From contig PFDV01000013.1 in the NCBI GenBank assembly GCA_002772745.1, positions 1-34,704 on the forward strand: 34,704 nucleotides of DNA. Reading direction: 5' to 3'. This DNA is from Candidatus Peregrinibacteria bacterium CG10_big_fil_rev_8_21_14_0_10_55_24. Lineage in GTDB: Bacteria; Patescibacteriota; Gracilibacteria; Peribacterales; Peribacteraceae. Numbering within the stretch: the first letter of the stretch is position 1; each line of letters begins with the position of its first letter. The translations under genes and the position numbers were made by a program. Positions 1 through 34,704 of this stretch are shown here, one piece after another. A model generated the notes under the pieces. The model was not told the origin of the DNA. It saw only the letters and a program-made list of their open reading frames with translations, and made no database searches.

Positions 1-19
1 ACCGACGACGATGCCACCA

Positions 20-1135
20 TCAGATGTTCGACCGTTTGCTCTTGGCATGCTTGGAAAAGGAGGAGCTGCCATTCTGTGCCTTAACTGAATAGTCATTTTT
101 CACATTGTCCACACGATAGAGCATCGTGACCATTTCGGCACGAGTCATGTAGTCCGCTGGTCGCACGGTGTTGGCATTGGCATCACCCCGCAGAATGCAA
201 TGACCGGCAGCTATACGAATACCATCCGCGTACCATTGGCCGACTGTAGCGTCCGAGAATGATGGCGCACTTTCCACAGCCTGGAGTCCAAAGGAGCGGA
301 TGATAAGCGCCGCCGCTTCTGCACGGTTGATAGGGTTGAATGGACGTGCGTAGCAGGGCTTGGAGAGGCCGTAGCACTGTCCTTCTCCCGTTACCCATCC
401 TTCCTTTGCCGCATCTTCAAAGTAACCGTAATACGAAGAAAATGCCTCGACATCCACAAAGCTCGCAGATTCGGGCGGCACGGTTAAAACGCCGCCATTC
501 ATTTCGACAAGCATTTTAATGAATTCTGCCCTAGTAGCCTGATCGTTGGGTCTAAATCTTGGTTCGTTTTCAAGATAACCGGCTTCGGCAAAATTTTGAA
601 CAGGGGTATAGAACCACGATCCAGTCGGAACATCAGACGGAACAGAGGTGTTTGCAGGAGCCAAAGAGTTTACAGCTTGAGACTCTCTTAACCTTTTAGA
701 TAACGCCGGATACTTTTCCTCAAATACATTTGAGGGCACATTATTCTTCAACCCTGTGTCGCACGATGTCTGGTTTTCGCGCATTATAAGAAGAATGTCG
801 ACTTGCTTCAGATATACCGCCTCCCGCGAAGCCGCCACATAATCCGCCATATGGGGCGGCAAACTCCTCACTTCATCCGAGGCACGAAGCTCCTGCGATT
901 CGGTCTGTCCCTGCAACATCAACTCAGCAATATTCTTGTCCGTTGCGGTCGTGCAGGGATTTTTTTGCAGGATTGCCGCAAAGGCACGAGAGCGGATGGC
1001 ATCGTTCCTTTCTTCTATTGCTTGGAGTTTTATAACCCACTCGTCTGCATATGCTGGTGTAGTCGAAGAAGCATAAGTGCAAATCGGCAGCAACGCGATC
1101 AAGCCTACAAAGAGCAGAGAAACGTAGGTTTTCAT
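20..1135 (-). CDS. Secreted protein with three SLH (S-layer homology) domains
   Basis: A 371-residue protein, probably exported and held at the cell surface. An N-terminal signal peptide (MKTYVSLLFVGLIALLPICTYA) covers about residues 1-22. Residues 23-165 form a helical, charged region with no family I recognise. Three SLH-type repeats follow, at about 171-214 (WFYTPVQNF...TRAEFIKML), 236-282 (YFEDAAKEGWV...NRAEAAALI) and 298-345 (WYADGIRIAA...TRAEMVTML). SLH domains usually bind secondary cell-wall polymers, so an S-layer or envelope-anchored role is inferred. The last 25 residues are Ser/Lys rich. The gene is divergent from the XRE regulator at 1255. Whether it belongs to the host or to the neighbouring element cannot be decided from the window. 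Domain call is firm, exact role unknown. Confidence 0.85.
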   Translation of the reverse strand: MKTYVSLLFVGLIALLPICTYASSTTPAYADEWVIKLQAIEERNDAIRSRAFAAILQKNPCTTATDKNIAELMLQGQTESQELRASDEVRSLPPHMADYVAASREAVYLKQVDILLIMRENQTSCDTGLKNNVPSNVFEEKYPALSKRLRESQAVNSLAPANTSVPSDVPTGSWFYTPVQNFAEAGYLENEPRFRPNDQATRAEFIKMLVEMNGGVLTVPPESASFVDVEAFSSYYGYFEDAAKEGWVTGEGQCYGLSKPCYARPFNPINRAEAAALIIRSFGLQAVESAPSFSDATVGQWYADGIRIAAGHCILRGDANANTVRPADYMTRAEMVTMLYRVDNVKNDYSVKAQNGSSSFSKHAKSKRSNI

Positions 1136-1205
1136 AGCAATGAGAGATAAGGGACATGTGGCATATTCATTCGTTTACTGGCTCAGCATATCAGATCTAG
1201 TATTT

Positions 1206-1219
1206 CAGACTATAGTCTG
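1206..1219. promoter_or_regulatory. Perfect 14-bp palindrome, candidate operator of the XRE regulator
   Basis: CAGACTATAGTCTG is its own reverse complement. It lies just before a -10-like TACAAT (1223-1228) and a further half-site ATAGTCTA (1227-1234), in the 119-bp gap between the divergent SLH and XRE genes. A near-identical palindrome with the same ACTATAGT core spans the recombinase start at 3955-3968. Autoregulation by the XRE protein is an inference. Confidence 0.6.
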
Positions 1220-1254
1220 TGGTACAATAGTCTACACAGAAATAAGTTTTATGC

Positions 1255-1479
1255 GTGTCTACGCATAAAGTCCAACCACCAATAGTGCAAAGGTTTGGCC
1301 GTAAGCTACGCCAGATCCGTGAGGATCAGGATTTTTCTCAGGAAGAACTCGCTGATAAGGCCGGTCTTCATCGTACCTACATCAGCATGGTCGAGCGCGG
1401 TGAAAGGAGCGTTGCCTTAGCGAGCATGGAAAAGCTGGCGAAAGCCTTGGGTTTGCAAATCCAAGATCTACTGCCTTAA
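1255..1479 (+). CDS. XRE-family helix-turn-helix transcriptional regulator
   Basis: A 74-residue protein that is almost entirely one Cro/CI-type HTH domain: FGRKLRQIREDQDFSQEELADKAG, then LHRTYISMVERGERSVALASMEKLAKALG. The only usable start is GTG at 1255; an ATG at 1251 is in another frame and stops after five codons. As the first gene of the element it probably represses its own promoter and the recombinase gene, because matching palindromes lie in front of both. Proteins of this size are typical regulators of small integrated elements. The family call is secure; the regulatory targets are inferred. Confidence 0.9.
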   Translation: MSTHKVQPPIVQRFGRKLRQIREDQDFSQEELADKAGLHRTYISMVERGERSVALASMEKLAKALGLQIQDLLP

Positions 1480-1545
1480 CTCCTTTTTAAGGATTTGGCT
1501 TTCCGAAGAGCAAAAAACCAAAAGCGGAAATGGAGTGATTACCAT

Positions 1546-1569
1546 GTTTTGACCGTTGTGGGTTAAAAC
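1546..1569. other. Short inverted repeat before the small element gene
   Basis: GTTTTGACC (1546-1554) and GGTTAAAAC (1561-1569) pair with one G-T mismatch around a 6-nt loop, ending 9 nt before the ATG at 1579. It could be a second regulator site or an RNA hairpin over the ribosome-binding region. No T-run follows, so it is not a terminator. Confidence 0.4.
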
Positions 1570-1578
1570 GGGTGCGTT

Positions 1579-1809
1579 ATGTCGTACCACACTCACGATC
1601 TCCCACTGGCAGCAACCCTGTTACACAAGAACTGCCAACTAATCGACTTGGAGCGCCGCAGTAGCGCCTCTGAGTTTGTATTTGAGGATTCCGTAGAGCT
1701 AAGGGGAATCGTAGACCAATACTGGCGTGACGAACTCCTGTGCCCCGCTCAGTCGCTTTTAGCTGCCCTGAAAAGGGCAAAGCACATTTTGTACGACTTT
1801 AAAAAATAA
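1579..1809 (+). CDS. Small DUF5659-like protein of the integrated element
   Basis: A 76-residue protein with the pattern TxDLPLAATLL, a central aromatic strand (SEFVFEDS) and a C-terminal helix (LLAALKRAKHILYDFKK). This resembles the short DUF5659 family that often sits upstream of primase-like genes in CPR genomes; the match is from memory and not verified by a search. It lies 16 bp upstream of the primase/ATPase gene in the same direction and is probably cotranscribed with it. The function is unknown; an accessory replication role is only a guess from position. Confidence 0.65.
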   Translation: MSYHTHDLPLAATLLHKNCQLIDLERRSSASEFVFEDSVELRGIVDQYWRDELLCPAQSLLAALKRAKHILYDFKK

Positions 1810-1825
1810 ATCCTATTTCTCCCCT

Positions 1826-3820
1826 ATGTGTATGCATCCTCATCTCGAATCCTTCATCAAAGATGTTCAAATGCCCAATTGCATTGTCCAGGCTGGGCAA
1901 GCAATGAGGGTTATGGAAATTGTGACTCCTGAAAATTATGAGCAGTTTCTCCAAGCTCACTCGACACTGGATCTATATTTTTTAGGAGGGGCAAGAAATG
2001 ACCTCGGTTTACAGCGGGCAAAAGATGCAGATATTCTGATGAAGAATTCTCTCTTCTTCGATTGCGATATCCGAAAGACAGATGTGGATATCTCAGATGG
2101 CCAGATTAAAGAAGCAGCTGATGGAATTGAGGAACAACTGAGAAATCATCCAGTCCTGGGCCAATGGCGCTACATCGTCTTTAGCGGAAATGGGCTACAT
2201 CTCTATTATTTTGGGGACTCAATCCAGATTACGAGCGCAGAGAACTGGAAGGGTGGCATGAATACTTTTATCGATAAGTTGGAACAGGCAACAGAGATGA
2301 AATTCGATAGAGCGTGTACTAATGTCGCACGCATTGCCCGTTTGCCAGGCAGTTTCAACTGTAAGAGCACAGAGAGGAAGCTTGTTGAGATCGTTAAATT
2401 CCAAGACAAACGTGCCTCTTTTCTTCAAAAGATCGAAGCGCTTACGCAGCAAGCTCCAAAAACGGTTTCCAAGGTGTCTCCCAAGCACTGGGGAGAGGGA
2501 ATTGGTGGCGTTGGCGAAGGGATGCGGAATCAAACTGCAGTATCTGTGATAGGAAAGATTCTGGGCGAGATCGATCCTGCTCTTTGGGAAACGGCGGGCT
2601 GGGGAGGGCTTAAGGAATGGAATGCAAAAAATAATCCGCCACTCTCAGAAAAAGAATTGCGTACGACATTTGAGAGCATTGCTACTAAGGAGCTCTCACG
2701 GCGTAATGGCACAAGTAAAAAAGGTGCTTCTGAAATTCAATATAGCCCAGTGTTAGTTCACCTTGAGGACGTGCAAGCAGAAGAGGTGTCATGGCTGTGG
2801 GAACAAAGAATTCCTCGGGGAAAGCTGACTATTATTGAAGGAGACCCTGGCGTGGGTAAGTCTTGGGTGTCCTTTGCATTAATTGCTGCGATCACAGCTG
2901 GAAAAGCCCTCCCAGGTCAGGATTTTGCAGAAATGCCTGGGGATGCCCTTCTGCTCGTTGCAGAAGATGGGTTAGGTGACACGGTTAGACCCCGCCTCGA
3001 AAAGATGGGAGCCGATATATCGAGAGTGCATGTACTAGAAGCAGTGAAGAGCGAGGATGGAAAGGAACACAGTCTTTGCCTGGCAGATCATCTCACTGCG
3101 CTTGAATCTGCTCTCGGTGCAGGTGGATATGCACTGATCCTCATTGATCCACTGAATGCTTTTCTTGGTGGAAAAATTGATACGAATAGAGATGCCTCAC
3201 TCCGAACTGTGCTCACGCCGTTGAAGAGGCTAGCTGAAAAATATGATGTAGCGGTCATCTGTATTCGTCACCTCACTAAATCTGCTCGTGATAAGGCCAT
3301 TTATCGTGGACAAGGATCAATTGCCTATACTGCTGCTGCCCGCGTGGTACTTCTCGTTGGAGTACATCCAACAGACGAGGCGCTCCGTGTCATCGTGTGC
3401 AGTAAAAATAATCTGACTGCCTTTCCTAGTGCATTAGCCTACGCAGTCGTAGATGGGCAATTTAATTGGAAGGGAGATGTAAATGTGAGTGCAGATCAGT
3501 TACTTGAACCCTCGGCAAATGAAGAAGAGAAATCGGCGCTTGAAGAGGCTGAGGAATATCTAAAAGAGGAACTCAGAGATGGCCCAAAGCGTGCTCGAGA
3601 ACTGTATGCAGATGCTAAGGATGCCGGAATATCAGAACGCACACTTAAGCGAGCCAAAGCGAATTTGAATATTGAAAGGACGAAAGATGGCTTTGGTAAG
3701 GACGGATTTTGGTCTTGGCAGCTTCCGTCCTCTCCTAAGAGTGCCAGTAAAACAGTGGCACCCTTAGTAGATAAGGCACTGCCTCCTCAGCAGTTACCCC
3801 TGAACCATGCTGGGCAGTGA
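1826..3820 (+). CDS. Primase-like / RepA-type AAA ATPase fusion (element replication protein)
   Basis: A 664-residue multidomain protein. Residues about 60-190 look like an archaeo-eukaryotic-primase-type domain: acidic FFDCD near 77, SGNGLHLYY near 119 and RLPGSFNCK near 171. Residues about 310-520 are a RepA/AAA_25-like ATPase with Walker A GDPGVGKS near 339, Walker B-like LILIDPLNAF near 437, and RHLTKS. The C-terminal 100 residues contain a winged-helix-like module (RELYADAKDAGISERTLKRAK) followed by a Thr/Pro/Ser-rich tail. The combination fits a protein that primes and drives replication of a plasmid-like or integrative element. A second in-frame ATG at 1832 is an alternative start, and neither has a clear Shine-Dalgarno. 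The stop overlaps the next small ORF by 14 bp. The region is AT-richer than the flanking host genes. Confidence 0.85.
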   Translation: MCMHPHLESFIKDVQMPNCIVQAGQAMRVMEIVTPENYEQFLQAHSTLDLYFLGGARNDLGLQRAKDADILMKNSLFFDCDIRKTDVDISDGQIKEAADGIEEQLRNHPVLGQWRYIVFSGNGLHLYYFGDSIQITSAENWKGGMNTFIDKLEQATEMKFDRACTNVARIARLPGSFNCKSTERKLVEIVKFQDKRASFLQKIEALTQQAPKTVSKVSPKHWGEGIGGVGEGMRNQTAVSVIGKILGEIDPALWETAGWGGLKEWNAKNNPPLSEKELRTTFESIATKELSRRNGTSKKGASEIQYSPVLVHLEDVQAEEVSWLWEQRIPRGKLTIIEGDPGVGKSWVSFALIAAITAGKALPGQDFAEMPGDALLLVAEDGLGDTVRPRLEKMGADISRVHVLEAVKSEDGKEHSLCLADHLTALESALGAGGYALILIDPLNAFLGGKIDTNRDASLRTVLTPLKRLAEKYDVAVICIRHLTKSARDKAIYRGQGSIAYTAAARVVLLVGVHPTDEALRVIVCSKNNLTAFPSALAYAVVDGQFNWKGDVNVSADQLLEPSANEEEKSALEEAEEYLKEELRDGPKRARELYADAKDAGISERTLKRAKANLNIERTKDGFGKDGFWSWQLPSSPKSASKTVAPLVDKALPPQQLPLNHAGQ

Positions 3821-3950
3821 ATTGCGCCAGCTGCTGGGCAAGGAGATGAGCGATAAACAAATCGCAGAGTTTCAGTCGGATCTGCAACTCTTCATCTCGA
3901 AATACCTAGATGACTATTTTGCTGATGAATTTACAGACGATGAAGAGTAA
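3807..3950 (+). CDS. 47-residue acidic protein overlapping the primase gene
   Basis: A short ORF (MLGSELRQLLGKEMSDK... ending FTDDEE) starts inside the last codons of the primase/ATPase gene, with a 14-bp overlap, and ends 15 bp before the recombinase ATG. It is strongly acidic at its C-terminus and predicted helical. The tight overlap and lack of spare space suggest translational coupling and a real gene. No family is recognised. A partner or modulator of the replication protein or recombinase is possible, but that is inference from position only. Confidence 0.55.
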   Translation: MLGSELRQLLGKEMSDKQIAEFQSDLQLFISKYLDDYFADEFTDDEE

Positions 3951-3954
3951 TATT

Positions 3955-3968
3955 CATACTATAGTATG
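3955..3968. promoter_or_regulatory. Second 14-bp palindrome over the recombinase start codon
   Basis: CATACTATAGTATG is a perfect palindrome sharing 12 of 14 bases, including the core ACTATAGT, with the palindrome at 1206-1219. Its last three bases are the recombinase ATG itself. A repressor bound here would block transcription into the recombinase gene. In RNA the sequence could also hide the start codon in a hairpin. Confidence 0.6.
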
Positions 3969-5555
3969 CAGAAAGCACTTATCTACTGCCGGGTATCCTC
4001 AGACCGCCAAGTGAGGGAGGGGCATGGTATGCAGAGCCAAGAACAGCGTTGTAGAGGTTATGCAGCACAGCACGATTATGAAGTTGTGAAGGTCTTTAAA
4101 GATGAAGGTGTTTCAGGCAGTGTCATTGATCGTGAGGGCATGCAAAAGCTTCTCGCATATCTAGATACCCACCACAAGGAAGAGCACATTGTAATTATCG
4201 ATGATATAAAACGCCTCGCACGAGATATCACGGGACACTTCACACTTCGCAAATCTATTTCAGCTCGTAAAGCTAAACTTGAAAGCCCCTCTCATACATT
4301 TGGAGAAGGTGCAGAAGATATTTTTCTAGAGTCCATTCTTGCCGCTACTGCAGAGCTTGAGCGGAACCAGAACAAGCGTCAGGTACGCAACCGTATGCAG
4401 GCAAGGTTAGAATCTGGCTATTGGCCTTTCTACGCTCCTCCTGGCTACAAAAATGGGAAGCTTGATGATGGGAATAAAACGATCATCCCTCACGAACCTG
4501 AGGCAAGTATTATTCGTGAAGCTCTTGAGGGCTTCGCTAGCAATCGATTTGCAACACAGACAGACGTTCAGACATTTCTTGAATCAAAGGGATTCAGGCA
4601 TTGGGGATATGGCAAAATGACCTATCTAGATCAGGTAAAGCGGCTCCTAACACGAGATGTCTATTCTGGTTATATTTCTTACCCCAAATGGAACGTGACC
4701 CACCGCAAAGGGCATCATCAGGCTCTTATTTCTGGTGAAACATTTCAGAAGATTCAAGACAAGCTTGCTGATAAGCAAAAGATGCGAGCCCAGAATAATA
4801 TTCGTGATGATTTTCCACTGAGGAGCTTTGTATGCTGTTCAAAATGCAGCAATCCCTATACGGCTAGTTGGAGCAAGGGTAGGAATAAGAAATATCCCTT
4901 CTATCGTTGTACGACAGTTGGATGTGAGATGCACAACAAGAGTGTGAGAGCGGATCATATGCATGAGGCATTTGAGGGCTTACTCAAGAAACTTAAGCCA
5001 CGTCCGAACATTCTTAAAGTTGTACGCGCTGAACTACTCAAGCAGTGGAATGATCGTATGCTCAATGTAGAAGCTGTACGCAAAGAGAGGCAGAGGAAGC
5101 TAGATGTGATCCAAAAAGAAATTAATGACTACCTGTCAGTTCTTAAAGGATGCAGCAATTCGCTCGTGATTAAGAAGATTGAAGAGAATATCGAGGCCGC
5201 AGAAGCCAAGCGTATGCGCCTTGGTGAGAAGATCGAAATCAAGAATCAGAAGCACTACGACTTTGAAACTGCTTTGAACCGTGTCTTCGACTTCATCAAA
5301 AACCCCTATGCAATGTGGCAACAGGGTGATTTGTCGCAAAAGAGACTGGTTCTGCGGCTCGTGTTTGATAAGGAATTGACCTATGACCGCGACTCCAAAT
5401 TTGGAACCGCGAGTTTTTCGCTTCCTATAAACATTTGCTGCATACCTGATCTAGATAAATTAGAAGTGGTGGAGATGCCGGGAATTGAACCCGGGTCCAA
5501 CGTGTCGGAAGACTGTCCATACTGTTATGACCTCTTCTATTCTCCCAAACCCTAA
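3966..5555 (+). CDS. Large serine recombinase (integrase) reading into ssrA
   Basis: A 529-residue large serine recombinase. The catalytic resolvase domain covers about 1-145, with YCRVSSDRQ (nucleophile Ser11) and IDDIKRLARD (about 78-87). A recombinase DNA-binding domain covers about 155-275, followed by a zinc ribbon with Cys290/291/294 and Cys315/320, then a long coiled coil (about 340-430) as in phage-type serine integrases. It catalyses strand exchange between attachment sites, here probably integration and excision of the 1.2-5.5 kb element. Residues about 501-529 (VVEMPGIEPGS...) are encoded antisense to the 3' end of the tmRNA gene, so this tail comes from the host side of the junction and the pre-integration protein would have a different C-terminus. 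The start overlaps a palindromic operator. Confidence 0.92.
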   Translation: MQKALIYCRVSSDRQVREGHGMQSQEQRCRGYAAQHDYEVVKVFKDEGVSGSVIDREGMQKLLAYLDTHHKEEHIVIIDDIKRLARDITGHFTLRKSISARKAKLESPSHTFGEGAEDIFLESILAATAELERNQNKRQVRNRMQARLESGYWPFYAPPGYKNGKLDDGNKTIIPHEPEASIIREALEGFASNRFATQTDVQTFLESKGFRHWGYGKMTYLDQVKRLLTRDVYSGYISYPKWNVTHRKGHHQALISGETFQKIQDKLADKQKMRAQNNIRDDFPLRSFVCCSKCSNPYTASWSKGRNKKYPFYRCTTVGCEMHNKSVRADHMHEAFEGLLKKLKPRPNILKVVRAELLKQWNDRMLNVEAVRKERQRKLDVIQKEINDYLSVLKGCSNSLVIKKIEENIEAAEAKRMRLGEKIEIKNQKHYDFETALNRVFDFIKNPYAMWQQGDLSQKRLVLRLVFDKELTYDRDSKFGTASFSLPINICCIPDLDKLEVVEMPGIEPGSNVSEDCPYCYDLFYSPKP

Positions 5556-5883
5556 GGAAGAGGACGAAGAAGGGAATGGGAGGGATGACGCAAAAATACG
5601 GTATGTTCCCTGCGTCAGGAGAGATACCGCCTCGCAAATGACGCCGCATCCGCGTAGCGAGAATCGGCGGAGCGACGTGCTCCCGCTAGATGGGGAGCTT
5701 AGGCTGCGAACGCCATCGCCGGAGCGAAGGCAAACGAAGGACGTGCAAAGCGCGCCTTCATACTCGCAAACTTCTGCTTGTAGTTGGCAGATATTGGGTG
5801 CAACAGTGGGTACGGGAACCGTTGCCATCCCGAACAGAGACGAATACAACCGGAGAGTCACGCTGTCGAAACCTGTCATCCCC
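5467..5883 (-). ncRNA. ssrA: tmRNA (transfer-messenger RNA)
   Basis: On the minus strand the 417-nt RNA begins GGGGATGACAGGTTTCGACAG, the canonical tmRNA 5' end, and finishes with a T-arm (CCGGG TTCAATT CCCGG), CATCTCC, discriminator A and an encoded CCA. GGGGATG pairs with CATCTCC over seven base pairs with one G-U. The base of P2 is visible as CAGCGTG (5865-5859) pairing with CACGTTG (5504-5498). tmRNA with SmpB rescues stalled ribosomes and tags the nascent protein for proteolysis. The internal tag frame is at 5788-5699. The 3' end is overlapped antisense by the serine recombinase gene, and ssrA 3' ends are classic integration targets. No good promoter was identified immediately upstream. 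Confidence 0.92.
5699..5788 (-). other. tmRNA proteolysis-tag reading frame (29 codons plus stop)
   Basis: Resume codon GCC at 5788-5786 lies in the context ATATCTGCCAACTAC, similar to the usual context before tmRNA resume codons. The frame encodes ANYKQKFAS...APAMAFAA and ends at TAA (5701-5699). The final AFAA resembles known degradation tags, which end in LAA or FAA. At 29 residues it is much longer than the usual 8-15; long tags ending NFAFAA are known in some mycoplasmas. The resume codon is inferred from context. Confidence 0.75.
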
Positions 5884-5935
5884 AGAGAAAGAACTTTTCA
5901 GAAACATTTGGAAGGATTTTGACTTACTCCTCTCG

Positions 5936-5974
5936 CCCACCGTAGCTCCGAGCTTGCCGAGGAGCGAAGGTGGG
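5936..5974. repeat. Intergenic hairpin repeat between rpoD and ssrA
   Basis: CCCACC (5936-5941) pairs with GGTGGG (5969-5974), and inside it GCTCC (5945-5949) pairs with GGAGC (5961-5965). It looks like a dispersed palindromic repeat unit. The rest of 5884-6141 holds no credible gene; it contains a TAGAAT -10-like box on the minus strand next to the rpoD stop, possibly a distal promoter for ssrA. Confidence 0.45.
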
Positions 5975-6141
5975 TCATCCCCAGGTAAATGCGATCCGAA
6001 CGCGAGCCCACAGGGCAATGCGTGAGGCCGAAGAGCCTGGGTCCTGAGCGGAGTCGAGGGGCCCAAAGAACCAATGCTTAGGAAACCCAAAGGGAGAGCC
6101 GCTGCTGCCAAAGACCTGCAGAGGGACAATTCTACCACATC

Positions 6142-7614
6142 TTATTCTTCCTGGCCATTGCCATCCGGCGTGTCAGTTTCCAAGAAACCCTCGAGTATTT
6201 TGCTCCTGTTGCCCACCTGCAATTTCCGCACGCTTTTGCCTTCTATCTGGCGGACACGCTCGCGCGAAACGGAGAATATTTTGCCGATTTCCTGGAGTGT
6301 GAGGGGAGCACCATCGAGTCCGTAGCGCAGCCGAATGACCTCTCGATCTCTCTGGGGGAGCGTTCGTAACACCTCTTCGAGGCGCGCGCGCAGTTGATGC
6401 TGGTGCGACGTCTCCCATGGCGGAGGTTCAGATTCATCGAGGAGGAATTCGCCCCATTCCGTTTCTCCGTTGCCACCGATCGGTTTATTGAGAGACACCG
6501 GAACGCGAACCGCAGAGAGCATGATCTGAATCTGTTCCGTGCTCATCTCGGTAGCACCGATGATCTCCTCAAGCGTCGGCTCATGTCCCAGATCCTGCGT
6601 GAGATTCCTAAGGAGCTGACGGAATCCGCCGAGTTGATCAATCTGGTGCACGGGGAGCCGCACATCGCGGCTATGATCCGCGATCGCCCTCGTAATCGCC
6701 TGGCGGATCCACCAGGTAGAGTAGGTGGAAAACTTGAATCCCCTGCGCACGTCGAACTTATCCACAGCCCGCAGGAGACCGGTATTGCCTTCCTGGATGA
6801 GATCGAGGAAGGAAAGCCCCTTGTTACGGTACCTCTTCGCAACGGAGACCACCAAGCGCAGGTTGCCTGAACTTAAGATCCTGCGCCCCTCCTCGCACGC
6901 ATCTCTCGTCTCAACGAGCGCCGCGACTCTCCTGCGCAAGCTCGCTGGCGTTTCCTGGCCCCTTGTAAGGAGGATGCTCAGCTCTTTGCGCCACATGCGA
7001 CGTTCCTCTTTGCTGCCCTCCCCAGTCTTTAAGAGAAGCGAGAGTTCCTCCATACGGTCGCGGTCGGCGGCGAGTTGCGCGATGACGGTATCCCGATTGA
7101 GGTACACCCCGGTTTCCTCCGCGAGGACCGCCGCTTTGCGCCGGTCGCGCTGCAGGCGTTGCTGCTCGTGCGCCGCGATACGCGTATGTCCGCGCTTGCG
7201 GCCGGTGAGAACCTCGCTGTACGTCGCAGCGTTGCGCGCACGCAGTTCCTGAACGGTCGGCAGCACTGCCTCTAGACGCGCGCGCGCCGCCTCCACCGTG
7301 TTCTCCTTCGTCGTGCTGACATCGATATTCCGGTCCAGGCGGCACTTCTTATCGCGAATAGCACAGAGCTTCTTCGTCGTTGCAGCAAGCACGGTGCCGC
7401 TCTCCAGCGCCAGCAGGCGGAACCGCCGGCGCTCGCTGCGGATCTGCCATGCCGCGGCATTTTCCTCCTCCCGCGTGAGGAGAGGGATCTCCCCCATCTG
7501 CATCATGTACATGCGCACCGGGTCATCGATGCGGGACCCGTCAGCGGCGCCATGCGCATCGAACTGACGTTCTGCGCCGGTATCATCGTCAATGAAGTCT
7601 TCGGCGTGAGCCAT
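6142..7614 (-). CDS. rpoD: RNA polymerase primary sigma factor (sigma-70 / RpoD)
   Basis: A sigma-70 family protein of 490 residues from the chosen ATG. Region 1.2 is visible ([22 protein letters not shown]), then a charged non-conserved region of about 180 residues. Regions 2.1-2.4 follow ([28 protein letters not shown], then [17 protein letters not shown]), then region 3, and region 4 with the helix-turn-helix ([21 protein letters not shown]). Conserved regions 1.2 to 4.2 and the length indicate the primary housekeeping sigma. Regions 2.4 and 4.2 would read the TTNACA/TATAMT-like promoters seen across the window. The frame is open further upstream (ATG 7638, TTG 7668); 7614 is chosen because the acidic start [11 protein letters not shown] looks natural, but the start is uncertain. 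Divergent from alaS. Confidence 0.93.
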
Positions 7615-7720
7615 ACTCGGGAAGAGTATTCTCCTCATCGACACAGAATCCTGCAAACGGAAAGACAAAGGAATCCCGGCGATCTTCCTGCGGCGTTTCC
7701 TCGCAGGGAAGTCTTGCCCC

Positions 7721-7729
7721 TGCTATCCT
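7721..7729 (+). promoter_or_regulatory. Extended -10 element before alaS
   Basis: TGCTATCCT has the TGn extension followed by a TATNNT hexamer and ends 21 nt before the alaS ATG. No convincing -35 box is seen. Confidence 0.4.
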
Positions 7730-7750
7730 CCCGAAGTCGCATCCTACGCT

Positions 7751-9565
7751 ATGAAGCCACTTTCCACCGACGACATCCGGCAGCGCTACCTAAGTTTCTT
7801 CCAGGAGCAGGATCACGCCGTGATTCCGGGAGCACCTCTCATCCCGGAGAACGATCCCACCGTGCTCTTCACCACGGCGGGCATGCATCCGCTGGTTCCC
7901 TACCTTTTGGGAGAGCGCCATCCACAGGGCAAAAGGCTCACCGACGTCCAGCGCTGCGTGCGCACGCAGGACATTGATGAAGTGGGTGACGCAAGCCACC
8001 TCACCATGTTCGAGATGCTTGGGAACTGGAGCTTGGGCGACTACTTTAAGGAGGGAGCTATAACGATGAGTTTCCGATTCCTCACCGAGGTATTGGAGAT
8101 CCCCATGGACATGCTCGCGGTGACCTGTTTCCAAGGAGATAGTGATGCCCCAAAAGACGAGGAATCCGCTGCTATTTGGGAAAAGATGGGTATCCCCCGT
8201 GAGCGCATCGGGTTCCTTCCTAAGGCCAAAAACTGGTGGGGTCCCGCCGGGCAAACCGGCCCGTGCGGCCCCGATACGGAAATGTTCACCTGGGTGGGGG
8301 AAGGCAAGCCGCAGGGCAACCCTGCCACGCACGAAACTCAGTGGCTGGAAATCTGGAACGACGTCTTCATGCAGTACAACAAGACCGCCGAAGGAAATTT
8401 CGAACCGCTTGCACAGCAGAATGTGGATACGGGAATGGGACTCGAACGGACAGCCGCGGTGCTCCAGGGCGTCCCCACGGTGTACGAGACCGACCGCATG
8501 CGGCCGATCCTCGACCGCGTGCGAACGCTGGCCGATCAGCAGGATACGCGATCAGAGCGCATCATCGTGGATCACCTCAAGGCCGCTGTCTTCATCATCG
8601 CCGATGGCGTAGAGCCGGCGAACGTGGACCAGGGATACGTGTTGCGGCGCTTAATCCGCCGCGCGATCCGTGCAGCGCGCCAGTTGAGGATCGAGCACGA
8701 TGGCACGTTTGCGCCGACGATCGCCAACGCAGTCATCGAAGAGTACGGCCACATCTACGGACACCTCAAGACCAAACAGAAGGAGATCCGCGATGCCCTA
8801 AGCGGCGAGGAACAGAAGTTCGGCGCAACGCTCAAGGAAGGGCTCAAGCAGTTTGAGAAAGTCGTCGCAGAAACCGGGGCGCAGATCGACGGCGTGCATG
8901 CGTTCCACCTCTATGACACGTACGGCTTCCCGCTGGAGCTCACCAAGGAGATGGCAGCAGAAAAAGGTCTTTCGGTCGATGAGAAGGGATTTGCAAAAGC
9001 GTTTGCAGAGCACCAAAAGCTCTCTCGCGCGGGTGCTGAGAAGCGGTTTGCCGGAGGGCTCGCCGATCACTCATCGGAAACCGCTAAGCTCCACACAGCA
9101 ACCCACCTCCTGAGTGCGGCACTGCGCAAGATCTTGGGTAACCATGTGTATCAGAAAGGCAGCAACATCACGGCTGAACGTCTGCGCTTTGACTTCTGTC
9201 ATCCTGAAAAGATGACCCCTGAGCAGCTCAAGGAGGTGGAGCGGCTCGTGAACCAGGCGATCGAAGCCGATCTCCCCATCTCCTTTCATGTGACCTCGGT
9301 TGAGGAAGCGAAGGAGGAGGGAGCCATGGGCGTGTTTGATGAGCGGTACGGAGACGAAGTGAAGGTGTACACGGTGGGCAATGAGAAGACGGGAACGGTG
9401 TTCAGCAAGGAGATTTGCGGCGGCCCGCATGTGGCACGCACGGGAATGCTGGGGCACTTCACGCTGGTGAAAGAGGAGAGCTCCTCGGCCGGAGTACGCC
9501 GCATCAAGGCGACTGTCGCAGGAGGGCCGGAGCAGATCGAGATTGCTCATGAAAGGGAGGCCTAA
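7751..9565 (+). CDS. alaS: Alanyl-tRNA synthetase, compact form
   Basis: Charges tRNA-Ala with alanine and hydrolyses mischarged products. The N-terminus shows the class II AlaRS catalytic core (FFQEQDHAVIPGAPLIP, DVQRCVRTQDID, HLTMFEMLGNWSLGDYFKE, NVDTGMGLERTAAVLQG). The tRNA-recognition region follows (VLRRLIRRAIRAAR), then the editing domain with zinc ligands HTATH near 448 and CGGPH near 556 and the late motif SSSAGVRRIKA. The protein is 604 residues, while typical bacterial AlaRS has about 870. The C-terminal C-Ala domain is absent and the spacer before the editing domain is shortened, so the editing site is retained in a reduced scaffold. ATG 7751 gives a full N-terminus. A large inverted repeat follows the gene. 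Confidence 0.97.
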   Translation: MKPLSTDDIRQRYLSFFQEQDHAVIPGAPLIPENDPTVLFTTAGMHPLVPYLLGERHPQGKRLTDVQRCVRTQDIDEVGDASHLTMFEMLGNWSLGDYFKEGAITMSFRFLTEVLEIPMDMLAVTCFQGDSDAPKDEESAAIWEKMGIPRERIGFLPKAKNWWGPAGQTGPCGPDTEMFTWVGEGKPQGNPATHETQWLEIWNDVFMQYNKTAEGNFEPLAQQNVDTGMGLERTAAVLQGVPTVYETDRMRPILDRVRTLADQQDTRSERIIVDHLKAAVFIIADGVEPANVDQGYVLRRLIRRAIRAARQLRIEHDGTFAPTIANAVIEEYGHIYGHLKTKQKEIRDALSGEEQKFGATLKEGLKQFEKVVAETGAQIDGVHAFHLYDTYGFPLELTKEMAAEKGLSVDEKGFAKAFAEHQKLSRAGAEKRFAGGLADHSSETAKLHTATHLLSAALRKILGNHVYQKGSNITAERLRFDFCHPEKMTPEQLKEVERLVNQAIEADLPISFHVTSVEEAKEEGAMGVFDERYGDEVKVYTVGNEKTGTVFSKEICGGPHVARTGMLGHFTLVKEESSSAGVRRIKATVAGGPEQIEIAHEREA

Positions 9566-9578
9566 GCAATGAGTGCAT

Positions 9579-9650
9579 TGGTCACTTGTTGCGTGTCACT
9601 GGTCCACAGAACAATTGACCAGTGACACGTAGACCAGCGACAAGTGACCA
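9579..9650. repeat. Large interrupted inverted repeat after alaS
   Basis: Two nested perfect arms: TGGTCACTTGT (9579-9589) with ACAAGTGACCA (9640-9650), and CGTGTCACTGGTC (9592-9604) with GACCAGTGACACG (9617-9629). A 2-nt bulge faces a 10-nt bulge and the loop is 12 nt. It forms a 24-bp hairpin without a T-run. It may cap the alaS transcript or be a dispersed palindromic repeat; the motif GTCACTNGT also recurs directly inside each arm. Confidence 0.65.
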
Positions 9651-9688
9651 GAGTAATGAGGTCTCCTAGATTTGATGGAATAGCCACC

Positions 9689-9694
9689 TATAAT
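9689..9694 (+). promoter_or_regulatory. Consensus -10 box giving a near-leaderless transcript
   Basis: TATAAT ends 8 nt before the ATG at 9703, so transcription would start at or within a base or two of the start codon. No good -35 is visible at 16-18 bp. Confidence 0.55.
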
Positions 9695-9702
9695 ACCAAC
9701 CG

Positions 9703-10866
9703 ATGTCTCTATTCTCACGGAGCCTCCTCATCGCGCTCACTCTCGCTGTGCTACCCGCACAAGCGTGGGCGATGCGTTCCACAGAGTGGGACTTTCGCGG
9801 CAGTACAATCCCCGGAAAGTGGAGTGCGAACAGCATCACCAATGCCGCCCCCAGCGAGAACGGACTCGTCATCAGCACGCAAGAGGACGGATTCCTCACA
9901 CGGACATTCGATGTTCCCCATCCTGTGGAGGCGGTGGTTCTGACGCTGGAAACGGAGCGTCCGATGGAGAGCGTCATCCTTTGGACCCACACGGACCCCA
10001 CCAAGGGATATGTGCAGTTGCCGTTCAGCGTGACGAGTGCGTCGGGCCCGCAGGAGATTGCGATCGATGTAAGCACGTCCTCTCACTGGAATTCCCGCGC
10101 CGGCGAGTTCGGTATCGCCTTCCCCGCAGGAGCAATGCTCGTGCTGCAATCTATCCGCTTTGAAGATTGGAACTGGTTCGAGAACGTGTACTACGCGTTG
10201 AAGACCGCACTCACCTTCGACACATTCAACGCGCACAGTATTAACTTCCTCTGGGGACCCCAGATGAACAGCAACCCCGTGGCGTTCGCGCAGATGCACC
10301 AGATGGATCCGCCGTTCGGCTGCTCTGCCAACTGGGCGATTCTGGGATTTTTACTCCTTGCGGGAGGAGGGTGCTTCCTCTTTGCACGGCATCACCCGCG
10401 GTTCCCCGCCATTACTGTGATCGGCACTCTCCTCGCCGTAAGCTGGGTGCTCTACGATGCGCGCATGGGTCTGGAAGTTCTCTCGTACGTCGGCAAGGAC
10501 TGGCGCACGTACGTTCTGGAGGAGCCGGGTAGTCGGCGGTTGCGCACCATGGATGACTACTATGACGCAATCCAGGAAAGTGCTCCCCTGCTCCAAGAAC
10601 AGCCTCTCTACCTCTATGTGGGGCCCCCCAACATCAGTTATCTTTACGCGCTCCTGCGCTATACCACGTATCCCAGCTTGCCGCTGCGCCCCGCGGATTG
10701 GTCACCGGACCAACCCGGACGAGGTTTTATCTACATGCAATTCAATAAGGACGACGTGCAGCTTCTTGAGCATCAGTTGCTCATCAACGGCACCGTGGTT
10801 TCCTCCTCGGGAACACTGCTGGATGTTGTCACGCCGAACTCTTACCTTGTGCGCATGAATCCATGA
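9703..10866 (+). CDS. Exported/membrane protein of unknown function, partner of a GT-C-like protein
   Basis: A 387-residue protein I do not recognise by family. It has a signal peptide at 1-23 (cleavage after AQAWA). A soluble, strand-rich domain follows at about 25-155 and resembles a carbohydrate-binding beta-sandwich in pattern only (WDFRGSTIPGKW, GFLTRTFDVP, WTHTDPTKG). Two membrane helices lie at about 211-229 and 234-252, and a C-terminal soluble domain of about 130 residues contains a YLYVGPPNISYLYALLRY segment. The stop overlaps the start of the next membrane protein (ATGA), so the two are coupled. Such pairs often take part in envelope polysaccharide assembly, but that is inference. 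Confidence 0.75.
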   Translation: MSLFSRSLLIALTLAVLPAQAWAMRSTEWDFRGSTIPGKWSANSITNAAPSENGLVISTQEDGFLTRTFDVPHPVEAVVLTLETERPMESVILWTHTDPTKGYVQLPFSVTSASGPQEIAIDVSTSSHWNSRAGEFGIAFPAGAMLVLQSIRFEDWNWFENVYYALKTALTFDTFNAHSINFLWGPQMNSNPVAFAQMHQMDPPFGCSANWAILGFLLLAGGGCFLFARHHPRFPAITVIGTLLAVSWVLYDARMGLEVLSYVGKDWRTYVLEEPGSRRLRTMDDYYDAIQESAPLLQEQPLYLYVGPPNISYLYALLRYTTYPSLPLRPADWSPDQPGRGFIYMQFNKDDVQLLEHQLLINGTVVSSSGTLLDVVTPNSYLVRMNP

Positions 10867-12287
10867 CGCTCTTCTGGCTCCTCCCCGGCCTTGCGCTCCC
10901 CACCCTCTTGGGTTGGCTCACGCTGCGAATGCTGGAGTGGAGTACTCCGGTGCTGCGCCCGAGTGAGCGCTGGGTACTGGGGTGCATCCTGGGATTGACC
11001 CTCGCCATGTTCCTCACGTTCCTGGCACACGAGGGACTGGGAATCCCCCTCACGTGGTGGGGGTACCTTCTGACACAGGGGCTAAGCGTTGGCGTGCTTG
11101 GAGCTCTTGCGTACGCCAAACGACCGATCTTCTGTGCACGTGCCACCGTGAAGCTCCCCAAGAACAAGGAATCCTGGCCCCGTTGGGCGTCCATAACGCT
11201 GAGCGCACTCTGCACGTGGTCTCTGGTAAAAATCGTCTCCGCAGGAACGACGTTCCTCCTCCTCATCCCTTCGGTCTTGGATGACACCATCGACAACTGG
11301 AACCTGCGCGGCAAGGTACTGTACTCCACGCACGCACTCACGCTGGAGCTCCCCGCCGAGGGCCTGCGCACGTCCGCGAGCGGCGTGAGCTCGTATCCTC
11401 CAACGGTTTCCATGATCAAGGCCGAGCTCTCTACCCTGGCGGGAACATGGAGCGAGCCCTTGGTGAACAGCGTGCACTTTGTATGGTACGCGGGAGTTCT
11501 CCTTCTCCTCTTCTTCACGTTGCGACGCGTGCTCGCGCTCCCCTGGGCTCTCTTGGGAACCTACGTGCTCTCCAGCTTGCCACTGTATTTGATGCACGGT
11601 ACCAACACGTACGCGGATGTGTTTTTGTCGGTGCATCTCTTCGCCGCAGTGAGCCTTCTGTTCCTGAGCACCTCCGTAGCAAAACCCTCTGAGCGCGCCA
11701 GCTTCCTGCGCCTTGCCATCTTCTCCGCCTCGCTGCTCCCTTTTACGAAGAACGAAGGACTCTTGGTACATCTCCCTGTGATACTCCTCATCGGCGCTGT
11801 CACCACCTTGGTTCTGCGACGGCGCAATGCGCTGACCTGGGCACAGACGCGATCGGTTGTACTCTGCGCTGCGCTCTGCCTTTCCTTCGTACTCGTACCA
11901 TGGGTTTCGTACAAGCTGCTCCACGGCCTCACTTTTGGAAATGCTCACGCCGTAGGAGGCCTGGAACTCGCATGGCAACCGGGCGTTCTTAGGAGCGTCT
12001 TCCTCAACACCTTCATGGAAGGCAACTGGCTGCTCTTCTTCCCGATCTTCCTGGCGCTCCTCCTCTGGCAATGGCGCAGAGCATTCTCGACAGCGGTCGT
12101 TATTCCCCTTGCCTATCTCGCCATCGTGTACTTAGGACAGCTTTTCCTCTACATGTTCACGTTCCTCTCCACGGAAGCCGTGTGGCAAACAGGCTACGCG
12201 CGCGGAGTCATCCATATCATCCCAATCTTCGTGCTGACTGCGACAGTGCTCCTCGAGCGGGCGATGCGGAAAGAATCTACGAGGTGA
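10863..12287 (+). CDS. Polytopic membrane protein, probable GT-C-type glycosyltransferase
   Basis: A 474-residue, very hydrophobic protein with about 10-12 predicted membrane helices. An early extracytoplasmic loop contains LDDTIDNWNLRGKVLYSTHALTL, and a later loop has SSYPPTVSMIKAELS. The topology and the acidic residues in the first large loop fit lipid-linked-sugar-dependent GT-C glycosyltransferases (the class of dolichyl/undecaprenyl-phosphate mannosyl or arabinosyl transferases), but no family-specific motif is decisive. It is translationally coupled to the upstream exported protein through a 4-bp ATGA overlap. A role in glycosylating surface proteins or polymers is inferred. It could also be an O-antigen-ligase-like protein. 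Confidence 0.65.
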   Translation: MTLFWLLPGLALPTLLGWLTLRMLEWSTPVLRPSERWVLGCILGLTLAMFLTFLAHEGLGIPLTWWGYLLTQGLSVGVLGALAYAKRPIFCARATVKLPKNKESWPRWASITLSALCTWSLVKIVSAGTTFLLLIPSVLDDTIDNWNLRGKVLYSTHALTLELPAEGLRTSASGVSSYPPTVSMIKAELSTLAGTWSEPLVNSVHFVWYAGVLLLLFFTLRRVLALPWALLGTYVLSSLPLYLMHGTNTYADVFLSVHLFAAVSLLFLSTSVAKPSERASFLRLAIFSASLLPFTKNEGLLVHLPVILLIGAVTTLVLRRRNALTWAQTRSVVLCAALCLSFVLVPWVSYKLLHGLTFGNAHAVGGLELAWQPGVLRSVFLNTFMEGNWLLFFPIFLALLLWQWRRAFSTAVVIPLAYLAIVYLGQLFLYMFTFLSTEAVWQTGYARGVIHIIPIFVLTATVLLERAMRKESTR

Positions 12288-12324
12288 GGAGGGCGTGGGG
12301 GGAGATGGAAGTGCGAGAGGTGAA

Positions 12325-12409
12325 GGAGGTGCGGGAGGGGGGGATACCGAAGGTACGGCAGTACGCTCTTCGTCTCACCTTCCGCACGTTCCACACTTTC
12401 CGCACCTCC
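12325..12409. repeat. Inverted repeat in the gap before the RNA methyltransferase
   Basis: GGAGGTGCGG (12325-12334) is matched by CCGCACCTCC (12400-12409), the first in a purine-rich stretch and the second in a pyrimidine-rich one. The intervening 65 bp also hold partial complements, so a long imperfect hairpin is possible. It sits directly upstream of the promoter at 12421. Confidence 0.4.
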
Positions 12410-12420
12410 AGCATTTCCTG

Positions 12421-12426
12421 TACACT
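12421..12426 (+). promoter_or_regulatory. -10 box 7 nt before the methyltransferase start
   Basis: TACACT followed by CCTGCGT and then ATG at 12434. This matches the leaderless geometry seen at several other genes here. The -35 region is weak. Confidence 0.45.
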
Positions 12427-12433
12427 CCTGCGT

Positions 12434-13705
12434 ATGCCATCCTACGCCGCATTCCTGGGACATCAGCCCCACCTGAGTCTTGCCGAGCTCACCGCGCTCC
12501 TCCCCGATTGTACCGTTACCGATAGTTCGTTCCCGCAGATCGTCGTGTTCCAGACGATGAGAGAGCTCGACCAGGAATTTCTCAAGACCCTGGGCGGCAC
12601 CATGGTGATTGCTCGCTCGGTCCTGGAGAACACGCAGAGCGTTACCCTGGAGGATGTGCCGCAGATCCTGCTCTCTGCCCTGGGTTCCGGGCGCGGCAAG
12701 GCGACCTTTAGCCTGCGCACAGTGGGATTGACGCCGAAATCCGTTCGTATGCTCTACCGTCGCTGCAAGGACCGTCTGAAGGATGCAGGTCGCCCCAGTC
12801 GTTACGTGGGCAACGAGAAAAAGCCGGCGCTCCCCCTGCTCCTGCACCAACACGACATGCTCACAGGCAAGCGCGGCTGCGAGCTCGTGATCCTCATACT
12901 GGGGAAAGAGGAAGAGCGCACACTCTGGATCGGCCGCACGGTGGCCGCACAGGACGTGGTGGCCTACACCCACCGCGATGTGGAGAAGCCCGTGCGCGAC
13001 ACCACGGTGGGCCTTCTGCCACCCAAGCTCGCCCAGATGCTCATGAACTTCGGTTTGTTCCTGGTGCGCTCCCAGCGCGGCGAGCTTCCTACGAAACGCT
13101 CTAAGCCACTTCCGCTCACCGTCTACGACCCTTTCTGCGGCACGGGGGTGATCCCCATGGAATGCCTGGTGCGCGGTTGGAACGTGCTCGCCTCCGATCT
13201 GTCGCAGAAGGCGGTAAACGGCTGCACCAAGAACATCGAATGGATCCGCAAGGAGCTTAAAATCCTCAAAAAAGACGTGGCCTCCACCGTGTGGAAGCAG
13301 GACGCAGGCAAGCCGTTTGATCTCAAGAAAACTCCGCCGGACGTCATCGTTACAGAAACCTCATTGGGCCCCTCGCTCATTGCGCGCCCCACGCAGAAGG
13401 ACGTAAGCAAGCTGAAGGCGGAGAGCGAAAAGCTCCAAGCCTCCTTTCTGGAGAACGCGGCAAAAACTCTCCCCTCTGTCCCCATCGTCTGCGCGTGGCC
13501 CGCTTGGCGGCAGAAAGGCGGCTGGGTGCACCTGGAGAACATCTGGAAAACGGTGGAGAAGCTCAAGTACCGCCCCATGCTCCCTCCGCATACCGATCCC
13601 TTGGGACCGCGACACTTCTCGCTCCTCTACCAAAGGAGCGACCAGTTTGTGGGGCGCGAGATCGTGCTCTTGATGCCGCCGAAGACCACGAGCAAGGAAG
13701 CCTGA
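12434..13705 (+). CDS. RNA methyltransferase, Trm-G10/Trm11-like (UPF0020 family)
   Basis: A 423-residue Rossmann-fold methyltransferase. The N-terminal ~170 residues resemble the THUMP-like half of Trm11/TrmG10 enzymes (MPSYAAFLGHQPHLSLAELTALL). An SAM-binding motif I, VYDPFCGTGVIPMECL, lies near residue 230, followed by the acidic motif SDLSQKAV. Relatives methylate N2 of guanosine 10 in tRNA. The usual catalytic (D/N)PP(Y/F) motif is replaced by ETSLGP near 305; related proteins carry EPYLGP at this place, so this is an unusual variant and activity is not assured. The frame extends 363 nt upstream into the previous gene, but the family N-terminus and the -10 box at 12421 support the start at 12434. 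Confidence 0.8.
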   Translation: MPSYAAFLGHQPHLSLAELTALLPDCTVTDSSFPQIVVFQTMRELDQEFLKTLGGTMVIARSVLENTQSVTLEDVPQILLSALGSGRGKATFSLRTVGLTPKSVRMLYRRCKDRLKDAGRPSRYVGNEKKPALPLLLHQHDMLTGKRGCELVILILGKEEERTLWIGRTVAAQDVVAYTHRDVEKPVRDTTVGLLPPKLAQMLMNFGLFLVRSQRGELPTKRSKPLPLTVYDPFCGTGVIPMECLVRGWNVLASDLSQKAVNGCTKNIEWIRKELKILKKDVASTVWKQDAGKPFDLKKTPPDVIVTETSLGPSLIARPTQKDVSKLKAESEKLQASFLENAAKTLPSVPIVCAWPAWRQKGGWVHLENIWKTVEKLKYRPMLPPHTDPLGPRHFSLLYQRSDQFVGREIVLLMPPKTTSKEA

Positions 13706-13734
13706 TTTTCTCTATCGTAGAAAGGGAGTTTGGC

Positions 13735-13740
13735 TATAAT
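13735..13740 (+). promoter_or_regulatory. Candidate promoter -10 for tRNA-Asn
   Basis: A perfect TATAAT in the gap between the methyltransferase stop and the tRNA gene, 97 bp before the mature tRNA 5' end. The -35 is not obvious. Confidence 0.45.
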
Positions 13741-13837
13741 CGGCATGCCTGCCGTTCCCCGGTGGCTCCAGTCTTCGCGCTACGACCGGCGTGACTGCCT
13801 GGCTGGTATCGCTCCTGATCTTTTTCTCCACCCCTAT

Positions 13838-13912
13838 TCCCCGGTAGCTCAATGGTAGAGCAATCGGCTGTTAACCGATTGGTTGCTAGTTCGAATCTAG
13901 CCCGGGGAGCCA
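13838..13912 (+). tRNA. tRNA-Asn (anticodon GTT), CCA encoded
   Basis: A complete cloverleaf of 75 nt. Acceptor TCCCCGG pairs with CCGGGGA, D-arm GCTC/GAGC, anticodon stem ATCGG/CCGAT around loop CTGTTAA (anticodon 13870-13872), a 5-nt variable loop, and T-arm GCTAG TTCGAAT CTAGC. Discriminator G and CCA are genomically encoded. Directly downstream the base composition becomes AT-richer and carries probable cargo genes, so the tRNA end may have served as an insertion site. Confidence 0.97.
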
Positions 13913-14026
13913 AATTGAATTCAAACCATAAATGACTTTCTTAAGGGAAAATTCTTGTTTTAATAGCGTCGGATTTGACAGATTTGTAAAGGAAAACCAA
14001 CTAAATAGTATGGAGCTTGGGTCTCT

Positions 14027-14476
14027 TCAGAGTTGTTTTACCAACAACATTCGACTGTCTTCAATAGTTTCTCTTGGAAACATTTCAATGAAGCACCAGT
14101 CATTATTAACAAGATAGGAAAGCATTTCTCTCCTATTATTTCTTGTGACGATTTTCACCATGCGATATTCCTTCTGCTTCGCAGTTTTTTCAAATTCACT
14201 CATAAGAGCAGAGTGAATACCCTTGCGTCGAAAATTTGGAATAACACCGGCGCGCCAGCAATACCAGGAACCATCACCATATTTGTCATAGGCAATTATA
14301 AAACCTGCTGGCTTTTCATCAAGATAGCCAACAAAGGCAACAGGGTCTTTGTTTTCCATTCGTGCTTGATAGTCATCCGAGAGATGCGGTTTTGAGATAT
14401 CAAATTCAGGAACTTGATTCACTACATCAAGGGTATCCTCAATTGATACCTGTGCAATACGTATCTGTTCTGACAT
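14027..14476 (-). CDS. GNAT-family N-acetyltransferase
   Basis: A 149-residue single-domain acetyltransferase. Strands and motif A of the GNAT fold are visible: PVAFVGYLDEKPAGFIIAYD, then WYCWRAGVIPNFRRKGIHSALM, where RRKGIH is the acetyl-CoA pyrophosphate-binding loop, followed by EYRMVKIVTRNNRREMLSYL. The substrate cannot be told. ATG at 14476 is chosen over the in-frame ATG at 14494 because TACAAT (14488-14483) ends 6 nt before it, so the longer version would start upstream of the transcript. The gene is AT-richer than its neighbours and follows the nucleotidyltransferase cassette in the same direction, suggesting laterally acquired cargo. Confidence 0.88.
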   Translation of the reverse strand: MSEQIRIAQVSIEDTLDVVNQVPEFDISKPHLSDDYQARMENKDPVAFVGYLDEKPAGFIIAYDKYGDGSWYCWRAGVIPNFRRKGIHSALMSEFEKTAKQKEYRMVKIVTRNNRREMLSYLVNNDWCFIEMFPRETIEDSRMLLVKQL

Positions 14477-14482
14477 GGGTAC

Positions 14483-14488
14483 ATTGTA
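14483..14488 (-). promoter_or_regulatory. -10 box of the acetyltransferase gene
   Basis: TACAAT on the minus strand, 6 nt before ATG 14476. It decides the start and implies a leaderless mRNA. Confidence 0.5.
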
Positions 14489-14591
14489 GAGCATTTTTGA
14501 CTTGGTTTAGAACTCCCTCCACCCTCTCGCACTCCGGAACGTCGAACAGGAGTGTTTTAAGTGTGTGGGTATCTGAGAGCCAATACTAACT

Positions 14592-14756
14592 TTATTTCTG
14601 AACAGAAATGCCCGGTACGGGCTTCTTCCAATTTTTTCGGCTCTCTTTGACAAGATCTGCAGCTGCCTGCAGCCAATTCATTCTCCCCTCAGCAGTTGTT
14701 TCGTGCTTGTTTCGACGCAGAAGATCTCGATCCATGGATGAACGGTAATCCTTCAT
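14592..14756 (-). CDS. 54-residue protein coupled to the nucleotidyltransferase
   Basis: A small basic protein (MKDYRSSMDRDLLRRNKHE... ending PVPGISVQK) whose ATG overlaps the TGA stop of the upstream nucleotidyltransferase gene (ATGA arrangement), so the two are translated as a unit. It is predicted helical, with a central EGRMNWLQAAADLVKESRKNW helix. I do not recognise a family. Position and size suggest the partner of a toxin-antitoxin-like or antiphage-like pair with the nucleotidyltransferase, but it is not a HEPN protein (no RxxxxH motif). No gene lies between its stop and the acetyltransferase promoter. Confidence 0.65.
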   Translation of the reverse strand: MKDYRSSMDRDLLRRNKHETTAEGRMNWLQAAADLVKESRKNWKKPVPGISVQK

Positions 14757-15241
14757 AAGCCCTTATATTCTAGCAGTGTAGCAACGTCCAGTGCATCTTT
14801 TTCCCGATCTGTTTTCTGCTTCATGCCTATCAAATCATCAATAGATACCACGGGGAGAGACATGCCCCATACCTCTTTATACAGGACATGCTCTTTAAAA
14901 TGATTGAACTTCAATGATGCATCCACAATGACATCTACGCTATAGAGCGGTTCTTTGGGATTGTAAAATGTGTAGGCAAGCAGGTTCTTCTCTTTTACAA
15001 ATTTGATTGCCTTTTTTTCATCTCCCAGCTCTTCCATCGCAAGAGGAATCTTCTGCTCATATCCTAATGTGTGCATTGCTGTCTTCATGCGTTCAATATT
15101 CTCTGCATCAAGTGCCAGTAAAATATCTATATCATTGGTAAATCGTGGGCAACCAAGTAAATTCATCGCTACGCCTCCGACAATGAGGTAATCGACTCCC
15201 GCATCACTGAGTGCCGTGAAAACATCCTTGTAGGAATCCAT
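14753..15241 (-). CDS. Nucleotidyltransferase-fold protein (AbiEii/MNT-like)
   Basis: A 162-residue protein of the polymerase-beta-like nucleotidyltransferase superfamily: DYLIVGGVAMNLLGCPRFTNDIDILL contains the GG and the catalytic DxD of the active site. A third acidic strand (SVDVIVDASLKF) and a C-terminal segment SIDDLIGMKQKTDREKDALDVATLLEY are typical of AbiEii/DUF6036-like proteins. The frame extends upstream to 15394 through a run of 15 Phe encoded by the TTC microsatellite. The start at 15241 is preferred because a good promoter (TTCACA, 17 bp, TACACT) lies 8 nt before it, so the poly-Phe stretch is not translated from that promoter. Coupled to the 54-residue protein. Confidence 0.85.
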   Translation of the reverse strand: MDSYKDVFTALSDAGVDYLIVGGVAMNLLGCPRFTNDIDILLALDAENIERMKTAMHTLGYEQKIPLAMEELGDEKKAIKFVKEKNLLAYTFYNPKEPLYSVDVIVDASLKFNHFKEHVLYKEVWGMSLPVVSIDDLIGMKQKTDREKDALDVATLLEYKGL

Positions 15242-15249
15242 GCATGTAC

Positions 15250-15278
15250 AGTGTATCTTGCCTTCATTCTTGTGTGAA
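15250..15278 (-). promoter_or_regulatory. Promoter of the nucleotidyltransferase cassette
   Basis: On the minus strand TTCACA (15278-15273), a 17-bp spacer, and TACACT (15255-15250), then 8 nt to ATG 15241. This is one of the best promoter matches in the window and predicts a leaderless message. Confidence 0.65.
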
Positions 15279-15343
15279 CGAAGATCTTGTTTGAATCGAG
15301 TCCAGCACGCCGAGTCATTCTGGATCATTAGGCCTTCCTCAAG

Positions 15344-15390
15344 GAAGAAGAAGAAGAAGAAGAAGAAGAAGAAGAAGAAGAAGAAGAAGA
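15344..15390. repeat. GAA/TTC trinucleotide microsatellite, 15.7 units
   Basis: An uninterrupted 47-bp run of GAA on the plus strand, between the decarboxylase stop (15399) and the nucleotidyltransferase promoter (-35 starting at 15278). On the strand of those genes it reads TTC. Perfect trinucleotide repeats of this length are rare in bacteria and prone to slippage. It is also translated in spurious frames as poly-Lys or poly-Phe. Confidence 0.95.
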
Positions 15391-15398
15391 CCAACGAC

Positions 15399-16895
15399 TT
15401 ACCGAGCCGCTTTCTTTCGACGAGATTCTCCGCGTTTGGGCGACTTCGTCATGGCTCCGTTTTTCCCCTTCGCCTGATCTTTCCAAATCGTATTGATATT
15501 GATGCGGTAGAGATTGCTGTAACGCTCCAGCTCGCTGGGATCCGCCATCTTGAGCACATCAAGCTCCGGCGCAAACATCTCGCTAAAACGGTCTCGGCGG
15601 CGAATTTGTGTGACGCTGCCATCCGGGCGGACCAGCACCACCGGTGCGCGACGGATGGTATTAAAGTTGTTTGCGAGCACCTGGGCATACGCACCCACAT
15701 CCATAGCAGCCAGGATATCGCCCTCTGCCAGTTTGGGCATTTCAATATCTTGCGTAATGAGATCCCAACAGTCACAGGTGTTTCCGCCTACGGTGACCTT
15801 GTGCACGCGCGGCGCGTACATACGAGATGCGGGAAGAATGTCGTAACAGACGTCTTTCTGAACCAATGCGTCGGGAATGAAGTTATACGTAGACCCATCG
15901 GCGATGATCATGCGCTTGCGGCCGAATATCTGCTTACTGGACACCACTTGCATAAGACCGATTCCCGCATTCAACACAATGGCTTTCCCCGGCTCAAAGA
16001 TGAGTTTGATGGGCATCGTCACTCCATGGCGTTCCAGCAGCCGTTGGAAGTACGAGGGGAAATCTTTCATTTTCTCAATCGGGAAAGCTTCCTGATCCCC
16101 GATGGCCGCGGGGAATCCCCCGCCCAAAGAGAGCGTTTTTATCGGTATGTGTCGGTCCTGGCAGAAACGAACGATCTTCACCAGTGCGCGTGCCGTTGCC
16201 TTCAATACCCTCACGTTCTGAATGTATCCCCCCATAAAATGGAAACCACGGAAATCTACGAATGGCGTACGGGCAGCCACCTCGATGGCATGGTGGATCT
16301 GCTGGATAGGGATGCCGTACTTGTTGCCCTTCGTCGAATAATTGCCCACCTGCAACATGGGATTCACCCGCAGTACCGTGCGCACTTGTGTCCGCAATTT
16401 CTTGGCTGCCAACCCTATGCGGTAAAGATCTTCGATGCTGTCCGCTGTAATGCTCTGCACTCCCATTTTGACGGCGAAGAGAAGATCATTATCCGTCTTG
16501 TAGAGATTTGTGAACGAAAGCTGCCGGGGCTTGAGGTCCGCAAGGAGTCCCAGAATGAGTTCGCCGACACTGGCGCAGTCCAGTTCAAAACCCTCCTCCT
16601 GAGCCATACGAAGAATTGCCAAGTTGCTGTTGCACTTCACCGCGTACTGGAGTTTTACATCTTCCCCGAACGTTTTTTTAAAACGGCGAAATCGATCACG
16701 AATCTCGCTTTCCACCATTACGTACACCGGCGTGCCGTACTTCTGAACAATCCGATCCACCGGCACTCCCTCCACGGTCATCATTCCCCGAATATCCACA
16801 TCAAGAAACTTCTTCCATCGCTCCCGTATGTACCGGTGAGCTCTCATGCGTCGCCGTGCGTGGTGAGAGGAGCTTCCTCCCGCAGGTACGTTCAT
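15399..16895 (-). CDS. Fold-III PLP-dependent decarboxylase, probable arginine decarboxylase
   Basis: A 498-residue alanine-racemase-fold amino-acid decarboxylase (DapDC/ODC/ADC superfamily). The PLP lysine is in KLQYAVKCNSNLAIL. The barrel carries FRGFHFMGGYI, the glycine-rich phosphate-binding segment LSLGGGFP, and EPGKAIVLNAG. The C-terminal domain has the substrate-binding GNTCDCWDLI and the MDVGAYAQ motif. Motifs alone do not fix the substrate among arginine, ornithine, diaminopimelate and carboxynorspermidine. The neighbouring agmatine deiminase and carbamoylputrescine amidase make arginine decarboxylase (agmatine formation) most likely. The basic C-terminal tail (KSPKRGESRRKKAAR) is unusual. 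It lies 105 bp downstream of the DHS-like gene in the same direction but has its own -10 box, TACAAT at 16915-16910. Confidence 0.82.
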   Translation of the reverse strand: MNVPAGGSSSHHARRRMRAHRYIRERWKKFLDVDIRGMMTVEGVPVDRIVQKYGTPVYVMVESEIRDRFRRFKKTFGEDVKLQYAVKCNSNLAILRMAQEEGFELDCASVGELILGLLADLKPRQLSFTNLYKTDNDLLFAVKMGVQSITADSIEDLYRIGLAAKKLRTQVRTVLRVNPMLQVGNYSTKGNKYGIPIQQIHHAIEVAARTPFVDFRGFHFMGGYIQNVRVLKATARALVKIVRFCQDRHIPIKTLSLGGGFPAAIGDQEAFPIEKMKDFPSYFQRLLERHGVTMPIKLIFEPGKAIVLNAGIGLMQVVSSKQIFGRKRMIIADGSTYNFIPDALVQKDVCYDILPASRMYAPRVHKVTVGGNTCDCWDLITQDIEMPKLAEGDILAAMDVGAYAQVLANNFNTIRRAPVVLVRPDGSVTQIRRRDRFSEMFAPELDVLKMADPSELERYSNLYRININTIWKDQAKGKNGAMTKSPKRGESRRKKAAR

Positions 16896-16909
16896 TGCTT
16901 AACTACGCA

Positions 16910-16915
16910 ATTGTA
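16910..16915 (-). promoter_or_regulatory. -10 box before the decarboxylase gene
   Basis: TACAAT on the minus strand, 14 nt before ATG 16895, in the gap after the DHS-like gene. The -35 is weak. Confidence 0.4.
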
Positions 16916-17000
16916 AATAAACAGCGCAGGAGTATAGAACTCCAAACCCACGACGCAAGAAAAAATTTTCCGCAGGATGCGGGTGGGGAGCCGGGTGCCA

Positions 17001-18101
17001 TCAAAGATCCAACAGTACAGCTGCAATCCATGGGAATGCGACCGTCACGTCGCTCTGGATAATCTGGTAGTAGCTCTTCGTGGAAAGTTTGTCCCAGGTG
17101 ATCTTTTCCTTGCCGCCAGCACCCGAATAGGAGCCGTACGACATCGGCGAAGAACCGATTTCAATGAATCCGGCCCAATCGCGCACCTTGGGGTAACGCA
17201 AATCATGCCGGAGGGAGGGGACGACGCAGATGGGGAAATCCGCGGAAATGCCGCCGCCCAACTGCAAGAAGGCAACCGGATGATCTTGGGAAACCTTGCC
17301 ATACCACTCATAGAGGAAGGTGAAGTACTCCAAACCGCCCTTCAGAATCTTTGGATCCAGAACAGGACCGCCATTCTTGCGGTACTTGCCGTCATACGTG
17401 TAGCTGGCAAAGATATTGCCCATGGTGGAATCCTCAAACCCCGGAATCACGATGGGAATGTCCTTTTTATACGCCGCATACGTCCAACTGTCGCTCTCGT
17501 TGGCGAGCGGATCGGGTTTGATGAGTTTTTCGGCGTACAGTCTCCGGAAGTACTCATGGGGAAAGAACCTCTCCCCTTTCTTCTGGGCATGTTCCCACAT
17601 ACGCAGCAGATGCGGTTCCATGATGCGTACGCTCTCGTCTTCCGGCAGAAAAGTATCCGTGATGCGTCGCAGCCCCGCATCGCGGAGTTCCGCCTCCTGC
17701 TCCGGCGTCAGTTCCGTGTAACGGGGAATGTACGCGTAGTGGGAATGCGCGACGTAACGGTAGTAGGATTCCTCGTGATTGGCTGCCGTTGCAGAGACCA
17801 GATGGACTTTGCCCTGACGAATGAGCTCGGCCAGCAGAACACCGATCTGGAATGAACTCAATGCCCCGGCAATGGTCACCACAAGCTTGCCGCCATTCTC
17901 TATATGCTGCTTCAGCCAGAGAGCAGCTTGGAGTGTGGCCCCGCCATTACAGTGCTTCAGTGTGGCTTCGGCAAAATCGCTCACAGGATGCTTGCTCTTT
18001 TTGACAAACGGAAGAATGGATCCCGTGCGCCTGAGTTGCCGGGATTCGGGGACAATGTGCTTACGGAGCGACGGAGAAAGCTGGTCGAACTTCTTTTTCA
18101 T
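17001..18101 (-). CDS. Deoxyhypusine synthase-like protein (possible homospermidine-type synthase)
   Basis: A 366-residue member of the deoxyhypusine synthase (DHS) superfamily, an NAD-dependent aminobutyl transferase acting on spermidine or putrescine. Family features are a TIAGALSSFQIGVLLAELIRQGKV nucleotide-binding start, VIPGFEDSTMGN, FLQLGGGISADFPICVVPSL and SYSGAGGKEKITWDKL. In eukaryotic DHS the catalytic lysine follows GGG (GGGVAKHH); here that place reads GGGISADFP, so the enzyme-imine lysine is missing at the usual position. Bacteria lack eIF5A, so a polyamine substrate such as putrescine is more likely. The start is taken at 18101 because CATATT ends 6 nt upstream; the frame is open to 18389 but would run under the divergent amidase gene. 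Function within the polyamine locus is inferred. Confidence 0.82.
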   Translation of the reverse strand: MKKKFDQLSPSLRKHIVPESRQLRRTGSILPFVKKSKHPVSDFAEATLKHCNGGATLQAALWLKQHIENGGKLVVTIAGALSSFQIGVLLAELIRQGKVHLVSATAANHEESYYRYVAHSHYAYIPRYTELTPEQEAELRDAGLRRITDTFLPEDESVRIMEPHLLRMWEHAQKKGERFFPHEYFRRLYAEKLIKPDPLANESDSWTYAAYKKDIPIVIPGFEDSTMGNIFASYTYDGKYRKNGGPVLDPKILKGGLEYFTFLYEWYGKVSQDHPVAFLQLGGGISADFPICVVPSLRHDLRYPKVRDWAGFIEIGSSPMSYGSYSGAGGKEKITWDKLSTKSYYQIIQSDVTVAFPWIAAVLLDL

Positions 18102-18107
18102 GCGGCA

Positions 18108-18113
18108 AATATG
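18108..18113 (-). promoter_or_regulatory. -10-like box of the DHS-like gene
   Basis: CATATT on the minus strand, 6 nt before ATG 18101, in the 93-bp divergent gap shared with aguB. Moderate match, no clear -35. Confidence 0.4.
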
Positions 18114-18179
18114 GAAAGAGACCGAAAAGCAGACTTCAATACTCGTATATTCCGCTCGAAAATTCAACAGCATTTGCCG

Positions 18180-18185
18180 TATGAT
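18180..18185 (+). promoter_or_regulatory. -10-like box of aguB
   Basis: TATGAT, 9 nt before ATG 18195. It gives the same short spacing as other genes in the window. The -35 is unclear. Confidence 0.4.
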
Positions 18186-18194
18186 TCCTCCGTG

Positions 18195-19070
18195 ATGGGA
18201 AAGCGGGTGATCATCGGCCTTGTCCAGATGGCCTGCGACCATGATGTCGCAGCGAATCTCGCAAGAGCGCAGCAGATGATTGCGGAGGCAGCGGACAAAG
18301 GAGCAAAAATCGTGGCGTTGCCGGAATTGTTTGCAAGCCCGTATTTCTGCCAGAACCCAAAAAACAACGACGCGTTCGCCTACGCACAACGGATTCCCGG
18401 TGCCATTACGAACCGACTCGCCGAAATCGCAAAGAAGTACAGCATTGTTCTCGTGGGAGGATCACTCTTCGAGAAAACCGCTGAGGGTTCGTACTACAAC
18501 ACCGCAACGGTGTTCGGCCCCGATGGGGCGATGCTTGGAACGTATCGCAAAACACATATTCCGCACGACCCTGCTTTCTACGAGCAGGATTATTTTGCCC
18601 CGGGGGACACAGGCATTCGTGTGTTTGAAACACCCTACGGCACCATCGGCGTCCTGATTTGCTACGATCAATGGTTCCCGGAAGCAGCACGCATCGCAAC
18701 GCTGCAGGGCGCAGAGATCATCTTCTATCCCACGGCTATCGCAACGTCTCCTGATATCGCCCCTGTCGATGCATCCATTCCGGAAGATTGGGAGACGATG
18801 TGGCGCGCGGCACAGGTCGGCCATGCAGCGGTCAACAACGTCTACGTAGCCGCCATCAACCGTGTTGGAACAGAGGGCAATATGCGTTTTTGGGGCGGCT
18901 CATTCGTTGCGGATCCCAACGCACGGCTCCTGATCAAAGCCGACGACACTCCGCAGATCGTCCTTGCCGAAGTTGACCTTTCCTATCCAAAGAAGATGCA
19001 ACAATCGTGGCGATTCCTTATGGAGAGGAGACCCGAAACGTACGGGGAAATTACCCAAAAGCGCACGTAG
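18195..19070 (+). CDS. aguB: N-carbamoylputrescine amidase
   Basis: A 291-residue nitrilase-superfamily (CN hydrolase) enzyme that converts N-carbamoylputrescine to putrescine, CO2 and ammonia. The catalytic triad is visible as Glu44 (ALPELFASPYFC), Lys119 (YRKTHIPHDPAFYEQDYF) and Cys156 (VLICYDQWFPEAAR). YFAPGDTG and WETMWRAAQVGHAAVNNVYVAAINRVG are characteristic of the AguB branch. The length matches the family. The frame is open upstream through the DHS-like gene; ATG 18195 gives the standard N-terminus (MGKRVIIGLVQM). Agmatine deiminase follows 164 bp downstream on the same strand, supplying its substrate. Confidence 0.95.
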   Translation: MGKRVIIGLVQMACDHDVAANLARAQQMIAEAADKGAKIVALPELFASPYFCQNPKNNDAFAYAQRIPGAITNRLAEIAKKYSIVLVGGSLFEKTAEGSYYNTATVFGPDGAMLGTYRKTHIPHDPAFYEQDYFAPGDTGIRVFETPYGTIGVLICYDQWFPEAARIATLQGAEIIFYPTAIATSPDIAPVDASIPEDWETMWRAAQVGHAAVNNVYVAAINRVGTEGNMRFWGGSFVADPNARLLIKADDTPQIVLAEVDLSYPKKMQQSWRFLMERRPETYGEITQKRT

Positions 19071-19178
19071 TCGCCTCCTTGTACAGCTCCGCCTTCAGGT
19101 CGGAGACATCTTCCGTGAAGGCAGGTGCAACACTCAACGGCCCTGCTGGGATAAGTGATGCAATGACAGATCCCCGCC

Positions 19179-19198
19179 GCAGAGTTTGCACGCTCTGC
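19179..19198. other. Hairpin in the aguB-aguA gap
   Basis: GCAGAG (19179-19184) pairs with CTCTGC (19193-19198) over an 8-nt loop. No T-run follows. The rest of 19071-19234 shows no gene. A similar CTCTGC/GCAGAG stem forms the terminator after aguA. Confidence 0.3.
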
Positions 19199-19234
19199 AC
19201 AAGACCTCTTGATCATTATCAACGAGGCGGTAGC

Positions 19235-20317
19235 ATGCCGCCGATGTCGTCCCTCTCTCCGTTGATACCTGGTTCCCCCGCCGCCGAAGGTTTCCGCATG
19301 CCGGCAGAGTGGGAACCACATGAAGCTACTTGGCTTTCGTGGCCGCATAACCATGTCACATGGGGAGATCACCTCGAAGGTGCCGAGGCTACGTATGTCA
19401 AAATCATTTCCGCTCTCACGCCGCACGAAACCGTGCACGTGCTGGTTGCAAATTCGGCGGTACACCAGCGCGCTCAACAACAACTGAGCAGCATACGCAA
19501 TGACCAACATCTTGTGTTCCATGACATCGATGCGGGAGACACTTGGTTCCGTGATTACGGTCCCATTTTCCTCACCCGAGAGAAACCTCGGCACGAAATC
19601 GCATGGACGAAATGGATATATAACGCTTATGGGAATACGTATGAGGATCTGCTCATTGGGAATGACGCACCTCACAAGATGCCATTGGATGCATGGAAGC
19701 GGTTTGATTCCGGAATGGTTCTTGAGGGCGGTTCCATTGATGTGAACGGCACGGGAACGCTGATCACCACGGAGAGCTGCCTGCTTTCGCCGGACAGAAA
19801 CCCCGGCATGACCAAAGCCCAGATCGAACACACGTTGAAAGATTTCCTTGGCGTGACAAATATCCTTTGGCTCTCCGCTGGCATCCAAGGCGATGATACA
19901 ACGGGCCATGTGGATGACATCACGCGCTTTGTGAATCAAAACACGGTTGTTACCGTAACGGAAAAGGACCCTCAGGATGCCAACTACGTCCCTCTTGCAG
20001 AAAATCTGAAGCGTTTAAAAAGCATGAGCGATGAAAGAGGTGAACCCATCACCGTGATTGAAATGCCCATGCCGAGACCCTTCTTCGTGAAGGGACGACG
20101 CATGGCGGCAAGCTACGCGAATTTCTACATAGCCAATGGAATCGTACTTGTGCCAACGTACAACCAAGAATCCGACGAGATTGCTCTGGCAACCCTGCGC
20201 AAGTGTTTCCCGGATCGCAATGCGATGGGCATTGATTGCCGAGAACTCATTTGGGGATTTGGAGCAATACACTGTGTAACGCAACAGCAACCTCAGGGTA
20301 TAGCTTTGGGAACGTGA
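19235..20317 (+). CDS. aguA: Agmatine deiminase
   Basis: A 360-residue member of the agmatine deiminase/peptidylarginine deiminase (PAD_porph) family, hydrolysing agmatine to N-carbamoylputrescine and ammonia. Family motifs are PAEWEPHEATWLSWPHN, DTWFRDYGPIFLT, VLEGGSIDVNGTGTLITTESCLLSPDRNPG, GDDTTGHVDDITRFV, YANFYIANGIVLVPTYN, and GFGAIHCVTQQQP, whose Cys is the catalytic nucleophile. The frame is open from 19007, but family homology begins after 19235, where GAGGCGG gives a plausible ribosome-binding site 4 nt upstream; ATG 19244 is an alternative. With aguB and the decarboxylase it completes the arginine-agmatine-putrescine route. A rho-independent terminator follows. Confidence 0.94.
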   Translation: MPPMSSLSPLIPGSPAAEGFRMPAEWEPHEATWLSWPHNHVTWGDHLEGAEATYVKIISALTPHETVHVLVANSAVHQRAQQQLSSIRNDQHLVFHDIDAGDTWFRDYGPIFLTREKPRHEIAWTKWIYNAYGNTYEDLLIGNDAPHKMPLDAWKRFDSGMVLEGGSIDVNGTGTLITTESCLLSPDRNPGMTKAQIEHTLKDFLGVTNILWLSAGIQGDDTTGHVDDITRFVNQNTVVTVTEKDPQDANYVPLAENLKRLKSMSDERGEPITVIEMPMPRPFFVKGRRMAASYANFYIANGIVLVPTYNQESDEIALATLRKCFPDRNAMGIDCRELIWGFGAIHCVTQQQPQGIALGT

Positions 20318-20357
20318 GAGAGCAATATTCTTGTCCCTCCCGAGGGGTAGATCGCGC

Positions 20358-20406
20358 GCTCTGCACTCTGTGCCCACCATCGCAGTGCGCAGAGTTTTCT
20401 TCTCTC
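20358..20406 (+). terminator. Rho-independent terminator after aguA
   Basis: CTCTGCACT (20359-20367) pairs with AGTGCGCAGAG (20384-20394) with a two-base bulge, followed by TTTTCTTCTCTCT. Confidence 0.65.
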
Positions 20407-20433
20407 TCGCAATGTCATTGTGCCGGCGACATC

Positions 20434-20461
20434 TTGCGTACGTGTGATGGTCAACGATAAT
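20434..20461 (+). promoter_or_regulatory. Promoter of the micro-ORF / structured RNA
   Basis: TTGCGT (20434-20439), a 16-bp spacer, and GATAAT (20456-20461), located after the aguA terminator, so it would drive a separate transcript of about 160 nt. Confidence 0.5.
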
Positions 20462-20484
20462 GAAGATCTCTTTCCTCTCCCCTA

Positions 20485-20517
20485 ATGCCAAAAAAGAAGA
20501 AGGGTAAGAAGAAGTAA
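20485..20517 (+). CDS. Ten-codon lysine-rich micro-ORF
   Basis: ATG to TAA encodes MPKKKKGKKK (eight Lys in ten residues). No Shine-Dalgarno is evident in the pyrimidine-rich leader. It could be a real micropeptide, a leader peptide whose lysine run stalls ribosomes and affects the downstream hairpins, or chance. It lies at the 5' end of the candidate structured RNA. Confidence 0.35.
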   Translation: MPKKKKGKKK

Positions 20518-20590
20518 TCGCGGATGCCTCTCCATTGCACCGTACGTGGCTTGCCACGAGTCGGTTTCTCAGGGCTCTGCCCTGCTCCTC

Positions 20591-20625
20591 AAACACTTCG
20601 GTGTTTCCCCCGCAAGGGGGTTTTT
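20591..20625 (+). terminator. Tandem tetraloop hairpins with T-run
   Basis: The AAACAC-TTCG-GTGTTT stem is immediately followed by the CCCCC-GCAA-GGGGG stem and TTTTTGTTG, a strong rho-independent terminator that separates the small RNA from the lipoprotein gene. Confidence 0.8.
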
Positions 20626-20633
20626 GTTGTGCG

Positions 20634-20650
20634 AGAGGTACAGTACCTCT
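20634..20650. promoter_or_regulatory. 17-bp palindrome upstream of the lipoprotein gene
   Basis: AGAGGTAC and GTACCTCT flank a single A, 19 bp before ATG 20670. The symmetry suggests a dimeric regulator site, since a 1-nt loop does not favour an RNA hairpin. Confidence 0.4.
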
Positions 20651-20669
20651 ATTCCTATTCCCTTCAAAT

Positions 20670-21242
20670 ATGCGCATATCCTGCCTCCTCCTCATTGCAC
20701 TCCTCATTGCAAGTTGTCAGCCCGTATCTCCTGTAGCGGAGGATCCGATTGACCATGCGCTTTCCGCATGGGAATCGTCCGTACGCGATAGCGCACCCGA
20801 TTTCGACCGCACGACAATGACGCTCGTAAACACACGCGCCATCGATGCGATGCCACGGGGAACCGTCACTCCTGGCTCTCCGCTTGAGGAAGTGACGCAA
20901 CGGGCATTTGCCTCATCAGTCTCACCCGATGGGACGCAGACACTCGTTCTCCTTGCCGGTGAGGAACCCGACAGCGAAGTTCTCCTCATCGCGCAGAACG
21001 GAGAAGTTGAGCGCGTGCTCTACTGCGGGACCCCGTGCCGCTGGACGCACGTCGCGTGGGTAGATGACCATCGATTTGTCGTTGCAGGGTTGGAGGAGGC
21101 ATTCACCGAGACCGGGGAATCCCCCTGCACAGAGGGCACTCCTCTCTGTGTACAACCGGTGTACTACCTCTTCTCCCGTGGAGACGAGACTGTTGAGCGC
21201 TTTGCAGGAACACCGGTTTCGCTGCAGGAGCTACCGCGGTAG
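20670..21242 (+). CDS. Predicted lipoprotein of unknown function
   Basis: A 190-residue protein with a lipoprotein signal peptide, MRISCLLLIALLIASCQ; the lipobox LIASC places the lipidated cysteine at residue 16. The mature part has strand-rich segments such as RAFASSVSPDGTQTLVLLAGEE, EVLLIAQNGEVERVLYCG and WTHVAWVDDHRFVVAGLEEAF, a pattern like WD40/TolB-type propeller blades. Two cysteine pairs (YCGTPC and SPCTEGTPLC) may form disulfides. The frame is open from 20535, but the signal peptide fixes the start at 20670. No specific family recognised. Confidence 0.78.
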   Translation: MRISCLLLIALLIASCQPVSPVAEDPIDHALSAWESSVRDSAPDFDRTTMTLVNTRAIDAMPRGTVTPGSPLEEVTQRAFASSVSPDGTQTLVLLAGEEPDSEVLLIAQNGEVERVLYCGTPCRWTHVAWVDDHRFVVAGLEEAFTETGESPCTEGTPLCVQPVYYLFSRGDETVERFAGTPVSLQELPR

Positions 21243-21306
21243 CGATGTAAATTGCGCAAGAATGTGCTGGATCGCACGCGAACTTGTCCTATCCTCTTGC
21301 GCTACC

Positions 21307-22314
21307 ATGCGCCTCACCAGAACATTCCACGTCGTGAGCGAAGGGGAAGACGGAGCGTATGAACGCAGATCCGTTCCCACCGCCGTCCTCAAGCAAGATC
21401 TCGCAATGTGGTTCAGCAATGGCTGTACGGGATCTCTGCCGGAAGGAGTGACGCCGCTGCGCACGAGCAACCGCATCTTCGTGGTAGGAGAGGAACCGGA
21501 TGAGGGAACGCTCCTCTACCGAAACGGAGCCCGTGTCCACGAATGCACATCCGCCTATGCCGCACGGCGCAGAACCGCGCACCAGGCCGCTGCGTACGAT
21601 GCCGAACGCGAACGCGGATGCACAGCAGAACGGCAACGGGCACTCGCGAGTATGAAGAACGCAGCGACGAGGGATTGTTCGGTCCTCACGCGGGAGATTG
21701 AAGCATCGCAAGCCGCATTCGATGCACTGGATGCGCGTTTGCAACGATTGCGCGAGGAAGTACGCCACGGTTGCATTCCCGTGCTCCGCAGTACGCATCA
21801 AGCGCGCTTTTACCCCTGCAGAGCGGCGGCGAAACAGTTCGTAGGAGAGGATCTCGGCGAGGTTCTCGCTCCTCTTTCCACACTGCGGGTCAAGCCCTTT
21901 ACCGATTACCGCAGACGCATCCTGGAGCAGGCAGAAGCAATAGAGTGCATCCTGCTCAACGGAAAACTCCACAACAATCGCGCTATCCCCGCGGTGAGAG
22001 AGGCCCTCAACGCCGTGCAGGGCATACAGCTCCACGAATGCCTCCGGGAGCGCGTCGAGGAGCTACACTGGCTCCTCACCCGTTGCCCCGTGCACGGTGA
22101 CATTGCGGCATCGATTCAGGACATACGTTCCCTGGTGATGGAACCGCTGTTTGCAGAGGAAGCACGACCTCTGGACCCCGAAGATCCTCTCACGATCACG
22201 CGCACTGCACGCGACTATATGGGAACACTCCTCATGCAGTGCGGGGAGCAGAGAGAACCTCTGCTGCGCACACTGAAGTCTGAGCTCACTCCTCTCCCTG
22301 GAGCAGAGCGGTGA
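21307..22314 (+). CDS. Hypothetical protein, helical and cysteine-containing
   Basis: A 335-residue protein I do not recognise. The first 80 residues look compact (LTRTFHVVSEGEDGAYERRSV, NRIFVVGEEPDEG). Residues about 90-150 are strongly helical and Arg/Ala/Glu rich (coiled-coil-like), and the C-terminal half is helical with scattered cysteines. There is no signal peptide or membrane segment. The frame extends upstream over the lipoprotein gene. ATG 21307 is chosen because it lies after that gene's end and 11 nt after TATCCT (21290-21295). It is followed by a 145-residue gene on the same strand with its own promoter. Confidence 0.65.
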   Translation: MRLTRTFHVVSEGEDGAYERRSVPTAVLKQDLAMWFSNGCTGSLPEGVTPLRTSNRIFVVGEEPDEGTLLYRNGARVHECTSAYAARRRTAHQAAAYDAERERGCTAERQRALASMKNAATRDCSVLTREIEASQAAFDALDARLQRLREEVRHGCIPVLRSTHQARFYPCRAAAKQFVGEDLGEVLAPLSTLRVKPFTDYRRRILEQAEAIECILLNGKLHNNRAIPAVREALNAVQGIQLHECLRERVEELHWLLTRCPVHGDIAASIQDIRSLVMEPLFAEEARPLDPEDPLTITRTARDYMGTLLMQCGEQREPLLRTLKSELTPLPGAER

Positions 22315-22324
22315 TGCGCAGGTA

Positions 22325-22353
22325 TTGCTAATGCACAATAATTGTTTTACAGT
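22325..22353 (+). promoter_or_regulatory. Promoter with -10 nine nt before a GTG start
   Basis: TTGCTA (22325-22330), a 17-bp spacer, TACAGT (22348-22353), then 9 nt to GTG 22363. A good match that supports the GTG over the upstream in-frame TTG at 22342, which would precede the transcript. Confidence 0.55.
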
Positions 22354-22362
22354 AAACTTACG

Positions 22363-22800
22363 GTGACCCTCCTCTCCTCTAACCATAACGCACGCAGACG
22401 CTCAGAAGAGCACGAACCTGAGCAGATCGCCGATGATGTCTCCGCAGTGATCGACATCACGGATCTCAAGTCGCTCATCCGCGGCAACGAACGGGAACGC
22501 ACTGAAACCCTGGCACGTCTCCTGGGCATCGAGGGAACGACGCGCGAAGGGATCGCCCATGCGCTGGGCATGCTCCCCGACCTTATCCGGCTCTCGTACC
22601 GCAACTCCCGCAAAGGTTGCGCTCTCTTGCGTGAACTCAAGATGTTCCCTTCCGAGCGGATCAGGGCAGCGCAGGAATGGGTCCTGCGTGCACAAGTGCG
22701 TGCGGACGTGCACGCGCTCGTCACACAACCGCAAAGGGAGCGCCCCCAGCAGCAGACGCTCTTCGATACACGCACGGACTACCATGACTTAGGATACTGA
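22363..22800 (+). CDS. Hypothetical protein, 145 residues
   Basis: A soluble, helical, Arg/Glu-rich protein (VIDITDLKSLIRGNERERTETLARLLGIEG, LPDLIRLSYRNSRKGCALLREL). No known motif. The C-terminus (QQQTLFDTRTDYHDLGY) is polar and probably disordered. GTG 22363 is taken from the promoter position. The 3' end overlaps the convergent gene at 22789 by 12 bp. Confidence 0.6.
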   Translation: MTLLSSNHNARRRSEEHEPEQIADDVSAVIDITDLKSLIRGNERERTETLARLLGIEGTTREGIAHALGMLPDLIRLSYRNSRKGCALLRELKMFPSERIRAAQEWVLRAQVRADVHALVTQPQRERPQQQTLFDTRTDYHDLGY

Positions 22801-23784
22801 GGTGAAGGCGTACCACAGCACTCCTGCGCATGCGGCGGCGATGACCCACCGTGCCCGCCGCGACCAGGCAGCTGCCCACCAGAATTGCGGCGGCGTGACC
22901 CAGAGGAGGAGCGTATCTTCGGGGAGATGCTTGCGTGCCAGGCGCAACATGTTCTTCTTGTGCGCCTGACCCAGGACGAAGACCGTGAGTGGACTCTGCG
23001 CATGCTCAAGAACTTCGCGCAAAATCGCGCGGTCGCGCTGCGGGGAGGCAAGGAGAGCGTTGAACCGTTTCACGAGCGCATTGCGCTCCTGCATCGCCTC
23101 AAATTCCTCCTGTGTGAGCCTCTTGCCACCCTTGGCCCGCGCGCTGCGATAGGTGTTCTTGGCTTCACAATCGCGTATTCCCGCCTGGAGGATGGCGATC
23201 CCTTCTCCTACTGCGGCGTGCGCCTGCATTTGCTCAATGGGGAAGATCGTCACCTGCGGGTGGAGCGCCTGCAGCACGGCAAGTGCATTGAGGGCGGTCG
23301 CAGCGCGCTCCGCTTCCTCACCGTCGCGACGTTTAAGCGCACGGCGCCACCGCTGCGCGGTGGAAAGGAGAAAGTGTTCGGCTCCTTGTGTGGATAGATT
23401 ACTGCGGTACTCCATGAGGAGCACATCGCTCAGACGAGCGTACCCATCGCCGGAGAACCCCTCCTGTCCGAAGGTTCCTACACCCTCCTTTTGGAGGAGC
23501 CGCTCGCACGCCGCAGCAATCCACGCCTGAATCTTGCCAATGCTACGCGCTTCCAGACGTCGGAAGCGTCCGGTGAGTACCGGGTGCATCTGCCCGAGCG
23601 CGATTACAAGACGTTGAGCTCCCCTGTGCTTCCCTGCAATGTCGAAACGCGCTCGCGGAAACATACGCGCACTCTTGAGTGTCGCAATGCGATCGGCGGC
23701 AACGCCGGTGTGCTGCCAGGGAAGAATCATGCGCAGATAGTGTAGCAAGAGTACCTGAAGAAACGCAGCCTCTAGCTTCCCCAT
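22789..23784 (-). CDS. Hypothetical protein with a C-terminal membrane anchor
   Basis: About 331 residues from ATG 23784. The N-terminal two thirds are soluble and helical. Two GQxH motifs (VIALGQMHPV and VFVLGQAHKKN) recall the paired Gly-His motifs of the TraB/TIKI-type fold; this is a weak resemblance only. A single hydrophobic helix near the C-terminus (ARWVIAAACAGVLWYAF) suggests a tail anchor. The frame is open to 23856, but that would overlap aclB by 40 bp; 23784 leaves a 32-bp divergent gap. Unknown role. Confidence 0.6.
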   Translation of the reverse strand: MGKLEAAFLQVLLLHYLRMILPWQHTGVAADRIATLKSARMFPRARFDIAGKHRGAQRLVIALGQMHPVLTGRFRRLEARSIGKIQAWIAAACERLLQKEGVGTFGQEGFSGDGYARLSDVLLMEYRSNLSTQGAEHFLLSTAQRWRRALKRRDGEEAERAATALNALAVLQALHPQVTIFPIEQMQAHAAVGEGIAILQAGIRDCEAKNTYRSARAKGGKRLTQEEFEAMQERNALVKRFNALLASPQRDRAILREVLEHAQSPLTVFVLGQAHKKNMLRLARKHLPEDTLLLWVTPPQFWWAAAWSRRARWVIAAACAGVLWYAFTSVS

Positions 23785-23816
23785 AGAGAGGAGATCTGCC
23801 ACACTAACGCCCCCCT

Positions 23817-25061
23817 GTGGCACAGAAGCCCATCCGTGAAACACAGGCAAAAGCACTCATCCGCGACCAATGGCCGCAGGAGTACGCAGCAGGCAAACCG
23901 GCAATCCGCTTTGCGGAAATCGACGGAAGCACCGACCTTCTCGCTCTCCCCCACAATCACCCGTGGCTCACGGAGGGGAAGGTGGTCGCCAAGGTTGATG
24001 AGCTCTTCGGCAAGCGCGGCAAGTTGGGATATGTACAGGTGGCCGAAACCTGGGAAGAAACGAAGATCTGGATGGAGGGCCTGCGAAAAACCACCGCGAC
24101 GGTCGCCGGGCGCTGTGGTGTGCTCGAACACTTCATCGTGGAGCCCTTCGTTGAGCATGAGGAGGAGCTCTACCTCGCTTTCACGTGCGAACGCACCGAG
24201 GACGTCATCCTCTTCTCGCGGAAGGGCGGCATGGATGTGGAGGAGCAGGGTGCGTCCATCGTGCGCATCCCCGTTCCTCTAGGTACTGAGCCTGAACTTT
24301 CGCAACTCCAAGGGCTGGACACGAAACTCACGGCGACGATCCGCGGACTCTTCTCCCTCTTTCGTTCGCTCGATCTCCCCTCCGTGGAGTTCAATCCCAT
24401 CGCCGTCAATGCGCGTGGCGTGTACCTGCTCGACTGCGTCGCCCGCGTCGACACGTGCGCCGCCTTCCGTCAGCGATCCACATGGGGGTTATTGAGCATC
24501 CCGGAGGGTTTTGGCAGCACGCGTACTCCCGAGGAGCTCTTCATCTCCGATCTCGACGCAAAGAGCGGCAGCTCACTGAAGTTTGTGTTGTTGCATCCTC
24601 AAGGCCGCATCTGGACGATGGTTGCGGGGGGAGGAGCAAGCATCATCTACGCCGATGCGATTACGGCGCAGGTCGACCCCAAGGAGCTGGCCAATTACGG
24701 AGAGTGGTCAGGAAATCCGAGTACCGATGAAATGGAGGCGTACACCGGCAAGATTCTTTCGCTCATCGAGAAGAACGACCGAGAGCAAGCACTCATCATC
24801 GGCGGCGGGATTGCGAATTTCACCGACGTGGCACGCACGTTCGCCGGCGTGATCGCCGCGCTTGAGGACCATGCACCCAAACTCAAGAACCTGAAGATCT
24901 TCGTGCGTCGTGCCGGTCCCAATGATCGCCGGGGCTTGAAGGCGCTGCAAGAGGCGTGCAATCGCCTGAGAATTTCCTGCGTTACGCATGGAGCGGAGCT
25001 CCCCATGACCGCCGTCGTCTCTGAGGCGCTCTCCGCTCTCCACCTGACTCCTGACTCCTGA
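23817..25061 (+). CDS. aclB: ATP-citrate lyase small subunit (ATP-grasp and citrate-binding)
   Basis: A 414-residue subunit homologous to the N-terminal part of animal ACLY and to AclB of Chlorobium. The ATP-grasp region contains HPWLTEGKVVAKVDELFGKRGKLG, EHFIVEPFVEHEEELYLAF and PSVEFNPIAV, with YLLDCVARVD. The citrate-binding Rossmann region begins at LDAKSGSSLKFVLLHPQGRIWTMVAGGGASIIYAD and continues with ELANYGEWSGNPS, ALIIGGGIANFTDVARTF and IFVRRAGPNDRRGL. With AclA the complex converts citrate, CoA and ATP to acetyl-CoA, oxaloacetate, ADP and phosphate. The start is GTG (GTG GCA CAG), as no earlier ATG fits. The gene ends 8 bp before aclA, so the two are cotranscribed. Length and motif order are as in complete AclB. 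Confidence 0.93.
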   Translation: MAQKPIRETQAKALIRDQWPQEYAAGKPAIRFAEIDGSTDLLALPHNHPWLTEGKVVAKVDELFGKRGKLGYVQVAETWEETKIWMEGLRKTTATVAGRCGVLEHFIVEPFVEHEEELYLAFTCERTEDVILFSRKGGMDVEEQGASIVRIPVPLGTEPELSQLQGLDTKLTATIRGLFSLFRSLDLPSVEFNPIAVNARGVYLLDCVARVDTCAAFRQRSTWGLLSIPEGFGSTRTPEELFISDLDAKSGSSLKFVLLHPQGRIWTMVAGGGASIIYADAITAQVDPKELANYGEWSGNPSTDEMEAYTGKILSLIEKNDREQALIIGGGIANFTDVARTFAGVIAALEDHAPKLKNLKIFVRRAGPNDRRGLKALQEACNRLRISCVTHGAELPMTAVVSEALSALHLTPDS

Positions 25062-25069
25062 CCACTCCC

Positions 25070-26857
25070 GTGTCCCTCCTCTTCTCCCCCACAACTCTGG
25101 CTATCGTCTACGGACGCAAAATGGTCTCCGTGCAGCGGATGCTGGACTTCGATGTCCTTGCAGGGAGGAAGCCGAGCGTTGCGTGCATCGTGGACCCTGT
25201 GAGTAGCGCACCTCAGAAAACGTTCTTCGGTGCCAAGGAGTTCCTTCTGCCGGTGGTGCGCACGTTGAAGGAAGCACGCGAGCGCTTTCCTCAGGCCGAC
25301 GTGCTCATCAACTTCGCTTCGCAACGCTCCGCCGGTGCCGTAGTGCTTGAGGGAATCGCACGGGAAGTGCGCGTGATCGCCACCATCGCCGAGGGCGTGC
25401 CGGAGAGCGATACGCGGCAATGGATCGTGGAAGCGCAGAGGAGCGGAACCACCCTGATCGGACCTGCGACCGTCGGCGCGGTGACTGCCGGAGCGTTCCG
25501 TGTCGGCGATACTGGCGGGAGCACGGAGCACCTGATCGCCAGCAAGCTCCACCGTGCAGGGTGCGTGGGATACGTGGGGAAGTCCGGCGGGATGAGCAAC
25601 GAACTCTACCGCATGATCGCAGAGCACTCTTCGGGCATCGCGGAAGGCGTCGCCATCGGCGGCGACCGCAACCCGGGCAGCACGCTCCTCTCGCATATTC
25701 TGCGCTACCAGGAGGAGCCTTCGATTGCGATGATCGTCATGACCTCGGAAATCGGCGGACGCGAGGAGGAGGACATCGCCAAAGCTCTCAAGGAGAAACG
25801 GATCACGAAACCGCTCATTGCATGGGTAGCGGGAACCTCTGCAGAGCACTTCCCCAAGGACGTGCAGTTCGGTCACGCAGGCGCATGGGCGGCAAGCAGT
25901 GCCGAGACTGCGCAGGCCAAGAACCAGCTCTTAAAGAAAGCAGGCGCCCTGGTGCCGCAGCGGTTTGAAGGATTGCCCGAAATCATCGCAAAAACCTATG
26001 AAGCGCTCAAAGCGAGCGGTAGAGTGCAGGACCCCATGGAACCCATCCTCCCTGAACTCCCTTCCGATCGCCGCAGTGCGCATGTGCAGTGCACAATCAG
26101 CGACGACCGGGGAGCAGAGGCGACCTACGGCTCCACGCCTATCTCGCAGTTCATCCACGATGGCTCACTGGTGAAGACCCTTGCCCGCCTGTGGTGGAAA
26201 ACAGACCTCACGCAGGAGGCGCTCACGTACCTGGAGATGATCCTCGTCGCCGTTGCCGACCACGGACCGGCTGTCGCCGGAGCGCACAATGCGATTGTCG
26301 CGGCGAGCGCGGACAAGGATACGGTGAGTGCGCTCTGTTCGGGGTTGCTCACCATCGGCCCGCGCTTCGGCGGCGCGGTGGACGCTGCCGCCCGCGCGTT
26401 CTTCGACGCCCATGCGCGCGGTCTTTCGCCCCAAGAATTTGTGGACGCAATGAAGGAGCAGGGCGAACGTATCCCGGGGATCGGTCACAAAATCCGCTCG
26501 GTGCACAACCCCGATACCCGTGTTAGCACTCTCCTCGCCTTTGCGCAGGATCACTTTGGTGATCTCCCCCTCACGACCTACGCCCTGCAGGTGGAGCGCA
26601 TCACAACGACGAAGAAGCCCAATCTCATCCTCAATGTAGACGGGCTCATCGGTGTGTCGCTCGTGGATATCCTCCTTCCGCAATTACCCAAGGATGTCGC
26701 CGATGGCTTCTTTGAAGCCGGATACTTAAACGGCCTCTTCGCGCTGGGACGCAGCGTGGGGATCCTGGGGCACATCTTCGACCAAAAGCGCCTCAAGTCC
26801 CCTCTCTACCGCCATCCGCAGGAAGACATTCTGTATGGAGAAGGGACACTCGACTAA
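25070..26857 (+). CDS. aclA: ATP-citrate lyase large subunit (CoA ligase plus citryl-CoA lyase)
   Basis: A 595-residue subunit collinear with the C-terminal part of ACLY and with AclA of Chlorobium. Residues 1-320 are the succinyl-CoA-synthetase-alpha-like half: DVLINFASQRSA, IGPATVGAVTAGAF, GYVGKSGGMSNELY, GVAIGGDRNPGS, and the phosphorylated histidine His269 in FGHAGAWA. Residues 350-595 are the citrate-synthase-like lyase: VADHGPAVAGAHNA (His398), TIGPRFGGAVDAAA, IPGIGHKIRSVHNPD (His473), and KPNLILNVDGLIGVSLVD (Asp524), matching ACLY His900, His975 and Asp1026. All these catalytic residues are present, so the enzyme should be active and is not a citrate synthase or succinyl-CoA synthetase. 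Start GTG 25070. Its end overlaps the following acidic gene. Confidence 0.95.
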   Translation: MSLLFSPTTLAIVYGRKMVSVQRMLDFDVLAGRKPSVACIVDPVSSAPQKTFFGAKEFLLPVVRTLKEARERFPQADVLINFASQRSAGAVVLEGIAREVRVIATIAEGVPESDTRQWIVEAQRSGTTLIGPATVGAVTAGAFRVGDTGGSTEHLIASKLHRAGCVGYVGKSGGMSNELYRMIAEHSSGIAEGVAIGGDRNPGSTLLSHILRYQEEPSIAMIVMTSEIGGREEEDIAKALKEKRITKPLIAWVAGTSAEHFPKDVQFGHAGAWAASSAETAQAKNQLLKKAGALVPQRFEGLPEIIAKTYEALKASGRVQDPMEPILPELPSDRRSAHVQCTISDDRGAEATYGSTPISQFIHDGSLVKTLARLWWKTDLTQEALTYLEMILVAVADHGPAVAGAHNAIVAASADKDTVSALCSGLLTIGPRFGGAVDAAARAFFDAHARGLSPQEFVDAMKEQGERIPGIGHKIRSVHNPDTRVSTLLAFAQDHFGDLPLTTYALQVERITTTKKPNLILNVDGLIGVSLVDILLPQLPKDVADGFFEAGYLNGLFALGRSVGILGHIFDQKRLKSPLYRHPQEDILYGEGTLD

Positions 26858-27587
26858 CTACGCATCTATGGAAGACATTGACGACGATTGCGAAGGCTCT
26901 GTACCTCTGCGCTGGCGTATCGCTCTCTCGCAGGAGGAAGCCCGGCAATGGGAAGGCAAGACCGATCTCACTGCGGACGACGTCATGGAATCCCTGGTGG
27001 AAGAAACGCTCCACACGATGCACATCGCCAGCGCGGGGATTTTCATCGAGCCTCTTGATGATGGCATTCCAGAAGACCCCAGTGAGGCCGATGGAGACGA
27101 GGTCTACGTACTGGAAATCGCCGATATTCCCCGGAACCTGCAGGAGGACGTACGAAGGAATATCGCCGTCCTCTTCGCCGATACGCGCATCACGGAGCTT
27201 GGTGAGGAGCGCGTCACGCCCTTCGCCGAGACGCTCTACTACTCCCTCCGTCTCCCTCGTGATCAGGCCGCCAATGGCGATGTCGATGACATTGCCGGAG
27301 AGCTCCGAGACATGATCCGCAGTGCGCTGCATGCAGGCAGCATTGATGTTCTTGTGGATGCAGAGCCCGGAACGAAGCGGAGAGAATTCTTCCTCAAGAT
27401 ATCCGGCGTACCACCAGACGACATCGCCTCCGTACAGGAAACAATTTCCTCGCTCTTCGACGAATATACTCATAAGCTTCGCGAAATTGATGAGGAAGAT
27501 TGGTGCGATGCCACAGGAGAAGCGGCCAACGACGAGGAGGGCGAGGGATGGAAGCCGGATTCCTGGTCTTTAGACAACGAAACTTGA
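26835..27587 (+). CDS. Acidic hypothetical protein following aclBA
   Basis: Up to 250 residues, strongly acidic (DDDCEGS, PEDPSEADGDEVYVLEIADIP, EEDWCD, NDEEGEGWKPDSW). Alternating strand/helix segments may repeat twice (residues about 50-130 and 140-220), each ending in an LF(A/D)-containing helix. No family is recognised. ATG 26835 overlaps aclA by 23 bp with AGGA 10 nt upstream; ATG 26868 is an alternative that avoids the overlap. It is probably in the acl operon, and a role with ATP-citrate lyase is possible but only positional. It overlaps the convergent ogt gene by 18 bp. Confidence 0.65.
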   Translation: MEKGHSTNYASMEDIDDDCEGSVPLRWRIALSQEEARQWEGKTDLTADDVMESLVEETLHTMHIASAGIFIEPLDDGIPEDPSEADGDEVYVLEIADIPRNLQEDVRRNIAVLFADTRITELGEERVTPFAETLYYSLRLPRDQAANGDVDDIAGELRDMIRSALHAGSIDVLVDAEPGTKRREFFLKISGVPPDDIASVQETISSLFDEYTHKLREIDEEDWCDATGEAANDEEGEGWKPDSWSLDNET

Positions 27588-28046
27588 TTGCTCCAAAGAA
27601 AGCAGCCACCGCTTGCGTTCGCTCCCGGCACCGTATTCCCCGACTCCCCCACGCGCAGGAACGACACGGTGACATGGCACAATGAGGAGGAGCGGATTTA
27701 CCTTGAGTGCGCTGCCCACCGCCCGAGCTGCGTCCTTCTTCCCCACAGAGCACGCGAGCTCCCCGTACGTCACCGTTTCTCCGTAGGGAATCGTCATCGC
27801 CGCCTCCCACACCGCCTGCTGGAAATCCGTCCCCTGCATCACGAGTGCGAGGGAGGTAAAGCACTTTCTCTCACCGGCGAAGTACTCCTTGAGTTCCCTG
27901 ACGCCATCACGCAACCACGGATGCAGGAGGTCTCCTTCCTCTCCCCCTTTACAGAAGGCTACGGAGCGGATACCGCGCAGTGAGGCTTCCACCCGCACGG
28001 GGCCGATGGGCGAGAGGAACACAGCGGAGATGATCTCAGTGAGCAT
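27570..28046 (-). CDS. ogt: Methylated-DNA-protein cysteine methyltransferase
   Basis: A 158-residue O6-alkylguanine DNA alkyltransferase. It removes alkyl groups from O6 of guanine by suicide transfer to its active-site cysteine. The diagnostic IVPCHRVV is present with the DNA-binding helix region TDFQQAVWEAAMTIPYGETVTYGELA and the downstream VGEYGAGSERKRWLL. A short N-terminal ribonuclease-like domain (SPIGPVRVEASLRGIRSVAF) is kept. ATG 28046 lies 6 nt after TATGAT (28058-28053). The gene is convergent with the acl operon. Confidence 0.95.
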   Translation of the reverse strand: MLTEIISAVFLSPIGPVRVEASLRGIRSVAFCKGGEEGDLLHPWLRDGVRELKEYFAGERKCFTSLALVMQGTDFQQAVWEAAMTIPYGETVTYGELACSVGKKDAARAVGSALKVNPLLLIVPCHRVVPARGGVGEYGAGSERKRWLLSLEQSSFVV

Positions 28047-28052
28047 GGGAGC

Positions 28053-28058
28053 ATCATA
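28053..28058 (-). promoter_or_regulatory. -10 box of ogt
   Basis: TATGAT on the minus strand, 6 nt before ATG 28046; predicts a leaderless transcript. The -35 is weak. Confidence 0.45.
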
Positions 28059-28115
28059 GAGGAAGAACAGGACTGCGTGCGTTCCCCATGCGCCTACTCG
28101 CTCCTCCTACGAATA

Positions 28116-28144
28116 TTGACGTAATTTGCCATTTAGCGTACAAT
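28116..28144 (+). promoter_or_regulatory. Near-consensus promoter of the DUF4256 gene
   Basis: TTGACG (28116-28121), a 17-bp spacer, TACAAT (28139-28144). The ATG is 22 nt further, so this gene has a short leader instead of none. CGTAC is repeated in inverted form around the -10 box (28137-28156), a possible operator. Confidence 0.65.
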
Positions 28145-28166
28145 TATCGTACGTACTCCCTCTTCC

Positions 28167-28988
28167 ATGCCTGAACGAGAGAAGACTGAATCCAGAGAAC
28201 TCATCCCCGGTAGCGGGACTCGGATAGCGTACCCGACGGGAATATCGGAAGTGCGCTCTCTGCTCACTGCCGTCCTTGAGGATGATCGCCGTGGACATGG
28301 TGACGAAGCTGTACCAACGGAAGTACGTGATGACGAACTCCCTCCTGAACAGAAACAGATGCTGCTGACCGCTCTTGAGAAACGACTGAGTCGACCCAAT
28401 GCATGCAGGGCCAAGGGTGTCACGTATGCAAAGGTGGAAGCTATTCTAAACCGCAACCCCCGCCTATTGCGCAGTCTGTACTACGCAGAGCAGATGGGGG
28501 GATACATGGAGGTGACCTCACTCAATAACACAACGATCGTATTTGATGATGTTGCCCAAGAGCTGGATGTCGCAGCACAGATACATGCACTTGATACACT
28601 CGGAGGCACTCCAGTACGAGAAACGGCAGTAAAAGCGCTGGAATTGGACATCTACGCAATAAGGAGTTATTTGCACGTACCATCCGAAGATGAAGATCCC
28701 AGAGGATTGAACTACTACGAATTCCTCGTGTTGTGTACAGCGTACGGATTGGAACCGATGTCGCAAGATGTGTATGACTCCCTGCAGAATCAAACACCAC
28801 TTGATCGCAAAACCACATGCTGGCTCAAGACGGAGAAGCCGCTATTGGACAAGAACTTAGCACGTCACGGTTTCCGCAACACCTGGATTGAGGGAAGAGG
28901 AAGTTCCGTGTTTGGTACACGACCGGCCGTTGATCGTCACTTCGACATACGTGGCGGCCGCTTCCGCATTCAGGGGAACATAGCGTAG
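28167..28988 (+). CDS. DUF4256 family protein
   Basis: A 273-residue soluble protein. It carries the DUF4256 pattern: an N-terminal helix LLTALEKRLSR, then VEAILNRNPRLLRSLYYAEQMGGYMEV with NNTTIVFDDVAQE. The C-terminal half has EPMSQDVYDSLQNQTPLDRKTTCWLKTEKPLLDKNLARHGFRNTW and ends with RGGRFRIQGNI. The family function is unknown. A negatively charged insertion (VPSEDEDPRG) lies in the middle and the N-terminal ~55 residues are extra and probably disordered. Monocistronic, with a strong promoter. Confidence 0.72.
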   Translation: MPEREKTESRELIPGSGTRIAYPTGISEVRSLLTAVLEDDRRGHGDEAVPTEVRDDELPPEQKQMLLTALEKRLSRPNACRAKGVTYAKVEAILNRNPRLLRSLYYAEQMGGYMEVTSLNNTTIVFDDVAQELDVAAQIHALDTLGGTPVRETAVKALELDIYAIRSYLHVPSEDEDPRGLNYYEFLVLCTAYGLEPMSQDVYDSLQNQTPLDRKTTCWLKTEKPLLDKNLARHGFRNTWIEGRGSSVFGTRPAVDRHFDIRGGRFRIQGNIA

Positions 28989-29029
28989 TTGATTGTTTAA
29001 ATGTGTACGCGGTGCACCTGTGCTCCTTT

Positions 29030-29057
29030 TTCACATTCCCTCTCATTCGACTATACT
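29030..29057 (+). promoter_or_regulatory. Promoter with leaderless geometry
   Basis: TTCACA (29030-29035), a 16-bp spacer, TATACT (29052-29057), then 7 nt to ATG 29065. It decides the start of the 70-residue membrane protein over the longer frame from 28993. Confidence 0.65.
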
Positions 29058-29064
29058 CCCTGGT

Positions 29065-29277
29065 ATGTTCAACCTCTTCCGCTACGGCATCCATTTCGGC
29101 CCGCAACAGCAACCTCGGCCACAGTTTAGCACCGGGTTGCTGCTCAACGGGCTCCTGTGTGTGCTCTTCGGGCTCGCGATCATCGCCAACCCCGACCTCG
29201 TGGCGTACTTCGTCGCGTTCGCGCTGCTCTTTCTGGGCGCGTCGCTCCTCACCGCGTGGTGGAGAACGCGGCAGTGA
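29065..29277 (+). CDS. Small two-helix membrane protein (DUF3096-like)
   Basis: A 70-residue protein with two closely spaced hydrophobic helices (LLLNGLLCVLFGLAIIA and LVAYFVAFALLFLGASLLTAW) separated by NPD, followed by WWRTRQ. This is the layout of DUF3096-type small membrane proteins of unknown function. The N-terminus (MFNLFRYGIHFGPQQQPRP) is polar and presumably cytoplasmic. The call rests on topology, as no functional motif exists. Confidence 0.7.
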   Translation: MFNLFRYGIHFGPQQQPRPQFSTGLLLNGLLCVLFGLAIIANPDLVAYFVAFALLFLGASLLTAWWRTRQ

Positions 29278-29462
29278 TCAGCCTACGAACAATGCTTGGC
29301 AGCGCGCTCGATCCTGGTCTCGTCGTAGTACGGGCCTCGGCCTTGCGTTTCGGCCATGGAGCACCTTCCTTTCTGCAGCGATGCAAAAGACCGGTTTCAG
29401 CGCTCTGGCACTGTAACGCCCTTCTGCAGATTTTTGGCCGTCACCATAGACAATCTAAAAGA

Positions 29463-29485
29463 GCTTGCTACCATTTTTAGCAAGC
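29463..29485. other. Hairpin in the 29278-29664 gene-free gap
   Basis: GCTTGCTA (29463-29470) pairs perfectly with TAGCAAGC (29478-29485). Followed by TCTTTTAG on the minus strand, it looks like a minus-strand terminator, yet no minus-strand gene precedes it. The gap otherwise holds only short, low-quality frames and the terminator-like repeat at 29579. Confidence 0.4.
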
Positions 29486-29578
29486 AGAAGAGGAGAAAGA
29501 AGTTCCACACCGATTTGGAACAGGGTGGGGTGACACGGCTGCTGGAGCGATGAACGCCAACCCTCCACTTCCCTGCCC

Positions 29579-29600
29579 CGTTCCACTCCCCCATGGAACG
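29579..29600. repeat. Hairpin repeat, copy A
   Basis: CGTTCCA (29579-29585) pairs with TGGAACG (29594-29600) over 8 nt and is followed by TGTTTGTTCGCTTTGA. A close copy is at 34460-34481, with the downstream TTTGTTNGCTT also conserved, so it is a dispersed element and not a private terminator. Confidence 0.5.
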
Positions 29601-29664
29601 TGTTTGTTCGCTTTGACAAGCGGTCAACCAAAATTGGTAGAGGTCGGTTTTGTAAACCCCTAGT

Positions 29665-30348
29665 ATGCCGCCCCATTCCTGTGGCTCAATGATCAATGAC
29701 GCATGCAACTACCGGCCCCAGACCTACGCACTCCTGACGTGTGACATCGACCTGCGTAGCCCCAAGCTGCTTCCTGCCGTCCCCCTCACCATGCAGCGCT
29801 TCCTCGCCTTCCGCGATGCCATTGGATTCGCCCAAAGGGCGCACCGCGGACAGCTGCGCCTGGACGGTCGCGCTTTTGTTTCTCATCCGCTCGCCGTACT
29901 GCAGCTCCTCCTTGCAGCCAGCATTGATTTGCCGCACGCGGCGTATGTCGCCGCGCTCCTCCATGATACTGCGGAAGACGGCACGGTGAGCATTGCGGAT
30001 ATCCGATCCTCCTTCGGTGATGATGTCGCCGATGCCGTGGAGGCCCTTACCCGACCGGCGAAGTCCGTGGGCGAAAGCGCTCAGGATTGCGAGGAGGCCT
30101 ATCTTTCGCAGCTCGTTGCGGCCAATGCAAGGCTCCCCTTCGTGCTCCTCATCAAAATGGCGGACCGTCTCCATAATCTGGAAACGGCGCAGTTCCTGCC
30201 ACCCCAGCGTCGCGAGGCGCTCATGCACGAAACCGCAATTTTCTACCTCCCCGCCCTCCTGCGCGAAGAACCTCGCCAAACACACTACTGCGATGCGTAT
30301 AGGGCACTCTGCGGGCTATTAGAAGAGTGTATTGCCCACCGCATATAG
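29665..30348 (+). CDS. HD-domain hydrolase, SpoT/MESH1-like (small alarmone hydrolase candidate)
   Basis: A 227-residue protein whose core is the RelA/SpoT-type HD domain: AIGFAQRAHRGQLRLDGRAFVSHPLAV, then VAALLHDTAED (HD metal ligands), the helix FGDDVADAVEALTRP, and VLLIKMADRLHNLET. This matches hydrolase-only proteins that cleave (p)ppGpp, or related nucleotides, to GDP/GTP and pyrophosphate. No synthetase, TGS or ACT domain is present. The first 42 residues are not part of the domain; ATG 29791 (MQRFLAF) is an alternative start that gives a tighter N-terminus. The substrate is inferred. Confidence 0.85.
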   Translation: MPPHSCGSMINDACNYRPQTYALLTCDIDLRSPKLLPAVPLTMQRFLAFRDAIGFAQRAHRGQLRLDGRAFVSHPLAVLQLLLAASIDLPHAAYVAALLHDTAEDGTVSIADIRSSFGDDVADAVEALTRPAKSVGESAQDCEEAYLSQLVAANARLPFVLLIKMADRLHNLETAQFLPPQRREALMHETAIFYLPALLREEPRQTHYCDAYRALCGLLEECIAHRI

Positions 30349-30361
30349 ACCTGTAAAGCTC

Positions 30362-30389
30362 TTCACCAAGAGAAAAAACGCGGTATAGT
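30362..30389 (+). promoter_or_regulatory. Promoter of the ABC exporter operon
   Basis: TTCACC (30362-30367), a 16-bp spacer, TATAGT (30384-30389), then 6 nt to GTG 30396. Predicts a leaderless GTG start. Confidence 0.6.
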
Positions 30390-30395
30390 CTTTGG

Positions 30396-31193
30396 GTGTT
30401 CCGGATTCTTTGCGCCACCACCGCAGTACAGCTACAGCAGAAATTGCTGCATAGGGAGTTTTGGCTGCAGCTTTTTTTGGAACGCATTTTTCCACTGGCC
30501 ATACCTCTGCTCGCCTGGATTTCTATCTTTGAGTACGCGCAGGCAGACGAACTTGCGGGGTGGGCACAGAATGAGATGGTTGCTTACTACATTCTCGTTT
30601 TCATGATCGGACTTTTCACCGACATCCAATTCCACTACGAGATGAGCACGATGGTGCACATGGGGACTCTCAACCAGTGGTTGATCCGACCGCTCTCGTT
30701 CCTAGAGACCGCGCTGAGCCACATTCTTGCTCGCATCGCGCTGCTCTTTATCCCGGGAATTACCGCATTACTCTTGAGCTTCTGGCTCTTCCCTTCTGTT
30801 TATGCCAGTCTCACATTTTCTTCCTTCCTCAATAGTCTTGCCGTGCTTCCACTGACCTTGGTCCTCTTCAGCTTACTGAGCGTGCTCGTTGGCATGTTCT
30901 CTTTCTGGTTCATCAAAACCGATAGCATCTTTGCACTGCTCATGCTCGTACTGGAATTCTTTGGCGGCAGACTCCTACCCTTGGATATGCTGCCCTCCTG
31001 GCTGGAATACGGCAGCCGCGTTTTACCCCTCCGCTTCGGTATTGCAGGACCAGTGGAGGCAATTCTGTTTCCACACACCACGGCACTGGCACCGCTCCTC
31101 CTTGGACAAACACTATGGTGTCTTGCCTTGGTTCTTTTTATTACCCTCCTCTGGCGTGCCGGCATACGGCGTTACGACGCCGTCGGCGGATAA
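30396..31193 (+). CDS. ABC-2 type transporter permease (COG4587-like)
   Basis: A 265-residue integral membrane protein with about six helices. It carries the ABC2 permease pattern of the COG4587/COG3694 pair: a short amphipathic N-terminus, LERIFPLAIPLLAWISIF, then NQWLIRPLSFLETALSHILARIALLFIPGI, and the late FFGGRLLPLDMLPSWLEYGSRVLPLRFG segment. It is the first gene of a three-gene operon with a second permease 3 bp downstream and the ATPase after that. The substrate is unknown; relatives are uncharacterised or drug/lipid exporters. GTG 30396 is supported by the promoter position. Confidence 0.85.
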   Translation: MFRILCATTAVQLQQKLLHREFWLQLFLERIFPLAIPLLAWISIFEYAQADELAGWAQNEMVAYYILVFMIGLFTDIQFHYEMSTMVHMGTLNQWLIRPLSFLETALSHILARIALLFIPGITALLLSFWLFPSVYASLTFSSFLNSLAVLPLTLVLFSLLSVLVGMFSFWFIKTDSIFALLMLVLEFFGGRLLPLDMLPSWLEYGSRVLPLRFGIAGPVEAILFPHTTALAPLLLGQTLWCLALVLFITLLWRAGIRRYDAVGG

Positions 31194-31196
31194 CGT

Positions 31197-31952
31197 ATGC
31201 GCTATCATTTCTTGATCTTCCGGCGAGCCATTCTGCTCCACTTCCTCCGATGGTGGCGTTACCGCGCCGATGTCCTCATCTGGATAGTGACCATCTGGTG
31301 CATGCTTGGCATACATGCGGTATTCATTTATGTCACGTATTCCGCAAGTGGAGGTAACTTCTTCGGGTATTCGGGCAACGAGGTTTTCGGTTTCTTCGGC
31401 GGCGCACTACTCGCGTCGGGGATTGCGCAATCATTGATCGTAGGTGTGATCATTACCCTCAACAAAGCCGTATGGCAGGGAAACCTGGATTATTGGCTGT
31501 TGCAACCCCCTCTCTTTCTACTCCGCATCATCACCGAAGAATTGGGAATCATATGGTACTGGCCACACATCATCGTGGGGAGCGGCATCATAGTGTTCAT
31601 GTTCCCCTTCCATCTTTGGCCGCTGGCTTTTTTGAGTGCGTTGGTCGCCAGCACCATCGAAATGGGAATCGTGCTTCTCTTATGTCTACCAGCCATCCGT
31701 TGGGGAAGATGGGACCCCTACGAAGGACTGTGGGAATACTTCGAAAGCGCCCGTTCTATCCCAATTGGACGAAGTAGAAGTTTTATGTTATGGCTTGCTT
31801 CTTTCGGAGTTTTGCAGTATTCTCTCGCTCTCGAAGTCATCACGGGAAAGATGTCGATTTTCACTCTTCTCCTGATCTCTGTCGGCGTGTGGTCTCTCGC
31901 CCTCCTCCTCCTCAAGATTCTTGTTCGCACTTACGGTTCCGCCTCTTCCTGA
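31197..31952 (+). CDS. ABC-2 type transporter permease (COG3694-like)
   Basis: The second, paralogous permease, 251 residues and about six helices (IWIVTIWCMLGIHAVFIYVTY, IIVGSGIIVFMFPFHLWPLAFLSALVASTIEMGIVLLL, VGVWSLALLLLKILV). The cytoplasmic loop NKAVWQGNLDYWLLQPPLFLLRII corresponds to LNQWLIRPLSFL in the first permease, the coupling segment for the ATPase. The two permeases presumably form a heterodimeric channel. It begins 3 bp after the previous stop and ends 8 bp before the ATPase start. Confidence 0.85.
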   Translation: MRYHFLIFRRAILLHFLRWWRYRADVLIWIVTIWCMLGIHAVFIYVTYSASGGNFFGYSGNEVFGFFGGALLASGIAQSLIVGVIITLNKAVWQGNLDYWLLQPPLFLLRIITEELGIIWYWPHIIVGSGIIVFMFPFHLWPLAFLSALVASTIEMGIVLLLCLPAIRWGRWDPYEGLWEYFESARSIPIGRSRSFMLWLASFGVLQYSLALEVITGKMSIFTLLLISVGVWSLALLLLKILVRTYGSASS

Positions 31953-31960
31953 CTACTCCC

Positions 31961-32968
31961 ATGGCCGACGCCATTGTCGTCAAAGACCTTCAACGCAGGT
32001 TCCGGCACTACGAGAAGAAACCGGGGTTGTTCCCAACCTTGAAGAGTGTGGTGTGGCGTGAGTGGAACGACGTCAATGCTGTGGACGATATAAGCTTTAC
32101 CGTTCCCGAAGGGAGCTTCGTCGGCTTTCTGGGCCCCAACGGCGCCGGCAAGACGACGACCCTCAAAATGCTCTCGGGCATCCTTACTCCCACTGCGGGA
32201 ACATGCAATGTCCTCGGTTTTACCCCTCACGAACGCAAGCGCGCCTTTAAGAAGCAAATCGGCTTTGTGATGGGCCAAAAGACCCAGCTCATCTGGGATC
32301 TGCCACCCACCGATACCTTTGTGCTCCACCGCGACCTGTACGAGATCCCCCGTGCACAGTGGAACGAAACGCTGGCCACATTGACCGAACTCCTCAGGGT
32401 TGAACACGTCCTTTCCACTCCGGTGCGCCAACTCTCGCTGGGCGAGCGCATGAAGTGCGAACTCATCACCTCGCTCCTCCACAAACCCAGGGTGCTCTTC
32501 CTGGATGAACCCACCATCGGTCTCGACGTGATTTCACAGATGCATCTATGGGAATTTTTGGGAACCTACCAAACCAAGGAAAATATAACCATTCTCCTCA
32601 CTTCCCACTACGTGCACGATATCGCCAACCTCTGCAGGGATGTGATCATCCTCAATAAGGGCAAAAAGGTTTTCTCCGGCCCCTTTGAATCGCTCATCGA
32701 AAAAATGGAACCGGAGCGCTGCGGTATCATCCGCTTCCGCAAGGATCAACTGGCAAAGGAGCAGACGGAAAAAATCGCCAAGATGGTAAAAGAACGGCAC
32801 CTGGAGCAGATTGATCCCCGCACATACCGCATTGCCGTGCCGCGCTGCGAACTTTCGGCAGCCACGCAATGGATGCTCAAAAGCTTCCCCATTGAGGAGC
32901 TGCGGATGGAAGAGGTAGACCTGACAGAGGTGATCGAGAAAGCATTCGCAATGGAGTCGAGAGCGTAA
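31961..32968 (+). CDS. ABC transporter ATP-binding protein (COG4586-like)
   Basis: A 335-residue ATPase that powers the two adjacent permeases. Walker A is GPNGAGKTTT, the signature is LSLGERMKCEL, Walker B is VLFLDEPTIGLD, and the H-loop is LLTSHYVHD. The extended N-terminus (RFRHYEKKPGLFPTLKSVVWREWNDVNAVDDIS) and the long C-terminal domain after residue 230 are typical of the COG4586 group, which travels with COG4587/COG3694 permeases. The frame is open from 31790 over the previous gene; ATG 31961 gives the family N-terminus. Confidence 0.93.
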   Translation: MADAIVVKDLQRRFRHYEKKPGLFPTLKSVVWREWNDVNAVDDISFTVPEGSFVGFLGPNGAGKTTTLKMLSGILTPTAGTCNVLGFTPHERKRAFKKQIGFVMGQKTQLIWDLPPTDTFVLHRDLYEIPRAQWNETLATLTELLRVEHVLSTPVRQLSLGERMKCELITSLLHKPRVLFLDEPTIGLDVISQMHLWEFLGTYQTKENITILLTSHYVHDIANLCRDVIILNKGKKVFSGPFESLIEKMEPERCGIIRFRKDQLAKEQTEKIAKMVKERHLEQIDPRTYRIAVPRCELSAATQWMLKSFPIEELRMEEVDLTEVIEKAFAMESRA

Positions 32969-33186
32969 ATATGCTCCATGCATGTCGCACTGAGCAGCCT
33001 GTCCTGCCTGCCAGCCATAGCTCTCTGAGCGACGGCTGGAGCCTGCCGAAGGAGAGTCGAGGGGTGACACAGTGGGCGTCATGGTTCGACTCCCTGTCTG
33101 CCGACATGCAGGCCTCACCCCTCTCCTCTGCGGCCATGGAGAAGGGAAAGTACTTGTATGTGTTTTTGTGTTCCAACCTCACCCCT
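32969..33186. other. Gene-free gap with repeat fragments
   Basis: No credible gene. It holds GGCTGGAGCCTGCCGAAGG and GAGTCGAGGGG motifs, similar to CGGAGTCGAGGGG near 6050. From about 33113 it carries a slightly diverged partial copy of the non-coding end of the 565-bp tandem unit. Confidence 0.5.
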
Positions 33187-33188
33187 CA

Positions 33189-33214
33189 CCCCTCTCCTCT
33201 GCGAAGGAGAGGGG
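33189..33214. repeat. REP-like hairpin, CCCCTCTCCT stem
   Basis: CCCCTCTCCT (33189-33198) pairs perfectly with AGGAGAGGGG (33205-33214) over the loop CTGCGA. Copies are at 33754-33779 and 34319-34344, and diverged relatives with other loops occur at 34409-34436 and 34532-34555. It lies downstream of the DUF559 gene on the minus strand and could act as a terminator there. Confidence 0.6.
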
Positions 33215-33240
33215 AAATGTTTTGTGTGTGTACATGGTGC

Positions 33241-33612
33241 TTAGTGGAGAACGAACCGAGCAATACGGTCGAGAACTGCAGAGACGTCCCGAGCAATGTC
33301 GTCATTCCAAATACGCAAAATGCGGTATCCTCTCTCCATAAGATACACGTCGCGCCCCGCATCATGTTCACGCTGATCCCGAGTGCGATGCACACCGCCA
33401 TCAACTTCGATGATTGCACTGCGTTCTGCACAGAGAAAATCCGCGATGAACGGACCGATATTCACCTGCCTTTTAAACTTGAGACCATGGCACCTGCGAT
33501 CACGCAGCACATGCCAGAGAAGTAGTTCTTCCGGTGTCATATTCCTCCTGAGTTGCCTGGCAAATGCCAGCTTCTGCTTCTTCCGTGCCCGTTCTCGCAC
33601 ATCAACACTCAT
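33241..33612 (-). CDS. DUF559 endonuclease-like protein, copy 1
   Basis: A 123-residue protein of the DUF559/Vsr-like PD-(D/E)xK group. It has ARQLRRNMTPEELLLWHVLRDRR, LKFKRQVNIGPFIADFLCAERSAIIEVDGGVH (the catalytic D and E-x-D core) and GYRILRIWNDDIARD. The fold suggests a nuclease related to very-short-patch repair enzymes, but the cellular role of DUF559 proteins is unknown. ATG 33612 is 8 nt after TATAGT (33626-33621). An identical copy is at 33806. Confidence 0.88.
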   Translation of the reverse strand: MSVDVRERARKKQKLAFARQLRRNMTPEELLLWHVLRDRRCHGLKFKRQVNIGPFIADFLCAERSAIIEVDGGVHRTRDQREHDAGRDVYLMERGYRILRIWNDDIARDVSAVLDRIARFVLH

Positions 33613-33728
33613 AGAAAAGGACTATACCTGACCACTGCAAATCCGTTTGCGTTCCGACCTTACCCCTCTCCTCTGCGGCCATGGAGAAGAGAAAGTACTT
33701 GTATGTGTTTTTGTGTTCCAACCTCACC

Positions 33729-33748
33729 CCTGCCTGCCGGCAGGCAGG
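33729..33748. repeat. 20-bp perfect palindrome
   Basis: CCTGCCTGCCGGCAGGCAGG is its own reverse complement, and is repeated at 34294-34313 in the second unit. It is absent from the older partial copy near 33181, so it was probably inserted in, or lost from, one version of the repeat. It looks like a short dispersed palindromic element. Confidence 0.6.
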
Positions 33749-33751
33749 CCT

Positions 33752-34316
33752 CACCCCTCTCCTCTGCGAAGGAGAGGGGAAATGTTTTGTGTGTGTACAT
33801 GGTGCTTAGTGGAGAACGAACCGAGCAATACGGTCGAGAACTGCAGAGACGTCCCGAGCAATGTCGTCATTCCAAATACGCAAAATGCGGTATCCTCTCT
33901 CCATAAGATACACGTCGCGCCCCGCATCATGTTCACGCTGATCCCGAGTGCGATGCACACCGCCATCAACTTCGATGATTGCACTGCGTTCTGCACAGAG
34001 AAAATCCGCGATGAACGGACCGATATTCACCTGCCTTTTAAACTTGAGACCATGGCACCTGCGATCACGCAGCACATGCCAGAGAAGTAGTTCTTCCGGT
34101 GTCATATTCCTCCTGAGTTGCCTGGCAAATGCCAGCTTCTGCTTCTTCCGTGCCCGTTCTCGCACATCAACACTCATAGAAAAGGACTATACCTGACCAC
34201 TGCAAATCCGTTTGCGTTCCGACCTTACCCCTCTCCTCTGCGGCCATGGAGAAGAGAAAGTACTTGTATGTGTTTTTGTGTTCCAACCTCACCCCTGCCT
34301 GCCGGCAGGCAGGCCT
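33752..34316. repeat. Tandem duplication unit 2 (565 bp)
   Basis: An identical copy of 33187-33751. A truncated third start (34317-34352) follows, showing that the repeat boundary is the CACCCCTCTCCTCTGCG hairpin. Unequal exchange between these hairpins is a simple origin. Confidence 0.9.
33806..34177 (-). CDS. DUF559 endonuclease-like protein, copy 2
   Basis: Identical in all 123 residues to the gene at 33241-33612, with the same upstream -10 box (TATAGT, 34191-34186). See copy 1 for motifs. Identity including non-coding flanks means either a very recent duplication or an assembly artefact. Confidence 0.85.
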   Translation of the reverse strand: MSVDVRERARKKQKLAFARQLRRNMTPEELLLWHVLRDRRCHGLKFKRQVNIGPFIADFLCAERSAIIEVDGGVHRTRDQREHDAGRDVYLMERGYRILRIWNDDIARDVSAVLDRIARFVLH

Positions 34317-34352
34317 CACCCCTCTCCTCTGCGAAGGAGAGGGGAAATGTTT
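34317..34352. repeat. Truncated third copy of the tandem unit
   Basis: Matches the first 36 bp of the 565-bp unit, then diverges after AAATGTTT. It is gene-free; 34353-34602 holds further CCCCTCTCCT-type hairpin repeats and no credible gene. Confidence 0.75.
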
Positions 34353-34459
34353 GTGTATGTTGTTTTGTAAATAGAGGAGACAACAAACAGAACAGTACAC
34401 CTACAACTCCCCTCTCCTGCGACGAGGAGTGCGGGCCGGGGGTGAGGTCCCCACCCCCC

Positions 34460-34481
34460 CGTTCCACAGGCTCATGGAACG
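34460..34481. repeat. Hairpin repeat, copy B
   Basis: CGTTCCA (34460-34466) pairs with TGGAACG (34475-34481), followed by TCTTTGTTGGCTTAA. Same stem, loop length and downstream T-rich tail as the copy at 29579-29600. Confidence 0.5.
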
Positions 34482-34602
34482 TCTTTGTTGGCTTAACTAA
34501 GCCAAGGGTAGGAGCATGGAACGATGGGATCAGGAAAGGCCCCTCCCTCTGAGCAAGGAGAGGAGGTGTACTGAAGGGACATACGGTTCCCCCTTTGAGC
34601 AT

Positions 34603-34704
34603 ATGGCATCCAAGCGAAACCATGAGGAGCACATCTGCCGCATCCATGCATGCGAGCCCAGGCGCTTGCTGGCGCTCGATGCGGCAATCAACGAATTGAG
34701 CGGG
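34603..34704 (+). CDS. Possible 5' end of a gene running off the window
   Basis: An ATG-initiated frame (MASKRNHEEHICRIHACEPRR...) open for 34 codons to the window edge. Codon use looks like the host's. It is too short for a family call and no clear promoter or ribosome-binding site was seen, so it may be chance. Confidence 0.35.
   Translation, partial: MASKRNHEEHICRIHACEPRRLLALDAAINELSG

Follow-up and report, generated by a model that had tools for sequence, protein, structure and literature searches.

A predicted stand-alone two-subunit ATP-citrate lyase of the Methanosaeta/eukaryote type in Candidatus Peribacteraceae

Introduction

An ATP-citrate lyase (ACL) proposed to work without a TCA cycle in a CPR bacterium was described in 2019 from a Gracilibacterium by Sieber et al. 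That ACL has two subunits, is archaeal-like and "rarely detected in CPR", and was proposed to be fed by external citrate (PMC6851277). ACL is also on record from groundwater Gracilibacteria (PMC11452946), and in 2025 aclAB was reported to be enriched in Saccharimonadia (PMC12577380). For Peribacter riflensis, the published reconstruction contains no TCA cycle, derives oxaloacetate via PEP carboxylase with "scant opportunities" for its use, finds no clear gene forming acetate from acetyl-CoA, and predicts a mevalonate pathway (PMC4736985). Among the papers searched, none was found that names ACL in genomes of Peribacteria or Peregrinibacteria.

Stand-alone ACL in CPR is therefore already published, and the Peribacteraceae locus analyzed here is an added case. 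The window, by which is meant the whole analyzed stretch of 34,704 nucleotides, corresponds to contig C13 of its genome. That genome belongs to Candidatus Peribacteraceae (CPR/Patescibacteria), has a size of 1.29 Mb and is 98.8% complete.

The aclBA genes and their products

The two genes are as follows:

23817-25061, forward strand: aclB, GTG start, 414 aa; ATP-grasp and citrate-binding subunit, called from Pfam, the Methanosaeta concilii match and conserved residues.
25070-26857, forward strand: aclA, GTG start, 595 aa; CoA-ligase and citrate-synthase-like lyase domains, called from Pfam, structures, residues and tree.

Both frames are open and collinear, separated by the 8-bp gap (25062-25069) that an earlier note on this DNA had described, and the start of aclB agrees with that of its relatives (MAQKPIRE). 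Around the operon, no promoter or terminator signals above chance were found. AclB matches Citrate_bind (PF16114, 1e-60) and the ATP-citrate synthase ATP-grasp domain (PF24948, 5e-51), both far above cut-off, and AclA carries Ligase_CoA (PF00549, 4e-20) and Citrate_synt (PF00285, 2e-23) in one chain. Against the M. concilii ACL structure, AclA aligns over residues 3-589 (E 9e-191, 639 bits) and AclB over residues 1-405 (E 5e-92, 312 bits); the corresponding matches to human ACLY reach 606 bits (E 6e-181) and 282 bits. Among solved structures, whole ACLs match best, with succinyl-CoA synthetase (1e-30) and citryl-CoA lyase (2e-11) trailing far behind. Since these full-length matches stand so far above the paralogue scores, chance resemblance is excluded.

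For the residue comparison, functional roles of human ACLY positions were taken from ACLY structures. In AclA, His269 lies in QFGHAGA, His398 in DHGPAV, His473 in GIGHKI and Asp524 in NVDG, exactly where the earlier note had placed the phosphohistidine and the lyase residues, and none of the four varies among Peribacteraceae, M. concilii and human. The ATP-grasp and citrate motifs that it had reported likewise hold up: in the AclB alignment, the positions equivalent to human Lys58, Arg66, Glu118, Asn203, Asp216, Ser308, Gly309, Asn346, Thr348 and Arg379 are kept in seven Peribacteraceae. The sole change in the citrate site is human Ser343 to Gly, a Gly also present in three other prokaryotic sequences compared, and two non-catalytic positions that were checked show conservative changes only. 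On domains, structure matches and residues, aclBA is confirmed to encode a complete, intact two-subunit ACL (EC 2.3.3.8) with every checked catalytic residue present.

Host genome and integrity of the locus

Relatives of AclA with 65-74% identity lie on contigs named Candidatus Peribacteraceae, Peribacteria, Peribacter and Peregrinibacteria, and within the window's own family the aclBA pair occurs in 9 of 74 genomes and 4 of 40 genera; together, these place the host in Peribacteraceae. Two further genes connect the window with genus g339 by microsynteny:

20535-21242, forward strand: lipoprotein-like gene, upstream of aclBA.
29065-29277, forward strand: membrane-protein-like ORF of 70 aa, downstream of aclA.

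A lipoprotein-like gene occupies the upstream side of aclBA in two g339 genomes as well (L126/L040 and L128/L039), and the relative at L126:1416-2432 carries a Gmad2 domain. Counterparts of the 70-aa ORF, 39-61% identical, lie downstream of aclA in four g339 genomes (L126, L127, L128, L132). Third-position GC of aclB (0.73) and aclA (0.74) matches the host, as judged against alaS (0.72). The pair is conserved and heritable in these bacteria.

The earlier note had named two ways in which its call could fail, and neither holds. The possibility that aclBA entered the assembly from another organism, through mis-binning or a chimeric contig, might draw on the patchy distribution of the pair in the family and on a near-relative contig (L037, JAIPIN010000012.1) that is titled Kiritimatiellales at NCBI. 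However, that contig equals contig C25 of genome G432 in size (27,506 bases) and AclA match, and G432 is placed in Peribacteraceae, so that the label looks wrong. With the pair present in independent assemblies of several Peribacteraceae, one clade per subunit, flanking genes common to relatives and GC in line with the host, mis-binning is contradicted and very unlikely. A misannotated pair of succinyl-CoA synthetase and citrate synthase paralogues, to which the domains are indeed homologous, is scarcely credible. None of the NCBIfam models for succinyl-CoA synthetase, citryl-CoA lyase and citrate synthase comes anywhere near its cut-off, and whole ACL structures align end to end, which contradicts the paralogue reading; AclA and AclB do not score like paralogues, a comparison made on scores, the AclA and AclB trees having held ACLs only.

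Phylogeny and origin

In the AclA tree (73 sequences), the nine Peribacteraceae sequences form one clade (support 100/100) on a long stem of 0.97, nested with M. concilii, human, Micrarchaeota, Thermoplasmata, Bathyarchaeota and scattered bacteria. The AclB tree recovers the same clade with 100% support and a stem of 0.94, and the phylogeny that the earlier note had proposed as a check yields one Peribacteraceae clade per subunit. The predicted enzyme is of the Methanosaeta/eukaryote type and not of the Chlorobium type. Wherever both genes were recovered in the family, their order is B-A. Lateral transfer probably brought aclBA into an ancestor of some Peribacteraceae, after which the pair was inherited with its locus.

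CPR ACLs of the Methanosaeta/eukaryote type are scattered in the tree, with members in Peribacteraceae, Gracilibacteria, Dojkabacteria, one Moraniibacteriota and the genome G039. A single origin for all of them is disfavored (AU p 0.013), in a test that includes the long branch L030. For the genes of Peribacteraceae and Gracilibacteria taken by themselves, the AU test does not reject a shared origin (p 0.35).

Metabolic setting

Each absence given here rests on one family search. In the host genome (G000), a citrate synthase domain was found in AclA and nowhere else, and there was no match for malate dehydrogenase (PF02866, the malate/lactate dehydrogenase C-terminal domain), aconitase (PF00330) or the citrate carrier families CitMHS (PF03600), DASS (PF00939) and 2HCT (PF03390). 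HMG-CoA synthase, considered as a consumer of acetyl-CoA, was sought in 16 Peribacteraceae genomes, the host included, and none of them gave a match reaching the family cut-off. For most families, search controls were positive in 12-14 of the 14 genomes (DASS, 9; HMG-CoA synthase, 4; 2HCT, 2). CitMHS matches in the relatives G382 and G395 were rejected as clear citrate carriers, being ArsB/NhaD/MamN-like and below all NCBIfam cut-offs.

With no match for TCA-cycle neighbors or for the three carrier families, the ACL stands alone, and no reductive TCA cycle is seen in the host genome, where neither aconitase nor malate dehydrogenase accompanies it. That this CPR bacterium carries an authentic ACL with no cycle partners found for it, as the earlier note had supposed, is supported. 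The accompanying suggestion that the enzyme uses scavenged citrate is, if anything, weakened because none of the three carrier families was found.

The alpha subunit of a 2-oxoacid:ferredoxin oxidoreductase is present in the host genome, and no beta subunit was seen in its partly annotated 18-kb neighborhood. POR_N is missing from 3 of the 9 ACL-bearing genomes (G381, G382, G405) versus 4 of the 65 without ACL (Fisher p 0.035, counted by genome; the three cluster in the gene tree and may represent one event). This pattern, which is that expected if ACL can supply acetyl-CoA, is a hint only.

Reaction and direction

The catalytic steps can be assigned because they follow from the ACL family. 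AclB would bind citrate and ATP, His269 of AclA would carry the phosphate, citryl-phosphate would be converted to citryl-CoA, and the citrate-synthase-like domain (His398, His473, Asp524) would split citryl-CoA into acetyl-CoA and oxaloacetate. Enzyme activity and a usual direction of cleavage are both predictions from sequence, and the direction itself cannot be read from the genes because the reaction is reversible. Cleavage is favored because relatives without POR_N need acetyl-CoA and because the same role has been proposed in Gracilibacteria. The account that we prefer, with somewhat better than even confidence, is of a laterally acquired Methanosaeta/eukaryote-type ACL that, without a TCA cycle, usually cleaves citrate taken from other cells. 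The resulting acetyl-CoA would be a second source beside 2-oxoacid:ferredoxin oxidoreductase, or in some relatives a source instead of it, and the oxaloacetate could be used, for example, for aspartate.

The same enzyme might instead be mainly synthetic, converting acetyl-CoA, oxaloacetate, ADP and Pi to citrate, ATP and CoA, with excretion of citrate and a gain of ATP by substrate-level phosphorylation. A reversible ACL making ATP in the direction of citrate synthesis is reported for Desulfobacter postgatei (PMC12743299), a direction that the citing text of PMC12137691 attributes to Moller et al. (1987). The oxidoreductase alpha subunit in the genome, the little-used oxaloacetate and missing acetate-forming gene of P. 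riflensis (PMC4736985), and the lack of an importer among CitMHS, DASS and 2HCT are also consistent with synthesis. However, no citrate exporter was identified either, and G381, G382 and G405 retain ACL but lack POR_N; in these relatives, acetyl-CoA for synthesis would have to come from elsewhere. Synthesis as the main direction is considered unlikely, though it deserves weight, and cleavage of outside citrate is the likelier direction. A bolder form of the synthetic idea, in which a CPR ACL running backwards is an ATP-making terminal step that exports citrate to neighbors, a fermentation replacing acetate formation, seems a long shot. It is similarly improbable that aclBA has drifted to another acyl-CoA substrate, such as a citryl-like or methylcitrate-like acid: the long stems in both trees and the lack of a known citrate source in the cell would fit such drift, but the positions aligned to human Arg379, Asn346, Thr348, Ser308 and Gly309 are kept in all Peribacteraceae compared.

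Neighboring genes in the window

Directly after aclA lies one further gene that had been suggested as a partner of the enzyme:

26835-27587, forward strand: acidic orphan ORF, as far as the evidence goes no part of the enzyme; more likely start 26868.

It has no Pfam or NCBIfam match, and homologues are absent from all other ACL-bearing Peribacteraceae genomes; the one marginal match (E 8e-4) is in an ACL-negative genome of the family. The co-occurrence check gives no support to a partnership. The reported overlap with aclA exists with the start at 26835 and disappears with the in-frame ATG at 26868, 10 bp past the aclA stop.

A separate observation on this CPR genome is a polyamine group (15402-20317) that covers the route from arginine to putrescine almost completely:

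15402-16895, reverse strand: Orn/Arg decarboxylase.
17004-18389, reverse strand: deoxyhypusine-synthase family.
17904-19070, forward strand: N-carbamoylputrescine amidase, best stretch from residue 104.
19007-20317, forward strand: agmatine deiminase.

A relative of the deoxyhypusine-synthase-family ORF (37% identity) lies near aclBA in genome G431, at L126:12792-13844. Elsewhere in the window, the alanyl-tRNA synthetase ORF (7751-9565) is only 604 aa long, and the C-terminal domain that longer AlaRS have may be missing from it; the tmRNA gene (5467-5883) has an unusually long predicted tag, ANYKQKFASMKARFARPSFAFAPAMAFAA. A large serine recombinase (3966-5555; Resolvase, Recombinase and zinc ribbon) has a GC of 0.449, below the rest, and is possibly a mobile element.

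Distribution in the phylum

In a sample of 380 genomes from the phylum, the citrate-binding domain PF16114 has matches in 24 (~6%), and in 23 of these above cut-off. The surprise that the earlier note expressed at finding ACL in a CPR genome is smaller than claimed, given this frequency and the reports from Gracilibacteria in 2019 and Saccharimonadia in 2025. A second, more distant ACL type occurs in other CPR families (L019-L026). In some CPR genomes (e.g., L033:8144-12085), the CoA-ligase and citryl-lyase parts are apparently on separate ORFs, which looks like the arrangement of citryl-CoA synthetase and citryl-CoA lyase. In G039, from another CPR family, two genes lie just upstream of aclBA, one for a protein with an aconitase domain and one resembling isocitrate dehydrogenase (L017:1249-8566); this is an ACL with TCA neighbors in CPR, the dehydrogenase call being an ORF reading by eye.

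With stand-alone ACL in CPR extended to Peribacteraceae, genomes that carry the enzyme can be compared with a defined set of relatives that do not. This makes two questions testable: what an enzyme known from carbon fixation and from lipid synthesis in eukaryotes does where the citric-acid cycle is lacking, and whether ACL can take the place of pyruvate:ferredoxin oxidoreductase in supplying acetyl-CoA.

Comparison with known systems

Like the Peribacteraceae locus, the ACL of Gracilibacterium BD02T64 is a two-subunit, archaeal-type enzyme in a CPR host without a TCA cycle, for which external citrate was proposed (PMC6851277); in contrast, citrate transporters are predicted there, whereas three carrier families were not found in the Peribacteraceae host. 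The Gracilibacteria genes of L111 and L115 are open with code 25 and are not sister to Peribacteraceae in the tree. The heteromeric ACL of Methanosaeta (Methanothrix) concilii (PDB 6hxi, 6znw) shares the two subunits, domains and catalytic residues and aligns over the full length, while Peribacteraceae AclA has a shortened linker ahead of its lyase domain and stands on a long stem of its own. Human ACLY (PDB 6hxh, 6poe) has the same residue set and matches the AclA part strongly, but it is one fused chain and has Ser343 where Peribacteraceae have Gly. The Chlorobium-type ACL (PDB 6hxj, from Chlorobium limicola), the other two-subunit ACL in the PDB, shares the reaction and the two-subunit plan, yet scores only 341 bits against AclA and 161 against AclB, compared with 639 and 312 for the M. 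concilii subunits. Citryl-CoA synthetase and citryl-CoA lyase (PDB 6hxq, 6hxp) accomplish the same net reaction with two enzymes, whereas in Peribacteraceae a single chain holds both the lyase and the CoA-ligase part, which is the ACL arrangement.
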